Of a DNA stretch of 64,000 nt, positions 1-64,000 are shown one piece after another; the first letter of the stretch is position 1, and every line of letters starts with the position of its first letter. Origin of the DNA: Enemella dayhoffiae (GTDB lineage Bacteria; Actinomycetota; Actinomycetes; Propionibacteriales; Propionibacteriaceae); the NCBI RefSeq assembly GCF_002250625.1, contig NZ_NMVQ01000023.1, forward strand, positions 1 to 64,000, given 5' to 3'. The notes below the pieces were generated by a model that did not search any database, was not told the origin of the DNA, and was given only the letters and a program-made list of their open reading frames with translations. The position numbers were made by a program, and so were the translations under genes.

Positions 1-128
1 ACCGCCGCCAGCTCCGCCGGGCTCAGATCCCGGTCCTCAGCACGACCTGCGCCTGAAGCGCGGTCCTCGGCATCGCCGGCCGCAGCCGGGCTCGGTGGGC
101 TCATGCCCACCAGTGTGTCGGTCATCAT
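1..128 (-). CDS. N-terminus of a protein cut by the window edge, possibly an IS256-type transposase
   Basis: A minus-strand frame opens at 128 (ATG ATG) and stays open to the left edge, giving 42 residues rich in Ala, Gly, Asp and Ser. It has a good ribosome binding site (GAGAGGAG) just upstream, around 131-138, which supports a real start. The stretch further upstream (about 150-175) reads on the minus strand as GGTGTAAGTGGCTC, resembling the terminal repeats of IS256-family elements, and the acidic start ending in DLSPAELAA fits the variable N-terminus of those transposases. The catalytic domain would lie outside the window, so the family assignment is inference. From 129 to 388 I see no other gene. 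Confidence 0.4.
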   Translation of the reverse strand, partial: MMTDTLVGMSPPSPAAAGDAEDRASGAGRAEDRDLSPAELAA

Positions 129-388
129 GACTCCTCTCGCCCATCCGGGCGGTAGAGCCACTTACACCGTTCCTGCGACAGTCCCCAGCTATCCCCAGCT
201 TGTGCATGTGTGGTCAGTCCGTTGTGGGTGCTAGCATCGATGGTGATCGGCCGTGGTCAGGGCTGGAATGGGACGTGCGGGGTTCATGGCCCTGTGCCGG
301 GCCTCGCTGACCATCATCGGCGGTTGGCCTGCTTTGCGCGGGCCTTCTTGTCGCGATCCCTGTCCTGAGTGACCCTCGGAGGTTTTCC

Positions 389-910
389 ATGTCCAAGACT
401 TTTCGCACACTGGCCCTGATCGAGCTGTTTGGTGCAGCACTGGTGATCCTGCTCGGTTTCATGCTCATCTGGTGGCCAGGGCTAACCCTGCAATCCCTGG
501 TGATGTTCTGCGGCGCCTTTCTGCTCGTCGAGTCAATTTCGGCGATGATCGGCGCATGGCGCTGTTACGGCGTCCTGCGTTGGCTGCGAGGCGGAGTGGG
601 GGCCCTGGGCGTCGCACTAGCCCTATTCATCGTCCTCCTGCCTGATCTCACCTTGTCGTTCATCGCTGCCGCCGTTGGCCTATGGACCATCATGTGTGGC
701 TTGGGCCTGATGACCGAGAAAACTGCTCGGCGTCGCTGGCTGTACGTCCTGGCTGGCGTGCTGCTGGTCTTGGCAGGCATCTGGTTCATCTTCAACCACG
801 CCGCTGCGATCATCACCATCGGGCTCTGGGCCGGCATGTCGCTGCTGGTCCTCGGCATGTCCCAAGTTGCAGCGGCCATCGCCGTGTGGCGTGCGGCCAA
901 GAACAGCTGA
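389..910 (+). CDS. HdeD/DUF308-family integral membrane protein
   Basis: This 173-residue protein is almost entirely hydrophobic, with about six membrane segments (roughly residues 7-28, 34-55, 65-85, 88-108, 117-135 and 140-165) separated by short Arg-rich loops. That matches HdeD-like DUF308 proteins, small six-helix inner-membrane proteins linked in enterobacteria to acid resistance; the role in actinobacteria is not established. The start is set by GGAGG at about 377-381, a few bases before the ATG. The third positions are less GC-rich than in most genes of the window, and it lies between mobile-element debris, so it may be acquired. Function beyond the family is unknown. Confidence 0.75.
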   Translation: MSKTFRTLALIELFGAALVILLGFMLIWWPGLTLQSLVMFCGAFLLVESISAMIGAWRCYGVLRWLRGGVGALGVALALFIVLLPDLTLSFIAAAVGLWTIMCGLGLMTEKTARRRWLYVLAGVLLVLAGIWFIFNHAAAIITIGLWAGMSLLVLGMSQVAAAIAVWRAAKNS

Positions 911-1581
911 CCGACCAGGCAAACGCCTACGACCCTTCCAACCACAACTCGGTCTCTTCTAGCCTTCCCGCGCGCACTGTGGCAGCAGCCATTGCGATGA
1001 CCGCACTGATTCCGCTCACTTCCTGTAGTGCCACCGCGCCGATGAACCCCGAAGACGTGAAGACGCCAGCACCAGTGGCGTCCAACAGCCCCCTCACAAG
1101 TCCGACCTCGGGGAACAGCTCTGTTACCTCGTGCAGCATCGACGATCCGTCCTGGACGACACTTGCTGAGAAGGTGAGCCCGTCCGTGGTGTCCGTGGAG
1201 GTCTCCAGCGGCGGCCACCCGGTGGGCGAGGGCTCGGGGGTGGCAGTTGACGAGCACCACATCGTCACGAATGCCCATGTGGTGGGTGATGCCACTGATA
1301 GCGACGTGTCGGTCACCCTGTCCGACAACAGCGTCCAGCCCGTCACCATCGCCGGTCGTGATCCGATCACTGATCTGGCCGTGCTCACGGTGCAGGACAC
1401 CAAGCTCACCCCGATCCCGATTGCCACTTCGGCCGAAGTGCGCACCGGGCAGCCGGTGATGGCCGTGGGCAACCCGCTGGGACTGGCAGGGACTGTGACC
1501 ACCGGCATCGTCAGCGCCCTCAACCGTCCAGTGGCTGCCTCCGAGCAGGGTACAGGGCCGAGGGGTCTGCTGCAGGGATAG
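886..1581 (+). pseudogene. Truncated HtrA/DegP-type trypsin-like serine protease lipoprotein
   Basis: The frame encodes a lipoprotein-type signal (hydrophobic stretch ending in the lipobox LTSC), a Ser/Thr/Pro-rich linker and the first half of a chymotrypsin-fold protease. The catalytic His (IVTNAHVVG) and Asp (DPITDLAVL) are present. The frame stops at 1581 soon after GIVSALNRPVAAS, just before the expected GNSGG serine motif and the PDZ domain, so two of three catalytic residues remain and the product should be inactive. The break lies next to an IS3-type transposase tail starting at 1596, the likely cause. The start is uncertain: GTG at 886 overlaps the upstream gene by 25 nt and gives 231 residues; other non-ATG starts are possible. 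Confidence 0.7.
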
Positions 1582-1757
1582 GTGACAGTTCCTAGTCACG
1601 CAGCCAGGTCGGCTGGTGTGGTCATGATTGTCTCGAATTCGACTGGGGTCAAGCGGCCGAGGCGGGACTGTCGTCGTCGGCGGTGGTAGGTGCGTTCGAT
1701 CCAGGACACCATCGCGATCCGCAGCTGTTCACGGGTGGCCCAAGGCTGCCGGTCGAG
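1582..1757 (-). mobile_element. IS3-family transposase, C-terminal remnant
   Basis: On the minus strand the last 53 codons before the stop at 1596-1598 encode a typical integrase-domain tail: WATREQLRIAMVSWIERTYH, then an Arg-rich stretch, then GRLTPVEFETIM. This closely resembles the end of IS3-type OrfB/integrase proteins, where the C-terminus follows the last catalytic Glu. The open frame continues to 2018, but the upstream residues no longer look like transposase, so the remnant probably starts near 1757. Nothing of the DDE core remains. It abuts the broken htrA reading frame. From 1758 to 1935 I see no gene; that stretch is the leader of the next transporter. Confidence 0.7.
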
Positions 1758-1935
1758 GACGGAGGAGACTCCAACCAACCCAGTGCGGTTCAGTTCGCCC
1801 TCCTGCTCCGCCTGGGGCCGCCGACCCAGTGGGTCTCCTGAAAGGCTCCTCCGGACCCACCCAGCGCGAGTATCGTATCCAAAATCAGATTGGTATGGCA
1901 GTTTCACCAGCAGCGTTGCCAGTGAGGGAGCACCG

Positions 1936-3207
1936 ATGTCCACAACCACCGATTCACAGGGCACCTGGTTCAGCCAGATGCAGCCGCAGGAGCGAAAAAC
2001 CTTCTGGGGTTGCTTCACCGGGTGGGCGCTCGACGCGTTCGACGTCCAGCTCTACAGCCTGGTCATCCCGCTGCTGCTCAGCCTGCACTTCATCCGTGAC
2101 ACCGCCCAGGCGGGACTGATCGCCACCGTTGCGCTGCTCTCGTCGGCGGTGGGCGGGTGGCTCGCCGGCGTGCTCTCCGACCGGATCGGTCGCGTCCGCA
2201 CCCTGCAACTGACGGTGCTCTGGTTCTCGGTGTTCACCGCGCTGTCCGGCCTCGCCCAGGACGCCAACCAACTGATGCTCGCCCGCGGCCTGATGGGCTT
2301 CGGGTTCGGCGGCGAGTGGGCCGCCGGCGCGGTCCTGATCGGTGAGACCGTACGCCCGGCCTACCGCGGCCGCGCGGTCGGCACGGTGCAGTCCGGCTGG
2401 GCCATCGGCTGGGGGATCGCGGTGCTCGCGTTCACCCTGGTCACCGCTCTGGCACCGACCGAGTGGTCCTGGCGGATCCTGTTCTTCCTGGGCATCCTGC
2501 CAGCTCTGCTCGTGCTCTATCTCCGCAAGCACGTCAAGGATCCCGAGATCTCCGACATCGCCCGCCGATCCGAGCAGGCGAGGACGCACAGCCCGTTGCT
2601 GGCCATCTTCTCCCCCCGGATGTTGAAGACCACGGTCCTCTGCTCCCTGCTCGCCGTCGGCGCCCAGGGCGGCTACTACGCGCTCACCACCTGGCTCCCA
2701 CAGTTCCTCTCCGCCACGCGAGGGCTGAAGGTGATGGCGCTCGGCGGCACGCTGATCATCATCATCGCCGGCGCCTTCGCCGGCTATCTGTTCGGCGCCT
2801 GGTTCACCGACAAGGTGGGACGCCGCTGGGCGCTCATCCTCTGCTCGGTCGGCGCCATCGTGATGGTGCTCCCGTTCACCCTGCTCTCCCTGCCCAACAT
2901 CGTCTTCGTCGTGCTCTGCTTCCCGCTCGGATTCTTCTCCTCGGCCTACTTCTCCGGCATGGGCGCCTTCTTCACCGAACAGTTCCCCACCGAGTTCCGC
3001 GGATCCGGTCAGGGATTTGCCTACAACTTCGGCCGCGGCATCGGGGCACTGTTCCCGTTCCTGGTCGGATCGTTGGCGGCCCGGATCTCCATCGGCCCGG
3101 CCATCGCCCTCTTCGCCTGCGTCGCCTACGGCGTACTCGCCATCGCCGCGCTGCTGCTGCCGGAGACCCGCGGCCGAGAGCTGCACCAGGCAACGGATTT
3201 CGCGTGA
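1936..3207 (+). CDS. MFS transporter, metabolite/aromatic acid:H+ symporter type
   Basis: A 423-residue, twelve-helix major facilitator protein. The N-terminal GWALDAFDVQLYSLVIPLL segment with its Asp in helix 1 is typical of the metabolite:H+ symporter families that carry aromatic acids, sialic acid or dicarboxylates. The loop 2-3 signature (GVLSDRIGR) and its second-half counterpart (WFTDKVGRR) are both present. The ATG at 1936 follows GGGAG by five bases, so I prefer it to earlier in-frame starts that would read through the insertion remnant. The next gene, an amidohydrolase, overlaps its stop by 4 nt (GTGA), so the pair is translationally coupled and the substrate is probably what that hydrolase acts on. 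The exact substrate cannot be read from sequence. Confidence 0.85.
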   Translation: MSTTTDSQGTWFSQMQPQERKTFWGCFTGWALDAFDVQLYSLVIPLLLSLHFIRDTAQAGLIATVALLSSAVGGWLAGVLSDRIGRVRTLQLTVLWFSVFTALSGLAQDANQLMLARGLMGFGFGGEWAAGAVLIGETVRPAYRGRAVGTVQSGWAIGWGIAVLAFTLVTALAPTEWSWRILFFLGILPALLVLYLRKHVKDPEISDIARRSEQARTHSPLLAIFSPRMLKTTVLCSLLAVGAQGGYYALTTWLPQFLSATRGLKVMALGGTLIIIIAGAFAGYLFGAWFTDKVGRRWALILCSVGAIVMVLPFTLLSLPNIVFVVLCFPLGFFSSAYFSGMGAFFTEQFPTEFRGSGQGFAYNFGRGIGALFPFLVGSLAARISIGPAIALFACVAYGVLAIAALLLPETRGRELHQATDFA

Positions 3208-4070
3208 TCGACAACCACTGCCACGTGTTCACCCACGCCGGCATCCGTCCGCCGGTGCCGGTCGGCGGGGCGGCGTACGAACCACCCCAGGTCGGCGTGC
3301 ACGACCACGCCGACCACCTCGCCGCCCTGGGCTGCGACCGCGGCGTGCTGGTGCAACCATCCGCCTACGGCACCGACGACCACGACATCCTGCTCGCCGC
3401 ACTGCGCCAGCGACCCGAGCAGTTGCGCGGGGTGGCCTGCGTGCCGGTGGGTACGCCGCCCGGGGTGCTGGAGGCGATGCACCAGGCAGGGGTGCGCGCG
3501 ACCAGGGTGCAGGACGGCTATCCGGGCGGTGTGCCGGTCGAGGCGATCGGCGAGGTGGCCGCCATGGTCGCCCCGTTCGGTTGGCACATCGAGGTGTGGA
3601 GCGATCTGCGCCGGCACGTCGACTGGTTCGCCGACCGGGTACGCCGCTGCGGTGCCGAGGTCGTCGTGGACCACCTGGGTCACCTCCCCTCCGACCAGGG
3701 ACTGGACACCCCCGCGGTGCGCATGCTGCTCGACCTGGTCCGCGACGGCCAGGTCTGGGTCACCCTCTCCGGGCTCGATCGGCTGCTGCCGGCGGGGGAA
3801 CCCGGCCAGGCGGACCCCGACTTCGCCAGCCGCTGGCGCGCACACGAGGAGCGCGTCGACGAACGGGTGGCCGCCCTGGTCGACGCCGGGATCGAGCGAG
3901 TGCTGTGGGGCAGCGACTGGCCACATGTCGGACTCACCCTGCCGCATCCCGGTCCGGACACCCTGCTCGGCCGACTGCACCGCTGGCTTCCGGAGGAGGG
4001 GCAACGTCAGGTCGTGACCGGACTCAATCCGAGCCGACGCTACGACTTTCCCGTGCACCAGAATCAATGA
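3204..4070 (+). CDS. Amidohydrolase 2 family TIM-barrel metal hydrolase
   Basis: The 288-residue product opens with the metal-binding HCH pair (His5, His7) and ends with GSDWPH, whose Asp is the conserved catalytic residue of the amidohydrolase_2 family, which includes 2-pyrone-4,6-dicarboxylate lactonase, 4-sulfomuconolactone hydrolase and ACMS decarboxylase-type enzymes. An internal His in VVVDHLGHLP fits the lactonase branch. The GTG start at 3204 overlaps the transporter stop, so transporter and hydrolase form one operon for uptake and hydrolysis of a lactone or carboxylate. The specific reaction is not determined. Longer upstream reading in this frame is a shadow of the transporter gene. 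Confidence 0.8.
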   Translation: MIDNHCHVFTHAGIRPPVPVGGAAYEPPQVGVHDHADHLAALGCDRGVLVQPSAYGTDDHDILLAALRQRPEQLRGVACVPVGTPPGVLEAMHQAGVRATRVQDGYPGGVPVEAIGEVAAMVAPFGWHIEVWSDLRRHVDWFADRVRRCGAEVVVDHLGHLPSDQGLDTPAVRMLLDLVRDGQVWVTLSGLDRLLPAGEPGQADPDFASRWRAHEERVDERVAALVDAGIERVLWGSDWPHVGLTLPHPGPDTLLGRLHRWLPEEGQRQVVTGLNPSRRYDFPVHQNQ

Positions 4071-4362
4071 CGGCTTCGATCGGTGCGGTTGACATGGTGA
4101 ATCGCTCCTGCCTACGGTTGGCCACCAACCGCTTGGGGACAATGAGGTTCCCGGCGGTCCATCTGTTTGCGGGATCGCATCCCGATCAACGGCGGCTGGG
4201 GTTCGCGGCACCAGGGTCGCAGGGTGCCCTTCTCCCCGTGATTCGGGCCCCACAGGCCGTTCACTGGCCGTAGGAGCGCGCTTTGGGCGGCGTGTCGCGC
4301 GTACGCCCGGCGTGTTGTCCCTACGCTGAACCGCAACGGAAGCTCCCGAGAGAAGGACACTC

Positions 4363-4671
4363 ATGACCAAGAAGGAACTCCTGGAGGCCATGGCCGCCCA
4401 GGCCGAGATCAGCCAGGCCGCTGCCGACAAGGCGCTCGGCGCGCTGATCGACGCCATCGCGAGCTCGGTGGCCAAGGGCGATCGCGTGGCCATCCCCGGC
4501 CTCGGCACCTTCGAGAAGCGCGAGCGTTCCGCCCGCACCGGCCGCAACCCGCAGACCGGCGCGGAGATCAAGATCGCCGCCACCTCGGTGCCCGGCTTCA
4601 AGCCGGCCGCGCAGTTCAAGACCACGGTCGCCAACGCCAAGCCGGCCAAGAAGGCTGCCAAGAAGAAGTGA
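4363..4671 (+). CDS. hup: HU-family nucleoid DNA-binding protein
   Basis: A 102-residue histone-like protein. The N-terminal helices (MTKKELLEAMA...) and the central GLGTFEKRERSARTGRNP segment are the HU signature, the latter forming the DNA-gripping beta arms. A short Lys/Ala tail (KPAKKAAKKK) extends beyond the usual 90 residues but is much shorter than the tail of mycobacterial HupB. The ATG follows a GAGAAGGA ribosome binding site. It is monocistronic, with nearly 300 bp of non-coding DNA upstream (4071-4362), in which I see no gene, and a strong hairpin directly downstream. It would compact and bend the chromosome. Confidence 0.95.
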   Translation: MTKKELLEAMAAQAEISQAAADKALGALIDAIASSVAKGDRVAIPGLGTFEKRERSARTGRNPQTGAEIKIAATSVPGFKPAAQFKTTVANAKPAKKAAKKK

Positions 4672-4686
4672 CGCCCACCCGGCGTG

Positions 4687-4721
4687 AGCACGGGCAGACC
4701 CCACGTGGGCCTGCCCGTGCT
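4687..4721 (+). terminator. Intrinsic terminator of hup
   Basis: A perfect 11-bp stem (AGCACGGGCAG at 4687-4697 with its complement at 4711-4721) encloses a 13-nt loop that itself contains CCACGTGG, and is followed by TCATTTT. It sits 15 nt after the hup stop codon. Confidence 0.85.
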
Positions 4722-4862
4722 TCATTTTCGGCGCTGGCCGAATCCCGCACAATTCCTTGATCATTTTCCCCGGCGACCCGCAACCTCGCATGGTGCTGTT
4801 CCGGCTGGCGCGTGACACCGGAGTTGTGCGGTTCCTGCCCAGCACACCTGGGCCCGAGCCGC

Positions 4863-4889
4863 TGACAATTGTCACGACCCAGTCGTGAC
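4863..4889. promoter_or_regulatory. Overlapping palindromes upstream of the ABC/two-component operon
   Basis: Two perfect inverted repeats overlap: TGACAATTGTCA (4863-4874) and GTCACGAC-CCA-GTCGTGAC (4871-4889). They lie 45-71 nt before the start of the ABC ATPase gene, where an operator would sit. The operon ends with a NarL-type response regulator, and such regulators commonly bind palindromes at their own operon, so autoregulation is the likely reading. Confidence 0.6.
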
Positions 4890-4933
4890 GGCGACCGATG
4901 GTCGACCCACCCCGGGCCCGCCACTCTGGATGC

Positions 4934-5827
4934 ATGACCAGCGAAGCGATCCGCACCACCGGGCTGACCAAGCGGTTTGGCCAGCTCACCGCCGTTGACC
5001 ACCTCGACCTGACCGTCCGCACCGGCGAGGTCGTCGCCCTGCTCGGCCCCAACGGGGCAGGGAAATCCACCACCACCGAGATGATCCTCGGCCTCAACCG
5101 CCCCGATGAGGGGGCCGTCAAGGTGCTCGGCACCGACCCGATCACTGCCATGCGCGCCGGCGGTGTGGGCGCGATGCTGCAGGGCGGACCGCTGCTCGAC
5201 GGGGTCAGCGTCCGTGGGCTGCTGCGGCTGATGGCCGGCCTGCACCGCCACCCGTTGCCGCTGGCCGAGGTGATCGAGCGGGCCGACCTGACCGAGGTGC
5301 TGCACACCCCCACCACGAAGCTGTCGGGCGGTCAGGCCCAGCGCGTCCGGTTCGCGCTCGCCATCCTCGCCGACCCACGACTGCTGCTGCTCGACGAACC
5401 CACCGTGGCGATGGACGTGAGCACCCGTCGCGAGTTCTGGTCCCAGATGCGCGGGATCGCCGATCAGGGTCGCACCATCGTGTTCGCCACGCACTATCTC
5501 GACGAGGCCGACGAGTTCGCCCAACGGGTCATCGTGATGACCCGGGGTCGGGTGGTCGCCGACGGCACCGGTGCGCAGATCAAGCGCCGGGTCGCCGGAC
5601 GCGTGGTTTCCTTCCGCAGCGAGGATTCCAGCGACCAGGTTGCGCTCGAGTCACTCGCCGGGGTCACCGGTGCAACCCGGGTCGGCGATCGGATTCAGCT
5701 GCGCACCACCGATTCCGACGCCACCCTGTACGCCCTGCTCGAGCTCCCCGAGCGGGTCAACGAGATCGAGGTGAGCGCGGTCAGCCTGGAGGACGCGTTC
5801 ATCGAACTCACCCACCAGGCCGCCTGA
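4934..5827 (+). CDS. ABC transporter ATP-binding protein (exporter type)
   Basis: A 297-residue nucleotide-binding subunit with Walker A GPNGAGKST (residues 38-46), signature LSGGQAQ, Walker B LLLLDEP and the switch His in FATHYLDEADE. It belongs to the drug/antibiotic export (CcmA/DrrA-like) group and has a C-terminal domain of about 70 residues typical of that group. ATG 4934 is chosen because the domain begins directly after it; the earlier in-frame start at 4898 lies between the palindrome and this ATG and adds unrelated residues. It is followed after 28 nt by its permease and then by a sensor kinase and regulator, so the exporter is probably induced by an envelope signal. The substrate is unknown. 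Confidence 0.9.
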   Translation: MTSEAIRTTGLTKRFGQLTAVDHLDLTVRTGEVVALLGPNGAGKSTTTEMILGLNRPDEGAVKVLGTDPITAMRAGGVGAMLQGGPLLDGVSVRGLLRLMAGLHRHPLPLAEVIERADLTEVLHTPTTKLSGGQAQRVRFALAILADPRLLLLDEPTVAMDVSTRREFWSQMRGIADQGRTIVFATHYLDEADEFAQRVIVMTRGRVVADGTGAQIKRRVAGRVVSFRSEDSSDQVALESLAGVTGATRVGDRIQLRTTDSDATLYALLELPERVNEIEVSAVSLEDAFIELTHQAA

Positions 5828-5855
5828 ACCGACGCACCAGAAGGAGAAAACCGCG

Positions 5856-6605
5856 ATGAGCGCCCTCAGCACGACCGGCCACTACGTCGGAGCCAACCTC
5901 GCCATCTCGATGCGCCAGGCGGGCTTCCTGGTGTTCACGATCGCCCTGCCCGTGGGGATGTACCTGATGTTCTCCAAGATCTTCGGCTCCTTCCAGGTCG
6001 GGCCCACCGACGTGAACACCCTGATGATGGTGTCGATGGCCATCTACGGCGCGCTCGGCGCCGCCATCTCCGCCGGTGCCCAGCTGCAGGTGGAACGCCG
6101 CACCGGCTGGTTCCGACAGTTGATGCTCAGCGGGCTCACCCCGGCCGGATTTCTCAGCGCCAAAATCATCGGCGCGATGGTGCAGGTGCTGCCGGCCATC
6201 CTTGCCGTGTTCGTCTGCGGTCTGCTCAACGGTGTACGCCTGCAACCGGCCACCTGGCTGGCGGTCGGGGTGCTGGTGTGGATCTGCCTGCTGCCGATGG
6301 TGATCCTGGGTGTGGTGATCGCGCTCTGGTTCCAGCCGAGCACCGTGGGGGCCCTGTCCACCATCTTGCTGCTGGCGCTGTCCATGCTCGGCGGACTGTG
6401 GGTGCCGGTGGCCCAGATGCCGACGGCGATGCAGGGGATCGCCAAGCTGCTGCCCACCTACTGGATGAACGACCTGGCCGTGTGGCCGATCTTCGGCGGT
6501 GAGCTCGAGGCCCGCGGCCCCCTCGTCCTTGTGGCCTGGCTCGCTGGGCTCACCCTGCTGGGCGCCGTCGGATACCGTCGGGCCGTGCGGAGCTCGCGAC
6601 GATGA
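5856..6605 (+). CDS. ABC-2 type transporter permease
   Basis: A 249-residue membrane protein with about six helices, ending in a short Arg-rich tail. The ABC-2 permease pattern is clear: a hydrophobic N-terminal segment, a cytosolic stretch with QVERRTGWFRQLMLSG, and a late VPVAQMPTAMQGIAKLLPT loop. A strong ribosome binding site (GAAGGAG) precedes the ATG. It pairs with the ATPase just upstream to form the exporter, and its stop overlaps the next start (ATGA at 6602), coupling it to the histidine kinase. Confidence 0.9.
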   Translation: MSALSTTGHYVGANLAISMRQAGFLVFTIALPVGMYLMFSKIFGSFQVGPTDVNTLMMVSMAIYGALGAAISAGAQLQVERRTGWFRQLMLSGLTPAGFLSAKIIGAMVQVLPAILAVFVCGLLNGVRLQPATWLAVGVLVWICLLPMVILGVVIALWFQPSTVGALSTILLLALSMLGGLWVPVAQMPTAMQGIAKLLPTYWMNDLAVWPIFGGELEARGPLVLVAWLAGLTLLGAVGYRRAVRSSRR

Positions 6606-7705
6606 ACCGAACGGTGCACCCCGGTGTCTCTCGGGTGGCGCAGGTGTGGCACCGCGGCGTCCGGAACGGGTTGCCGATGTACGCCGGCGGTCTGGCCTTC
6701 CTCGGGTTCGCGCTCGTTCCCGCCTGGACCCGCCCCGTCTCGCTCGGCGTACGCCTGGGTGTCACCGGCGTCTGCCTGCTGATCGCCATCGCCTATCTGG
6801 CAATTCCCCTGGTGGTCGAACTCTCGCTGCGCGCTCGCTGGTTGGGCGTCCTCGCCGTGACCGCGGCCGTAGCCCTGCTCGTCCCGTTTCTCGGGGTCGC
6901 TGCCATCTACTTCAGCGCCTTCGTCTGCATCGCACTCGCCTCGCTCACGCCGTGGAGGCACTCTCGCCTGGTCATTCCGGTGACCACGCTCACCCTGGTC
7001 GGTGTCGGACTGCTGGCCGACGACTGGTTGGCGATCTCGCTGGCCATGGTGGGTGGGTCGGTGGGCATCTGGATCGCCTTCGCGATCCGCCAGGAGGACT
7101 TGCGACAGCGGCTGATCGCCGCGGAGGAGCGCAACGCGGTGCTCGCGGTGGCCGCCGAGCGGGAGCGGATCGGGCGCGACCTGCACGACATCCTGGGCCA
7201 CTCGCTGACCGCCGTCGCGGTCAAGGCGCAACTGGCCCGCCGACTCGCCGACCGCGATCCGGCCGCCGCCGCGACCGAGATGGCCGAGGTGGAACGGCTG
7301 GCCCGGCAGGCCCTCGCCGAGGTCCGCGCCACCGCTTCGGGCATGCAGCAGGTACGCCTGGCCAGCGAGACCGCCAGCGCCCGCTCGGTGCTCCAGGCCG
7401 CCGGGGTCGAGTGCCGGGTCAGCACCGCCGCGGCCCAACCCGACGAACGTGCCAGCGAACTGCTCGGTTTCGTGGTGCGCGAGGCCGTCACCAACGTGAT
7501 CCGACACTCCGGCGCCGACCGGTGCGAGATCGCCCTGGCCGAGCGTGGCGTGCGCATCACCGACAACGGCCGAGGACTGCACGCCCCGGCCGGCAACGGA
7601 TTGCGCGGTCTGCGGCAACGCGTCGAGCAGGCCGGGGGCACCCTGTCGGTGCGCAACAACGAGCACGGCACCACCGTCGAGGCGCGAATCGGAGGATCCC
7701 GATGA
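6602..7705 (+). CDS. Sensor histidine kinase, DesK/NarX-like (HisKA_3)
   Basis: 367 residues: an N-terminal membrane domain with about five helices (residues 25-160), a coiled linker, and a kinase core. The phosphoacceptor is His195 in RIGRDLHDILGHS, the HisKA_3 dimerisation motif, followed by an N box (REAVTNVIRHSG) and a G box (DNGRGL) of the ATP-binding domain. No extracytoplasmic sensor domain is visible, so it probably senses the membrane itself or the neighbouring transporter. It overlaps both neighbours by 4 nt (ATGA), placing it in one transcript with the exporter and the response regulator, its presumed partner. Confidence 0.92.
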   Translation: MNRTVHPGVSRVAQVWHRGVRNGLPMYAGGLAFLGFALVPAWTRPVSLGVRLGVTGVCLLIAIAYLAIPLVVELSLRARWLGVLAVTAAVALLVPFLGVAAIYFSAFVCIALASLTPWRHSRLVIPVTTLTLVGVGLLADDWLAISLAMVGGSVGIWIAFAIRQEDLRQRLIAAEERNAVLAVAAERERIGRDLHDILGHSLTAVAVKAQLARRLADRDPAAAATEMAEVERLARQALAEVRATASGMQQVRLASETASARSVLQAAGVECRVSTAAAQPDERASELLGFVVREAVTNVIRHSGADRCEIALAERGVRITDNGRGLHAPAGNGLRGLRQRVEQAGGTLSVRNNEHGTTVEARIGGSR

Positions 7706-8334
7706 TCCGCCTGCTGCTCGCCGACGACCAGACCCTGGTCCGCAACGCGTTGGCCACCATGCTCGACCTCGAACCGGACCTCACGGTGGTGGGTCAGGCG
7801 GGCAGTTGTGCGGGGGTGCTCGAACAGGCTCGCGCGCTGCAACCCGATGTCGTGCTGATGGATGTGCAGATGCCCGGAAACGCGGCCCTGGTTGACGGAA
7901 TCGCCACCACCGCCGCACTGCTCGCCGAGCTGCCGCAGACCCGCGTGATCGTGGTGACCACCTTTGGCCGGGCCGGCTGGCTGCGCCGGGCGATGGAGGC
8001 CGGGGCGGTCGGTTATCTCGTCAAGGACGCCCCGGTGGAACAATTGGTCGAGGCGATCCGGCGGGTGCACCAGGGGCTGCGTGCGGTCGACCCCGACCTG
8101 GCCGCGGCCAGCCTGTCCGCCGGCCCCAACCCGCTGTCCGAGCGCGAGCAGGAGGTGCTTGCCGCAGCAGCCGACGCGCGTACCACCGCCGAGATCGCGC
8201 GCCGGGTGTTCCTGTCCGAGGGCACCGTGCGCAACCACCTGTCCGCCGCGATCGGCAAGCTGGGCGTGGCCAACCGGGGCGAGGCGGTCCGGGTGGCGGT
8301 CGACAACGGGTGGCTGCCCGGCCTCTCCGACTGA
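7702..8334 (+). CDS. NarL/FixJ-family response regulator
   Basis: A 210-residue two-domain regulator. The receiver domain has the acidic pair Asp8-Asp9, the phosphorylation site Asp54 (VLMDVQMPG) and the conserved Lys108 (LVKDA). The C-terminal LuxR-type helix-turn-helix covers about residues 145-205 (LSEREQEVL ... EIARRVFLSEGTVRNHLS). ATG 7702 overlaps the kinase stop and follows GGAGGATC. It should be phosphorylated by the adjacent kinase and most likely controls this operon through the palindrome at 4863-4889. Confidence 0.93.
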   Translation: MIRLLLADDQTLVRNALATMLDLEPDLTVVGQAGSCAGVLEQARALQPDVVLMDVQMPGNAALVDGIATTAALLAELPQTRVIVVTTFGRAGWLRRAMEAGAVGYLVKDAPVEQLVEAIRRVHQGLRAVDPDLAAASLSAGPNPLSEREQEVLAAAADARTTAEIARRVFLSEGTVRNHLSAAIGKLGVANRGEAVRVAVDNGWLPGLSD

Positions 8335-8362
8335 GCCCCGGCCCGCCTGATTGACTGGGCAA

Positions 8363-9127
8363 GTGCCGATTGACGACCTGGGCCATCCGGTGCCGCTGCC
8401 GCAGCCACCCCAGCGGATCTGCTCGCTGGTGCCCTCGCTGACCGAGGCGCTCGCCGCCACCACCCCCGAACGGCTCGTCGGCGCCACCGACTGGTGCACC
8501 CACCCCGCCGACCTGGACGTCCGGGGCGTACGCCGGGTCCGCGGCACCAAGAATCCCAACCTGGACAGCATTCGCGCGCTGCGACCCGACCTGGTGGTGG
8601 CCAATCAGGAGGAGAACCGCGAGCTCGACGTGCAGCGGCTGCGCGACTCGGGAATCGCGGTCTGGGTGACCCGGATCGAGTCGTTGGCGGACGCGTTCCA
8701 CTCCATCGGTCGACTGTGCACCGAGGGGCTCGGCGTCGGCATACCCGACTGGTTGCGCGCCGCGGAACAGGCCTGGGCCGCGCCGTCGCCGGACCGCGGC
8801 ACCGCCGTCGTGCCGATCTGGAAGAACCCGTGGATGGTGGTGGGGGAGGCCACCTTCACCGCCGACCTGCTGACCCGACTCGGCGTACGCCTGCTCGTCC
8901 CCGGACCCGGTCGCTATCCGGCCGCCGAGCTGAGCGACCTGCACGCGCTGCGCCCCGACCGGGTGCTGCTGCCCGACGAACCGTACGCCTTCGGCCCCGC
9001 CGACGGGCCGGAGGACTTTCCGCAGCCCACGGTGTGCCTGTCCGGGCGGGCGCTGACCTGGTACGGCCCCTCGCTGATCACCGCCCGCGCAGAACTCGAA
9101 CAACGGCTCGACGCCAGCCACTCCTGA
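8363..9127 (+). CDS. Helical-backbone metal receptor / BtuF-like binding protein without signal peptide
   Basis: 254 residues in the TroA/BtuF periplasmic-binding fold: an N-terminal QRICSLVPSLTE motif, the GATDWC and KNPNLDSIRALRPDLVVAN segments typical of cobalamin/metal-chelate receptors, and a second lobe from about residue 140. There is no signal peptide or lipobox and no ABC partner adjacent, so it belongs to the cytosolic helical-backbone metal receptor group often found in actinobacteria. GTG 8363 is preferred because homologues of this group start just before DDLG; TTG at 8351 is the alternative. The ligand is unknown. Confidence 0.7.
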   Translation: MPIDDLGHPVPLPQPPQRICSLVPSLTEALAATTPERLVGATDWCTHPADLDVRGVRRVRGTKNPNLDSIRALRPDLVVANQEENRELDVQRLRDSGIAVWVTRIESLADAFHSIGRLCTEGLGVGIPDWLRAAEQAWAAPSPDRGTAVVPIWKNPWMVVGEATFTADLLTRLGVRLLVPGPGRYPAAELSDLHALRPDRVLLPDEPYAFGPADGPEDFPQPTVCLSGRALTWYGPSLITARAELEQRLDASHS

Positions 9128-9299
9128 CACCCGTGTGGTGGGTGCGACCACAGTGAAACCGGACCCACCCCAACGATTACGCTTCGGTAACCGCCTCGCG
9201 GGTCGTACGCCCGCGATGGAGAACCAACGGTGACCACGGGGTTACAGTCAGGTGGGTCGCCGATGGCGAGACCCCCGCAACGCCCCGAGGAGGCAACAA

Positions 9300-10409
9300 G
9301 TGAAGCGCAAGAATCTCCTGGCCGTACCAGCCCTGCTGGGTGCCACCACCCTGGCCCTCGGCGGCTGTGCCAAGCCCCCGGGTGAGGGGACCAGCCCCGG
9401 CGCGGGCGCCACCCAGACCTCTTCTGGTGGCGGTTCGGGCTACAAGGCGTGCATGGTGTCCGACTCCGGCGGTTTCGACGACAAGTCGTTCAACCAGACC
9501 TCGCACAAGGGCCTGACCGACGCGAAGTCGCAGCTCGGCGTACAGACCGGCGAGGTCGAGTCGACCACCACCGCCGACTTCGCCAAGAACATCAAGTCGA
9601 TGGTCGACGCCAAGTGCAACGTGATCATCACCGTCGGCTTCCTGCTCGCCGACGACACCGTGGCCGCGGCCAAGGCGAACCCGAACGTCAACTTCGCCAT
9701 CGTCGACTCCCAGCCCGACACCAAGCTGCCCAACCTGAAGCCGCTGGCGTTCAACACCGCCGAGAGCTCCTTCCTGGCCGGTTATGTCGCCGCCTCGCAG
9801 TCCAAGACCGGCAAGGTGGGCACCTTCGGTGGCAAGAAGATCCCCACCGTGACCATCTTCATGGACGGCTTCGCCCAGGGTGTGGCGCACTACAACAAGG
9901 CCAAGAGCAAGAACGTCCAGGTGCTCGGCTGGGACTCCGCCAAGCAGGACGGCCAGTTCGTCCCGGGTGAGCGCTCCTTCGAGGACGTCAACGGTGGCAA
10001 GAACACCGCCAACGGCCTGGTCGCCCAGGGCGCCGACGTGATCTTCCCGGTCGCCGGCCCGGCCGGTGAGGGTGGCCTGCAGGCCGCTCAGGCGTCCGGC
10101 GGCAAGGTGAACGCGATCTGGGTCGACACCGACGGGTGCGTGTCCGCGCAGAACTACTGCAAGAACCTGATCACCTCGGTCGAGAAGGCGATGGACGTCG
10201 CTGTCTTCGAGGCGATCAAGGCCGGCAAGGAGGGCAAGTTCAACAGCGAGGCCTACGTCGGCAACCTGAAGAACAAGGGCACCAAGCTGTCGCCCTACCA
10301 CGAGTTCGACTCTAAGGTGACCGCCGAGACCAAGGCCGAGGTGGAGAAGCTCGCCACCGACATCCAGGCCGGGACCGTCAAGATCGAGTCCAGCGCTCAG
10401 CCCAAGTGA
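9300..10409 (+). CDS. BMP-family nucleoside-binding lipoprotein of an ABC importer
   Basis: A 369-residue lipoprotein: signal peptide with lipobox LALGGC (Cys23), a Gly/Ser/Thr-rich linker, then the Bmp/PnrA fold (ACMVSDSGGFDDKSFNQ near the N-terminus, FLAGYVAA, and IWVDTDG in the C-terminal lobe). The family binds purine and pyrimidine nucleosides. GTG 9300 is fixed by a strong GAGGAGG about 6 nt upstream; the longer frame from 9252 lacks a signal. It heads the nucleoside uptake cluster (ATPase, two permeases, cytidine deaminase, adenosine deaminase) but is separated from it by a hairpin and tandem repeat, which probably raises its expression relative to the membrane parts. Confidence 0.93.
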   Translation: MKRKNLLAVPALLGATTLALGGCAKPPGEGTSPGAGATQTSSGGGSGYKACMVSDSGGFDDKSFNQTSHKGLTDAKSQLGVQTGEVESTTTADFAKNIKSMVDAKCNVIITVGFLLADDTVAAAKANPNVNFAIVDSQPDTKLPNLKPLAFNTAESSFLAGYVAASQSKTGKVGTFGGKKIPTVTIFMDGFAQGVAHYNKAKSKNVQVLGWDSAKQDGQFVPGERSFEDVNGGKNTANGLVAQGADVIFPVAGPAGEGGLQAAQASGGKVNAIWVDTDGCVSAQNYCKNLITSVEKAMDVAVFEAIKAGKEGKFNSEAYVGNLKNKGTKLSPYHEFDSKVTAETKAEVEKLATDIQAGTVKIESSAQPK

Positions 10410-10413
10410 CGCA

Positions 10414-10450
10414 CTGCGGGGGAGGGGGCGGTCTGCCCCTTCCCCCGCAG
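10414..10450 (+). terminator. GC-rich hairpin after the BMP gene
   Basis: Two 15-nt arms (10414-10428 and 10436-10450) pair with a single G-T wobble around a 7-nt loop, 4 nt after the stop codon. There is no T tract. It probably attenuates read-through or protects the upstream message, so that the binding protein is made in excess over the transporter. Confidence 0.7.
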
Positions 10451-10455
10451 CACGC

Positions 10456-10570
10456 CCCGCCGTCACGCCACCCCGCCGTCACGCACGTCCCGCCGTCACG
10501 CCACCCCGCCGTCACGCACGTCCCGCCGTCACGCCACCCCGCCGTCACGCACGTCCCGCCGTCACGCTCG
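10456..10570 (+). repeat. 33-bp tandem repeat array (minisatellite)
   Basis: Three identical 33-bp units (10456-10488, 10489-10521, 10522-10554) and a partial seventh half-unit (10555-10570). Each unit is a pair of related 16- and 17-bp subunits that share CCCGCCGTCACGC. The array fills the gap between the BMP gene and its ATPase gene, ending 32 nt before the GTG. No spacers are present. Copy number is likely to vary between strains. Confidence 0.95.
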
Positions 10571-10602
10571 ACCTGCGACGGCTCTGCTGCAAGGATGCCC
10601 CC

Positions 10603-12228
10603 GTGCCACAGACCGACGAGCCCCTCGCCGAGCAGACCGCAGCCGGCCGCTCCGAGATGTTGCAGCTGCGCGGCATCACGAAGCGGTTCGGTGAACTGGT
10701 CGCCAACGACTCCGTCGACCTGGCGATCAGGCCCGGTGAGATCCACTGCCTGCTCGGTGAGAACGGGGCCGGCAAGTCCACCCTGATGAACGTGCTCTAC
10801 GGGCTGCTGCAGCCCGACGAGGGCGAGATCGTCGTCGACGGGGCGGCCCGGAAGTTCAGCAACCCGCGCGAGGCGATGGCCGCCGGCATCGGCATGGTGC
10901 ACCAGCACTTCATGCTGGTCGACGTGTTCACCGTCGCCGAGAACCTCGCCCTCGGCCGACAGGCGGCCGGTTTCGGCACCCTGGACATGAAGGGTGCCCG
11001 CGGCCTGGTCCGCCGGCTCGCCGACCAGTACAAGTTCGAGGTCGACCCCGACGCCGTGGTGGAAGACCTGCCGGTCGGCGTACAACAGCGGGTCGAGATC
11101 CTCAAGGCCCTCGCCAACGACGCCAAATATCTGGTGTTCGACGAGCCGACGGCGGTGCTCACCCCGCAGGAGATCGACGAGCTGATGGCGGTGATGCAGC
11201 GGCTCAAGGACGAGGGTCGCGCCATCGTGTTCATCACCCACAAGCTGCGCGAGGTGCGCGCCGTCGCCGACCGGATCACCGTGATCCGCCGCGGCAAGGT
11301 GGTCGGCGAGGCCAGTCCGGGGGCGACCGAGTCCGAGCTGGCAGAGCTGATGGTCGGCCGCGCGGTGCAGCTGACCGTGGACAAGGCACCGCCCGCCGCC
11401 GACGGCGAGGTACGCCTGTCCGTGCAGGATCTGCGGGTGCTCAGCCCCGCCGGCCAGGTCGTGGTCAACGACGTCTCCTTCGACGTGCGCGGCGGCGAGA
11501 TCCTCTGCATCGCCGGCGTCCAGGGCAACGGGCAGACCGAGCTGGCCGAGGCGCTGATCGGTACCACCCCGGTCTCCGGCGGCCGGGTCCGCCTCGACGG
11601 CCGTGAGATCACCCGCAGTACGCCCAAGCAGACCATCGACGCCGGACTCGGCTTCGTCCCTGAGGACCGCAAGCACGACGGTTTCGTCTCCAGCTTCAGC
11701 GTCGCGGAAAACCTTGTGCTGAACAGTTTCGACGAGAAACCGTTCGCCCGGGGGCTCTCGCTGGACCTGAAGAGGATCCGCCGCAACGCCACCGACCGGG
11801 TGGAGGAGTTCGACATCCGAACCCAGTCGATCGACACCCCGGTCGGCTCGCTGTCCGGCGGCAACCAGCAGAAGGTGGTGCTGGCCCGTGAGCTGTCCCG
11901 GCCGCTGTCGCTGCTGATCGCCTCCCAGCCCACCCGCGGCGTCGATGTCGGCGCGATCGAGTTCCTGCACCAGCGGATCGTCGCCGAGCGCGACAACGGC
12001 ACCGCCGTGATCATCGTCTCCACCGAGCTCGACGAGGTCGCCGCGCTGGCCGACCGGATCGCGGTGATGTATCGCGGCCGGATCGTCGGAGTCGTCCCCG
12101 CCGACACCTCCCGCGAGGTGCTCGGCCTGATGATGGCCGGGGCCACGGCCGAGGAGGCCGGCGCCCATTCCCCGGCGCCGGCCGATCCCGACGAGCAGGC
12201 CGACACCCGGCCCGAGGAGTTGCGATGA
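10603..12228 (+). CDS. Nucleoside ABC importer ATPase with two ATP-binding domains
   Basis: 541 residues with two fused ABC domains, the RbsA/BMP-importer arrangement. Domain 1 has Walker A GENGAGKST and Walker B YLVFDEP; domain 2 has a degenerate Walker A (GVQGNGQTE) and signature LSGGNQQK, as usual for this group where one site is catalytically weak. The final 25 residues are acidic and Pro-rich. It energises the two permeases that follow; the next start overlaps its stop (ATGA at 12225). The GTG start has no strong ribosome binding site and lies directly after the tandem repeat array. Confidence 0.92.
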   Translation: MPQTDEPLAEQTAAGRSEMLQLRGITKRFGELVANDSVDLAIRPGEIHCLLGENGAGKSTLMNVLYGLLQPDEGEIVVDGAARKFSNPREAMAAGIGMVHQHFMLVDVFTVAENLALGRQAAGFGTLDMKGARGLVRRLADQYKFEVDPDAVVEDLPVGVQQRVEILKALANDAKYLVFDEPTAVLTPQEIDELMAVMQRLKDEGRAIVFITHKLREVRAVADRITVIRRGKVVGEASPGATESELAELMVGRAVQLTVDKAPPAADGEVRLSVQDLRVLSPAGQVVVNDVSFDVRGGEILCIAGVQGNGQTELAEALIGTTPVSGGRVRLDGREITRSTPKQTIDAGLGFVPEDRKHDGFVSSFSVAENLVLNSFDEKPFARGLSLDLKRIRRNATDRVEEFDIRTQSIDTPVGSLSGGNQQKVVLARELSRPLSLLIASQPTRGVDVGAIEFLHQRIVAERDNGTAVIIVSTELDEVAALADRIAVMYRGRIVGVVPADTSREVLGLMMAGATAEEAGAHSPAPADPDEQADTRPEELR

Positions 12229-13391
12229 GCACCCGATCCCGCCAGGCCTGGACCGAGGTGATCACCACCGCGGTCGCCTTCGTGATGGCGTTCGTCGTCG
12301 GCGCGATCGTGATGATCGTCTCCGACGCCGAGGTGATGGCCAAGTGGAGCTATCTGGCGTACCGACCCGGTGACGCGCTGACCGCCTCCTGGGAGAAGGT
12401 GTCCGGCGCCTACGGCGCGCTCTTCCTCGGCTCGCTCGGCGGGCTGGGCCCGATCACCGAGACCACCGCCCAGGCCGCGCCGCTGATCTGCGCCGGCCTC
12501 GGCGTCGGTCTCGCCTTCCGCGCCGGGCTGTTCAACATCGGCGCCCAGGGCCAGGCGATCTGGGGAGCGATCCTGGGGGCGTACGCCGGCTTCGGCTGGC
12601 ACCTGCCGCCGGTCATCCACCTGCTCGTGGCGATCGCCTTCGGCGTGCTCGGCGGTGCGATCTGGGGCGGCATCGTCGGCCTGCTCAAGGCCCGTGCCGG
12701 GGCGCACGAGGTGATCGTGACGATCATGATGAACTACATCGCCTCCAAGCTGCTCGAGTGGCTGCTGACCACCAAGGCGTTCCAGCGCCCCGGCCGCACC
12801 GACCCGATCTCGCCGGTGGTCGACTGGAACGCGACAATGCCGCGGATCGAGGGCACCCAGCTGCACCTCGGCTTCCTGATCGCCCTGCTCGCCGCCGGAG
12901 GCGTCTGGTGGCTGCTCGACCGCTCCACCACCGGCTTCGCGATCCGCGCGGTCGGGCAGAACCCGCACGCGGCGGCCACCGCCGGGATGAGCGTCGCCCG
13001 CACCACCGTGATCACCATGGTCATCGCCGGCGGGCTGGCCGGCCTGGCCGGTGTGCAGTACGCGCTCGGACCCGGCGTGCTCGGCACCCCCGTGCCGCTG
13101 TCCGGCGGGCTCGTCGGCACGGTCGGCTTCGACGCGATCACCGTCGCCCTGCTCGGCCGCTCCCGCCCGTTCGGCATCGTGCTGGCCGGGCTGCTGTTCG
13201 GCGGCCTGCACGCCGGCGGGCTGGCGATGCAGTCGATGGCGCAGACCCCGCTCACGCTGACCACCCTGCTGCAGGCGCTGATCGTGCTGTTCGTCGCCGC
13301 ACCCGGCCTGGTCCGCACCGTCTTCCCCTGGTTGAAGGGGCGGCGTACCCGTCCCCTCGCCGGGGCCGCCCAGGCAGGAGGCCTGCAGTGA
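12225..13391 (+). CDS. Nucleoside ABC importer permease 1
   Basis: A 388-residue BPD_transp_2 (RbsC/LivH-like) permease with about ten membrane segments. The family EAA-type loop appears as GAHEVIVTIMMNYIA, and AVGQNPHAAATAGM is the typical cytosolic stretch of YufP-type nucleoside permeases. Four-base overlaps join it to the ATPase upstream and the second permease downstream, indicating a single transcript. With the BMP lipoprotein it should import nucleosides for the deaminases that follow. Confidence 0.9.
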   Translation: MSTRSRQAWTEVITTAVAFVMAFVVGAIVMIVSDAEVMAKWSYLAYRPGDALTASWEKVSGAYGALFLGSLGGLGPITETTAQAAPLICAGLGVGLAFRAGLFNIGAQGQAIWGAILGAYAGFGWHLPPVIHLLVAIAFGVLGGAIWGGIVGLLKARAGAHEVIVTIMMNYIASKLLEWLLTTKAFQRPGRTDPISPVVDWNATMPRIEGTQLHLGFLIALLAAGGVWWLLDRSTTGFAIRAVGQNPHAAATAGMSVARTTVITMVIAGGLAGLAGVQYALGPGVLGTPVPLSGGLVGTVGFDAITVALLGRSRPFGIVLAGLLFGGLHAGGLAMQSMAQTPLTLTTLLQALIVLFVAAPGLVRTVFPWLKGRRTRPLAGAAQAGGLQ

Positions 13392-14668
13392 GCACCACCG
13401 TGACGACCCCGGAGCTGCCCGCCTTCGTCGAGTCCCGGCAGGCCCGCTCGCAGCGGATCTCCACCAGCGTGCTGATCGCGGTGGTCGGGCTGCTGCTGCT
13501 CGGGCTGGCGTTCAACGCCAAGGGGGCCGCCCGGTTCGCGCTCAGCGACGCCTTCGACGAGGTGCAGCTGCCCGAGATCACCCTGCCCGGCATGCCGGTG
13601 GTGCTGGTCTGCGCGCTGGCCTGCCTGGTCTGCGGCGGTCTGCTGTTCCGCGGCCGGCTTCCCGTTCGGGTACGCCGCATCCTCGGCGCGGTGGCCGGGG
13701 TCGCCGTGGTGCTCGGCTTCCTCACCTGGGCCGCCTCCGGGCGCGACCTGCCGTTCCCGATGAGCAACCAGTTCAACGGCACCCTCAACCTGGCCACGCC
13801 GCTGATCCTTGGCGCGCTGGCCGGTGTGCTCTGTGAGCGGGCCGGCGTGGTGAACGTCGCCATCGAGGGACAGTTCCTGACCGCCGCCTTCGCCGCCGGG
13901 ATCGTCGGGTCGATGACCAAGTCGATCCCCGCCGCGATGCTGGCGGCGGTGCTGGCCGGGGTGCTGATGGCCGCGCTGCTGGCGGTCTTCTCGATCAAAT
14001 ACCTGGTCGACCAGGTGGTGCTCGGTGTGGTGATCAACCTGCTCGCGGTCGGACTGACCGGCTTCCTGTTCGACCAGCTGGTCGCGCCGGCCGCCAGCCA
14101 GCTGAACAGCGCCCCGCTGCTCGAGGCCGTGGAGATCCCGCTGCTGTCGTCGATCCCGTTCTTCGGGCCGATCCTGTTCCGGCAGACCGTGCTGGCCTAT
14201 CTGGCCATCGTGTCGGTGGTGCTGGTCTGGTTCCTGCTCTATCGCACCGCCTGGGGCCTGCGCGTGCGCGCCGTCGGTGAGCACCCGGAGTCCGCGGACA
14301 CCGTCGGCATCAAGGTACGCGCGATGCGTTATCAGGCGGTGCTGGTCGGTGGCATCTTCGCCGGCCTCGGTGGCGCCTTCTTCACCATCGGCTCGACCGG
14401 CTCGTTCGCCAAGGAACTCACGGTGGGCAAGGGGTTCATCGCCCTGGCCGCGCTGATCATGGGCCGCTGGCACCCGGTCTGGGCGGCGGTGATGGCGCTG
14501 TTCTTCGGCTTCGTCACCCAGATGTCCTCGCAGATGCAGGCGCTGTCCACCCCGGTGCCGAGCCAGTTCCTGGAGCTGCTGCCCTACGTCGCCACCGTGA
14601 TCGCCGTGGCCGGGCTGATCGGCCGGGTCCGCGCGCCGGCCGCCGACGGGGTGCCCTATGACAAGTGA
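13388..14668 (+). CDS. Nucleoside ABC importer permease 2
   Basis: A 426-residue paralogue of the first permease (YufQ-like), starting at a GTG that overlaps the upstream stop (GTGA). After a hydrophilic N-terminus of about 20 residues come two extra helices and then the BPD_transp_2 core (GVLCERAGVVNVAIEGQFL, RAVGEHPESADTVGIKV). The ERAGVVNVAIEG motif is characteristic of BMP-system permeases. It overlaps the cytidine deaminase start by 11 nt, tying transport to salvage. Confidence 0.9.
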   Translation: MSTTVTTPELPAFVESRQARSQRISTSVLIAVVGLLLLGLAFNAKGAARFALSDAFDEVQLPEITLPGMPVVLVCALACLVCGGLLFRGRLPVRVRRILGAVAGVAVVLGFLTWAASGRDLPFPMSNQFNGTLNLATPLILGALAGVLCERAGVVNVAIEGQFLTAAFAAGIVGSMTKSIPAAMLAAVLAGVLMAALLAVFSIKYLVDQVVLGVVINLLAVGLTGFLFDQLVAPAASQLNSAPLLEAVEIPLLSSIPFFGPILFRQTVLAYLAIVSVVLVWFLLYRTAWGLRVRAVGEHPESADTVGIKVRAMRYQAVLVGGIFAGLGGAFFTIGSTGSFAKELTVGKGFIALAALIMGRWHPVWAAVMALFFGFVTQMSSQMQALSTPVPSQFLELLPYVATVIAVAGLIGRVRAPAADGVPYDK

Positions 14669-15071
14669 CATCGACTGGGCCGCACTCCGTCGGCGCGCGG
14701 TCGAGGCCGCGGAGCGGGCGTACGCGCCCTATTCGAAGTTTCCGGTCGGCGCGGCCGCCCTGGTCGACGACGGCCGGCTCGTGGTCGGCTGCAACGTGGA
14801 GAACGCGTCCTATGGGGTCGGGCTGTGCGCCGAGTGCGGGCTGGTGTCGGCCCTGCACGCCAGCGGCGGCGGACGCCTGGTCGCGTTCGCCTGCGTCGAC
14901 GCCACCGGCTCGGCGCTGATGCCGTGCGGGCGCTGCCGCCAGCTGCTGTGGGAGCACGGGGGAGCGGAGCTGCTGGTGGACACCCCGAAGGGGGTGCTCC
15001 CGATGACCGAGGTGCTGCCGCAGGCATTCGGCGCCCACGATCTCGATCGGGTCGTCTCCGGGACCACGTAA
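14658..15071 (+). CDS. cdd: Cytidine deaminase
   Basis: A 137-residue homotetrameric-type cytidine deaminase that converts cytidine and deoxycytidine to uridine forms. The zinc site is complete: CAEC with the catalytic Glu (GLCAECGLV) and PCGRCRQLL. The N-terminal AYAPYSKFPVGAA and GCNVENASYG motifs bind the nucleoside. It starts inside the end of the permease gene (11-nt overlap), so cytidine entering through the importer can be deaminated at once. A compact hairpin follows at 15104. Confidence 0.95.
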   Translation: MTSDIDWAALRRRAVEAAERAYAPYSKFPVGAAALVDDGRLVVGCNVENASYGVGLCAECGLVSALHASGGGRLVAFACVDATGSALMPCGRCRQLLWEHGGAELLVDTPKGVLPMTEVLPQAFGAHDLDRVVSGTT

Positions 15072-15103
15072 CCGGGCCGGCAGTGCCCGCGTGACTCCAT
15101 GAT

Positions 15104-15126
15104 CAAACCCAGTCGGACTGGGTTTG
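15104..15126 (+). terminator. Short perfect hairpin after cdd
   Basis: CAAACCCAGTC (15104-15114) and its exact complement (15116-15126) are separated by a single base, so the actual loop must open to at least three. It lies between cdd and the adenosine deaminase gene, without a T tract. It may be a terminator or, less likely, an operator. Confidence 0.55.
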
Positions 15127-15209
15127 CCGGGCCTGCCCCTGTTGCCATTGCCTGTCCGGTTACCTCAGGCTGACTCGCGCCCGGCCGGACAGCGCGGAAC
15201 AATGGCGGC

Positions 15210-16298
15210 ATGGCTGACGAAGACACCCCCACCGAGGTCCTGGATCTCGAGACGATCCGCGCGCTGCCGAAGGTGGCGCTGCACGACCATCTGGACGGGG
15301 GCGTACGCCCGCAGACGATGCTCGACATCGCCGCCGAGGTCGGTCACCAACTGCCGGCCGGTGACGCGGATTCGCTGGCCACCTGGTTCTTCGAGGCCGC
15401 CGACTCGGGTTCGCTGGTCCGCTATCTGGAGACCTTCGACCACACGATCGCGGTGATGCAGCGCGCCGAGGACCTGCGCCGGATCGCGCGCGAGTTCGTG
15501 CTCGATCAGGCCGCCGACTCGGTGGTGTACGCCGAGGCGCGCTGGGCGCCGGAGCAGCACACCCGTGCCGGGCTGAGCATGGCCGAGGCGATCCGTGCGG
15601 TGGGCGAGGGGTTGCGCGAGGGCGTACGCACCGCCGCCGATCAGGAGCAGTACATCACCGTGCGCCAGCTGGTGACCGGGATGCGGCACACCGACACCTC
15701 CCGCGACGTGGCCGAGCTCGGGCTGGACCACGCCGGTGACCTGGTCGCCGGCTTCGACATCGCCGGCCCCGAGGACGGCTTCCCGCCGAGCAACCACGCC
15801 GCCGCGTTCTCCTTGCTGCGTGAGAATCTCGGCCGGTTCACCATCCATGCCGGTGAGGCCGCCGGGGTGGACTCGATCCGCGACGCGCTGGTGCAGGGCG
15901 GGCAGCGGCTCGGTCACGGCGTACGCCTCATCGAGGACATCGACGACTCCGGGGACCTGCCCAGCCTGGGCCCGGTGGCGGCGTACGTGCTGGACCGCCA
16001 GATCCCGCTCGAGGTGTGCCCCACCTCCAACCTGCAGACCGGAATCGCCCAAACGTACGCCGAACACCCGGTCGGCACGCTGGTCGAGCTCGGGTTCAAC
16101 GTGACCATCTCCTGCGACAACCGACTGATGAGCCGCACCACGCTCAGCAACGAGCTCCACCAGCTCGTGCAGGCGTTCGGGTTCGACCGGGTCCAGCTCG
16201 CCCGCTTCGCGCGCAACTCGATCCGGGCGGCCTTCCTGCCCCACACGGTCGCCGAACAGATCTTCGCCGAGCAGATCGTGCCCGGCTACGCCGGCTGA
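15210..16298 (+). CDS. add: Adenosine deaminase
   Basis: A 362-residue metal-dependent deaminase converting adenosine to inosine. Visible metal and catalytic motifs are the HDHLDGG loop near residue 25 (usually HxHLxG), the HAGE motif with catalytic Glu, GHGVRLIED, and the late CDNRLMSRTTLSNE segment. HDHLDGG (Asp-Gly instead of the common His-Gly) is typical of actinobacterial adenosine deaminases. The gene ends the nucleoside block. AACAAT 6 nt before the ATG may be a -10 element of a leaderless transcript. Confidence 0.93.
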   Translation: MADEDTPTEVLDLETIRALPKVALHDHLDGGVRPQTMLDIAAEVGHQLPAGDADSLATWFFEAADSGSLVRYLETFDHTIAVMQRAEDLRRIAREFVLDQAADSVVYAEARWAPEQHTRAGLSMAEAIRAVGEGLREGVRTAADQEQYITVRQLVTGMRHTDTSRDVAELGLDHAGDLVAGFDIAGPEDGFPPSNHAAAFSLLRENLGRFTIHAGEAAGVDSIRDALVQGGQRLGHGVRLIEDIDDSGDLPSLGPVAAYVLDRQIPLEVCPTSNLQTGIAQTYAEHPVGTLVELGFNVTISCDNRLMSRTTLSNELHQLVQAFGFDRVQLARFARNSIRAAFLPHTVAEQIFAEQIVPGYAG

Positions 16299-16652
16299 TG
16301 CGGGGTCGCTGGTTCGTGGCATTCGCCCCTGCTGTTGCTGGGCTACAACTATCCGCTGCATCCGGTGCTGGGTCTGTTCGCGTTCTGCGTGCTGTGCACC
16401 CTGCTCACCGGTCTGTTCGCCTGGGTACGCCAGCGCTCCGGCTCGGTGTGGCCGGCGGCCTACGGGCACGGACTGTTCAACGCCCTCGCCGGTAGCGCGA
16501 TGTTGGTCTTCCAGTCCGCCGACAGTCAGGTCGATACCCTGCATGGCACGGTGCTCGGCTGGTCAGGGTGGTTCATCCCGCTGCTGGTGGTCGCCGCGCT
16601 GGTGGCGCGCCGGGCGTACCAGCCCCTCCCCTGGTTTCGCCCGAACCGGTAG
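16299..16652 (+). pseudogene. 5'-truncated CPBP-family membrane protease remnant
   Basis: Directly after the add stop, one frame reads WHSPLLLLGYNYPLHPVLG and then two hydrophobic helices with AAYGHGLFNALAGS, which match the second and third conserved blocks (the His motifs) of CPBP (Abi) intramembrane proteases. The first block with the EExxR catalytic glutamates is missing because an in-frame stop at 16296-16298 precedes the match. A TTG at 16335 could start a 105-residue product, but no ribosome binding site supports it. I read it as the surviving 3' half of a deleted gene. Confidence 0.65.
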
Positions 16653-16685
16653 GGTCGGACCTCCAGGGGCCGGAGAGGAGTGGGC

Positions 16686-19600
16686 ATGGGACTGGGCAAG
16701 GTGATGCTCGACTGGCCGGTGATCCGCCAGTTCCGTTCCGGGGACCTCCTGGGCCGGGGACCGGCGGTCACCAGTGAGCGCACCCGGGAGCTGACCCCAC
16801 GCACCAACACCGCCGACCACGTGGCCCGCAGCATCTGCCCCTATTGCGCCGTCGGGTGCGGCCAGCGGGTGTTCGTGCAGGACGGCCGGGTCACCCAGAT
16901 CGAGGGGGACCCGGACTCGCCGATCAGCCGCGGTCGGCTGTGCCCCAAGGGCGCGGCCAGCGAACAGCTGGTGAACGCCCCGAACCGGCAGACGAAGGTC
17001 CTCTACCGTCGACCGCACGGCACCGAGTGGGAGCGCCTCGACCTCGACACCGCGCTCGACATGATCGCCAACCGTTTCCTCGAGGCCCGTCGCGCCCATT
17101 GGCAGGATCACGACGACCAGGGCCGCCGGGTCAACCGCACCATGGGCGTGGCCGCCCTGGGCGGGGCGACGCTGGACAACGAGGAGAACTACCTGATCAA
17201 GAAGTTGTTCACCGCCGCCGGAGCGATCCAGATCGAGAACCAGGCCCGGATATGACACTCCGCCACGGTTCCCGGTCTGGGGACCTCGTTCGGGCGCGGG
17301 GGCGCCACGCAGACACTGCAGGATCTGGCCGAGTCTGACTGCATCGTCATCCAGGGCTCCAACATGGCCGAGTGCCACCCGGTGGGCTTCCAGTGGGTGA
17401 CCGAGGCGAAGGCGCGCGGCGCCCGGGTGATCCATGTCGACCCGCGCTTCACCCGCACCTCGGCGGTCTCCGACCGGCACATCCCGATCCGGGTGGGCTC
17501 CGACATCGCGCTGCTGGGTGGGCTGATCAACCACGTCCTGAGCAACGAGCTGTACTTCCACGAATACGTGCAGCACTACACCAACGGCCCCACCCTGGTC
17601 GGGGAGGGGTTCGTCGACACCGAGGACCTGGACGGGTTGTTCAGCGGGTTCGACCCGGAGTTGAACGCCTACGACCCGGCGAGCTGGGCGTACGCCGAGG
17701 GCCCGGAGACCGAATCCGGTGACGACACCGACCGGATCCAGGGCCCGGCCGGAGGGGACACTCATGGCGCCGAGCTGGGCGAGGCCTCCCACGGCGAGTC
17801 GCACGGCTCCGGTGGTCCGGCGTTGGACCACGCCAGCGTGCTCCGTGACGATTCGATGACCGACCCGCGCTGCGTGCTGCAGCTGCTCAAGCGCCACTAC
17901 CGGCGCTACACCCCCGAGATGGTGGCCCAGGTCTGCGGCATCAGCGTGGCCGACTTCCAGTATCTGGCCGAGTCGGTGACCAGCAACTCGGGCCGGGACC
18001 GGACCACCGCCTTCTGCTACGCGGTCGGCTGGACCCAGCACACCGACGGTGCGCAGATCATCCGCACCGCCTCGATCCTGCAGCTGCTGCTCGGCAACGT
18101 GGGCCGCCCCGGTGGCGGAGTGATGGCGTTGCGCGGTCACGCCTCGATCCAGGGGTCCACCGACATCCCCACGCTCTACAACCTGCTGCCGGGCTACCTG
18201 CCCATGCCACGGGCCGGTCAGGAGGACTTCGCGGCCTATCTGCAGACCGCCGGATCCAAGCAGGAGAAGGGATTCTGGGCGAACGCTGACGCCTACGCGG
18301 TCAACCTGCTGAAGGCGTGGTGGGGGGACGCGGCGACCGAGGAGAACGAGTACGGCTACCAGTTCCTGCCCCGGCTCACCGGCGCGCACGGCACCTACCA
18401 GACCACGCTGGGGATGCTGGACGGCCAGGTCGACGGCTATCTGGTGATCGGGCAGAACCCGGCGGTGGGATCCGCCAACGCCCGGCTGCAGCGGCGCGCG
18501 CTGGCCGCGCTCAAGTGGCTGGTGGTACGCGACCTGCGGCTGATCGAGACCGCCACCTTCTGGTCCGACGGTCCCGAGGTGGAGAACGGGGAGGTGGCAC
18601 CCGCCGACATCGGGACCGAGGTGTTCTTCCTGCCGGCGGCCACCCACGTGGAGAAGGCGGGCAGCTTCACCCAGACGCAGCGGCTGCTGCAGTGGCGGGA
18701 AAAGGCGCTCGATCCGCCGGGTGAGGCGATGAGCGATCTGCAGTTCGCGTACCTGCTCGGGCAGCGGATCCGGGAGCGCGTAGCCGGCTCCACCGACCCC
18801 CGTGACCGCGGGCTGCAGGAGCTCACCTGGGACTACCGACTCGACGAGCAGGGCGAGATCGACGCGGAGTCGGTGCTGGCGGAGATCAATGGCCGCCACC
18901 TCACCGGCGAGAAGGCTGGCCAACCGCTCTCCAGCTATCTGGAGATGACCGCCGACGGCTCCACCTCGGGTGGGTGCTGGATCTACACCGGGGTGTACGC
19001 CGACGGCGTCAACCAGGCCAACCGGCGCCGACCGGGGCGGGAGCAGGACCCGATCGCGCCCGAGTGGGGTTGGTCGTGGCCGGCGAACCGGCGGATCCTC
19101 TACAACCGCGCCTCGGCAGACCTCGACGGCAAACCATGGAGCGAGCGCAAGAAGCTGATCTGGTGGGATGAGGAGCAGCGGCGCTGGGTCGGTCGCGACG
19201 TGCCGGACTTCCCGGTCGACATGGCCCCCGACCACCGCGGCAGCGGGGTCGAGGGTGGCCCGGAGGCGTTGGACGGTGACGACCCGTTCATCATGCAGGC
19301 CGACGGAAAGGGCTGGCTGTACGCGCCCAAGGGCATGGTGGACGGCCCGATGCCCACCCATTACGAGGGGGCGGAGTCGCCGGTGCCGAACCCGCTCTAC
19401 GGTCAGCAGACAAACCCGGCGAAGAAGACGTTCCCGCGCCCCGACAACCAGTTCGTGGTCGGCGCCGACGCGGTCGCGGTGTACCCCTATCAGTTCACCA
19501 CCTACCGGTTGACCGAGCACCACACCGCCGGCGGGATGAGCCGGTTCCTGCCCTACCTGTCGGAGCTGCAGCCGGAGATGTTCTGCGAGATCTCCCCGGA

Positions 19601-19973
19601 ACTGGCCGCCGAGCGCGGGCTGGAGAACGGCGGCTGGGCCACCCTGGTCAGCCCGCGCGCCGCGATCGAGACCCGGGTGCTGGTGACCGAGCGGGTGTCC
19701 TCGCTGCAGGTCGCCGGACGGACCATGCACCAGATCGGGCTGCCCTACCACTGGGGTGTGGGTGCCCGCGCCGTGGTCGAGGGTGACGCCGCCAACGATC
19801 TGCTGGGCATCGTGCTCGACCCGAACGTGCAGATCCAGGAGTCGAAGGTCGGCATGTGCGACATCCGGCCGGGCCGCCGCCCGCGCGGACCAGCGTTGTC
19901 CGCGCTCGTCGCCGACTATCAGCGGCGGGCCGGCCTGCAGCCCGAAACCAGCCCGAGGAAGGGGAAGCGCTGA
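16686..19973 (+). CDS. Formate dehydrogenase catalytic subunit, selenocysteine-containing
   Basis: One 1095-residue molybdopterin oxidoreductase interrupted in frame by TGA at 17253-17255, which I read as selenocysteine 190. The residues around it, IENQARI-Sec-HSATVPGLGTSFGRGG, match the active site of FdnG/FdhF-type enzymes, where Sec or Cys ligates Mo/W. The N-terminus binds one [4Fe-4S] cluster (CPYCAVGC at 51-58, Cys86). No Tat signal is visible, so the enzyme should face the cytoplasm, unlike E. coli FdnG. ATG 16686 follows GGAGAGGAG by five bases. The Fe-S and membrane subunits follow with overlapping starts, and selD, tRNA-Sec, selA and selB lie just downstream. A naive gene caller would split this into a 190-residue and an 869-residue piece. 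Confidence 0.95.
17253..17285 (+). promoter_or_regulatory. SECIS element directing UGA to selenocysteine
   Basis: Starting 11 nt after the UGA, a 7-bp stem (GGTTCCC at 17267-17273 with GGGGACC at 17279-17285, one T-G wobble) closes the loop GGTCT (17274-17278). A GGUCU apical loop at 11 nt is the geometry I recall for the E. coli fdhF SECIS, which SelB's C-terminal winged helices bind. The element lies inside the coding sequence, as in all bacterial SECIS. Confidence 0.92.
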
Positions 19974-21082
19974 TGGGGTTCTGGCGCCAGCAACTCATCG
20001 GGGCGACCAACCCCGCGCGTGATGCCGCGTGGCAGGAAGTCAAGCCCCGCAAGGGTTTCTTCACCGACACCTCCATCTGCATCGGCTGCAAGGCGTGCGA
20101 GGTCGCCTGCAAGGAGTGGAACCACGTGCCGACCCGCAGCCACGGTCGGGAGCGGCACGGGGGAGTGCTCGGCCTGAGCACCGAGTCCTACGACAACACT
20201 GGGCACCTGGGCGCCGACACGTGGCGGCACGTGGCGTTCATCGAGCAGGGACCTGAGCAGTTGGCGCGCGCCCGGCGTACCGGATCGGTGGACCTGGGCA
20301 TGCCGCGCGTACGCCCGACGGTGGCTGAGCCTGTCGGGACGGTGGCTGAGCCTGTCGAAGCCACCCCTTCGACGGGCTCAGGGGACGTTGCAGGACCAGG
20401 CTCAGGGGACGTTGCAGGACCAGGTTCAGGGGTCGGGTTCGCCGAACCCGACGACACCCTGCCTCCGGTGCGCTGGCTGATGAGCTCTGACGTGTGCAAG
20501 CACTGCACCCACGCGGGCTGCCTGGACGTGTGCCCGACCGGGGCGCTGTTTCGGACCGAATACGGCACCGTGGTGGTCCAACCCGACGTCTGCAACGGCT
20601 GCGGATACTGCGTCGGCTCCTGCCCGTTCGGGGTGATCGGACGGCGGGAGAACGGCCTGGTCGAGCTGGCCGACGGCAGCAGCGCCAAGCCCCCGAACGC
20701 CGGCGTGGCCCAGAAGTGCACGCTGTGCTATGACCGGATCCGGGAGGACCAGACGCCCGCGTGCGCCCAGACCTGTCCCACCACCAGCATCAAGTTCGGC
20801 GACCACGACGAAATGGTGCGGTTGGCCCGGGAACGGCTGGAAGTGCTGCACGCACAGGGACATCCCGAGGCCCGGCTCTACGGCACCAACCCCGACGACG
20901 GGGTCGGGGGGACGGGATCGGTGTTCCTGCTGATGGACGAGCCGGAGGCGTACGGGCTGCCGCCCGATCCGATCGTGACCACCGCCGTGCTGCCGAAGAT
21001 GTTCACCATGGCAGGGATCGCGGGCACCGCGCTGATCGGCGCGGTGCTGGCCGCCTTTGCCGGGGGCGTGGTCCGACGATGA
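19973..21082 (+). CDS. Formate dehydrogenase iron-sulfur subunit
   Basis: A 369-residue ferredoxin-like electron-transfer subunit with four [4Fe-4S] Cys clusters: CIGCKACEVAC at residues 36-46, CKHCTHAGCLDVCP, CNGCGYCVGSCP and CTLCYDRI...CAQTCP. A single membrane helix near the C-terminus (about residues 343-365) anchors it. The start overlaps the catalytic subunit stop (TGATG). Residues 116-153 (20318-20431) are a low-complexity Gly/Ser/Pro/Val insertion encoded by dispersed repeat DNA, without disruption of the frame. It carries electrons from the Sec subunit to the NrfD-like membrane protein. Confidence 0.93.
   Translation: MGFWRQQLIGATNPARDAAWQEVKPRKGFFTDTSICIGCKACEVACKEWNHVPTRSHGRERHGGVLGLSTESYDNTGHLGADTWRHVAFIEQGPEQLARARRTGSVDLGMPRVRPTVAEPVGTVAEPVEATPSTGSGDVAGPGSGDVAGPGSGVGFAEPDDTLPPVRWLMSSDVCKHCTHAGCLDVCPTGALFRTEYGTVVVQPDVCNGCGYCVGSCPFGVIGRRENGLVELADGSSAKPPNAGVAQKCTLCYDRIREDQTPACAQTCPTTSIKFGDHDEMVRLARERLEVLHAQGHPEARLYGTNPDDGVGGTGSVFLLMDEPEAYGLPPDPIVTTAVLPKMFTMAGIAGTALIGAVLAAFAGGVVRR
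20318..20431 (+). repeat. Family A dispersed repeats inserted in frame in fdhB
   Basis: Two tandem copies of GGTGGCTGAGCCTGTCG (20321 and 20341) are followed by an inverted copy, so that GAGCCTGTCGAAG (20348-20360) pairs with CTTCGACGGGCTC (20367-20379, one mismatch). Next come two identical 24-bp units (20375-20398 and 20399-20422), each encoding eight residues. The length is a multiple of three and no stop is created. The core is the one found at 30276, 42270 and 46841. Confidence 0.9.
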
Positions 21083-22149
21083 CGACCAGACCCTTCGACG
21101 ATGACCGGCCGCCGCTGCTCGGACCCCGGAAACGCCGTGACGGTGACGGTTCCAGGCGACGCAGCGATCCGAACGCCACCGTGCCGGAGGCCGAGTTCAT
21201 CAGCTACTACGGGCACAACGTGGTCCAACCGCCGCCGTGGGAGTGGCCGATCCCGGCGTACCTGTTCCTCGGTGGGCTCGCCGCCGGCTCCGGCCTGGTC
21301 GCCGCCGGCGGACACTTCACCGGGCGACCGCGGCTGCGTCGCCGCGGCCGGTACGCCGCGATCGGCGCGGCGGCCCTCGGCGGCGCGGCGCTGGCCAAGG
21401 ACCTGGGCCGACCCGAGCGGGTGCTGAACATGTTCCGCACCGTCAAGCTCACCTCGCCGATGTCGGTCGGTACCTGGATCCTCACCGGGTTCGGCGCCTG
21501 CACCGGCGCGGCCGTCGGGCTGGAGCTGCTCCGGCCGCGGCTGCGGTCGGGGAGCGGACTGGCCGGGGCGGCCGGCGTGGTCGACGGACTGGCCAGTGCC
21601 GGTTCGGCGTTCTTCGCGCCACCGCTGGCGGCGTACACCGCCGTGCTGCTCGCCGACACGGCCGCACCCACCTGGCACGAGTCCTATCGGGAGCTGCCGT
21701 TCGTGTTCGTCAGCTCCGCGCTGGCCGCCGGGACCGGGCTGTCCATGATCACCACCCCGACCGCCGAAACCAGGGGCCCGGTGCGACAGTTGGCCGTGCT
21801 GGGCGCGGCCTGCGAGTTGGGGATCGGGGAACTGATGACCCGTCGCCTGGGGGAGTTGGCCGAGCCGTTCGAGGAACCCCCGGCGAAGCGGTGGCACCAG
21901 GTGGCCCGGGTGCTCACGGTCGTCGGCGCGGTCGGTGCCGCCGTGGTCGGGGGGACGCGGGTTGGTGCGGCGCTGTCCGGTGCGGCGCTGATCGGCGGCT
22001 CGCTGGCCACCCGGTTCGCGGTGTTCCACGCCGGCATCACGTCCGCGAAGGACCCGCGCTACACGGTACGCCCCCAGCGCGCCCGCGCTGCCGCTGCCGC
22101 GGCCGAGGGGCGTGGCGTCACCCAACCCGGCGGTGAGTGGCCCCGCTGA
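21079..22149 (+). CDS. NrfD/PsrC-like membrane subunit of formate dehydrogenase
   Basis: A 356-residue polytopic protein. After a charged N-terminus (about 40 residues) comes FISYYGHNVVQPPPWEWPIPAYL-type sequence and roughly eight membrane helices, typical of NrfD-family quinone-interacting subunits that lack haem. It overlaps the Fe-S subunit by 4 nt (ATGA) and completes a three-subunit enzyme: Sec catalytic, Fe-S, membrane. Electrons from formate probably go to the menaquinone pool. It ends before a large hairpin shared with the convergent selD gene. Confidence 0.85.
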   Translation: MTTRPFDDDRPPLLGPRKRRDGDGSRRRSDPNATVPEAEFISYYGHNVVQPPPWEWPIPAYLFLGGLAAGSGLVAAGGHFTGRPRLRRRGRYAAIGAAALGGAALAKDLGRPERVLNMFRTVKLTSPMSVGTWILTGFGACTGAAVGLELLRPRLRSGSGLAGAAGVVDGLASAGSAFFAPPLAAYTAVLLADTAAPTWHESYRELPFVFVSSALAAGTGLSMITTPTAETRGPVRQLAVLGAACELGIGELMTRRLGELAEPFEEPPAKRWHQVARVLTVVGAVGAAVVGGTRVGAALSGAALIGGSLATRFAVFHAGITSAKDPRYTVRPQRARAAAAAAEGRGVTQPGGEWPR

Positions 22150-22152
22150 TCC

Positions 22153-22240
22153 CCAATGGCCATTCAGCGAACCGCCTTGCCGCCCGGCGAACCCCACGGG
22201 GTCAGGCGAATGGCACCAGGGTTCGCTGGATCGCCATTGG
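22153..22240. terminator. Large bidirectional hairpin between fdh and selD
   Basis: Two 21-nt arms (22153-22173 and 22220-22240) pair with two mismatches and enclose an inner stem (CCCCACGGGG near 22192-22201). It occupies almost all of the 106-bp gap between the convergent fdh operon and selD, so it can terminate transcription from both sides. Confidence 0.75.
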
Positions 22241-22255
22241 AGGGGCGCTGGATGG

Positions 22256-23242
22256 TCAGCGGACCGTGATCACCGGGCCATCCCCGGCCGGGACCAGCTC
22301 ACCGATCACCGGGGCGCCAGCGATCTCACCGGCGAGCAGCAGCCCTCCGGAGGTTTGGGCGTCGGCGAGCAGCAACAGTTCGTCCTCGGCAACTTCTGCC
22401 GACAGGTGCGGGGCCACCCAGTCCAGGTTGCGCCGGCTGCCGCCGGGCACGAACCCCTCGGCCAGCGACTGCCTGGCCGCGGCCAGCATCGGTACCGCCC
22501 GGTGGTCGATGACCGCCGCCACCCCCGAGGCGCGGCACAGCTTGTAGAGGTGGCCGAGCAGGCCGAAACCGGTGACATCGGTGGCCGCCCGGATGCCCGC
22601 CGCCAGAGCCGCTGCCGAGGCGTCCGCATTCAGCGCGGTCATCGACGCGACTGCCTCCTCGAACCGCTCACCGGTGGCCTTGTGCCGGTTGTTGAGTACG
22701 CCGACCCCCAGCGGCTTTGTCAGCGACAGCGGCAATCCCGGCTGTCCCGCGTCGTTGCGCAGCAGCCGGTCGGCCTTCCCCCGCCCGGTGACCGCGAGGC
22801 CGTAGATCGGTTCGGGGTTGTCGATGCTGTGCCCACCGGCCAGCGGCGTCGCGGCCTGCCGGCAGACCGCCAGCCCGCCGCGCAGCACCTCGGTGGCGAG
22901 TTCGGTCGGCAGCACCCCGCGCGGCCACCCCAGCAGGTTGATCGCCAGCATCGGCGTACCCCCCATCGCATAGATGTCGCTCAGCGCATTGGCCGCGGCG
23001 ATCCGCCCCCAGTCGAACGGGTCGTCGACCACCGGGGTGAAGAAATCGGTGGTGGAGATGATCACCGTGCCATCGCCGGCCGGGTCGAGCAGCACCGCCG
23101 CGGCGTCGTCACCGTGCTCCAGCCCGACCACCAGTTCGGGGGAGTCCACGCCGACGAGCCCGGACACCATCTGCTCCAGTTCGCCGGGTGGGATCTTGCA
23201 GGCACAGCCGCCGCCGTGGGCATACGAGGTGAGGCGTTTCAT
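22256..23242 (-). CDS. selD: Selenide, water dikinase (selenophosphate synthetase)
   Basis: A 328-residue enzyme making selenophosphate from selenide and ATP, the selenium donor for Sec-tRNA. The N-terminal HGGGCACK holds the active-site Cys13 and Lys16 (equivalent to Cys17 and Lys20 of E. coli); the protein itself uses Cys, not Sec, at this position. The phosphate-binding ISTTDFFTPVVDDPF and AANALSDIYAMGG motifs are intact. It is divergent from tRNA-Sec/selA/selB and convergent with the fdh operon. TAGAGT stands 6 nt before the ATG, pointing to a leaderless message. Confidence 0.96.
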   Translation of the reverse strand: MKRLTSYAHGGGCACKIPPGELEQMVSGLVGVDSPELVVGLEHGDDAAAVLLDPAGDGTVIISTTDFFTPVVDDPFDWGRIAAANALSDIYAMGGTPMLAINLLGWPRGVLPTELATEVLRGGLAVCRQAATPLAGGHSIDNPEPIYGLAVTGRGKADRLLRNDAGQPGLPLSLTKPLGVGVLNNRHKATGERFEEAVASMTALNADASAAALAAGIRAATDVTGFGLLGHLYKLCRASGVAAVIDHRAVPMLAAARQSLAEGFVPGGSRRNLDWVAPHLSAEVAEDELLLLADAQTSGGLLLAGEIAGAPVIGELVPAGDGPVITVR

Positions 23243-23248
23243 GGGCCC

Positions 23249-23254
23249 ACTCTA
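23249..23254 (-). promoter_or_regulatory. -10 element of a leaderless selD promoter
   Basis: TAGAGT on the minus strand ends 6 nt before the selD ATG. A TANNNT box at this spacing is the hallmark of leaderless transcripts in actinobacteria. On the opposite strand, TACAGT (23265-23270) could be the -10 box of the tRNA-Sec transcript. Confidence 0.6.
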
Positions 23255-23281
23255 GGCCGCGCGCTACAGTCGGCGGGCAGA

Positions 23282-23377
23282 GGAGGCGTCTGGGTACCTG
23301 GTGGGCCCCCCGGTCTTCAAAACCGGTGAGATCGAGTACCTCGGTCTGGCGGGTTCGATTCCCGTCCGCCTCCGCCA
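23282..23377 (+). tRNA. selC: Selenocysteine tRNA (anticodon UCA)
   Basis: A 96-nt tRNA with anticodon TCA at 23317-23319 in the loop CTTCAAA on a CCGGT/ACCGG stem. A six-pair D stem with one bulge, an 8-bp variable arm (AGATCGAG with CTCGGTCT around loop TAC), the TTCGATT T loop, discriminator G and encoded CCA (23375-23377) all fit tRNA-Sec. The acceptor has seven clean pairs (GGAGGCG with CGCCTCC); position 8 is a T-C mismatch, while G23348 can pair with C23366 to give a six-pair T stem, keeping the 13-bp stack. It lies 21 nt upstream of selA, probably in the same transcript. Confidence 0.95.
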
Positions 23378-23398
23378 GCTCGACGGGCAGGAGGAGGC

Positions 23399-24703
23399 GT
23401 GAGCGATCCGCGGCGCGACATCCCGCGCACCGACGCGCTGCTGGCCCGGCCCGCCATGCTCGCGGCCAGCGAACGGCTCGGGAGCGAGGCCGTGCGGGCG
23501 GTGGTACGCCGTGCCCAGGACCAGGCACGGGCCGGCCGGATCACCCCCGAGCAGGTCGCCGGGTGTGCCGAACGAGACCTGAGCGGACCGACCCCACTGC
23601 GCGCCGTGCTCAACGCCACCGGGATCGTGGTGCACACCAACCTCGGCCGGGCCCCGTTGTCGGAGGCCGCGGTGCGGGCCATCGTCGAGGCCAGCGGGTA
23701 CGCCGACGTCGAGCTCGACCTCGCCACCGGCCGCCGCGCCCGACGCGGCGCCGCCGCGCTGACCGCGCTGCGCACCGCCTGCCCGGGCGCCGAGGACGCG
23801 TTGGTGGTGAACAACGGGGCCGCCGCGTTGGTGCTCGCCACCACCGCCCTGGCCGCCGGGCGTGAGGTGATCGTCTCCCGCGGCGAACTGGTCGAGATCG
23901 GCGACGGCTTCCGGTTGCCGGAGTTGATCGCCTCCGCCGGGGCACGAATCCGCGAGGTGGGCACCACCAATCGCACCCACCCGGCCGACTATGCCGAGGC
24001 CGTCGGACCGGACACCGGCTGCATCCTCAAGGTGCACCCGAGCAACTTCGCGGTCACCGGATTCACGGCCAGCGTTGGGATCGCGGAGCTCGCTGGGCTC
24101 GGGGTCCCGGTCGTGGCCGACCTCGGCTCCGGCCTGTTGGCCCCCGACCCGGCGTTGCCCGACGAGCCCGACGCCGCCACCGCACTCGCCGCTGGCGCCG
24201 ACCTGGTCACCGCCAGCGGGGACAAGCTGCTCGGCGGCCCGCAGGCGGGATTGTTGCTGGGCGAGGCAGAACTCGTGCAGCGCCTACGCCGGCACCCCCT
24301 GCAACGCGCGCTGCGCGTGGACAAGCTCACCCTGGCCGCGCTGCACGCCACCCTGACCGGACCCGTGCCGCCGGTGAGCGACCATCGCCGCGCCGATCCC
24401 GCTCGGCTGAAGGAGCGCTGCCAACGCTTGGCCGACCGACTGGAGTTCCCGGCCGACGTGGTCCCGAGCACCGGTCACGTCGGCGGCGGCGGCGCTCCCG
24501 GCGTCCCGCTGCCCGGCTGGGCGGTCGCCGTGCCAGAGCCGCTGGCCGAAGCGCTGCGTCTCGGCGACCCGGCGGTGCTCGCCCGCACCGAACACGGCCG
24601 CTGTCTGGTCGACCCGCGCTGCATCCCCGCCGGCCGCGACGACGACCTGATCGCCGCAATCACCTGTGCCGCACGGAAAGCGGGGATCGCCGGGTGCGGG
24701 TGA
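23399..24703 (+). CDS. selA: L-seryl-tRNA(Sec) selenium transferase
   Basis: A 434-residue PLP enzyme that converts Ser-tRNA(Sec) to Sec-tRNA(Sec) with selenophosphate. The PLP lysine lies in SGDKLLGGPQAG, the family signature; NATGIVVHTNLGRAP and VLVEIGDGFR-like segments (GELVEIGDGF) are also present. GTG 23399 follows GAGGAGG. The gene starts 21 nt after the tRNA it acts on, and its end overlaps selB by 10 nt. A bacterial SelA, rather than PSTK/SepSecS, confirms the bacterial Sec route. Confidence 0.97.
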   Translation: MSDPRRDIPRTDALLARPAMLAASERLGSEAVRAVVRRAQDQARAGRITPEQVAGCAERDLSGPTPLRAVLNATGIVVHTNLGRAPLSEAAVRAIVEASGYADVELDLATGRRARRGAAALTALRTACPGAEDALVVNNGAAALVLATTALAAGREVIVSRGELVEIGDGFRLPELIASAGARIREVGTTNRTHPADYAEAVGPDTGCILKVHPSNFAVTGFTASVGIAELAGLGVPVVADLGSGLLAPDPALPDEPDAATALAAGADLVTASGDKLLGGPQAGLLLGEAELVQRLRRHPLQRALRVDKLTLAALHATLTGPVPPVSDHRRADPARLKERCQRLADRLEFPADVVPSTGHVGGGGAPGVPLPGWAVAVPEPLAEALRLGDPAVLARTEHGRCLVDPRCIPAGRDDDLIAAITCAARKAGIAGCG

Positions 24704-26445
24704 TCGCCACCGCCGGTCACGTCGACCACGGCAAGTCCACCCTGGTCCGGGCGCTCACCGGCACCGACCCGGACCGCTGGGCGGCCGAGCATGAGCGTGG
24801 CCTCACCATCGACCTCGGGTACGCCCACACCACCCTGCCGAGCGGTGAGACCGTGGCTTTCGTCGACGTGCCGGGGCACCAGCGGTTCATCGCCAACATG
24901 CTCGCCGGGATCGGGCCCGTGCCGATCGTGCTGTTCGTGGTCGCGGCCGACGAGGGCTGGCGGGCACAGAGCAGCGAACATCTGGCCGCCATCGCGGCGC
25001 TCGGCATCCGACACGGCCTGCTGGTGCTCACCCGGAACGACCTCGCCGACCCCGAGCCCGCACGCGAACAGGCCCGGGCACGGCTGTCCGAGGCCGGGTT
25101 CGGTGACTGGGCCGACGTGGCCGTCTCCGCGCGCAGCGGTGACGGTCTGTCGCAGCTGCGGGCCGCGCTCGACGCGTTGCTGGCCACCGTGCCGGCCCCC
25201 GAGGTGAGCGGTCGGGGGCGGTTGTGGGTGGACCGCAGCTTCACCATCCGCGGAGCGGGCACGGTCGTCACCGGAACCCTGGGGTCCGGCACCCTGGCGA
25301 TCGAGGACCGGGTGCGGCTCGCGGGTCGGCCGGTGCGGATCAGGGGGCTGCAGAGCCTGGGGGAGCCTGTCGAGCGCGCGGCGGCTGTCGCGCGGGTGGC
25401 GGTCAACCTGCGCGGTCTCGACGCTGACCGGGTGGGCCGCGGGGACGCGCTCACCACGGGCGACTGGTGGACGACCGACACGGTCGACGGCCGAGTCGGG
25501 GCGGACGATCTGCCCGAACGGCTGATGTTGCACGTGGGCACGTTTTCCGGCCCCGTGCGGGTACGCCGACTCGGCCACGGAGCGGTACGCCTCACCTGGT
25601 CGGGGGAACTGCCGTTGCAGGTCGGGGACCGGATGGTGCTGCGCGATCCCGGCCGCCAACAGGTGCTGGCCGGGGCCACGGTGCTCGACCTGGATCCGCC
25701 GCCGCTGCGCCGCCGCGGTGCTGCCCGTGAGCGGGCCGAGTCGCTCTCCACGGCGCCGACGACGATCGACGCCGATCGGGAGCTGGCCCGGCGTGGGGTG
25801 ACCGACGGGGCCACCCTGCGCGCGCTCGGGGCCGACCCGGACCGGCTGGATGCGGCGGTGGTGCGGGCCGGCCGCTGGCTGATCGACCCCGTCCGGTGGG
25901 CCGCCTGGGTCGACCGGCTGCCCGGTCTCGTCCGGGCGTACGCCGCAAAGAATCCAATGCAGGCACGGATGCCGGCCGGAACGGCCGCGACCGCGCTCGG
26001 GCTGCCCAGCGCGGAGCTGCTGGCGCCGCTGGCCGACCAGTGCGGGCTCATCACCGCGGACGGACAGCTCGCCGAACCCGGTGCCCGCGCCGACCTTGGG
26101 CCGGCCGAGGATGCCCTCCGGGAGGTCGAGCGGTCGCTGGCGGAGCGTCCGTTCGCCGCCCCCGAGCGCGACGAGTTGACCCGACTCGGCCTGGGATCGC
26201 GGGAGATCGCCACGGCGGTACGCCTGGGCCGGCTGATCGACCTCGGCGAGCTGGTGGTGCTCGCCCCGGCCGCGCCCGCGTTGGCGATGCGCGAGCTGGC
26301 CAGGCTGCCGCAGCCGTTCACCACCTCCCAGGCGCGCCAGGCCCTCGGCAGCACCCGCCGGGTGGTGATTCCGCTGCTCGAGCACCTGGACGCCCGTGGC
26401 TGGACGAGGCGGCTGGATGGCGGACACCGGGAGGTCCGGCGCTGA
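24694..26445 (+). CDS. selB: Selenocysteine-specific elongation factor
   Basis: A 583-residue EF-Tu-like GTPase with the G1 loop GHVDHGKST at residues 8-16 and the G3 motif DVPGHQRF; the G4-type motif reads TRNDLAD. Domains II and III follow, and the last 230 residues or so form tandem winged helices that in this family bind the SECIS hairpin (ending LDARGWTRRLDGGHREVRR). The GTG start lies inside the selA end. It delivers Sec-tRNA(Sec) to the ribosome at the UGA of the formate dehydrogenase mRNA, the only recognisable selenoprotein in this window. Confidence 0.96.
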   Translation: MRVIATAGHVDHGKSTLVRALTGTDPDRWAAEHERGLTIDLGYAHTTLPSGETVAFVDVPGHQRFIANMLAGIGPVPIVLFVVAADEGWRAQSSEHLAAIAALGIRHGLLVLTRNDLADPEPAREQARARLSEAGFGDWADVAVSARSGDGLSQLRAALDALLATVPAPEVSGRGRLWVDRSFTIRGAGTVVTGTLGSGTLAIEDRVRLAGRPVRIRGLQSLGEPVERAAAVARVAVNLRGLDADRVGRGDALTTGDWWTTDTVDGRVGADDLPERLMLHVGTFSGPVRVRRLGHGAVRLTWSGELPLQVGDRMVLRDPGRQQVLAGATVLDLDPPPLRRRGAARERAESLSTAPTTIDADRELARRGVTDGATLRALGADPDRLDAAVVRAGRWLIDPVRWAAWVDRLPGLVRAYAAKNPMQARMPAGTAATALGLPSAELLAPLADQCGLITADGQLAEPGARADLGPAEDALREVERSLAERPFAAPERDELTRLGLGSREIATAVRLGRLIDLGELVVLAPAAPALAMRELARLPQPFTTSQARQALGSTRRVVIPLLEHLDARGWTRRLDGGHREVRR

Positions 26446-26450
26446 GGCAC

Positions 26451-26456
26451 TAGGGT
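26451..26456 (+). promoter_or_regulatory. -10 element of a leaderless metG promoter
   Basis: TAGGGT ends 7 nt before the metG ATG, and there is no ribosome binding site. This is the TANNNT arrangement of actinobacterial leaderless genes and separates metG from the selAB transcript, whose stop is only 18 nt upstream. Confidence 0.6.
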
Positions 26457-26463
26457 TGGACCC

Positions 26464-28251
26464 ATGTGTGCTCACGTGCTGACCTCCGTCGCGTGGCCGT
26501 ATGCGAACGGCCCGCGCCACATCGGACACGTCTCCGGTTTCGGTGTCCCCTCCGACGTCTTCGCCCGCTTCATGCGAATGTCGGGACACCAGGTGCTGAT
26601 GGTCTCCGGCACCGACGAGCACGGCACCCCGATCTCGGTGCAGGCCGAGAAGGAGGGGGTCACCACCCGCCAGCTCGCCGACAAGTACAACCGCGTCATC
26701 GTCGAGGACCTGCAGGGCCTCGGGCTCAGCTATGACCTGTTCACCCGCACCACCACCCGCAACCACTATCGCGTCGTGCAGGAGATGTTCACCGCCCTGT
26801 TCGACAACGGGTACGCCGTCGCCCGCGCCACCAAGGGGGCGATCAGCCCGTCGACCGGGCGGACCCTGCCGGACCGCTACATCGAGGGCACCTGCCCGAT
26901 CTGCGGTTATGACGGCGCCCGCGGCGACCAGTGCGACAACTGCGGCAACCAGCTCGACCCGGTCGACCTGGTCAACCCGCGCTCGCGGATCAACGGTGAG
27001 ACCCCCGAGTTCGTCGAGACCGAACACTTCTTCCTCGACCTGCCCGCCCTGGCCGAGGAGCTCTCCCGCTGGCTCGACCAACGCACCGACTGGCGCCCCA
27101 ACGTGCTCAAGTTCAGCCACAACCTGATCTCCGAGTTGCGCCCGCGGGCGATCACCCGCGACCTCGACTGGGGCGTACCGATCCCGCTGGACGGGTGGCG
27201 GGACCAGCCGATGAAGCGACTCTACGTCTGGTTCGACGCGGTGATCGGCTACCTGTCCGCCTCCATCGAGTGGGCCCGGCGAACCGGAGACCCCGACGCG
27301 TGGAAGCAGTGGTGGACCGACCCGGAGGCGAAGTCCTACTACTTCATGGGCAAGGACAACATCGTCTTCCACTCGGTGATCTGGCCGGCGATCCTGCTCG
27401 GCGCCAATGGTGAGGGAGACCGCGGCGGTGACGACCACGTGTTCGGCGGCCAGCTCAACCTGCCGACCGAGGTCGTGTCCTCGGAATACCTGACCATGTC
27501 CGGATCCAAGTTCTCCACCTCCCGCGGCAAGGTCATCTACGTCACCGACTTCCTGCGCGAGTTCGGGCCCGACGCGCTGCGCTACTTCATCGCCGTCGCC
27601 GGCCCCGAGAACAACGACACCGACTTCACCTGGGACGAGTTCGTCCGGCGGACCAACTCCGAGCTCGCCAACGAGTGGGGCAACCTGGTCAACCGGTCGA
27701 TCTCCATGGCCCACAAGAACCACGGCGAGATCCCGGCGGCCACCGACCTGCAGCCGATCGACGAGCAGCTGCTCGCCACCGCCCGCGCCGGGTTCGACAC
27801 CGTCGGTGACCTGCTCGGGCACAACAAGTTCAAGAACGCGATCACCGAGGCGATGCGGATCGCCGGTGCCGCCAACCGGTATCTCTCGGAAACCGAACCC
27901 TGGAAGCTCAAGGACGATCCGACCCGCCGCGACACCGTGCTGCACGTGGCCCTTCAGGTGGTCAGCGACGTGAACACCCTGCTCACCCCGTTTCTGCCGC
28001 ACGCCTCCCAGAAGGTGTTCGAGGCGCTCGGCGGTGAGGGCGTCTGGGCCGCACTGCCGGAGATCCGGATGGTCAGCGAGGAGGGCAACGAGGACTACCC
28101 GGTGATCATGGGGGAGTACGCCTCGGAGCAGGCCCGGTGGGAGTCCCGGCCGATCGCCGTGGGCACCCCGCTGCAGAAGCCCACCCCGCTGTTCACCAAG
28201 CTGGACGAAGAACTGGGCGAGACCGGCCCCCAGTGGGCACCGATCGGATGA
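26464..28251 (+). CDS. metG: Methionyl-tRNA synthetase
   Basis: A 595-residue class I synthetase charging tRNA-Met. The HIGH motif is HIGH at residues 19-22 ([10 protein letters not shown]), the zinc knuckle [18 protein letters not shown] lies near residue 145, and the KMSKS loop reads GSKFSTSRG near residue 350. It ends with the anticodon-binding domain and lacks the dimerising tRNA-binding C-terminal domain of E. coli MetG, as usual for actinobacteria. Its last codon overlaps the next gene (ATGA at 28248). Confidence 0.97.
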
Positions 28252-29039
28252 GGAGCGAGGCACAGCTGGAACAGCGGTTCACCGACAAGGTGGTGCTGAT
28301 CACCGGAGCCGGCTCCGGGATCGGCGCCGCAACCGCCCGCCGGTTCGCCGGCGAGGGCGCGCGGGTGGTCATCGCCGACCGCAACCTGGCGGCCGCCGAG
28401 CAGGTCGCCACCAGCCTGGACGGGGCGCTGGCGTGCCCGGTGGATGTCGCCGATCCCCAGTCGGTGCAGGAATTGGCCACGTTCGTCCGCGAACGCATCG
28501 GCCGGCTCGACGTGCTGCTGCACGGGGCCCACCACGCGAGCGCCGAGGACCTGTGCTCGACGAGCGTGGAGGACCTGCGCCTCGACCTCGAGGTCACCCT
28601 GCTGGGGCCGATGCTGGTCAGCCGGGCGCTGCTGCCGATCATGGTCGACTCCGGCGGCGGGGTGGTGCTGGCGATCGGTTCGGTGAACGGGATCGGCTGG
28701 TATGGCGGGCACGGCTATTCGGCCGCCAAGGCCGGCCTGCTGCACTTCACCCGCAACCTGGCCGCCGACTTCGCCGATCGCGGCATCCGCGCCAACGCGG
28801 TCGCGCCGGGGACGATCGACACCCCGGCGTGGGCCGACGCCAAGGCGGAGAACCCGCAGATCATGCAGCAGCTCGGCCAGCACTATCCGCTCGGCCGGGT
28901 GGGGCAGGCCTCAGACGTCGCGGATGCGCTGCTGTTCCTGGCCAGCGACCAGGCCTCCTGGATCACCGGGGCGGTGCTGCCCGTCGAGGGCGGAATCCTG
29001 CTCACCAACGCCTTTCCCGACGCCTTCGGCGACTCCTGA
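28248..29039 (+). CDS. Short-chain dehydrogenase/reductase
   Basis: A 263-residue classical SDR. The Rossmann motif GAGSGIG is near residue 20, the catalytic pair is YSAAK, the serine lies in AIGSVNG, and the C-terminal [14 protein letters not shown] loop is standard. ADR after beta-2 (VIADRN) suggests NAD preference. ATG 28248 overlaps the metG stop, so it is co-transcribed with metG, though no functional link is evident. Its 3' end overlaps, in antisense, the tail of the convergent CPBP gene. The substrate cannot be inferred. Confidence 0.85.
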
Positions 29040-30071
29040 GCCACCCCCGGCGCTACCTGAGGCGATCGCTCGCTTCTGCCGGGATCGGCGTACCCACATC
29101 GGCTGCACGACGCCGCCGGTGCGGGCCAGGCGTACGCCCAGGGCAACGGCCAGCGCGACCAGCAGCAGCACCGCCACGACGCTCGCCTCGGCCCCGAACC
29201 GCCCACCCGAGATCAGATCGGACCCCTGCGGGGTGACCTTCACCAGGCCGTCCACCTCACCGGTGCCGGAGACGATCACCCCGAGAAGCGGTCCCTGGGT
29301 GATGTTCCACGCCGCGTGGAAACCGATCATTAGCCACAGCGAGCGGCTCCAGGCGTACAACACTCCGAGCAGCAGCCCGGCCTCCAGGCCGATCGCGATC
29401 GCCCCCCACCAGGTGGCGTCGGGGTTGGAGATGTGCACGATGCCGAACACCAGTCCGGAGACGACGACCGCACCCCAGGTGCCGAGCAGCTCCTCGGTGA
29501 TCCGATAGAGCACGCCGCGGAACAGCAACTCCTCGGCGATCCCGGCCCCCGCCCCCACGGCGAGCACCATCCGCCACCACTCGCCCCAATCGGGGCTGTT
29601 TGTCCCCTCGATCTGGTAGGCGCCCAGCGCCACGATCACCGCGAAGACGACCGCGAAGACGACGGCGCCGGCGAGCAGCCCCCAGAGCAGTCCGAGCGCC
29701 CGTCGGGGAGCGAGCTCGACCGGCGGTCGGCGGCGCTCGATCAGCAGCACCCAGACCAGATAGGCGAGCAGCGTCACGACGATCTGGACCCCGGCCATCA
29801 CGCTGCGGTTGCCGGAGATCGCCGGCGGCGCCAGCAGAATCAACGGCAGCACGACCAGCACCGCCATCAGTACCGTGATGACCAGGAACAGCAACAGGCG
29901 CAGGAAAGGGTTGAACAGCACCGGGATCCGCGCGCGCAGCGAACGCGGTGGTGCGTCGGCGGCGAGTCCGTCGAAGCGGGTGATCGGACCGGCCGAGAGG
30001 CTGCTCGGGGTGGTCTGCGGGTTGATCGGGTTCAGGGTTTTTGGGTTGGTCCGGGTGGGGGTGTAGCTCAC
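28911..30071 (-). CDS. CPBP-family intramembrane metalloprotease
   Basis: A 386-residue membrane protein with about eight helices and all three CPBP (Abi) motifs: AEELLFRG, FGIVHISN and the later GFHAAWN. The family includes CAAX-type proteases and bacteriocin-immunity proteins. The GTG start overlaps the phosphohexomutase stop, so it ends the pnp operon. The last 65 residues are Gly/Arg/Gln-rich and read 129 nt into the 3' end of the SDR gene on the other strand, suggesting that an original stop was lost and the frame ran on. Confidence 0.8.
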   Translation of the reverse strand: MSYTPTRTNPKTLNPINPQTTPSSLSAGPITRFDGLAADAPPRSLRARIPVLFNPFLRLLLFLVITVLMAVLVVLPLILLAPPAISGNRSVMAGVQIVVTLLAYLVWVLLIERRRPPVELAPRRALGLLWGLLAGAVVFAVVFAVIVALGAYQIEGTNSPDWGEWWRMVLAVGAGAGIAEELLFRGVLYRITEELLGTWGAVVVSGLVFGIVHISNPDATWWGAIAIGLEAGLLLGVLYAWSRSLWLMIGFHAAWNITQGPLLGVIVSGTGEVDGLVKVTPQGSDLISGGRFGAEASVVAVLLLVALAVALGVRLARTGGVVQPMWVRRSRQKRAIASGSAGGGSGVAEGVGKGVGEQDSALDGQHRPGDPGGLVAGQEQQRIRDV

Positions 30072-31816
30072 AACTGCAAGCTAGCGCGCAGCTCGGTCAA
30101 CAGCCGTTCCTGCAGCGCCCGGGCCTCGGCCCTGGCTCGTGCCAGGTCCGGGGTGGGATCGAGGCGCACCTCGAGATAGCACTTGAGCTTCGGTTCGGTG
30201 CCCGAGGGCCGCACGGTGGCGGTCACCGCGGGACCGGCCAGGCGTACGCCGTCGGTCGGCGGCAACGCGTTCCCCGAGCCTGTCGAAGTGGTCCCTGAGC
30301 CTGTCGAAGGGGCCCACCCCTCGGCCAGGTCGACCACCTCGACCGGGGCGCCGCACAGCTCGCGCGGCGGCGCCGAGCGCAGCCGCGCCATCGCGTCGGT
30401 GATCAGCGACAGGTCCTGCACGCGGACTGACCACTGGCTGTTCAGGTGTACGCCGTGGGTGCGGGCCAGCTCATCGAGCCGCTCACCGATCGACGACCCG
30501 TCGGCGCGCAGCCGGGCGGCCAGAGCCAGCACCGTGACCAGGGTGGAGATGCCGTCCTTGTCGGCGACCGCCTCGGGGTCGCAGCAGTAACCGATCGCCT
30601 CCTCATAACCGAACGCCAACCCGGGCACCCGGCCGATCCACTTGAACCCGGTCAGCGTGACCGCGCTCGGCTGCCCGTACGCCGCCGCCACCTTGTGCAG
30701 CAGGGATCCCGAGACGACGGAGTTGGCGTAGACGCCGTGGACGCCGCGGCGGCAGAAGTCGTCGGCCAGCAGCGCACCGAGCTCGTCACCGTGCAGCATC
30801 CGGAACCCGGTCGGTGCGTCCGGGGCCGGGATTGCCACCGCGCAACGGTCGGCGTCGGGATCGTTGGCGATCACCAGGTCGACCTGGTTGGCGGCCGCGG
30901 CCGCCAGCGCCAGGTCGATCGCCCCGGGCTCCTCGGGGTTGGGGAAGCTGACCGTCGGGAACGCCGGATCGGGCTGGGCCTGCTCGTTCACCTCAACGGG
31001 GGCAGGAAATCCGGCCCGCGCGATCACGTCGTGCATCACCGCGCCGCCCACTCCGTGCAGCGGGGTGTATACCCAGGACACCTCCCGCGGGGCGTCCGCC
31101 GACACCAGCTGGGCGACGCGTTCGGCGTACGCCTCCAGCAGCTCGCTGGCGATCCGGCGGAAGTTCTGCGAGCGGGGCAGCTCGGTCACCGGAATGCGCT
31201 CCACGGCACGGATCTCGGCGGCGATGTCGGCGTCGGCCGGCGGCACGATCTGGCTGCCGTCGCCGAGGTAGACCTTGTAACCGTTGTCCTGCGGCGGGTT
31301 GTGTGAAGCGGTGACAACCACGGCGGCCACACAGCCGAGCCAGCGGATGCCGAACGCGACGACCGGGGTCGGCACCGGGTGGCTGGTGAGGATCGCCTCG
31401 AACCCCTGTGCGGCAAGGATTTCTGCGGTGTCGGTGGCGAACACCTCGGAGTTGTAGCGGGCGTCGTAACCGATCAGGACGCGGCCCTTCGGCGGGTGGG
31501 GGTTCCCCTCGACACGCCGCACCGGGCTTCGCCCGGTTCCGCTGCTCGGGGAACGGAGGAGGTGGGCGGCGAGGCCGGCTGCGGCGCGGCTGACGACGAC
31601 GCGGTTCATCCGGGCGGGGCCGGCGCCGAGGGGGCCCCGGAGACCGGCGGTGCCGAACTCGAGCGGGCCGGAAAAGGCGTCGGTCAGCTCGGCGACTGCG
31701 GTGAGGTCATCGGCCGCCGCCTTTTCCAGCAGGTCCTGGGCGGCGGCCGCGGTGACCGGGTCGGGGTCGGCGGCGATCCACGCGTCGATCCGCTCGACCA
31801 ACTCCGGCGGCAGCAT
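30068..31816 (-). CDS. Phosphohexomutase-family enzyme, possibly phosphopentomutase (PGM2-like)
   Basis: A 582-residue alpha-D-phosphohexomutase: phosphoserine loop TASHNPP, metal loop DPDADRCAV, sugar-binding GYEEAIG and the C-terminal phosphate site RPSGTEPKLKCY. Its length and the motif GFKWIG fit the PGM2/phosphopentomutase subgroup. It is translated directly after purine nucleoside phosphorylase (TGATG overlap), so converting ribose-1-phosphate to ribose-5-phosphate is a sensible role; phosphomannomutase/phosphoglucomutase activity is the alternative. Two repeat-encoded insertions interrupt it in frame: residues about 88-105 (family B) and 503-514 (family A), both poor in conserved residues. 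GTG 31819 is an alternative start. Confidence 0.88.
   Translation of the reverse strand: MLPPELVERIDAWIAADPDPVTAAAAQDLLEKAAADDLTAVAELTDAFSGPLEFGTAGLRGPLGAGPARMNRVVVSRAAAGLAAHLLRSPSSGTGRSPVRRVEGNPHPPKGRVLIGYDARYNSEVFATDTAEILAAQGFEAILTSHPVPTPVVAFGIRWLGCVAAVVVTASHNPPQDNGYKVYLGDGSQIVPPADADIAAEIRAVERIPVTELPRSQNFRRIASELLEAYAERVAQLVSADAPREVSWVYTPLHGVGGAVMHDVIARAGFPAPVEVNEQAQPDPAFPTVSFPNPEEPGAIDLALAAAAANQVDLVIANDPDADRCAVAIPAPDAPTGFRMLHGDELGALLADDFCRRGVHGVYANSVVSGSLLHKVAAAYGQPSAVTLTGFKWIGRVPGLAFGYEEAIGYCCDPEAVADKDGISTLVTVLALAARLRADGSSIGERLDELARTHGVHLNSQWSVRVQDLSLITDAMARLRSAPPRELCGAPVEVVDLAEGWAPSTGSGTTSTGSGNALPPTDGVRLAGPAVTATVRPSGTEPKLKCYLEVRLDPTPDLARARAEARALQERLLTELRASLQL
30276..30309 (-). repeat. Family A repeat pair inside the phosphohexomutase gene
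   Basis: GAGCCTGTCGAAG occurs twice in direct orientation (30276-30288 and 30297-30309), spaced by 8 bp. Read on the coding strand it gives a Ser/Thr/Gly peptide (STGSGTTSTGSG) between two conserved blocks. The frame is kept. Confidence 0.85.
31502..31554 (-). repeat. Family B repeat inside the phosphohexomutase gene
   Basis: Outer arms GTTCCCC (31502-31508) and GGGGAAC (31548-31554) enclose CTCGACAC and an inner perfect hairpin (ACCGGGC, TTC, GCCCGGT at 31521-31537). It shares the CCCCTCGACAC start and CTCGGGGA end with elements at 52157 and 55648 and adds an Arg/Ser/Gly-rich stretch to the protein without breaking the frame. Confidence 0.8.
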
Positions 31817-32643
31817 CACAACGCCTCGACCAGGCCGCGCAGCAGCGCGGCCAGGCGCGGGGCCGCCTCCTTGCCGGCGGCGATCACCTCGGCGTGGTCG
31901 AGCGGTTCGGGGCTGATCCCGGCGGCCAGGTTGGTGGCCAGCGAGATGCCGAGAACCTCGAGCCCGACCGCGCGGGCGGCGATCGTCTCCAAGGTGGTGG
32001 ACATGCCGACCAGGTCGCCACCGAGCACCCCTGCCATCCGCACCTCGGCCGGGGTCTCGTACTGCGGCCCTCGGAACTGCACATAGACCCCCTCGGGCAG
32101 GCTCGGATCGACCTGTCGGGCGAGGTCGCGCAGCCGCTTGCTGTAGGCCTCTGACAGGTCGATGAAGGTGGCTCCGCGCAGCGGGGTGGAGCCGGTCAGG
32201 TTGATGTGGTCGGAGATCAGCACCGGCGTACCCGGACCCCACTCGCGCCGCAGCGAACCGCAGCCGTTGGTGAGCACCAGGGTGGACGCGCCCGCGGCGG
32301 CCATCGTGCGCACCCCGTGGGCGACCGCGTCGACACCGCGCCCCTCATAGAAGTGGGTACGCCCGGTGAGGATCGCGGCGACCTTCTGGTTCGGCGTACG
32401 CACGCAGCGCAGCTGCCCACCGTGACCGGCCACCACCGGCGCGGAGAACCCGGGCAGCTCGGCCAGCTCGACCTGACCGATCGGCTCACCGAGGTCGTCG
32501 GCGGCGGCCGACCAGCCAGAGCCGAGCACCAGGGCCAGGTCGAGACTCTCGACGTCGAAACGCTGCCTGAGCGCGGTCGCTGCCCGGGCCGCCAGGTCTG
32601 CCGGGTCGGTCGGGTGGGGTGGGGTCTGCATGCTGTCACTCAC
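31816..32643 (-). CDS. Purine-nucleoside phosphorylase
   Basis: A 275-residue class II (trimeric, inosine/guanosine type) phosphorylase. The phosphate and purine motifs are visible: LVLGSGW, GRTHFYEG, LTNGCGSL, and GPQYETPAEVRM. It splits purine nucleosides to base and ribose-1-phosphate; the mutase encoded next would move the pentose onward. The start is set at GTG 32643 because TACACT stands 7 nt upstream (leaderless promoter); ATG 32631 is the alternative. It complements the nucleoside importer and adenosine deaminase 16 kb away. Confidence 0.9.
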   Translation of the reverse strand: MSDSMQTPPHPTDPADLAARAATALRQRFDVESLDLALVLGSGWSAAADDLGEPIGQVELAELPGFSAPVVAGHGGQLRCVRTPNQKVAAILTGRTHFYEGRGVDAVAHGVRTMAAAGASTLVLTNGCGSLRREWGPGTPVLISDHINLTGSTPLRGATFIDLSEAYSKRLRDLARQVDPSLPEGVYVQFRGPQYETPAEVRMAGVLGGDLVGMSTTLETIAARAVGLEVLGISLATNLAAGISPEPLDHAEVIAAGKEAAPRLAALLRGLVEAL

Positions 32644-32650
32644 CCGCGTC

Positions 32651-32656
32651 AGTGTA
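32651..32656 (-). promoter_or_regulatory. -10 element of the pnp operon (leaderless)
   Basis: TACACT on the minus strand ends 7 nt before GTG 32643, with no ribosome binding site. This supports the GTG start and a leaderless pnp-mutase-CPBP message. Confidence 0.55.
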
Positions 32657-32720
32657 GGCAGCGACCGCGGTGCCCGGCGCAACCCCCGCCGGGTAGGTCA
32701 CCGGCACCGGAGATGGAACA

Positions 32721-34154
32721 ATGCTGCTCGTGACTCGAGTGGTGATCATTGGTGGCGGACCCGGCGGATACGAAGCGGCCCTGGTGGGCAGCCAGCTGGG
32801 TGGCGACGTGACGCTGATCGACAGGGACGGGATGGGCGGCTCGGCTGTGCTCACCGACTGCGTGCCCTCCAAGACGCTGATCGCCACCGCCGAGGTGATG
32901 ATGACGGTGAAGGGTTCGGAGGAGCTCGGCCTGCGGATAGACGTGGACGACGCCACCGACGACGCCAACGGGGTCTCGGTCGACCTCGCCAAGGTGAACC
33001 GCCGCGTGCTCGCGCTGGCCGAACGGCAGTCCGCCGACATCTACGACAAGCTGATCGCCGAGGGGGTCACGGTGGTGCCCGGGCGGGCCCGGTTGCAGGG
33101 GACCGACACCGTCATTGCCGACACCGACGAGGGGGAGCAGCGGTTCCCGGCCGACGTGATCCTGGTGGCCACCGGGGCGCACCCGCGTGAGCTCCCGACC
33201 GCCCGACCCGACGGCGAACGGATCCTCACCTGGACCCAGGTCTATGACCTCACCGAGATGCCCGAGCACCTGATCGTGATCGGCTCCGGTGTCACCGGGG
33301 CCGAGTTCGCCAACGCCTACGACGCGCTGGGCGTCGACGTCACCCTCGTGTCCTCCCGCACGACCGTCCTGCCCGGCGAGGACGCCGACGCCGCCCAGGT
33401 GCTGCAGGACGTGTTCACCCGACGCGGCATGACGGTGCTGTCGGAGTCGCGGGCCGAATCGGTGACCCGCGAGGGCGACCAGGTGACCGTGCACCTGACC
33501 GACGGCCGCACCGTCACCGGGTCGCACTGCCTGATGGCGGTCGGGTCGATCCCGAACACCGCCGACATGGGCCTCGAGGAGGCCGGCATCACCCTCAACG
33601 ACGGCGGCTACATCCAGGTCGACAAGGTGTCCCGGGCCGGCGTACGCGGGGTGTACGCGGCGGGGGACTGCACCGGCGTGCACGCGCTCGCCTCGGTCGC
33701 GGCCATGCAGGGCCGGATCGCAATGTGGCATGCCCTCGGTGACGCCGTCGCGCCGCTGGACCTGAACGTGGTGTCCTCCAATGTGTTCACCTCCCCTGAG
33801 ATCGCGACGGTGGGGACGACCCAGAAGCAGGTGGACTCCGGCGAGGTGCGGGCGCTGGCGATCAACCTGCCGCTGTCGGGAAATCCGCGCGCCAAGATGC
33901 AGGGCATCCACGACGGCTTCGTGAAGCTGTTCTGTCTGCCGACCACCGGCATCATCATCGGTGGGGTGGTGGTCGCGCCCCGGGCCAGCGAGCTGATCCA
34001 CACGATCTCGCTGGCGGTGTCGGAGAAGATCACCGTGGACAACTTCGCCCACGACTTCACCGTCTATCCGTCGCTGTCCGGTTCGATCGCCGAGGCCGCC
34101 CGCCGGCTGCACGGTCACTCGACCGACAAGCTGGAGCGGCAGATCGACATCTGA
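32721..34154 (+). CDS. lpdA: NAD(P)H-quinone reductase, LpdA-type flavoprotein
   Basis: A 477-residue member of the flavoprotein disulfide reductase fold with an FAD site (GGGPGGYEAA), an NAD(P) site (GSGVTGAEFANAY) and the dimer domain. The redox motif reads GGSAVLTDCVPSK: the first Cys of the usual CxxxxC pair is replaced by Ala, so it cannot be a dihydrolipoamide dehydrogenase. The same loss is known in mycobacterial LpdA (Rv3303c), an NAD(P)H-dependent quinone reductase linked to oxidative-stress defence. The sirtuin gene overlaps its stop. Confidence 0.88.
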   Translation: MLLVTRVVIIGGGPGGYEAALVGSQLGGDVTLIDRDGMGGSAVLTDCVPSKTLIATAEVMMTVKGSEELGLRIDVDDATDDANGVSVDLAKVNRRVLALAERQSADIYDKLIAEGVTVVPGRARLQGTDTVIADTDEGEQRFPADVILVATGAHPRELPTARPDGERILTWTQVYDLTEMPEHLIVIGSGVTGAEFANAYDALGVDVTLVSSRTTVLPGEDADAAQVLQDVFTRRGMTVLSESRAESVTREGDQVTVHLTDGRTVTGSHCLMAVGSIPNTADMGLEEAGITLNDGGYIQVDKVSRAGVRGVYAAGDCTGVHALASVAAMQGRIAMWHALGDAVAPLDLNVVSSNVFTSPEIATVGTTQKQVDSGEVRALAINLPLSGNPRAKMQGIHDGFVKLFCLPTTGIIIGGVVVAPRASELIHTISLAVSEKITVDNFAHDFTVYPSLSGSIAEAARRLHGHSTDKLERQIDI

Positions 34155-35014
34155 TGGCCCACGCCGAGGAGACGCCGGATCGCCTGCCGCAGCCGCTGGA
34201 GCTGCTCCGGGGACGCTCGGTCGCGGTGCTCACCGGGGCCGGAATGTCCACCGATTCTGGGATTCCCGACTATCGCGGACCGACCGCGCCGAAGGCGAAT
34301 CCGATGTTGTACGCCGAGTTCGTCGGTTCGGCGGAGAACCGGCGGCGCTACTGGTCGCGTTCCTATCGGGGCTGGGCGCGGATGGGTCACGCAGAGCCGA
34401 ACCGGGGACACCTGGCGCTGGCTCGGCTCGAGGCCGCCGGCGCCGTGTCGGGGGTGATCACCCAGAACGTGGACGGGTTGCACGAGTCCGCCGGCAGTCG
34501 GCGGCTGATCGCCCTGCACGGCCGGTTGTCCCGGGTGGTGTGCCTGGACTGCGGCACCGTGAGCGACCGGGAGGCGTTGCAGCACAGGCTTTCCGCGCTG
34601 AACCCGGATTTCGAGGTGAGCGCGGACAATGAGCTCGCCGCCGGCCAGGCGGAGCTGCGACCCGACGGCGACGCCGTGGTGGAGCACTGGCAGCAGTTCG
34701 TGGTGCCGGAGTGCCTGGCCTGCGGCGGGGTGCTCAAGCCCGACGTGGTGTTCTTCGGTGAGTCGGTTCCCAAACCGCGGGTGCAGGAGTGCTTCGACCT
34801 GGTCGAGGCGGCGGATTCGCTGCTGGTGCTGGGATCCTCGCTCACGGTGATGTCCGGGCTGCGCTTCGTCCGGTTCGCCGAACGCAACCGGATGCCGGTG
34901 CTGATCGTGAACCGCGGCCGCACCCGCGGCGACGGCCTGGCCACGGTCAAACTCGACCAGGGGGTGGCCGATTTCCTGCGGCAGTGGGAATTGCGTCGCC
35001 TTCCGGTTGGCTGA
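34154..35014 (+). CDS. NAD-dependent protein deacetylase (Sir2 family)
   Basis: A 286-residue sirtuin: NAD-binding GAGMSTDSGIPDYRG, catalytic TQNVDGLHE and HGRL with the conserved His, two Cys pairs for zinc (CLDC and CLAC) and the late GSSLTVMSG motif. It removes acyl groups from lysines using NAD. It starts within the stop of lpdA (TGATG), so an NAD(P)H oxidoreductase and an NAD-consuming deacetylase are co-translated. The specific acyl preference is not clear. Confidence 0.93.
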   Translation: MAHAEETPDRLPQPLELLRGRSVAVLTGAGMSTDSGIPDYRGPTAPKANPMLYAEFVGSAENRRRYWSRSYRGWARMGHAEPNRGHLALARLEAAGAVSGVITQNVDGLHESAGSRRLIALHGRLSRVVCLDCGTVSDREALQHRLSALNPDFEVSADNELAAGQAELRPDGDAVVEHWQQFVVPECLACGGVLKPDVVFFGESVPKPRVQECFDLVEAADSLLVLGSSLTVMSGLRFVRFAERNRMPVLIVNRGRTRGDGLATVKLDQGVADFLRQWELRRLPVG

Positions 35015-35020
35015 ACGGGC

Positions 35021-37765
35021 TCAGCGGGTGCACTCAGCCAGCAGCTGCAGGATGTGCTGATAGGGGCGGCCGGTGGCGCGGGTCATCCCGATCTCGCAGG
35101 TGCGGTTGAGCGAGGCGTACGCCGAGAACTCCCGCTGGGCGACCTCGGCCGCCTCGGCCTCGGTGGCGGCGGCGGTCAGCTCGGGGTGCAGCAGTCCACG
35201 GTCGCCGGCGAAGCCGCAGCACCCCCAGCTGGTCGGCACCACCACCTCCTCGGCGACGGCCCCGGCGATCGCCTGCAGGTCGGCGTCCAGGCCGAGCTGG
35301 CGGGAGGAGCAGGTGGGGTGCAGCACCACCGACTCGACCTTCCGGCGTACCGTCAGTCGGGGCAGCAGCTCGGCCCGGGCATATGCCACCAGGTCGAGGA
35401 TCTGCAACGTGGGTTGGGAATCCTTGGCCGACTTGAGCAGCCCCTCGGTGCAGGAGGCGGCATCGCAGACGATCGGCAACCGGCCCTGTTCGGACGCCTC
35501 GACCAGTGCCGGCACCGTGCGCTCGGCCATCGTCGCGTGCCCGGTGTGCTTGCCCTTCGACGACCACGGGGTGCCGCAGCACAACCCCTGCAGGCCCGCC
35601 GGCGTACGCACCACCACCCCGGCGCGGCGGAACAGTTCCTCGACCGCCCGGGCGAGTGGCTGCTGGCCTGGTTCGGGGCCGAACATGGTCTGGATGCACG
35701 CGTCGAACCAGACCACCTCGGCCTGCTCGGAGCGCCAACCCTGCCGGGGCGGGCCGCCGGCGGGAAGCCCATGGTCATAGCGCGGCACGACCTCGGTGCC
35801 GAGCAGCGCACGTCCCAGCTCGCTCGCCGCGGTGGCACCGGGCACGGCGGCGGCCGCGGTCAGGGCCAATGACCCGGCGGCGGTGAACGGCCCCCAGGCG
35901 CGGGCGGCGGCGTCCCACACGCCCTGTTCGGCGGTACCGGTCTGCGTGCCGCGCAGCCGCCGCGCCAGATCGCCGGTGTCGATGCCGACCGGGCAGGCCG
36001 TGCTGCACATGCCGTCGGCGGCACAGGTCTGGTTGCCGGCGTACTCGTAGCGCTCGGTGATTTCGTTGACCAGCTCGGAATCCCCGCGTTGCCGGGCGGC
36101 CGCCAGTTCGCGCCGGGCGACGATCCGCTGCCGCGGGGTGAGGGTGAGCGTGCGGCTGGGGCAGACCGGTTCGCAGAACCCGCACTCGACGCAGCGGTCC
36201 ACCTCATCCTCGACCGGGAGGGTGGTCTTCAGGTTACTGATGTGGGCGGACTCGTCGTCGTTCAGCAGCACGCCGGGGTTGAGCACGCCGTCGGGGTCGC
36301 ACAGCCGCTTCACCGCGATCATCACCTCGGTGAGCTCGTCGCCGTACTGCCGGCGGACGAACGGGGCCATGATCCGGCCCGTGCCGTGCTCGGCCTTCAG
36401 CGACCCGCCGAGGCCGAGGATCAACTGGACCATGTCCTCGGTGAAGTCGGTGTAACGCTGCACGTCGGAGCCGAACTCCTCGTTCAGCAGGAAGTGCACA
36501 TTGCCGTCCTTGGCGTGACCGAAGATCACCGACTCGGGATAGGCGTACCGGTCGAACAGTTCGGTCAGCGACTCGCACGCCTCCAGCAGGGCGCCGACGG
36601 GCACGACGACGTCCTCCAGCATGGCGGTGGTGCCCTGGGGTCGCGCCTCGGCCACTGCGGCGTACAACCCCTTGCGGACGGTCCACAGCGACCCGCGGGT
36701 GCTGGCCTCGGTGCTCATCGCCGCCGGGCCGAACAGCGGCAGCTCGGCGGTCACCCGTTCGGTGGTGCGCAGCCGCTCGGTGAGCTCGTCGCTGCTCGGC
36801 GCGTGGTGCTCCACCAGCAGCGCCGCGTGCCGCTGCACCTCCAGGCGCCGGATCGCCTCGGGGGAGTTGCGCAGCGCCTGCGCCACCCGAAGCGACTGGG
36901 CGTCGAGCAGTTCGACGGTGGCCAACCCGGTGTCCACCAGGTCGGGCAGGGCGGCCATCGCCGCGGACAGCGAGTCGAACACCAGCAGCCCGGTGCCGAC
37001 GTGCGGGTGGACCGGGACGGTGCGCAGGGTCGCTTCGGCGATGAACCCCAGCGTGCCTTCGGATCCGATCATCAGGTGGGCCAGGATCTCGGTTGCGGAA
37101 TCGTGGTCCAGGAAGGAGTTCAGGCCATAGCCCATGGTGTTCTTCATCGAGAACTGGCGGCGGATCGTGGCGACCGAGTCGGGGTTGCCGCGGATGCGGT
37201 CGCGCAGGGTGACCAGGCCGGCGTACAGGTCGGGTTCGGTGAGGCGGAGCTTCTCGTCGGCGTCCGCTGTGCCGGTGTCGATCACGGTGCCGCTGGGCAG
37301 CACCAGGACCAGGCTCTCCAGGGTCTGGTAGCTGTTGTATTCGGTGCCGCAGAGCATCCCGGAGGAGTTGTTGGCGAGAACCCCGCCGAGGGTGCAGGCG
37401 CCGTCACTGGCCGGGTCGGGTCCGAGCTTGGTGTGGTGCGGGGCGAGCCGGGCGTTGACCTGTCGGACCACGGCACCGGGTTGGACGCGGACGCGGGCGC
37501 CGTCGTCGAGCACCTCGATCGCCCCGAAGTGACGTCGGGTGTCGGCGAGCAGGCCGGAGGTGACGGCCTGCCCGCTGAGGCTGGTGCCACCGGAGCGGAA
37601 GGTCAGCCCGGTCCCGTCTCGGCGGGCGCGGCGGATCAGCGCGGAGAGCTCGTCGACGTTTCGCGGAGTCGCCACCGCCTCGGGGATCAGCAGATAGTGC
37701 GAGGCGTCATGGGCGAGCGTCAGCCGGTCGAAACGGTCGGTACGCACCAGCGGTTCAGTGGACAT
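35021..37765 (-). CDS. D-lactate dehydrogenase/glycolate oxidase-like FAD and Fe-S fusion protein
   Basis: A 914-residue fusion. Residues 30-500 form the PCMH FAD-binding and FAD-oxidase C domains (GlcD/Dld type). Two ferredoxin motifs follow, CVECGFCEPVCP near 522-535 and CAADGMCSTACP near 580-591. The last 250 residues carry two CCG domains (CCGTPW near 727, CCGFAG near 847), as in GlcF, LutA and HdrB. This layout matches bacterial D-lactate dehydrogenase (cytochrome-linked, Dld-II) fusions that pass electrons to quinone. ATG 37765 is preferred to TTG 37777. It is convergent with the sirtuin gene, only 6 bp apart. Confidence 0.87.
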   Translation of the reverse strand: MSTEPLVRTDRFDRLTLAHDASHYLLIPEAVATPRNVDELSALIRRARRDGTGLTFRSGGTSLSGQAVTSGLLADTRRHFGAIEVLDDGARVRVQPGAVVRQVNARLAPHHTKLGPDPASDGACTLGGVLANNSSGMLCGTEYNSYQTLESLVLVLPSGTVIDTGTADADEKLRLTEPDLYAGLVTLRDRIRGNPDSVATIRRQFSMKNTMGYGLNSFLDHDSATEILAHLMIGSEGTLGFIAEATLRTVPVHPHVGTGLLVFDSLSAAMAALPDLVDTGLATVELLDAQSLRVAQALRNSPEAIRRLEVQRHAALLVEHHAPSSDELTERLRTTERVTAELPLFGPAAMSTEASTRGSLWTVRKGLYAAVAEARPQGTTAMLEDVVVPVGALLEACESLTELFDRYAYPESVIFGHAKDGNVHFLLNEEFGSDVQRYTDFTEDMVQLILGLGGSLKAEHGTGRIMAPFVRRQYGDELTEVMIAVKRLCDPDGVLNPGVLLNDDESAHISNLKTTLPVEDEVDRCVECGFCEPVCPSRTLTLTPRQRIVARRELAAARQRGDSELVNEITERYEYAGNQTCAADGMCSTACPVGIDTGDLARRLRGTQTGTAEQGVWDAAARAWGPFTAAGSLALTAAAAVPGATAASELGRALLGTEVVPRYDHGLPAGGPPRQGWRSEQAEVVWFDACIQTMFGPEPGQQPLARAVEELFRRAGVVVRTPAGLQGLCCGTPWSSKGKHTGHATMAERTVPALVEASEQGRLPIVCDAASCTEGLLKSAKDSQPTLQILDLVAYARAELLPRLTVRRKVESVVLHPTCSSRQLGLDADLQAIAGAVAEEVVVPTSWGCCGFAGDRGLLHPELTAAATEAEAAEVAQREFSAYASLNRTCEIGMTRATGRPYQHILQLLAECTR

Positions 37766-37773
37766 GGTCCCAG

Positions 37774-38586
37774 TCAATCAAAGAACCCGTCGAACATGTC
37801 GCCGATGCCCTCACCGATGTCGCCGAAGCCTTCACCGATGCCCTCGAACATGTCGCCGACACCCTCGCCGATCGCGCCGATCCCCGAGCCGATGCCGTGG
37901 AAGATGTCGCCACCGCCGAACAGCAGACCGCCGACCATCATGCCGGTCAGCATGTCCGAGCCGCGCCAGGAGTTGTAGTAGCCCTGGGCGTACGGCTGGT
38001 AGGCGGGGCCGCCCTCCCAGTAGGGAACGCGCTGGGCGCCGACCTGGACGGTGCGGATGTAGGGGTCGGCGCCGGCCTTGACCCGCTCGGCGTCGGCGGC
38101 GCAGGCGGGGATGTCGCGGGCTTCGCCGCCGGGCGGGGCCCAGGACACGTTCTCGGTGGAGGGGCCGTGCGCGGGGTTGAAGAAGCACGGCGGACGCTTC
38201 TGCGGCAGCGGCTTGTTGGCCAGTCGCGCCTTGACGCACGCGACGGCGTACCGGCCGTCCTCGAGGATCTCGGTGACGTGCTTGATCTCGTCGGGCCTGG
38301 TGACCGCGTCGAGGGACTTCTTGGCGTCGTCATAGGCGTCGAGGGCGCGGGTGTAGTCCTGCTGCATCGCCTCGTCGAGGGCGTGACCGGCGACGTCGGA
38401 GTCCAGCGACTGGAGTTCCTCGCCGAACTTGGTGACGTCCTCCTCGGCGACCTTGCGGGAGGCGGTCAACTGCGATTCGAGCTCGGCCTTCTGCTGCTGC
38501 TCGCGCTGCAGGGCACTGCGACGGCTGACGTAGATGCCGCCACCGACCACCAGGGCGACGACAACGAGCAGGATGATGAACCACAT
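37774..38586 (-). CDS. Membrane-anchored protein of unknown function with Gly-rich amphipathic tail
   Basis: I do not recognise a named family. The 270-residue protein has one N-terminal membrane helix (residues 2-22), a long charged coiled-coil-like segment (about 25-100), a middle part with four Cys (CVKARL, CFFNPAHG, CAADAER), an aromatic YQPYAQGYYNSWRG stretch and a second hydrophobic segment (MLTGMMVGGLLFGGG). The C-terminal 40 residues repeat a GIGEG-x-GDMFEG-like pattern, alternating Gly with Asp/Glu, Ile and Phe. The stop lies 9 bp upstream of the lactate dehydrogenase start, so the two are probably one operon. Confidence 0.6.
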   Translation of the reverse strand: MWFIILLVVVALVVGGGIYVSRRSALQREQQQKAELESQLTASRKVAEEDVTKFGEELQSLDSDVAGHALDEAMQQDYTRALDAYDDAKKSLDAVTRPDEIKHVTEILEDGRYAVACVKARLANKPLPQKRPPCFFNPAHGPSTENVSWAPPGGEARDIPACAADAERVKAGADPYIRTVQVGAQRVPYWEGGPAYQPYAQGYYNSWRGSDMLTGMMVGGLLFGGGDIFHGIGSGIGAIGEGVGDMFEGIGEGFGDIGEGIGDMFDGFFD

Positions 38587-38642
38587 GGGTCCCAGTGTGC
38601 CCTGAGATGGGAAAAGAAGTCGCCTCAGAACCCGTGAGTTTC

Positions 38643-38674
38643 CTGAGAGCCCGGCCGGTTCGCCGGGCTCTCAG
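38643..38674 (-). terminator. Terminator hairpin of the acyl-CoA carboxylase alpha gene
   Basis: A perfect 13-bp stem (CTGAGAGCCCGGC at 38643-38655 with its complement at 38662-38674) with a 6-nt loop, 17 nt after the stop of the minus-strand gene. There is no T tract. Confidence 0.8.
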
Positions 38675-38691
38675 GGCCCTCTGGTCACGGC

Positions 38692-40458
38692 TCAGGCGGG
38701 GTCGACGATCTCGCAGATCACCGCACCGCTGGACACGGTGGCGCCGACCTCGGCGTTCAGCGAGGTGACCGTGCCGCTGCGGTGCGCGGTGAGCGGTTGT
38801 TCCATCTTCATCGCCTCGAGCACGACGATCTGGTCGCCCTCGTTGACCTCGTCGCCCTCGCTGACGGCCACCTTGACGATGGTGCCCTGCATCGGGGAGG
38901 TCAGCGAGGTGGAGGAGGCGGCCTTGGCCTGGCTGCCGCCGGAGCGACGTCGCGACGGCTTCTTCCTGGCGCCGCCACCGGAGTTGATGCTGCCCAGTCC
39001 GGCCGGCAGTTTCACCTCGACCCGCTTGCCGTTGACCTCGACCACCACCGAGGTCTTCTCGACCGCCTCGGGCGCCTCGCCGGCCTCGCCGGCGTACGGG
39101 CTGATCTGGTTGTCGAACTCGGTCTCGATCCAGCGGGTGTGCACGTTGAACGTGTCGCCGTCGCCGATGTAGGCCGGGTCGTCCAGCACGGCGCGGTGGA
39201 ACGGCACGACGGTGGGCATGCCCTCGATCACGGTCTCGGCCAGGGCGCGGCGGCCGCGCTCGATGGCCTGCTCGCGGGTGGCGCCGGTGACGATGAGCTT
39301 GGCGACCAGGGAGTCGAAGGAGCCCGGGACGGTCATCCCCTTCAGATAGCCCTCGTCGACGCGTACGCCCGGCCCGGAAGGGGCGTGCCAGTCGGTCAGC
39401 GTGCCCGGCGCCGGCATGAAGTTGCGGCCCGCGTCCTCGGCGTTGATCCGGAACTCGATCGAGTGCCCGCGGATCTCCGGATCGCCGAAACCGAGCTCCT
39501 CGCCGTCGGCGACCCGGAACATCTCCCGGACCAGGTCGAGGCCGGTCACCTCCTCCGACACCGGGTGCTCGACCTGCAGCCGGGTGTTCACCTCGAGGAA
39601 GGAGATGGTGCCGTCGGTGCCGACCAGAAATTCACAGGTTCCGGCGCCGACATACCCGGCCTCTTTGAGGATCGCCTTGGACGATTCGTAGAGCTGCCTG
39701 AGCTGCGCGTCGCTGAGGAAGGGGGCCGGTGCCTCCTCGACCAGCTTCTGGTTGCGGCGCTGCAACGAGCAGTCGCGGGTGGAGACGACGACCACGTTGC
39801 CGTGCTGGTCGGCCAGGCACTGGGTCTCGACGTGGCGCGGGTGGTCGAGGAAGCGTTCGACGAAGCACTCGCCGCGGCCGAAGGCGCCGACGGCCTCGCG
39901 GACCGCCGAGTCGAAGGCGTCGCGGATCTCCTTGGCGTCGCGGACCACCTTGAGGCCGCGGCCGCCGCCGCCGTAGGCGGCCTTGATGGCGATCGGCAGG
40001 CCGTGCTCCTCGGCGAAGGCGACGACCTCGTCGGCGTCCTTGACCGGTTCCTTGGTGCCGGGGACGAGCGGGGCGCCCACCTTGTCGGCGATGTGGCGGG
40101 CCTTCACCTTGTCGCCGAGGGAGTCGATCGCCTGCGGGGGCGGGCCGATCCAGGTCAGCCCGGCGTCGATCACGGCCTGGGCGAAGTCGGCGTTCTCGGC
40201 CAGGAAGCCATAGCCGGGGTGGACGGCGTCGGCGCCGGAGCGCTCGGCCACGTCGAGGATCTTGGCCACGTCGAGATAGCTGTCGGCCGGGGTCGCGCCG
40301 TTCAGGGCGTACGCCTCGTCGGCCAGCTTGACGAACAGGGCGTCGGCGTCGGGATCGGCATACATCGCCACGCTGCCGAGCCCGGCGTCACGGGCGGCGC
40401 GGATGACACGGACGGCGATCTCACCGCGGTTGGCGACGAGCACCTTGCTGATGGCCAT
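38692..40458 (-). CDS. Acetyl/propionyl-CoA carboxylase alpha subunit (biotin carboxylase and BCCP)
   Basis: A 588-residue fused subunit. The biotin carboxylase part shows the ATP-grasp loop [35 protein letters not shown] and [10 protein letters not shown]. The C-terminal biotin carrier domain has EAMKMEQP, whose Lys (near residue 546) carries biotin, after an Arg/Lys/Ser/Gly linker. ATG 40458 follows AAGGAG. No beta subunit is adjacent, but two carboxyltransferases lie in the window (50158 and 62270), with a small epsilon subunit beside the latter. The actinobacterial alpha subunit commonly serves several betas. Confidence 0.95.
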
Positions 40459-40536
40459 GACTTCTCCTTCACTGGCCCGGCCTCGATGCCGCGACCGCGT
40501 CGGAGTCTAGGGGAGGCGTACCCCGGGCTGGTAGCT

Positions 40537-40567
40537 TTGGTGACCAGAATCAGGATGTGGTCACTAA
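40537..40567. promoter_or_regulatory. Inverted repeat between the carboxylase and hydrolase-TetR genes
   Basis: TTGGTGACC (40537-40545) and GGTCACTAA (40559-40567) pair in 8 of 9 positions with a 13-nt gap, just before the hydrolase start. Each half, TGGTGACCA and TGGTCACTA, is itself nearly palindromic. It is a plausible operator for the TetR protein encoded two genes on. Confidence 0.45.
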
Positions 40568-40578
40568 GTGGGTGTGGG

Positions 40579-41436
40579 ATGGAACGGCGGAGTGTGCGGC
40601 TGTCGGGTGGTGTCGTGAGCTATCTGACTGCCGGGCGCGGGGAACGCGGTTCGGTAGTGCTCTTGCACGGTGGGGGAGCCGACTCGGCCGAGCTGTCGTG
40701 GGGTGGGGTGATTCCGCGGTTGGCCGAGGCCGGATATGGCGTGTGCGCGCCCGATCATCCGGGATATGGGCACCGCGACCGCCCCGCCAGCCCGCAGGGG
40801 CAGTCGGAGCTGTTGACCTATCTGGCGGAGCTGATCGAGGCGCTCGACCTGACCGACGCCGTGCTGGGCGGGCTGTCCATGGGCGGCGGGATGGCACTCG
40901 GGCATGCGCTGGAGCACCGGGTGCGCGGGCTGATGCTGTTGGGCAGCTATGGGCTGATGCCGGCCATGGGTGGGCGACTCACACATCTGGCGTCGTGGCT
41001 GTGGGTGCACTCTGGGGCGGGGCCGCGGGTGAGCCGGGCGATGGGACGCTCGCCGCGGCTGGTCGAGGCGTCGCTGGGCTCCCTGGTGCGGGACCGGTCG
41101 GTGCTGCCCGCTGACTTCGGCGCTGAGATCCGTGCCGCGCTGGGAGGGCCGGGACCGGCGACCTTTGAGCAATGGCAACGCAGTGAAATCGGATGCTCTG
41201 GGCTGCGTACGGACTATCGGGAACGGGTGGGCGATCTCGACTGCCCGGTGCTGTTCGTGCACGGCGCGGCCGACCCGGGGGTGACGTTGCGCTGGGTGCG
41301 CGAGGCGGCCGCCGTGGTCGACGATGCCGAGCTGGTCGTGGTGCCGGGCGGAAAGCACTGGGTGCAACGGGATGCGCCGGAGCAGACGGTGCAGGCGATG
41401 CTCAGCTTCTTGGAGCGGGTATGCCCCGGCCGCTGA
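40579..41436 (+). CDS. Alpha/beta hydrolase
   Basis: A 285-residue alpha/beta hydrolase fold enzyme. The oxyanion HGGGAD is near residue 30, the nucleophile elbow GLSMGGG near residue 97, the acid in HGAADPG and the catalytic His in GGKHWVQ. No signal peptide is seen. ATG 40579 is preferred; ATG 40555 lies inside the inverted repeat. It overlaps the TetR gene by 16 nt, suggesting a small regulated pair where the regulator responds to the hydrolase substrate or product. The substrate is unknown. Confidence 0.82.
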   Translation: MERRSVRLSGGVVSYLTAGRGERGSVVLLHGGGADSAELSWGGVIPRLAEAGYGVCAPDHPGYGHRDRPASPQGQSELLTYLAELIEALDLTDAVLGGLSMGGGMALGHALEHRVRGLMLLGSYGLMPAMGGRLTHLASWLWVHSGAGPRVSRAMGRSPRLVEASLGSLVRDRSVLPADFGAEIRAALGGPGPATFEQWQRSEIGCSGLRTDYRERVGDLDCPVLFVHGAADPGVTLRWVREAAAVVDDAELVVVPGGKHWVQRDAPEQTVQAMLSFLERVCPGR

Positions 41437-42053
41437 TTCCCGAACGACGGCGACGCATTCTCGACGTGGCCGAGGAAATGGTGCTGGAGCGTGGGTTCAA
41501 CGCGATGACTGTGGCCGCGGTGGCGGAGCGGGTCGGGATCGGCAAGGGGGCGGTCTATCTCGAGTTCGAATCCAAGGATTCGTTGCTGGATGAACTTCTG
41601 CGACGTTCGATGCGCAGACTGGCGGCGCGGGTACGCCGGAGCGGCCCGCCGCCCGGGCTGGGGGAGGGGTTCCGCCGGGTGCTGCTCGGGATGCTCGGTG
41701 ATCCGCTGATGACCGCGGCGCTGTTGGACGACCGTGGGGTGCTCGGGTCCTATGTGGCTCAGGTCGAGGACAACCGCTATCGCGCCCGGCATGTGGCCCT
41801 GGTCGCCTACGTCGCCGCGCTGCAGGAGGGTGGCGCGTTGCGGGCGGATGTGGACCCCGGCGCGGTGGCCCTGGCGCTGTCGGCCGCGAGCACCGGATTC
41901 CTTTCCGTGGCGCGGATCGTGGGCGCTGATGATCGCAACCAGTTGGTCGCGGCGGCCGACACGATGGCGCTGATGGTGTCCTCGTTGGAAACGGGCGACG
42001 GGTCCGTCGATCCCGGTGCCTGGATGGAACTCGTCGCCCTTCTCGGCCGCTGA
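41421..42053 (+). CDS. TetR/AcrR-family transcriptional regulator
   Basis: A 210-residue regulator with the TetR helix-turn-helix at residues 20-55 (MTVAAVAERVGIGKGAVYLEF) followed by an all-helical ligand domain. ATG 41421 is the only start that keeps the domain intact; upstream sequence in this frame is a shadow of the hydrolase. It is translationally coupled to the hydrolase. It may bind the inverted repeat at 40537-40567. Confidence 0.88.
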   Translation: MPRPLIPERRRRILDVAEEMVLERGFNAMTVAAVAERVGIGKGAVYLEFESKDSLLDELLRRSMRRLAARVRRSGPPPGLGEGFRRVLLGMLGDPLMTAALLDDRGVLGSYVAQVEDNRYRARHVALVAYVAALQEGGALRADVDPGAVALALSAASTGFLSVARIVGADDRNQLVAAADTMALMVSSLETGDGSVDPGAWMELVALLGR

Positions 42054-42450
42054 ACCTGTCGGTGGTTGAGACTGTCGAAGCCTGCTGGTTGTGGTCACCT
42101 CCGGTGGTTGCGTCCGGTGGTTGCGGCGGAAAGGGCGTCCCGCCCACCTCGCTGGTGGTTGGGTTTGTGCTGCCGCCGGTCTGGTCTTCAGCTCGGTACG
42201 CCCGACCACGCCCCGACGCCCTTTCCGCCTCCACCACCTCAGCGCCCAACGTCCAGTTTCCAGGCCCACGGTGGCTGAGCTTGTCGAAGCCACCCGCCGT
42301 TACGGTGGCTGAGCGAGCTTGCGAGTGGAAGCATCTCGGGGAGCGCTGTGACTGGAGTGGCCCAAAGATTCTTACAATTTTTCTGCCCACACAGTCATTT
42401 CGGGCCGTTCTCGGGGTCGGACTGTCAGACCCGACTGATGTACTTGAACC
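42054..42450. repeat. 397-bp non-coding stretch built largely of family A repeats
   Basis: No gene is supported here. It contains GAGACTGTCGAAG (42068-42080), several GGTGGTTG copies (about 42061-42160), a full family A hairpin at 42270-42294 (arms GGTGGCT and AGCCACC around GAGCTTGTCGA) that matches the copy in fdhB in 24 of 25 positions, and a variant CTGAGCGAGCTTGCGAGT at 42309-42326 continuing to 42332. The variant returns inverted at 43825-43848, on the other side of the HNH gene. Confidence 0.85.
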
Positions 42451-43785
42451 ATGAGCACAACAGCCGACACCCCCACGGTGATCACCGCGGTGTCCATGCT
42501 GCCCGAACTCGACAACCTCGCACTGCTCACCGACGAAGAAGTCCTGGCCCTGATCGACAAGGCCGATGCGCAGGTTGCCGCGGCCCAGGCCGCTCGCGCG
42601 CAGCTGGTCGCCGAGGCGCAGCAGCGCGAAGCGGCCGAACGACTGCACCTGTGCTCGACCGCCACGTTCCTGACTCGGCAGCATCGGCACAGCGGCCGGG
42701 AGGCACGCCGGATCGTGAAGCAGGCAACGATTCTGTTCGGCCGGTTCAACCTGATCGCCGAGGCCGCGTGTGCTGGGCTGCTGTCGGACAGCCAGGTCCG
42801 CGGAATCCTCAACGGGCTTCAGGAGCTGCCCGACACCCTTGCCACCGCGGAGTTGGATCGGGCGCAGGAGTTGATGGTCGGGTTCGCCGCCGACTTCGCC
42901 CCCGATGACCTGCGCAAACTGTCGCTGCACGTACGGCAGACGATTGACCCCGACGGCACCGACGCCGTCGAGGCCGCCCGGTTGGAAGCCGAACGGCTGC
43001 AGGCCGAGAAGAACCGGCGGCTGTCGTTGGCGCCGGATCATCACGGTTCCTACCTCCTGGCCGGCAAACTCCCGCTGGCCGATGGTGAAGAACTCGCCGC
43101 GTTGTTGAAGGCCCACGAGTCGGCGCTGTGGCGAGTGGTCACGGAAACCGACGCGGTCCCGCCGACCCGGGCGCAAATGCGGGCGGATGCGTTGATGATC
43201 CTCATCCGCCGGGCCGCGAAGGTCGGTGATGCACCCAAGAATGGTGGCGATCGTCCGCGGATCTCTGTGCTGGTGTCGTTGGAGACGTTGCGCACGGGTC
43301 TGGGTACGGTGCAGGTGTCGTGCGGGGAGCATCTGTCGGCGACCGAGGTGCGCCGGCTGGCGTGTGATGCCGACATCCTGCCGGTCGTGATGAACGGCAA
43401 AGGGGTTCCGATGGAGGTTGGCACGCCGCAGCGGCTGGTCACCTCGGAGATCCGGGCCGCTCTCATGGCCCGGGACAAGGGGTGTGTGTTCCCGGGCTGT
43501 ACGCATCCGCCGGAGGACTGCGAGGCCCACCACGTCCAACCGTGGTGGGCGTACGGCCCGACGAAACTGTGGAACCTGGTGCTGCTGTGCCCCCACCACC
43601 ACCGCCAGGTCGAACCCGCCCGCGACCGACCCTGGAATGCCGACAACCCCGAACGCTGGGCCATCCGCCTCGACCCCGACGGGTTGCCGTTCGTGATCCC
43701 ACCGAAGTACTTCAACACTGACCGGAAGCACACCCGCCATGCCCGTTTCCGAATCCCCAGACCCTGTGACCCCAACGCCCCCTGA
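42451..43785 (+). CDS. DUF222 and HNH endonuclease domain protein (REP13E12-like)
   Basis: A 444-residue protein: an Ala/Glu-rich helical DUF222 domain (about residues 15-300) and a C-terminal HNH nuclease domain with CVFPGCTHPPEDCEAHHVQPW (first half) and NLVLLCPHHHRQV, giving the zinc Cys/His set and catalytic His pair. This is the family annotated in mycobacteria as REP13E12 repeat proteins, present in many copies in actinobacteria. The gene is bracketed by inverted copies of a 24-bp repeat variant (42309-42332 and 43825-43848). Activity has not been shown to my knowledge; DNA nicking or repeat mobilisation is inference. Confidence 0.9.
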   Translation: MSTTADTPTVITAVSMLPELDNLALLTDEEVLALIDKADAQVAAAQAARAQLVAEAQQREAAERLHLCSTATFLTRQHRHSGREARRIVKQATILFGRFNLIAEAACAGLLSDSQVRGILNGLQELPDTLATAELDRAQELMVGFAADFAPDDLRKLSLHVRQTIDPDGTDAVEAARLEAERLQAEKNRRLSLAPDHHGSYLLAGKLPLADGEELAALLKAHESALWRVVTETDAVPPTRAQMRADALMILIRRAAKVGDAPKNGGDRPRISVLVSLETLRTGLGTVQVSCGEHLSATEVRRLACDADILPVVMNGKGVPMEVGTPQRLVTSEIRAALMARDKGCVFPGCTHPPEDCEAHHVQPWWAYGPTKLWNLVLLCPHHHRQVEPARDRPWNADNPERWAIRLDPDGLPFVIPPKYFNTDRKHTRHARFRIPRPCDPNAP

Positions 43786-43824
43786 GCGCGCAGGGGGCGA
43801 GGGAGTCGAAGGGAACTCAACAGG

Positions 43825-43848
43825 GCTTCGACTCGCAAGCTCGCTCAG
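43825..43848 (-). repeat. Family A variant, inverted copy downstream of the HNH gene
   Basis: Reads on the minus strand as CTGAGCGAGCTTGCGAGT plus CGAAGC, identical in 23 of 24 positions to 42309-42332 in opposite orientation. Its TGA is the stop codon of the convergent RCC1-like gene. Confidence 0.88.
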
Positions 43849-44678
43849 CAGACGTGCTGGGCGAAGTCGCACTGGCCGTCGGCGTTGTTGCCGGTGGCGA
43901 GGATGGTTCCGTCAGAGCGGAGGGCGAGTGAGTGGGTGGAGCCGGCGGCGATCGCGACGACATCGCGCCAACCGGTGACGCGGCACTGTTCGTGCTGGTC
44001 GAGCCCGGTCGCGAGCACTCGGCCGGAAGAGGTCAGCCCGAGGGTGTGATAGCTGCCCGCGGCGACGGCGACGACGTCTGTCCACTCGTCCACCGCACAC
44101 GCCCCGGTGGAGCGGTCACCGGTTGCCAGCACGCGGCCATCCCGCCCCACCGCCACCGTGTGCAGATAGCCGGCCGCGATCCCGACCAGGCCGCGCCAGT
44201 CGGTCACCGCACACTGACCGCGCCTGTCCGCGCCAACCGCGTGAGCGCTCCCGTCGGCGCGGATGCCTACGGAATGCCAGTCACCACAGGAAACGGTGAC
44301 CACCTCACGCCAACCGCCAGCCGCGCACTGGCCCTCGTCAGAGCGGCCGACCGCGAGCACTCGGCCGTCGGCGAGCAGGCCGAGCGTACGCCGCCATCCC
44401 GCGGCCACCGCCACCACACCCCGCCAGCCGGAGACCTGACACTGCCCGTCCGCCTGCCACCCCGTTGCCACCACCGAGCCGTCGGCCCGAAGCCCGACGC
44501 TGTGGGACCGGCCGGTGTTGTTGGCCGTGTGCACGTTTCCCGCCGCCACGGAGACCACGTCCCGCCAGGCGTCCACCATGAGCTCACCCGAGGTGCCGTT
44601 GCCACTCGCCAGAACCGTTCCGTCGCCAAGGCAGGCCAGCGAGTGTCGTCGACCAGCCGCTATCGCCACTGCGCGCAT
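43845..44678 (-). CDS. RCC1-like beta-propeller repeat protein
   Basis: 277 residues made of about seven repeats of roughly 38 residues, each with a VVAVAAGxxHTLGL core, then DGRVLATG and a QCxVxGWRD turn. The pattern is that of RCC1/BLIP-II-like propellers (cd: AAGxxHxxAL). No signal peptide or membrane segment is seen, so it is probably cytoplasmic and used for protein binding. ATG 44678 has GGAGGAGG at 7 nt; ATG 44684 is too close to it. The stop codon lies inside the family A repeat at 43845-43847, so the true C-terminus may have been altered by repeat insertion. Confidence 0.75.
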   Translation of the reverse strand: MRAVAIAAGRRHSLACLGDGTVLASGNGTSGELMVDAWRDVVSVAAGNVHTANNTGRSHSVGLRADGSVVATGWQADGQCQVSGWRGVVAVAAGWRRTLGLLADGRVLAVGRSDEGQCAAGGWREVVTVSCGDWHSVGIRADGSAHAVGADRRGQCAVTDWRGLVGIAAGYLHTVAVGRDGRVLATGDRSTGACAVDEWTDVVAVAAGSYHTLGLTSSGRVLATGLDQHEQCRVTGWRDVVAIAAGSTHSLALRSDGTILATGNNADGQCDFAQHVC

Positions 44679-44713
44679 GGGCATGCCTCCTCCCGAAGCA
44701 GGCTACGGCCTCA

Positions 44714-45070
44714 TTGGTATGCGATGAACTTGACGTTGTGGGCTTGATCCGCGGCGAGAAGCTGACCGCCTATTCGAAGCGGATGGGGTGGACCGAGCCG
44801 TGGGTGTCCTCGCACGGCAACAAGTTCAACCAGGACTGGGGTTGGACGGTCGAGGGCAACGAGCTGTCCGGCGTCAGCTGGCTGCTCAAGGTGGACGACC
44901 GGCCCTATCTCACCTATCGCACGTCCGGTCGCGGGGTCGAGCCGCTCAGCTCCCAGGCGGGCTATCTGGACCGCTGCGTCTCTGGCCGCCAGGAGACCTG
45001 GGAGGACTCACCCGAGGGCTGGCCGCAGCAGGAGGCGTTCGAACGGAACCGTCGCCTCGACGAATATTGA
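44714..45070 (+). pseudogene. DUF899-family thioredoxin-like protein, 5'-truncated remnant
   Basis: The frame contains KRMGWTEPWVSSHGNKFNQD and later LTYRTSGRGVEPL, which resemble the C-terminal half of DUF899 thioredoxin-fold proteins. The N-terminal half with the redox-type motif is absent; the only upstream start is TTG 44714 without a ribosome binding site. The frame would encode 118 residues. It is convergent with the M23 peptidase gene, 6 bp apart. I read it as a gene fragment; a recent short protein cannot be excluded. Confidence 0.5.
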
Positions 45071-45076
45071 GCAGGA

Positions 45077-45730
45077 TCAACTGCCCGTCTTCGCCAACCC
45101 GCCGGTGTGCTCGGGGCCGGCGGGAGCAACCCTCTTCTCGCACGGCCGGGTGAGCAGCCAGGCGTAGGGATCTGCCGATGTGTAGACCTCACCCGGTCGG
45201 GTGCCGGGCGGGTAGTACTCCAGATGCAGGTGCGGACCGAAGGTGCGTCCGGTCATGCCGACCGCGCCGATCTGTTGGCCGGCCGCGACCCGGTCACCGG
45301 GGCGGACGAGGAGCGTGGAGAGGAAGGTGTACATCGTGGCCCCGCCGTTCGCATGGCGGATCACCACATGGGTCCCGGCCCAGGCGGCGCCTGCTGCAGG
45401 TCCCTCCACGATCCCGTCGGCGACGGCCAGAACCGGCGTACCCACGCGCGCCGGGAAGTCTTGGCCGGTGTGGTACCGGGCCCAGCTGCCGACGGCACTC
45501 CAGCGCGCCCCCATCGTGTACGTCCCAGCGGGCAACGGTGCGCACGGCGGTGGCGCCAGGGGCGCGGCGGGAGTTCGCGTCGGAGTGGGCGTCGCGCTGG
45601 TGTTGGGAGTCGCGCTCGGACCGCCCGAGGGTGCGACCGTGGCGGTTGGGGTCGGCTCGGCCCAGGCGGCGCCGGGGAGTGCGAGCAGCGCGGCGGAGGC
45701 GACACCGGCGAGCAGCGGAGTGCGGATCAT
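45077..45730 (-). CDS. Secreted M23-family metallopeptidase
   Basis: A 217-residue exported protein: signal peptide ending near AAWAEP, a Thr/Pro/Ser linker of about 40 residues, and an M23 (LytM-like) domain. Zinc ligands appear in HTGQDFPA and HLHLEY, with the GTPVLAVADGIVEG core between them. M23 enzymes cut peptide crossbridges of peptidoglycan or activate other hydrolases. ATG 45730 follows AGGA; longer upstream reading is a shadow of corA. The end is Cys- and Gly-containing without a wall anchor. Confidence 0.88.
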   Translation of the reverse strand: MIRTPLLAGVASAALLALPGAAWAEPTPTATVAPSGGPSATPNTSATPTPTRTPAAPLAPPPCAPLPAGTYTMGARWSAVGSWARYHTGQDFPARVGTPVLAVADGIVEGPAAGAAWAGTHVVIRHANGGATMYTFLSTLLVRPGDRVAAGQQIGAVGMTGRTFGPHLHLEYYPPGTRPGEVYTSADPYAWLLTRPCEKRVAPAGPEHTGGLAKTGS

Positions 45731-45833
45731 GGGGGTCCTGTCTTCTGGAGGCGCGCTGATCATCTCGCCCTGCGACCGGAAATGGCAATGGTGCGTCCCG
45801 CGAAAGCGCCGCCGGCTGCGGCAGACTGAGCGG

Positions 45834-46838
45834 GTGAACCGAGGCGTACGAGTGCTGCAGTGGCGCGACGGGCGGCGTACGCCCGCGGCGCAAGAACTGA
45901 CCACGGTCGAGGAGCTGATCGTCGACCCGGACTCGTTGGTCTGGGTCGACCTGGTCGACCCGGACGCGAGCGAGTTGGCCCTGCTCGCCCGTGAGGTCGG
46001 GCTCGATCCGCACTCCGTCGAGGACGCCATCGCGCCGGCCGAACGGCCCAAGGCGATGCGGCACGCCAGCCACACCTTCCTGGCCGTGTACGCCGCCTGG
46101 CTCGGCCAGGACGCGGGGGAGGAGCTGCACGACTCCCGACTGGTCACCTCGCGGATCAACTGCTTCGTGCTGCCGTTCGGGCTCATCACCGTCCGGGCCG
46201 ACGACCACTTTGAAATGGACCAGGTGGTGGAACGCTGGGAGACCGAGGCGGCGCTGATGCGACTCGGCGTCGGGGCGTTGGCCCACGGACTGCTCGACGT
46301 GATCGTGGACGGCCATTTCGACACCATCCAGCAGCTCGACGACGCCGCCGAGGCGACCGAGGACGAACTGTTCGAGCACCGCATCTCACGCACCGTGATC
46401 CAGCAGCAGGTGTACCGGCTGCGCAAGGAGCTGGTGGCGCTGCGCCGGGTGGTCCTGCCGATGCGGGAGGTGGTGAACACGCTGATCCACTACCGATCCG
46501 ACCTGCAGGTGGCCGATCACGGTCTGGACGGCTACTACCAGGACCTCTATGACCACGTGATGCGGGCGGCCGAGTGGACCGAGTCGCTGCGCGACGTCGT
46601 TGGGTCGATCTTCGAGACCAACCTGTCGCTGCAGGACGCCCAGCTCAACCAGGTGATGAAGAAGCTGGCCGGCTGGGCCGCGGTGATCGCCGTGCCCACC
46701 GCGATCACCGGCTGGTTCGGGCAGAACGTGCCGTTCTGGGGCAACGGGGAACCGCTCGGACTGATCCTCAGCGTGGCGCTGATTCTGCTGATCACGGCGA
46801 CGGTGTTCCTCCTGCTGCGGCGGCGCGACTGGATCTGA
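45834..46838 (+). CDS. CorA-family magnesium/divalent cation transporter
   Basis: A 334-residue protein: a large cytosolic N-terminal domain, a long helix (about residues 180-270) and two C-terminal membrane helices. The pore signature, normally GMN, reads GWFGQNVPF (GQN), a variant I have seen often in actinobacterial CorA-like proteins. The tail RRRDWI is cytosolic. GTG 45834 is the first start after the divergent peptidase promoter region. The stop is followed directly by family A repeats shared with convergent kup. Confidence 0.85.
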   Translation: MNRGVRVLQWRDGRRTPAAQELTTVEELIVDPDSLVWVDLVDPDASELALLAREVGLDPHSVEDAIAPAERPKAMRHASHTFLAVYAAWLGQDAGEELHDSRLVTSRINCFVLPFGLITVRADDHFEMDQVVERWETEAALMRLGVGALAHGLLDVIVDGHFDTIQQLDDAAEATEDELFEHRISRTVIQQQVYRLRKELVALRRVVLPMREVVNTLIHYRSDLQVADHGLDGYYQDLYDHVMRAAEWTESLRDVVGSIFETNLSLQDAQLNQVMKKLAGWAAVIAVPTAITGWFGQNVPFWGNGEPLGLILSVALILLITATVFLLLRRRDWI

Positions 46839-46840
46839 CC

Positions 46841-46871
46841 CTTCGACAGGCTCAGGGGTCGACAGGCTCAG
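46841..46871. repeat. Two family A repeats between corA and kup
   Basis: CTTCGACAGGCTC (46841-46853) and TCGACAGGCTCAG (46859-46871) in direct orientation. They start two bases after the corA stop and supply the TGA stop codon of kup (46868-46870 on the minus strand). No other sequence separates the two genes. Confidence 0.85.
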
Positions 46872-48811
46872 AGCGTGATCTGCGAACCCATCACGACGGT
46901 TCGCTCCGGCGGCAGGCAGAACACCGAGGACCGGCTCGCGGCGTTGCGGGTCAGGGCCATGTAGAGCTGCTTGCGCCACCGCGACAGGCCCGGGTTGTCA
47001 CCCCGGCGTACCTCGGCGGTGGAGAGCAGGTAGGTGACCTCGGCCTGTTCGAAGTCGAGTTCGGGCGTACGCCCCCGGGCCAGCTCCAGCGCTGCCGGGA
47101 TGTTGGCGGTGTCGTTGAAGCCGATGTGGTAGGCGAGGTAGACGATGCCGTCGTCGGTGTACCCGAGATCGTTGATCTGGACCCGGTCCACGTGCCGGAT
47201 GTGGGGCACGTTCTCGTAAACGACGCTGACGATCACCACCCGACCGTGCAGCACCCGGTTGAACCCGACGTTGAATCGCAGCGCCAGCGGGACGGTCGCC
47301 CGGTCCGGGTGGGGGACCACCGCCACCCCGGGAATCCGCACCAGTCCGGAGTCGCGGACCTCCTCCACGAAGTCGTCCAACGGCCCCTCGAGTTCCGCAC
47401 GACGCTGGGCGACCAGCTGATAACCACGGTGCCAGGTCGACATCACCGTGATCACCGCCGCCGCGATCAGCAACGGGATCCAGCCACCCGAGGGCAGCTT
47501 CATCAGGTTCGCGGCGAAGAACACCGCCTCCATGCCGCCGATGAACACCGCGACCAGCCCCAGCTGCCACCACCGCCAGTGCCACACGTGATGGGCGAGG
47601 AACAGGAACAGCAGCATCGTCAAGAGCAGTGTGCCGGTCACCGCCAGGCCGTACGCGGTGGCCAACCGTGCCGAGGACTGGAAGACCGCGATCAGCACCA
47701 GCACCCCGCCGAACAGGATCCAGTTCACCACGGGCACATAGATCTGACCGCCCTCGTGCTTCGAGGTGTGCCGGATCGTCAACCGTGGCAGCAGGTAGAG
47801 CCGCGTCGCCTGGCGCGACACCGAGAAGGCCCCGGAGATGACCGCCTGGGATGCGATCACGGTGGCCACCGTGGCCAGCACCACCAGCGGCAGCTGGGCC
47901 CAGGCCGGTGCCATCCGGAAGAACGGGTTGTCCGAGGTCTCCGGCGAGTGCAGGATCATCGCACCTTGGCCGAGGTAGTTGAGCACCAGCGCTGGAAGCA
48001 CCACCGCGAACCACGCCAGGCGGATCGGCCGGGCGCCGAAGTGGCCCATGTCGGCGTACAGGGCCTCCGCACCGGTGATCGTCAGCACCACCGCGCCCAT
48101 CGCGATGAAGGCAACCCAGGGGCGTTCCAGCATGAACAGCCAGGCGTGGTGCGGCAGCAGCGCGCCCACGATCTCGGGGTGCTCGACGATGTGCGGTATG
48201 CCGAGGGCCGCCAGACAGACGAACCAGACCAGCATCACCGGCCCGAAGGCGCGCCCCACCTTTTCGGTGCCCCAGCGCTGGATCGCGAAGAGCGCGGTCA
48301 GGATGACCACCGACACAGGAAGCACCCACTCTTCGAGCTGCGGCTGGGACACCGTCAGCCCCTCCACCGCTGACATAACCGAGATCGCCGGGGTGATCAG
48401 GCTGTCGCCATAGAACAGGGCGGCCCCGAGAATCCCCAGCATGAGTGCCGACACGGCCAACCGCGGATGACCACGGAGCCGCTGCCGCAGCAGGTGCACC
48501 AGGGCCAGAATGCCGCCCTCGCCGTCGTTGTCGGCGCGCAGCACCAGCGCCACGTACTTGACCGTCACCACGAGCACGATGGCCCAGAACACCTGCGAGA
48601 TCACCCCGTAGACGTCGAGGGGATTCGGGGCCACGGTGTTGTGCTCGATGCTGAACACGGTCTGCAGGGAGTACAACGGGCTGGTGCCGATGTCGCCGAA
48701 GACCACTCCCAGTGCGGTCAACCCGACCAGCGGCACGGGCCCGTGCGGTCGGCCGTTCTCCTCGGCGGGCGCCCCGGGTGTGCTGGGCGCTGCGGCCCTG
48801 TTCTGGCTCAC
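46868..48811 (-). CDS. kup: KUP-family potassium uptake protein
   Basis: A 647-residue K+/H+ symporter. The KUP signature GVVFGDIGTSPLYSLQ lies in helix 1 and GEGGILALVHLL after helix 2; about twelve helices are followed by a cytosolic C-terminal domain of about 190 residues. GTG 48811 is used as the start, although its ribosome binding site is weak. The stop codon lies within the family A repeat. The N-terminus is Pro/Ala-rich and slightly longer than in E. coli Kup. Confidence 0.93.
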   Translation of the reverse strand: MSQNRAAAPSTPGAPAEENGRPHGPVPLVGLTALGVVFGDIGTSPLYSLQTVFSIEHNTVAPNPLDVYGVISQVFWAIVLVVTVKYVALVLRADNDGEGGILALVHLLRQRLRGHPRLAVSALMLGILGAALFYGDSLITPAISVMSAVEGLTVSQPQLEEWVLPVSVVILTALFAIQRWGTEKVGRAFGPVMLVWFVCLAALGIPHIVEHPEIVGALLPHHAWLFMLERPWVAFIAMGAVVLTITGAEALYADMGHFGARPIRLAWFAVVLPALVLNYLGQGAMILHSPETSDNPFFRMAPAWAQLPLVVLATVATVIASQAVISGAFSVSRQATRLYLLPRLTIRHTSKHEGGQIYVPVVNWILFGGVLVLIAVFQSSARLATAYGLAVTGTLLLTMLLFLFLAHHVWHWRWWQLGLVAVFIGGMEAVFFAANLMKLPSGGWIPLLIAAAVITVMSTWHRGYQLVAQRRAELEGPLDDFVEEVRDSGLVRIPGVAVVPHPDRATVPLALRFNVGFNRVLHGRVVIVSVVYENVPHIRHVDRVQINDLGYTDDGIVYLAYHIGFNDTANIPAALELARGRTPELDFEQAEVTYLLSTAEVRRGDNPGLSRWRKQLYMALTRNAASRSSVFCLPPERTVVMGSQITL

Positions 48812-48877
48812 CCGGCCAGTATGGCCCCTTGTCGATGGTCGGTGTGATCCATGGACCGACTGCGGCGGTGGCGGAAA

Positions 48878-48897
48878 ATACTAGGGCGTCCTAGTAT
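48878..48897. promoter_or_regulatory. Perfect palindromic operator upstream of the acyl-CoA dehydrogenase
   Basis: ATACTAGG and CCTAGTAT (48878-48885 and 48890-48897) are separated by GCGT. It lies 29 nt before the ATG and probably overlaps the promoter. Such AT-bearing palindromes stand out in this GC-rich sequence and are typical of TetR-type regulators of acyl-CoA catabolism. Confidence 0.7.
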
Positions 48898-48925
48898 CTG
48901 CTCCATCGAAGCTCAAGGAGATGTG

Positions 48926-50110
48926 ATGACCAGTTTCGAACTGTCCGAGGAGCACCAGGACCTGCGTGCCGTGGTCGCCGACTTCGCCCGCAAGGAGGTG
49001 GCACCGCACTGCGCCGAGTGGGACCGCGAACACCGCTTCCCGGTGGACACCGTGCGCGCCATGGGGGAGCTGGGACTGTTCGGGCTGCACTCGCCGGAGG
49101 AGTTCGGTGGCTCGGGCGACTTCACCAGCCTGTGCGTGGCGATCGAAGAGCTCGGCGTCGTGGACCAGTCGATCGGGATCACCCTGGAGGCGGGGGTCGG
49201 ACTGGGCATCAACCCGATCCTCAACTTCGGCACCCAGGAACAAAAAGAACGCTGGCTGCCCGACCTGGTCGCCGGGCGTACCCTCGCCGGCTTCGGGCTC
49301 ACCGAACCGGAGGCCGGCTCGGACGCCGGCGCCACCCGCACCCGGGCCGAGCTCGCCGACGGTGAGTGGACCGTCAACGGTGCCAAGCAGTTCATCACCA
49401 ACTCCGGCACCGACCTCACCGCCCTGGTCACCGTCACCGCCCGCACCGGCACCAAGGACGACGGACGCCCCGAGCTGTCGGCGATCATGGTGCCGAACGG
49501 CACCCCCGGCTTCACCGTCGAACCGGCGTACCACAAGCTCGGTTGGCATGCCTCGGACACCCACCCGCTGGCGTTCGAGGACTGCCGGGTCCCGGAGGAG
49601 AACCTGCTGGGCGCGCGCGGCAAGGGGTACGCGCAATTCCTGTCCACGTTGGACGACGGCCGGGTCGCCATCTCGGCCCTGTCGCTCGGGTGCATCCGCG
49701 CCTGCCGCGACCTGTGCGTCGAGTACGCGCAGCAGCGCACCTCCTTCGGCGGCCCGATCGGGCGCAAGCAGGCGGTCGCCTTCCAGATCGCCGACCTCGA
49801 CCTGATGGCGCACACCGCGCACCTGCTCACCTATTCGGCGGCAGCGCTCAAGGACGCCCTGCCCGCTCAGCCGTCGAAGAAGCAGCTCGCCGAGTTCAAG
49901 CGGGCCGCCGCGATCGCCAAGCTCTACACCTCCGAGAACGCGGTTGCCGCGACCCGGATCGCGACCCAGGTGTTCGGCGGCTACGGTTTCATCGAGGAAT
50001 ACCCGGTGGCCCGTTTCTATCGCGACGCAAAGATTCTGGAGATCGGCGAGGGCACCTCCGAGGTGCAGCGGATGCTGATCGCCCGCGGACTCGGCCTGCC
50101 GGTCGAGTGA
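48926..50110 (+). CDS. Acyl-CoA dehydrogenase
   Basis: A 394-residue flavoprotein of the acyl-CoA dehydrogenase family (alpha-beta-alpha fold). Visible motifs are FGLTEPEAGSDAG, the WTVNGAKQFITNSG loop, and the C-terminal FGGYGFIEEYPVARFYRD and EIGEGTSEVQ, where the Glu is the likely catalytic base. ATG 48926 follows AAGGAG by five bases. A carboxyltransferase follows after 47 bp, an arrangement used in branched-chain (leucine-type) acyl-CoA breakdown. The substrate is not determined. Confidence 0.93.
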   Translation: MTSFELSEEHQDLRAVVADFARKEVAPHCAEWDREHRFPVDTVRAMGELGLFGLHSPEEFGGSGDFTSLCVAIEELGVVDQSIGITLEAGVGLGINPILNFGTQEQKERWLPDLVAGRTLAGFGLTEPEAGSDAGATRTRAELADGEWTVNGAKQFITNSGTDLTALVTVTARTGTKDDGRPELSAIMVPNGTPGFTVEPAYHKLGWHASDTHPLAFEDCRVPEENLLGARGKGYAQFLSTLDDGRVAISALSLGCIRACRDLCVEYAQQRTSFGGPIGRKQAVAFQIADLDLMAHTAHLLTYSAAALKDALPAQPSKKQLAEFKRAAAIAKLYTSENAVAATRIATQVFGGYGFIEEYPVARFYRDAKILEIGEGTSEVQRMLIARGLGLPVE

Positions 50111-50157
50111 GCGCCGACGGCGTGGGACGGCGGGAGAGCACGAGCGAGGGAGGACCG

Positions 50158-51693
50158 ATGGTCGACGGGGTGAGCAGTGCGGCCGACATCCAGGCCGCCC
50201 GGGATGCCAGCGGTTCCCTGGCGGACAGGGCGCGGGCCAAGCTCGACTCGCAGAACAAGCTGTTCGTCCGCGACCGGATCTCGCTGCTGTTCGACGAGGA
50301 GACCTTCATCGAGGACGGACAGCTCGCCAACGCCCTGGCCGGAAACCTGCCCGCCGACGGGGTGGTCACCGGCCGCGGACTGGTCGAGGGGCGCCCCGCA
50401 CTGGTGGTGGCCAACGACCCGTCGGTCAAGGCCGGATCCTGGGGTGCGCGCACCGTGGAGAAGATCGTCCGGGTCACCGAGACCGCGCTGCGCGACGAGC
50501 TGCCGATCTTCTGGTTCATCGACTCCGCCGGGGCCCGGATCACCGACCAGGTTGAGCTTTTTCCGGGACGCCGCGGCGCCGGCCGAATCTTCAAGAACCA
50601 GGTGCTGCTGTCGGGCAAGGTGCCGCAGATCTGCTGCCTGTTCGGCCCCTCGGCCGCGGGCGGGGCGTACATCCCCGCGTTCACCGACCTGGTGATCATG
50701 GTCGAGCAGAACGCGTCGATGTATCTCGGTTCGCCGCGGATGGCGGAGATGGTGGTGGGGGAGAAGGTCAGCCTGGAGGAGATGGGCGGCGCGCGGATGC
50801 ACGCCACCGTCTCCGGGTGCGGCGACCAACTCGCCCACGACGACGCGGACGCGATCGAACAGGCCAAGCACTGGTTCTCCTATCTGCCGCTGAACTGGCG
50901 CGACCAGCCGCCGGTGCAGGAGTCGGCGCCGGCCGCGCGGAAGTTCACCGACGACCTGGTCCCCTCCTCGGAATCGGTAGGCTATGACATCCACACCGTG
51001 ATCGAGGCGATCTGTGACGAGGACTCGTTCTTTGAGACCAAGCCGCTGTTCGCCCCTGAGCTGGTCACCGGAATCGGCCTGCTGGAAGGAAAACCGGTCG
51101 GAGTCGTGGCCAACCAGCCGGCGGTGAAGGGGGGCGTACTCTTCGTCGACTCCGCCGACAAGGCCGCCCGCTTCATCTGGTTGTGCGACGCGTTCAACCT
51201 CCCGCTGCTCTATCTGGCCGACGTGCCCGGGTTCATGATCGGCTCGGCGGTGGAGAAGCAGGGCATCATCCGGCACGGGGCGAAGATGATCACCGCGATG
51301 TCCGAGGCGACCGTGCCGTCCATCTCGCTGATCGTCCGCAAGGCCTACGGGGCCGGCTTGTACGCCATGTGCGGACCCGGTTTCGGGCCGGACGCCTGTC
51401 TCGCCCTGCCCACCGCCAAGATCGCCGTGATGGGGCCAGAGGCGGCGATCAACGCCGTGTACGCCAACAAGATCGCCGCGATCGAGGATCCGGCCGAGCG
51501 CGAGGCCTACGTGGCGAAGCTGCGGGAGGAATATGAGGTCGACATCGACATCCTGCGGTTGGCCAGCGACCTGGTGATCGACGGGATCATCAACCCCGGT
51601 GAGGTGCGCGGGGAACTGATCGCGCGATTCGCCGCCGCCGCCGGGAAGGACCGACACCTGGTTGCCCGTCGGCACGGCATTCCTCCGGTCTGA
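50158..51693 (+). CDS. Acyl-CoA carboxylase beta (carboxyltransferase) subunit
   Basis: A 511-residue crotonase-fold carboxyltransferase. The N-terminal half has SAGARI, FGPSAAGGAYIPAF and LGSPRMAEMVVGE; the C-terminal half has GVVANQPAVKGG, VPGFMIGSAVEKQGIIRHG and RKAYGAGLYAMCGPGFG. It is more like the group found next to acyl-CoA dehydrogenases than like PccB, and I cannot assign propionyl-, methylcrotonyl- or geranyl-CoA specificity. ATG 50158 follows GGGAGG. The alpha subunit is presumably the one at 38692-40458. Confidence 0.88.
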   Translation: MVDGVSSAADIQAARDASGSLADRARAKLDSQNKLFVRDRISLLFDEETFIEDGQLANALAGNLPADGVVTGRGLVEGRPALVVANDPSVKAGSWGARTVEKIVRVTETALRDELPIFWFIDSAGARITDQVELFPGRRGAGRIFKNQVLLSGKVPQICCLFGPSAAGGAYIPAFTDLVIMVEQNASMYLGSPRMAEMVVGEKVSLEEMGGARMHATVSGCGDQLAHDDADAIEQAKHWFSYLPLNWRDQPPVQESAPAARKFTDDLVPSSESVGYDIHTVIEAICDEDSFFETKPLFAPELVTGIGLLEGKPVGVVANQPAVKGGVLFVDSADKAARFIWLCDAFNLPLLYLADVPGFMIGSAVEKQGIIRHGAKMITAMSEATVPSISLIVRKAYGAGLYAMCGPGFGPDACLALPTAKIAVMGPEAAINAVYANKIAAIEDPAEREAYVAKLREEYEVDIDILRLASDLVIDGIINPGEVRGELIARFAAAAGKDRHLVARRHGIPPV

Positions 51694-51709
51694 TCGAGCC
51701 CGTTGCGGC

Positions 51710-51715
51710 TAGGCT
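51710..51715 (+). promoter_or_regulatory. -10 element of a leaderless lipoprotein promoter
   Basis: TAGGCT ends 6 nt before the GTG of the LpqH-like gene and there is no ribosome binding site, matching the TANNNT leaderless layout seen at selD, metG, pnp and the carboxylase beta gene. Confidence 0.55.
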
Positions 51716-51721
51716 GGACGC

Positions 51722-52156
51722 GTGACCACCCCCTTGTTCCGGCGACTCGGCCGAGCCCTTCCCGTATCGGTGCTGGCATTCGGGCTGTTGTCCGGATGCT
51801 CCCTGATCAACGGTGGCAGCGGCCAGTTCGAGGTCGAGGGCGAGACCTACCAGGCCAGCTCGATCAAGTGCGAACGCAAGGAGGGTGGGATCCTGATCAC
51901 CATGGACTCCGGCCCGGCACAGACACAGGTTGGAGTGACCGAGGATCAGCAGCCCAAGGTGGTGGGTGTGGTGATGGGTGCCAAGGGTCAACCGACGATG
52001 ATGATGCGGGCTCAGGACAACACCGGTCGGGCGGTGGTGAGCCGCAGCGCGAACACGTTCCTGGTCAGCGGCACTCTGGTCCGGGTGGCTGAGGGCAAAC
52101 CCGCGGGTGGTACCGAGGAGTTCAAGATCACCGTGAGCTGCAACAAGATCGAGTGA
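51722..52156 (+). CDS. LpqH-like lipoprotein
   Basis: A 144-residue lipoprotein with a signal peptide and lipobox LLSGC (Cys26). The mature part has a Gly/Ser linker and an Ig-like beta domain with one Cys pair (IKCERK and VSCNK), as in the mycobacterial 19-kDa antigen LpqH family (DUF4352-like). The role of these surface proteins is uncertain; adhesion and host signalling are reported for mycobacteria. The stop is followed at once by a family B repeat. Confidence 0.75.
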   Translation: MTTPLFRRLGRALPVSVLAFGLLSGCSLINGGSGQFEVEGETYQASSIKCERKEGGILITMDSGPAQTQVGVTEDQQPKVVGVVMGAKGQPTMMMRAQDNTGRAVVSRSANTFLVSGTLVRVAEGKPAGGTEEFKITVSCNKIE

Positions 52157-52212
52157 GGTCGCTCCCCTCGACACGCAGAGGATTGCCATCCTCTGCTACT
52201 CGGGGATCGTGG
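52157..52212. repeat. Family B repeat and bidirectional terminator
   Basis: GGTCGCTCCCCTCGACAC (52157-52174) is followed by a perfect hairpin (GCAGAGGAT, TGCC, ATCCTCTGC at 52175-52196) and CTCGGGGATCGTGG. The 18-nt start is identical to 55648-55665. It fills the gap between convergent lipoprotein and efeB genes and starts the base after the stop codon. Confidence 0.82.
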
Positions 52213-52221
52213 GGTTCAACG

Positions 52222-53490
52222 TCAGGTGAAGAGGGCCTGGCCGACGAACTCGCGGTCGGCGACACCGGGCGGGATCGCCCAGAGCCCTGAGCCGGTGTGC
52301 AGCAGGTATTCGCTGAGCAGGTCATTGCGGGCCAGGTTGGTCTGCAGCGGGATGAAGTGGGTGGCCGGATCCGTCACGTAGGCGAGGAAGAACAGACCCG
52401 CGTCGAGCCGGCCGAGTGCGGTGGACCCGTCCACGAAGTTGTAGCCGCGACGGAGCATCCGGCGCCCGGAGTTGCTGCTGTGGTGGGAAAGGCGGACGTG
52501 TGAGTTGACGTCGATCAGCGGCTTCTGGCCGCGTCCGGCCAGTGTGAAGTCGGGTCCGGTGAACTCCTGACCACCGGACATCGGTGCCCCCTCGGCCTTG
52601 CTCCGCCCGATGATGGTCTCCTGTTCCCGCAGCGGAGCGCGGTCCCAGGTCTCGATGTGCATGCTGATCCGCCGGGCCACCAGGAAGGAGCCACCGGCCA
52701 GCCAGTCGGCGGCGGTCTCCCGGCCGCGGGGTACCCAGACGTGTTCCTCGACCGACTTCGGGTCCTCCGCCTTGAGGTTGGCGGTGCCGTCCTTGAACCC
52801 GAACAGGTTGCGTGGGGTGGCCTGGTCGGTCGAGGTCGACGAGGTACGTCCGAACCCGAGCTGCGACCAGCGTACCGCCACCGTGCCGAAACCGATCCGC
52901 GCGAGGTTGCGAATCGCGTGCACCGCCACCTGCGGGTCGTCTCCGCAGGCCTGCACACACAGGTCACCGTCGCTGCGCGCCGGGTCCAGCCGGTCTCCGG
53001 GGAAGTGCGGCAATCGCTGCAGGGACTGAGGTTTTCGCGCCGCCAACCCGAACCGGTCGCGCCCCTGGGCGTCGGTGAACAGTGTCGGGCCGAAGCCGAA
53101 GGTGATGGTCAACCCCGAGGGCGGCAGCCCCATCGCCTCGCCGGTGTCGTCGGGGGGTGAGTCATAGGACTGTCCACCGGCACCGGCGGCCTCACCGCGG
53201 GTCATCCGCTCCGCGGCCTCGGTCCAGCGTTGCAGCAGCCGGATCAGCTTGTCCCGGGAGTCGGTGGTGACGTCAAAGGCGGCGAAGTGCAGCCGATCCT
53301 GTGCCGGGGTGGTGATTCCGGCCTGATGTGGACCGCGGAACGGATAGCGCCGCTCGGCCGGCGCCGCTCCCGCGGCGGCATCGGCCGCGTCCGGGGCCGC
53401 TGCGGCGTACCCACCGGCGAAGGCCGCACCGGCTGCGGCCAGGCCGAGTCCGCCGGCCCCGAGCAGGCCACGGCGCGAGATGTCCGCCAT
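52222..53490 (-). CDS. efeB: EfeB-type dye-decolorizing peroxidase, Tat-exported
   Basis: A 422-residue DyP-type haem peroxidase. A Tat signal (ISRRGLLGAG) and Ala-rich hydrophobic region precede the mature protein. The GFKDGT motif with its catalytic Asp and the proximal haem His in the RLSHHSSN region are visible. EfeB supports iron uptake, possibly by releasing iron from haem or oxidising ferrous iron. It is the last gene of the efeU-efeO-efeB operon (17 bp after efeO). Confidence 0.93.
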   Translation of the reverse strand: MADISRRGLLGAGGLGLAAAGAAFAGGYAAAAPDAADAAAGAAPAERRYPFRGPHQAGITTPAQDRLHFAAFDVTTDSRDKLIRLLQRWTEAAERMTRGEAAGAGGQSYDSPPDDTGEAMGLPPSGLTITFGFGPTLFTDAQGRDRFGLAARKPQSLQRLPHFPGDRLDPARSDGDLCVQACGDDPQVAVHAIRNLARIGFGTVAVRWSQLGFGRTSSTSTDQATPRNLFGFKDGTANLKAEDPKSVEEHVWVPRGRETAADWLAGGSFLVARRISMHIETWDRAPLREQETIIGRSKAEGAPMSGGQEFTGPDFTLAGRGQKPLIDVNSHVRLSHHSSNSGRRMLRRGYNFVDGSTALGRLDAGLFFLAYVTDPATHFIPLQTNLARNDLLSEYLLHTGSGLWAIPPGVADREFVGQALFT

Positions 53491-53507
53491 CGTAGGGATC
53501 CTCTGGC

Positions 53508-54680
53508 TCAGATCACCGCGGCGGTGAGCTTGGACAACGGTTCGGACAGCCCGTTCACGGCGTCGGAGAGTTCCCGCACCTCAGCCTCGGAGAGCTTGTC
53601 GTAGGTCTTGAACCCGTCGCCGACCTTGTGTTTGTCGAGCAGCTTCTGCAGCTCGGCGAAGTCGGTGGTCAGCTGGCCGTCCAGCTGAGCATCCTTCTTC
53701 TTCAACAGCGGTTGCAGTCCCTGCCACGCCACCCGGGCGCCGTCGACGTTGGCCTGGAAGTCCCACAGGTCGGTGCGCGACCAGTACTCCTCCTCGCCGG
53801 TCACCTTTCCGGTGGCGACCTCGTCGAGCAGGCCCTTGGCGCCGTTGGCGATCATGTCGGCGGTGAAGGTGAGTGAGCGGGTCCGTTCGTACAGCTCCTT
53901 GGTGTCGGCCACCAGTTGGTCGGCGTACTTTGCCCGATCGGTCTGGTTCAGCGGCTGGTAGTTCTGTGCCCGCTGGGGCCACAGGTCCTTCTCCATCAGG
54001 TGCCAGCCGCTCCATTCCTCGCCCTGCTTCAGATCCGCCTCGCGGGCGTCCATCTTCGGGTCCAGGTCGCCGAACGACTCGGCGACGGTCTCGATCCGCT
54101 CCCAGTGCACCCGAGCCTGCGGATAGAGCCGGCGCGCGGCGTCGTCCTGACCGCCCTTGTAGGCCGCGGCGAACGCCTCGGTCTTGCTGAGCAGCTGCTC
54201 GGTCTGGTCCTTGACGTAGAGCTGATACTGCTGATTGGCCTGCTCGACCATCGCCTTGTCGTCCTCGCTGACCGGCGCCTGCTCCGCGGAGGGATGGACG
54301 GTGAACGCGCTGCGGATGCCGTCGCCGACCATGCCGGGTTTGCAGGCGGTGAAGAACTTTCCGGCCGGTGCCGAGAGCACCAGGTCGCGGGTCAGGCCGG
54401 GGCCGATGTTCTCCACCTCACCGAGGATCCGCAGGCCGTCCTCACCCAACAGATAGAATTCGGTCACCTTGGCGCCGGAGTTGCGCACCGAGAAGGTGAG
54501 CTTGCCGGCGGGGGCCTCGGCGGCCGACACCTGACAGGACGTGTCGGTGGCGTTCACCGACAGGTGGCGCGGATCGCCAGCGGCGCCGGCCCGGTTGGTG
54601 TTGTCGGTGCAGCCGGCCAGGCCGCCGAGCAGCAGGGCGCCGATTCCGGCGGCGGCGAGGGTGCGGGTCAGACGGATCAT
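53508..54680 (-). CDS. efeO: EfeO-type periplasmic iron-binding lipoprotein (imelysin family)
   Basis: A 390-residue lipoprotein with lipobox LAGC (Cys24). Residues 35-125 form a cupredoxin-like domain with Cys residues (TSCQV, FTACKPG) and residues 140-390 an imelysin/M75 domain with the HxxE metal site (HWERIE) and GEEWSGWHLMEKDLW. It would pass ferrous or ferric iron to the permease EfeU. The start overlaps the efeU stop (ATGA at 54677). Confidence 0.92.
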   Translation of the reverse strand: MIRLTRTLAAAGIGALLLGGLAGCTDNTNRAGAAGDPRHLSVNATDTSCQVSAAEAPAGKLTFSVRNSGAKVTEFYLLGEDGLRILGEVENIGPGLTRDLVLSAPAGKFFTACKPGMVGDGIRSAFTVHPSAEQAPVSEDDKAMVEQANQQYQLYVKDQTEQLLSKTEAFAAAYKGGQDDAARRLYPQARVHWERIETVAESFGDLDPKMDAREADLKQGEEWSGWHLMEKDLWPQRAQNYQPLNQTDRAKYADQLVADTKELYERTRSLTFTADMIANGAKGLLDEVATGKVTGEEEYWSRTDLWDFQANVDGARVAWQGLQPLLKKKDAQLDGQLTTDFAELQKLLDKHKVGDGFKTYDKLSEAEVRELSDAVNGLSEPLSKLTAAVI

Positions 54681-55540
54681 CGAAGATCTCCAGCGGGTAC
54701 GGGTTCACGGATGGCAGGGGTGGTCGTGCGACGGCGCATGGTGCGCCAGAAGAGCAGGGAGGTGGGCAGGGCGTACGCCCACCAGGCGATCAGCTCGAGC
54801 CAGGTGGTGGCCGGTGAGAAGTTGAAGATCCCCTTGAGCAGGGTGCCGTGCACCGACGTCGGCGGCACCAGGTGGGAGACGTCGAAGGCCAGATTGTGCA
54901 AGCCGGGCAGGAAACGCGCCTCCTGCAGGTCGTGCACCCCGTAGGCGAGAACCCCGGCTGCGACCAGGATCAGGAACGCGCCGGTGACGGTGAAGAACCT
55001 GGTCAGGTTGATCTTCAGTGCGCCCTTGTAGAGGGCCCAACCGAGTGCCACCGCCACCAGCAGACCGAGCAGGGCGCCGATCAGCGGGGTGAGGCTCGAA
55101 CCCCCCGACCCGGACGCCGCCTGGGTGGCCGCCCACAGGAACAGTGCGGTCTCCAGCCCCTCGCGGCCGACGGCGAGCATGGCGACGACCACGAGCGATG
55201 CCCGGCCGCCCTCGGCCGCGGCGTCCACCCGGCTGCGCAGCTCTCCGGACAGGTTCTTCGCGGCTCTGGCCATCCAGAAGATCATCCAGGTGACGAATCC
55301 GACGGCGGCGATGGACAGCCCGCCGCCGATCAGTTCCTGGGCCTCGAAGGTCAACCCCTTCGGGCCGAAGGTGAGCAGTGCCCCGAACGCGAGCGAGACC
55401 AGCACCGCTGCGCCGACGCCAGCCCAGATCCGGGGGAGCAGGTGACGGCGGTCGGACTTCACCAGATAGGCGACCAGGATGCTGACCACCAGGGCCGCCT
55501 CGAGGCCCTCACGCAGGCCGATCAGAAAGTTCGCCAGCAT
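54677..55540 (-). CDS. efeU: EfeU ferrous/ferric iron permease
   Basis: A 287-residue FTR1-like permease with seven membrane helices and two iron-binding REGLE motifs (LREGLEAAL near residues 9-17 and GREGLETAL). ATG 55540 follows GGGAGG at four bases. It is the first gene of the operon and is preceded at 55554-55572 by a DtxR/IdeR-like box, so its transcription should be repressed when iron is plentiful. Confidence 0.94.
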   Translation of the reverse strand: MLANFLIGLREGLEAALVVSILVAYLVKSDRRHLLPRIWAGVGAAVLVSLAFGALLTFGPKGLTFEAQELIGGGLSIAAVGFVTWMIFWMARAAKNLSGELRSRVDAAAEGGRASLVVVAMLAVGREGLETALFLWAATQAASGSGGSSLTPLIGALLGLLVAVALGWALYKGALKINLTRFFTVTGAFLILVAAGVLAYGVHDLQEARFLPGLHNLAFDVSHLVPPTSVHGTLLKGIFNFSPATTWLELIAWWAYALPTSLLFWRTMRRRTTTPAIREPVPAGDLR

Positions 55541-55553
55541 CACACCTCCCGGA

Positions 55554-55572
55554 TTAGGCAAGCCTTACCTGA
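55554..55572 (-). promoter_or_regulatory. DtxR/IdeR-type iron box of efeUOB
   Basis: TTAGGCAAGCCTTACCTGA matches the 19-bp iron-box consensus TWAGGTWAGSCTWACCTWA closely, with few mismatches, and lies 14-32 nt upstream of the efeU start. The iron-loaded repressor should silence the operon. Confidence 0.8.
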
Positions 55573-55647
55573 GAAGAGGTCTATCACGGTGGTCCCGCCT
55601 TGGCAATGCACTTCACGAGAGTGATGGGCAGGTCACACTGGAGTTCC

Positions 55648-55714
55648 GGTCGCTCCCCTCGACACCTCGGTCACTGCTCCGCTTCGCTGCATGCCCGACC
55701 GCTCGGGGAACGTG
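55648..55714. repeat. Family B repeat between efeU and the winged-helix gene
   Basis: GGTCGCTCCCCTCGACAC (55648-55665), a variable centre and CTCGGGGAACGTGG (from about 55702). The element ends 3 bp before the stop codon of the minus-strand winged-helix gene (55718-55720). The centre differs from the other two copies. Confidence 0.78.
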
Positions 55715-55717
55715 GTG

Positions 55718-56791
55718 TCAGCGGGGGAGCTGTTCGAAGGCCCGGTCCAGTTGGCGGTCGGAGGGGAGTTTCAGCTCGCCGAGGGCCCGGGTCTCCAGCC
55801 GGTCGCCGGCACTGCGGCGTACCCGTTTCCAGGTGCCGACCGCCTTGCCCCGATGGATGACGGTGGGCTTGAACACGCCGTTGCGGCCCGGGACGACCAG
55901 CTGTTCGTGGTCGCGGTCCAGCGTGCAGGAGCGGTCGGCGTAGCCGAGGATCAGCTCGTCGAATCCCGGCAGCAGCAGGGGAGCGCCGGCCGCGCGACGG
56001 TGATCGGCGAGCAGGTCCGGAAGCTCCTCGGCAAACCAGTGCTCGACGCCGTCGATCTCCTGACGGGTGAGCCCGGTCGCCCCGGCGATACCGAGGCGTA
56101 CGTCGGTCATCGTCAGCCCGGTCCAGCGCGCGAAGTCAGCCCGCGTCGCCGGGCCGTGGGAGCCGAAGTACAGCTCGGCCCAGCGGGCCAGCGCCTGCTC
56201 GCGTTCCGGTCGCTCGAGCTCGGGCACCCAGTCCTCCAGCACCACGAAACGCTGCTCGGTGCGCCCGTCGGCGGTCATCGGCCCCTGCGTCAGAATCCCC
56301 CGATAACTCAACTGGGACAGCAGATGATAGCCACGCCCCGACACCTCGGTGAACCCTTCGGGCTCCCAGCGGGCGAGCAGCTCGGCCCGGGTCTGCGGAC
56401 CGTCCGCGCGGATCGCGGCGACCGCGATCTCACCCGCCGCAGACGACATCTGCTCGGTCAGCCCGAGTTCCGCGCGCCGCCGCGCGGCGTGGGCGTCCAT
56501 CCGCGGCGCGGTCAGCCCGCACATCCACGCGGCGTCCCGGGCCGGGACCAGGTGCAGGGTGCCGCGCATCGGCCACGTGCGCACCACCTTCGCCTCGTCG
56601 AGGGCACGGCGTACGCCGGCCAGGCTGCGTTCCGCGGTGCGCAGGGCCACCGAGGTTAGCGCTCCGGGAAGGTCCTGTCCCTGGACGCAGCCCAGGTGCG
56701 CGACCACGGTCGCTGGGTCGGCCAGCGGCGGCCCGGCCAGCCGCTGGGCGACGATCCGCGCCAGTGACAGGTCCGCGGGGTGCAGCGTCAC
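55718..56791 (-). CDS. Winged-helix DNA-binding (HTH_42/YcaQ-like) protein
   Basis: A 357-residue protein of the HTH_42 family: an N-terminal segment with LGCVQGQDLPGALTSVALR and WPMRGTLHLV, a middle winged-helix-like part and a C-terminal LLLPGFDELILGYADRS motif. Members include the YcaQ-type interstrand-crosslink DNA glycosylases; the LQ-type QGQ motif is kept (VQGQ), so a DNA repair role is possible but not proved. GTG 56791 overlaps the SDR stop, putting it last in a UbiA-SDR-HTH_42 transcript. Confidence 0.75.
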   Translation of the reverse strand: MTLHPADLSLARIVAQRLAGPPLADPATVVAHLGCVQGQDLPGALTSVALRTAERSLAGVRRALDEAKVVRTWPMRGTLHLVPARDAAWMCGLTAPRMDAHAARRRAELGLTEQMSSAAGEIAVAAIRADGPQTRAELLARWEPEGFTEVSGRGYHLLSQLSYRGILTQGPMTADGRTEQRFVVLEDWVPELERPEREQALARWAELYFGSHGPATRADFARWTGLTMTDVRLGIAGATGLTRQEIDGVEHWFAEELPDLLADHRRAAGAPLLLPGFDELILGYADRSCTLDRDHEQLVVPGRNGVFKPTVIHRGKAVGTWKRVRRSAGDRLETRALGELKLPSDRQLDRAFEQLPR

Positions 56792-57477
56792 GTCACCACC
56801 GGGCGTACCAAGATGCTCTCGACCATCGCCTCGTCGGTGGCATCGACCGCCAGCCGGACCGCCGCGGCCACCGACTCCGGCGTCAGATAGATCTCGCCGC
56901 GATAGTCGTCGTTGCCGCGCCGGGCCTGGATCTCCCGCTGCATGTCGGTGTCCACCCGCCCGGGGTGGATCGAGGACACCCGCACCCGGCCACGCTCCTC
57001 CTCGCGCAGCGCGTCGGTGAGCGCGCGCAGCGCGAACTTCGAGGCGGCGTACGGGCCGGTGCCCGGCCGGGCGGTGTAGCCGGCACCGGAGTTGATGCTG
57101 ATCAGCTGGCCGCCGGCGGTGCGCAGGGCCGGCAGCAGCAGCCGGGTCAGGTCGGCCACGGCGACCACGTTCACCGCCAGCACCCGGGTCCACTCGTCGT
57201 GGTCGACCTCGGCGATCGGGCCGTGGACCGAGATCCCGGCCGAGTGGACGAGCACGTCCAGGCTGGGGATGTCCGCGGCGAGCTCGGCGATGCGGGCCGG
57301 GTCGGTCAGGTCGGCGGTGAAGGGGGCGGCCGAGGGCAGCTCGGCGACCAGCGCGTCCACCGCTTCCGCGTGGGTGCCGCCGACCAGCACGTGGTGGTCG
57401 CGGCCCAGGTCGAACGCGATCGCGCGACCGATGCCGCGGCTGGCGCCGGTGATCAGGGCGATGGGGCGTGCGGTCAT
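56788..57477 (-). CDS. Short-chain dehydrogenase/reductase
   Basis: A 229-residue SDR with the nucleotide motif GASRGIG (residues 10-16), the catalytic serine in SINSGAG and the YAASK pair. The substrate loop is short. ATG 57477 follows GGGAGG. The gene lies 30 bp after the UbiA-type transferase; although a DprE2-like SDR acts on the same lipid pathway in mycobacteria, this protein lacks the DprE2 look and I treat it as a generic SDR. Confidence 0.8.
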   Translation of the reverse strand: MTARPIALITGASRGIGRAIAFDLGRDHHVLVGGTHAEAVDALVAELPSAAPFTADLTDPARIAELAADIPSLDVLVHSAGISVHGPIAEVDHDEWTRVLAVNVVAVADLTRLLLPALRTAGGQLISINSGAGYTARPGTGPYAASKFALRALTDALREEERGRVRVSSIHPGRVDTDMQREIQARRGNDDYRGEIYLTPESVAAAVRLAVDATDEAMVESILVRPVVT

Positions 57478-57507
57478 GAGGCCTCCCTGCGTTGGGTCAA
57501 AACTGAA

Positions 57508-58455
57508 TCAGAAGAAGATGCCGAGCACCAGGCAGACCATCCAGAGCAGACCGGACACCTGCAGGGCGCGGTGTTTCAGCACCACGTCCTCGGGCTCGCC
57601 GGCGTCGCCCCTGTCCACCTCGAGGGCATACTGCAGCAGGCCGATGGTCAGCGGGATGATCGAGATGACCAGCCAGGGCAGCCCGAACAGGCCCTTCGCC
57701 GGAGCCGGCTGGCCCGGGTCGAGCTGGCCGCCGATCGACCACAGGCAGTAGGACATCAGCGTGATCGCCGCGGACAGGTGCCAGGCGAAGCGCAGATAGG
57801 TGATCGTGTACGCCTTCAGCGACTTCCGCGTGCCGGCGTCGGCGCCGAGGGCGTGCATCTCGGAGTAGCGCTTGCCGGCCACCATGAACAGCGACCCGAA
57901 CGCCGCGACCAGCAGGAACCACGCCGACAGCTGGATGTGGGTGGCGACACCGCCGGCGATCATCCGCAGCAGGAAGCCCGAGGCGACCATGGCCAGGTCG
58001 AGGATCGGCTGGTTCTTCAGGAACTGGGTGTACGCCAGCTGGAGGACGAAGTAGATGACCAGCACCACGCCGAGCATCTTCGCGGTGAAGAAGCCGATGG
58101 TGAGCGCCGCGGCACAGGTGATCGCCGCCAGCACGTAGGCCGCGGGGACGCTGAGCTCACCCGCGGCGATCGGCCGGAACCGCTTCGTCGGGTGCAGCCG
58201 GTCCTCGGCCACGTCGGTGGCGTCGTTGATCAGATAGATGGTGGCGCTGATCAGCGAGAAGGAGATGAACGCCAGCGCGACGTGCCAGAGCACGTCCAGC
58301 TCGAAGATCCGACCCGCGGTCAGCGGCGCGGCCAGCACGAGCACGTTCTTGACCCACTGCCGCGGACGCATGGCGCGGATCGCCGCCGGCAGATAGGTCT
58401 TGGGACGCTCGACGACGTCGGCCTGGTCGGCCGTGGAGTGAGGCTCAGTAGTCAT
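57508..58455 (-). CDS. Decaprenyl-phosphate phosphoribosyltransferase homologue (UbiA family)
   Basis: A 315-residue UbiA prenyltransferase with about eight or nine helices. The two Asp-rich motifs, NDATDVAEDRLHP and SEMHALGADAGTRKSLKAYT, match those of mycobacterial Rv3806c, which transfers phosphoribose to decaprenyl phosphate on the way to the arabinan donor. Whether this organism makes arabinan is unknown. The ATG faces that of a divergent lipoprotein gene 18 bp away. Confidence 0.85.
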   Translation of the reverse strand: MTTEPHSTADQADVVERPKTYLPAAIRAMRPRQWVKNVLVLAAPLTAGRIFELDVLWHVALAFISFSLISATIYLINDATDVAEDRLHPTKRFRPIAAGELSVPAAYVLAAITCAAALTIGFFTAKMLGVVLVIYFVLQLAYTQFLKNQPILDLAMVASGFLLRMIAGGVATHIQLSAWFLLVAAFGSLFMVAGKRYSEMHALGADAGTRKSLKAYTITYLRFAWHLSAAITLMSYCLWSIGGQLDPGQPAPAKGLFGLPWLVISIIPLTIGLLQYALEVDRGDAGEPEDVVLKHRALQVSGLLWMVCLVLGIFF

Positions 58456-58473
58456 GTCGTGCACGAGGCTATC

Positions 58474-58896
58474 GTGACTGGCGTGCGGGACGTGTATTTG
58501 AGGGTGGCGTTGCCGGCGGCGGCGCTGCTGCTGGCCGGTTGTGCCGCGGGCCAGGGCGTACGCCCCCAGCCGCCGGCTCCGACGTCGGTCAGCGTTCCCG
58601 CCGGCGGGGTGAGCCTGGCCCAGCTCGGCTTCCAGAACGGACCCGCGGCCGCCGTCACGCTGCCCAGGGGCGCGCGGATCGATCAGCGGGTGGACCAGCC
58701 CAACGTGCTCACCGCCACCTTCACCAGCCCGGCACCGGCCGAACTGGCCGGCTGGCTGCGCGGCCACCTCGGGGAGGGGGGCTTCCGGATCACCGCCGAC
58801 AAGGGTGACTCGCTGGTGTTCGTCGGCTCGGGCTGGTCCGGGGCGTTCACCGCCACCGACGGTCTCTCCGCCCTCACCCTGCGCAAGGACCCGTGA
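58474..58896 (+). CDS. Small lipoprotein of unknown function
   Basis: A 140-residue lipoprotein: a hydrophobic signal with lipobox LLAGC, a Pro/Ser/Val-rich linker, then a compact alpha/beta domain (PAELAGWLRGHLGEGGFRI and SGWSGAFTATDGLSALTLRK). I do not recognise a family. GTG 58474 is the start; GTG 58483 is possible. It is divergent from the UbiA-type gene, so the two may share a bidirectional promoter. Confidence 0.6.
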   Translation: MTGVRDVYLRVALPAAALLLAGCAAGQGVRPQPPAPTSVSVPAGGVSLAQLGFQNGPAAAVTLPRGARIDQRVDQPNVLTATFTSPAPAELAGWLRGHLGEGGFRITADKGDSLVFVGSGWSGAFTATDGLSALTLRKDP

Positions 58897-58915
58897 GGGC
58901 TCAGACCCGGGAGGC

Positions 58916-59515
58916 TCAGCGCGCCCAGAGCGCGTGCCAGGCGACGCCGAGCTCCTCGCACAGGTCGCGCAGCAGCGGCAGGCTGATCCCGACCACGTTG
59001 TGCGGGTCACCGCTGATGCTGCGCACGTACGCCCCGCCGAGCCCGTCCAGGGTGAACGAGCCGGCCACCTGCAACGGCTCGCCGGTGGCCACATAGGCCT
59101 CGATCTCGGCGTCGTCCAGGTCGGCGAAGTGCACCTCGGTGGAGCCGGTACGCCCGGCCGCGAGCCGCCGATTCCCCTCGTGGCGGATCAACCGGTGCCC
59201 GGTGTGCAGCACCCCGGTCCGGCCCCGCATCGCCCGCCACCGCTCGACCGCAGCTTGGGGCGTACCGGGTTTGCCATGGGCGGCGCCATCCAGCTCGAGC
59301 ACCGAGTCGCAGCCGACCAGCAGCCAGTCCCCGTCGCCGAGCTGATCGGCCACGGCCTCGGCCTTGGCGGTGGCCAGCAGCTGGGCGAGCTCGGCGGGGG
59401 AGGCGGCGTCGATCGCCTCCTCGTCGACCCCGGAGACGACGACCTCGGGGTCGAGGCCGGCGTTGCGCAGGGTCTGCAGCCGGGCGGGTGAGGCGGAGGC
59501 GAGGACGAACCGCAC
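58916..59515 (-). CDS. Maf-like nucleoside triphosphate pyrophosphatase
   Basis: A 199-residue Maf protein that hydrolyses non-canonical or m7G/dTTP-type nucleotides. The N-terminal LASASPARLQTL motif and the later GCDSVLELDG and GDPHNVVG motifs are present. The start is a GTG at 59515, 1 bp after the stop of the DUF937 gene, so the two are cotranscribed. Confidence 0.9.
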   Translation of the reverse strand: MRFVLASASPARLQTLRNAGLDPEVVVSGVDEEAIDAASPAELAQLLATAKAEAVADQLGDGDWLLVGCDSVLELDGAAHGKPGTPQAAVERWRAMRGRTGVLHTGHRLIRHEGNRRLAAGRTGSTEVHFADLDDAEIEAYVATGEPLQVAGSFTLDGLGGAYVRSISGDPHNVVGISLPLLRDLCEELGVAWHALWAR

Positions 59516-59516
59516 G

Positions 59517-60334
59517 TCAGCCGCGCCGCCCGCCGCCGAGCAGCCCGCCCAGGATGTCGATCAGCACGTCGCCGGAGGCACCCCCGGACTGCTGCCGACC
59601 CTGATCCTCCTGCGGCGCCGGTTCGTCGTCCAGTGGGATCGTGTCCGCGGCCGGGGCGTCCGGATCGTTCGGGTCGCCCCCGGGGGAGGGCGCGGGCGGG
59701 GCCGGCGGCGCCGGGGCCGGGGTCTGCTGCGGGGCTCGCTGCTGCGGCGCCGGGTCCTGGCGGCGCGGTGCGGGTGCGGGCTGTTCCGGTGCGCGCTGAC
59801 CGGAGCCGCCACCGAGCATGTCGAGCAGGATGTCCGGCAGCGACGGGCCCCCCTGCTGGCGTCCCCCGGAGCCGCCGCCCGCCGCGCCGCCGAGGCCGGA
59901 CAGGATCGGGCCGAGGATGTCGCCGTACTGGCCCTGGGAGAGCCGCTTGCCGAGGTAGGCGAGCACGATCGGGGCCAGGATCGGCAGCAATTTTTCACCA
60001 GTGAGGAATTCCCGCCGGCGAACTGGCTGCCCAGGGTCTGCGTCACCGCGTCGGTGTTGTTGCCGAACACGTTGCGCACGATCGCCTGACCGTCGTCGGT
60101 GTCCACCATCTCGAGGTCGACCCCGCCGGCCAGCAGGTCCGAACCGGAGTGGTTGTCCAGGGCGGTGGCCAGCGAACGGACGCCGCCCGGGTCGTCGGCG
60201 TTGGCCGACATGCCGGTGATCAGGGCTCCGACCAGCTGTTCGGACAGCGCGGACACGGTCTGCGGATCGGCCCCCACCTGGTCGGCCAGCTGGTCCATCG
60301 GTACGCCGCTGAGGATCTCGTCCACTTTGTTCAT
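59517..60334 (-). pseudogene. DUF937-family protein with a -1/+2 frameshift in an A5 run
   Basis: The first 115 residues (from ATG 60334, SD AAGGGG) match DUF937: MNKVDEILSGVPMDQLADQV and GNNTDAVTQTLGSQFAGGNSS. At 59991-59995 the coding strand has GTGAAAAATTG; in the original frame it reads LVKNCC, in the other frame LVKKLLPILAPIVLAYLG, which is the expected DUF937 continuation to the stop at 59517. One extra A would restore one frame. It could be a sequencing error, real decay, or transcriptional slippage. The rest is Gly/Pro/Ala-rich and ends DVLIDILGGLLGGGRRG. Confidence 0.75.
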
Positions 60335-60436
60335 GGTGCAACCCCTTCTGGGCGACCCCGGAGGTCGCGCCGGGACCACGCTAGTGCGCGCCGACCGCCG
60401 TCGGGAAGACCCCGTCCTGGCCGGTCGGCCGCCGGG

Positions 60437-60661
60437 TCAGTGACCGCCCCAGGCGCCCGGTCCGGGGCGGTGCTCGCGGCGTACCGTGCGCCAGTAGGAC
60501 TTCCAGCCACCGGCCCGCGGGCGGTCGCTGGGCGGGGTGCTGTCGCCGTTGGCGGCGGAGGCCGCCGAGAGCACGGTGACGATCGCCGCCAACTCCTCGG
60601 CCGACGGCGAGCCGGAGACCACCTCGAAGGTGGGGGTGGCCGGGCTGTCTGCCTCACTCAT
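60437..60661 (-). CDS. Small acyl-CoA carboxylase epsilon-like subunit
   Basis: 74 residues: an acidic N-terminus, the core FEVVSGSPSAEELAAIVTVL shared with actinobacterial AccE/epsilon proteins, and a basic Trp-containing tail. These proteins stabilise and raise the activity of the alpha-beta carboxylase complex. ATG 60661 follows GAGGAG at 6 nt; GTG 60682 would add seven residues. It lies 34 bp after the carboxylase beta gene. Confidence 0.8.
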   Translation of the reverse strand: MSEADSPATPTFEVVSGSPSAEELAAIVTVLSAASAANGDSTPPSDRPRAGGWKSYWRTVRREHRPGPGAWGGH

Positions 60662-60695
60662 CTGCTGCTCCTCGCCGCTCACGAATTCTCGCCGG

Positions 60696-62270
<1,575 letters not shown>

Positions 62271-62277
62271 AGGCGGC

Positions 62278-62283
62278 ACCCTA
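62278..62283 (-). promoter_or_regulatory. -10 element of a leaderless carboxylase beta promoter
   Basis: TAGGGT on the minus strand ends 7 nt before ATG 62270. The divergent gene starts at 62489, and the 200 bp between hold no other feature I can support. Confidence 0.55.
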
Positions 62284-62488
62284 GCGGCCCGGCGGGCGGT
62301 CTGGCGGATCGTTCGCTGGGTCTGTGGCGCCCTCAGCTACCACAGTCGCAGTTCAGAATGTGGTTTCACTGAGTGAGACCGATCCTTGGCGGTGGGGGAT
62401 GCCGCCTGTTTCATGAGCTGAATCCCGTAACCAAGTCGGGAAACCAGGAGAGCCGACAGTTCGGCGCTCGTCTGAAAGGGGGCCACCG

Positions 62489-63004
62489 ATGGAATCTGAT
62501 CTCCCTGTTCTCGATCTGGAGGCGGTCGTCCAGGAGCTTCTGGAAACGGGCAAGCAGGTCAAGGTCCTGTGGCAACACCCGGGCTCACTGGCTTTCGTCG
62601 CGAAGGGCCGCGACTATCGAAGTGAGTTTCATGTGAACGCCAGTGACGAGGTCACCTACATGATCCGCGGCACGATGCGGCTGCACCATCGCACGCCTGA
62701 CGGGGTGGAGAGCGTGACCGTGATTCCCGCGGGCGCGACGAACTGGATGCCGCCCAATACCGAGCACTCGCCCAGGTTCGACTCGAGTTCGTTCGCTCTA
62801 ATTCTCGAGCGTGGAAGGACCGTCGGGGAGGTTGATCGGTTCCGCTGGTACTGCCCTGAGTGCGGAGAGTCTCTGCACGAGGAGGAGTTCGTCGTCGACG
62901 ATTACACCAAGGACCCGGTGTCCAAGGCGTATGCCAGGTTCTTCGACTCAGAGGCGGCCCGGACCTGTGACCAATGCGGGCACCTGATGCCCCGACCGGA
63001 TTGA
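62489..63004 (+). CDS. 3-hydroxyanthranilate 3,4-dioxygenase-like cupin (extradiol ring cleavage)
   Basis: A 171-residue cupin with the iron site formed by FHVNASDEVTYMI (His, Glu) and NTEHSPRF (His), and a C-terminal rubredoxin-like CPECG/CDQCG knuckle typical of bacterial 3-hydroxyanthranilate 3,4-dioxygenases. The family cleaves o-aminophenol-type rings such as 3-hydroxyanthranilate or 4-amino-3-hydroxybenzoate. A GAAAGGGGG ribosome binding site precedes the ATG. A RidA homologue and a PobA-like monooxygenase follow, suggesting a catabolic operon. Confidence 0.88.
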   Translation: MESDLPVLDLEAVVQELLETGKQVKVLWQHPGSLAFVAKGRDYRSEFHVNASDEVTYMIRGTMRLHHRTPDGVESVTVIPAGATNWMPPNTEHSPRFDSSSFALILERGRTVGEVDRFRWYCPECGESLHEEEFVVDDYTKDPVSKAYARFFDSEAARTCDQCGHLMPRPD

Positions 63005-63161
63005 TACTCGGCTGGCCAGCGCCAAGCTCAGCCGGCCACCCTAAGACGACCATCACCTTCTAATCACCGATCGGCTCCGTCCTGGGGCGGGTCGTGCGCG
63101 CCCTCACGCCACCAAACACGGGGTCACGGACGCGTCAATCACTACGCAACAGGAGCCGATC

Positions 63162-63581
63162 TTGAAGACCAACAATCCCCGAGTGATCACCACCGACAAG
63201 GCCCCGACCACCGGGTTTTCTGAAGGAACGAAGGCGCCGCTGTCGATGGCGATCGCCCACAACGGCCTGCTATTCGTCTCCGGCCAAGGACCCCTGGATC
63301 CGGAAACTCACACCATCGTCTCCGACGACTTCGAGGAACAGACCAGGGTTACGCTGCAGAATCTGCTGCTGGTGGTCGAGGCAGCTGGCTCGACGATCAA
63401 CGACATCCTGCGCTGCAACGTCTACGTGCGCGACATGGAGAACTTCAAGAAGTTCAACCCGATCTACCGTGAGTTCTTCTCCCGGGCCAGTCACTTCCCG
63501 GCCCGCACCACGGTCCGCGCAGATCCTCCGCGTGACGGTGTGCTCGTCGAGATCGACTGCATCGCCGCAATCTCGGAGTGA
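63162..63581 (+). CDS. RidA-family enamine/imine deaminase homologue
   Basis: A 139-residue YjgF/YER057c/UK114-family protein. The conserved Arg lies in ARTTVRADPP and the final LVEIDCIAAI strand carries the Glu of the family. In degradation of aminophenol-type compounds, RidA relatives serve as 2-aminomuconate deaminases, which fits the gene before it. The TTG start at 63162 is supported by AGGAG at 63151-63155. No ATG is available upstream. Confidence 0.85.
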   Translation: MKTNNPRVITTDKAPTTGFSEGTKAPLSMAIAHNGLLFVSGQGPLDPETHTIVSDDFEEQTRVTLQNLLLVVEAAGSTINDILRCNVYVRDMENFKKFNPIYREFFSRASHFPARTTVRADPPRDGVLVEIDCIAAISE

Positions 63582-63592
63582 AACGGGCGAGC

Positions 63593-64000
63593 ATGAAAAT
63601 GTCGGTCGTCATCATCGGAGCCGGACCCGCCGGTCTTCTGCTGGGCCGGCTGCTGAGCTTGGCCGGGGTCGACAACATCATTCTGGAACTGCGTAACCGA
63701 CAGTACGTGGAGGACCGGATCAGGGCCGGCATGCTGGAGCATCCCACCGTGCAACTCCTCGAGGCTGCGGGGGTCGCGGACCGATTGCATCGTCAAGGCC
63801 AGTTTGACGAGGGCTTCGAGCTGCGCTTCGAGGGAGATCGGATCTGGCTACCCACTGCCAACCTGACCGGTGGCCACAAGACGGTGCTCTACCCCCAACA
63901 GGAGGTGGTCAAGGATCTGCTGGATGCACGCGACAAGACGGGAGAGCCGATCGTCTTCGAGGCAGGTGATGTGGCGCTGCACGAAGTTGACTCCGACCAC
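63593..64000 (+). CDS. PobA-like FAD monooxygenase, N-terminal part (cut by the window edge)
   Basis: The frame runs off the right edge after 136 codons. MKMSVVIIGAGPAGLLLGRLL is an FAD-binding Rossmann start, and NIILELRNRQYVEDRIRAGMLEH with YPQQEVVKDLLDARD matches the 4-hydroxybenzoate 3-monooxygenase (PobA) subgroup, where RIRAG marks it apart from other aromatic hydroxylases. It lies 11 bp after the RidA gene, in the same orientation, and is likely part of the operon. The natural substrate may be 4-hydroxybenzoate or an amino analogue. Confidence 0.8.
   Translation, partial: MKMSVVIIGAGPAGLLLGRLLSLAGVDNIILELRNRQYVEDRIRAGMLEHPTVQLLEAAGVADRLHRQGQFDEGFELRFEGDRIWLPTANLTGGHKTVLYPQQEVVKDLLDARDKTGEPIVFEAGDVALHEVDSDH

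Follow-up and report, generated by a model that had tools for sequence, protein, structure and literature searches.

An in-frame UGA almost certainly read as selenocysteine in a formate dehydrogenase gene of Enemella dayhoffiae

In the genome of Enemella dayhoffiae, two open reading frames that a mechanical list keeps apart (16680-17255, with a GTG start, and 17364-19973, with an ATG start) almost certainly form one gene, fdhA, for the catalytic subunit of a molybdenum- or tungsten-dependent formate dehydrogenase (FDH) of the FdhABC type, in which codon 190, a UGA, stands for selenocysteine (Sec) and is read by the standard Sec machinery. The gene call is corrected accordingly, to one 1095-residue selenoenzyme in place of two fragments, and the organism is thus probably able to oxidise formate and dependent on selenium for doing so. 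Positions refer to the window, i.e. the whole stretch of DNA analysed (64,000 nucleotides), and are collected in Table 1.

Table 1. The fdh-sel cluster of E. dayhoffiae: features, positions in the window and supporting evidence
Feature	Position	Strand	Evidence
fdhA, predicted selenocysteine formate dehydrogenase alpha subunit, 1095 aa	16686..19973	+	NF041513 match; PDB matches
Predicted Sec-encoding UGA codon, residue 190	17253..17255	+	Homologue codons TGA/TGC; alignment with 1H0H and 1KQF
SECIS apical hairpin, 7 bp stem, GGUCU loop at 17274-17278	17267..17285	+	Geometry, covariation, covariance model
fdhB, iron-sulfur (4Fe-4S) beta subunit	19973..21082	+	Fer4 domains, among them Fer4_11; TIGR01582 FDH-beta at 155 bits, short of its cut-off
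fdhC, NrfD-type membrane anchor subunit	21079..22149	+	PF03916 NrfD in the frame ending at 22149
selD, selenophosphate synthase, Cys form (GGGCACK)	22256..23242	-	TIGR00476, 382 bits (cut-off 125)
selC, tRNA-Sec, anticodon TCA	23282..23377	+	ARAGORN; Rfam RF01852, 72.1 bits (gathering 47)
selA, L-seryl-tRNA(Sec) selenium transferase	23399..24703	+	TIGR00474, 411 bits (cut-off 268)
selB, Sec-specific elongation factor, C-terminal winged helix	24694..26445	+	TIGR00475, 274 bits (cut-off 242); PF09107 SelB-wing_3

Reading frame and family of FdhA

From the ATG at 16686 to the stop codon at 19971-19973, the fdhA frame contains a single internal stop, the TGA at codon 190, and the joined translation carries U190 at that point; translation might instead begin at a GTG at 16680. 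A preliminary description of this DNA had held that the two apparent genes share one frame and that an ordinary caller would split them at 17255 and near 17364; nothing else interrupts the frame, and the mechanical list makes exactly such a split.

The joined FdhA matches the NCBIfam model of actinobacterial formate dehydrogenases (NF041513) over its full length (residues 6-1081) and continuously across the UGA, at 1867 bits against a curated cut-off of 1400. The Pfam domains PF04879, PF00384 and PF01568 all score above their cut-offs, in the order N-terminal 4Fe-4S (residues 45-97), molybdopterin and C-terminal molybdopterin-dinucleotide-binding domain. A search of the PDB returned 51 matches, with 1h0h and 1kqf at the top. 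The same description had seen in the residues around the UGA the active-site context of formate dehydrogenases and proposed aligning the U190-joined translation to such proteins; the alignment runs through the UGA and sets U190 opposite the modified residue X of both 1KQF (Escherichia coli Fdh-N) and 1H0H (the Desulfovibrio W-FDH), a residue which in these structures is the selenocysteine that ligates tungsten or molybdenum. Together with the exchange of TGA and TGC among homologues (see below), this alignment places the in-frame UGA at the catalytic Sec/Cys position.

Two neighbouring frames deserve mention. An open frame of 1062 codons runs antisense to fdhA (16563-19751, minus strand) and is probably an effect of high GC content and codon structure and no gene. 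Directly upstream of fdhA, and abutting the adenosine deaminase gene at 15210-16298, the frame 16302-16652 covers no more than the C-terminal end of a CAAX-protease (Rce1-like) profile, positions 57-93 of 93, and scores just below the cut-off; it looks like a truncated remnant.

Codon 190 among homologues

The homologous genes compared come from 80 loci in public genomes of Actinomycetota, Acidobacteriota and Myxococcota. Only two codons occur at the position aligned with codon 190: TGA in 70 of the 80 and TGC (Cys) in the other ten. In the protein tree the ten TGC genes form one clade among Actinomycetota, i.e. one change on the tree, which is consistent with a single Sec/Cys exchange. The clade spans Pseudonocardiaceae, Mycobacteriaceae and Micrococcaceae, and its loci are flanked by no sel gene (0 of the TGC loci), all of which suggests one exchange that was later spread by transfer. 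The full set of four sel genes lies in the flanks of 29 TGA loci; at 31 further TGA loci no sel gene was seen in the flanks examined, some of which are short, and the genomes concerned may carry their sel genes at another place.

Within the genus, each of the five genomes searched, that of E. dayhoffiae included, has a single FDH gene of this kind, interrupted by just one TGA, and each has a tRNA-Sec gene scoring above the Rfam gathering threshold. The recurrence of the same UGA gene and of tRNA-Sec in all five excludes a sequencing error or a recent mutation. The Sec/Cys exchange, the family match and the Sec machinery described below all favour the single selenoprotein that had been proposed.

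Sec machinery, SECIS hairpin and competing readings

Downstream of fdhA, whose stop codon is overlapped by the ATG of fdhB, follow fdhC (its start at ATG 21079 was chosen by frame and position) and then, between 22256 and 26445, selD, the tRNA-Sec gene, selA and selB, which is the full machinery that had been claimed for this locus. SelA, SelB, SelD and tRNA-Sec, the set by which the Sec decoding trait is recognised, are thus all present in the genome. The winged-helix domain of SelB is its SECIS-binding part. On the strength of what is established for this family, SelD would provide selenophosphate, SelA would turn seryl-tRNA(Sec) into selenocysteyl-tRNA(Sec), and SelB, with its C-terminal winged helix bound to the SECIS hairpin just downstream of UGA190, would deliver the latter to the ribosome. 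In the product, the predicted catalytic subunit of an FDH anchored in the membrane, Sec190 would ligate molybdenum or tungsten and take part in the oxidation of formate to CO2.

The SECIS hairpin with a GGUCU loop had been placed 11 nt downstream of the UGA, and the placement is exact: the stem arms occupy 17267-17273 and 17279-17285, the stem starting 11 nt and the loop 18 nt past the UGA. The bacterial SECIS model asks for a loop of 3-9 nt with a G in its first two positions, a stem of 4-16 bp, a loop 16-37 nt after the UGA and a minimum free energy of -7.5 kcal/mol or lower (PMC13188914), and the hairpin agrees with it in its 5-nt loop, 7 bp, 18-nt spacing and -10.7 kcal/mol. That energy is not better than in shuffled sequences (z 0.34), and, by a loose rule, 5 of the window's 1481 TGA trinucleotides are followed by a comparable hairpin. 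On its own, the structure carries little weight. Against the Rfam family SECIS_3 (RF01989) it scores 25.7 bits (E 0.011), the gathering score being 63, and it is not filed under that family; such a score does not exclude function, for bacterial SECIS elements are diverse (PMC13188914).

It is conservation and covariation across homologues that lift the hairpin beyond chance. Among 64 distinct TGA sequences, 96% of the stem cells are paired and two-sided changes number 27, against 5.6 in shuffles, whereas a shifted stem register destroys the pairing. The loop reads GGUCU, AGUUU or AGUCU in 71 of 71 TGA genes, and AGT or GGT serves as the loop codon (codon +7) in every one of these but in only one of the ten TGC genes, background use of the two being 3.7% of Ser and 15.5% of Gly codons, respectively; moreover, three of the seven pairs are broken in eight of the ten TGC genes. 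The hairpin is hence maintained by compensatory changes and rare codons where the codon is TGA, and is degraded where it is TGC. The possibility that the SECIS reaches further down, through a conserved lower stem that takes in the UGA, was considered and rejected, RNAalifold over 66 columns having returned the apical stem only. When the whole genome was searched with a covariance model of the hairpin, the fdhA site stood out (E 1.4e-10, next best E 3.9), and no selenoprotein other than FdhA was accordingly found to have a SECIS of the fdhA type, the type to which such a search is confined, since SECIS elements of other types would be missed by it.

A minor loose end concerns the codon before the UGA (codon -1, 17250-17252), which is ATA in fdhA. 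In the 70 TGA genes with Ile at this place, kinship being partly controlled, the codon is ATT in 46, ATA in 23 and ATC in one. ATT and ATA thus account for 69 of 70, against about 12% expected, for 88% of the Ile codons elsewhere in these TGA genes are ATC. Conserved base pairing at codon -1 was not returned by RNAalifold over the 66 columns, and a literature search for upstream-codon effects on the decoding of Sec UGA led to a single review, from whose text the word "upstream" is absent. Eight more distant FDH genes have GTC in seven cases (five UGA and two TGC genes) and ATA in Thermomicrobium, so FDHs at large do not follow the ATT/ATA rule. The bias could be a family-specific codon preference; that a rare A/U-ending Ile codon in this family of high-GC genes extends the Sec-insertion signal upstream, via either the tRNA in the P site or the nucleotide preceding the UGA, is a tentative and rather unlikely idea.

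Could the UGA be a true stop, created by mutation or sequencing error, so that fdhA is a pseudogene, or else two genes with the second starting from ATG 17364? The plain list of frames does show two, and a Met at 17364 is common among relatives (69 of 81). Yet TGA stands at the equivalent codon in the great majority of homologues and in all five genomes searched in the genus, and residues 191-226, which would then go untranslated, show a mean identity to homologues of 78%, as compared with 75% after 17364, with differences lying mostly at third codon positions. Besides, Shine-Dalgarno-like pairing reaches only -3.0 ahead of 17364, as against -5.8 ahead of 16686, and a protein starting at 17364 would be deprived of the 4Fe-4S domain. 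The homologous TGA codons and the conservation between the UGA and 17364 led me to reject both the pseudogene and the two-gene forms of this explanation, whose chance of being right is minute.

Equally improbable, to the point of being negligible, is a UGA read through as an amino acid other than Sec by a near-cognate tRNA, e.g. as Trp or Cys. Near-cognate readthrough of UGA at low level is generally known, but here a complete Sec machinery, tRNA-Sec included, adjoins the gene, the covarying SECIS is found in TGA genes only, and TGC is the sole alternative codon in homologues.

Comparison with known systems

Selenocysteine formate dehydrogenase is a textbook bacterial selenoprotein. The FDH alpha subunit has been described as the most widespread selenoprotein of bacteria (PMC5029168). 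Within the actinobacteria, Corynebacterium aurimucosum was reported in 2010 to carry fdnG-fdxH together with selABD and selC, with an internal UGA in fdnG (PMC2830990); likened by this published description, the locus of E. dayhoffiae has the same UGA-containing FDH alpha gene clustered with selD, selA, selB and a tRNA-Sec gene, and differs in the organism, no functional difference being found. In Actinomycetospora chiangmaiensis DSM 45062, the removal of formate was shown in 2020 to be selenite-dependent, and a Sec-containing FdhA of about 1080 residues is accompanied by FdhB, FdhC, SelA and SelB (PMC7176365). That organism has three Sec-FDH systems, as opposed to the one match to NF041513 in the E. 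dayhoffiae genome, and selD is not listed in its FDH1 cluster, whereas it is part of the cluster described here.

Among structurally characterised enzymes, E. coli FdnG (1KQF) and the Desulfovibrio W-FDH (1H0H) belong to the same fold family as FdhA, yet enterobacterial FdnG is only some 37-38% identical to it and falls under a different NCBIfam model. The membrane anchors differ as well, being of the NrfD type in E. dayhoffiae and FdnI, a cytochrome b, in E. coli Fdh-N.

The same fdh-nrfD-selD-selA-selB order, with the same strands and UGA, is found on plasmid pYA7-1a of Arthrobacter sp. YA7-1 and on a plasmid of Tsukamurella tyrosinosolvens, and on both RefSeq annotates a single CDS across the UGA. 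Over the whole of FdhA the identity to E. dayhoffiae is 66-70%, and SelD is 70% identical to the annotated SelD of pYA7-1a. These two clusters differ in being plasmid-borne; pYA7-1a is typed as conjugative and has a transposase of the Tn3 family after selB, and a plasmid-borne fdhABC-selD-selA-selB cluster might be a means by which the Sec trait is moved. With the cluster published for actinobacteria, and relatives already annotated as one CDS, the finding is correct, ordinary and already known; it changes the annotation of one genome and leaves general knowledge of selenoproteins as it was.
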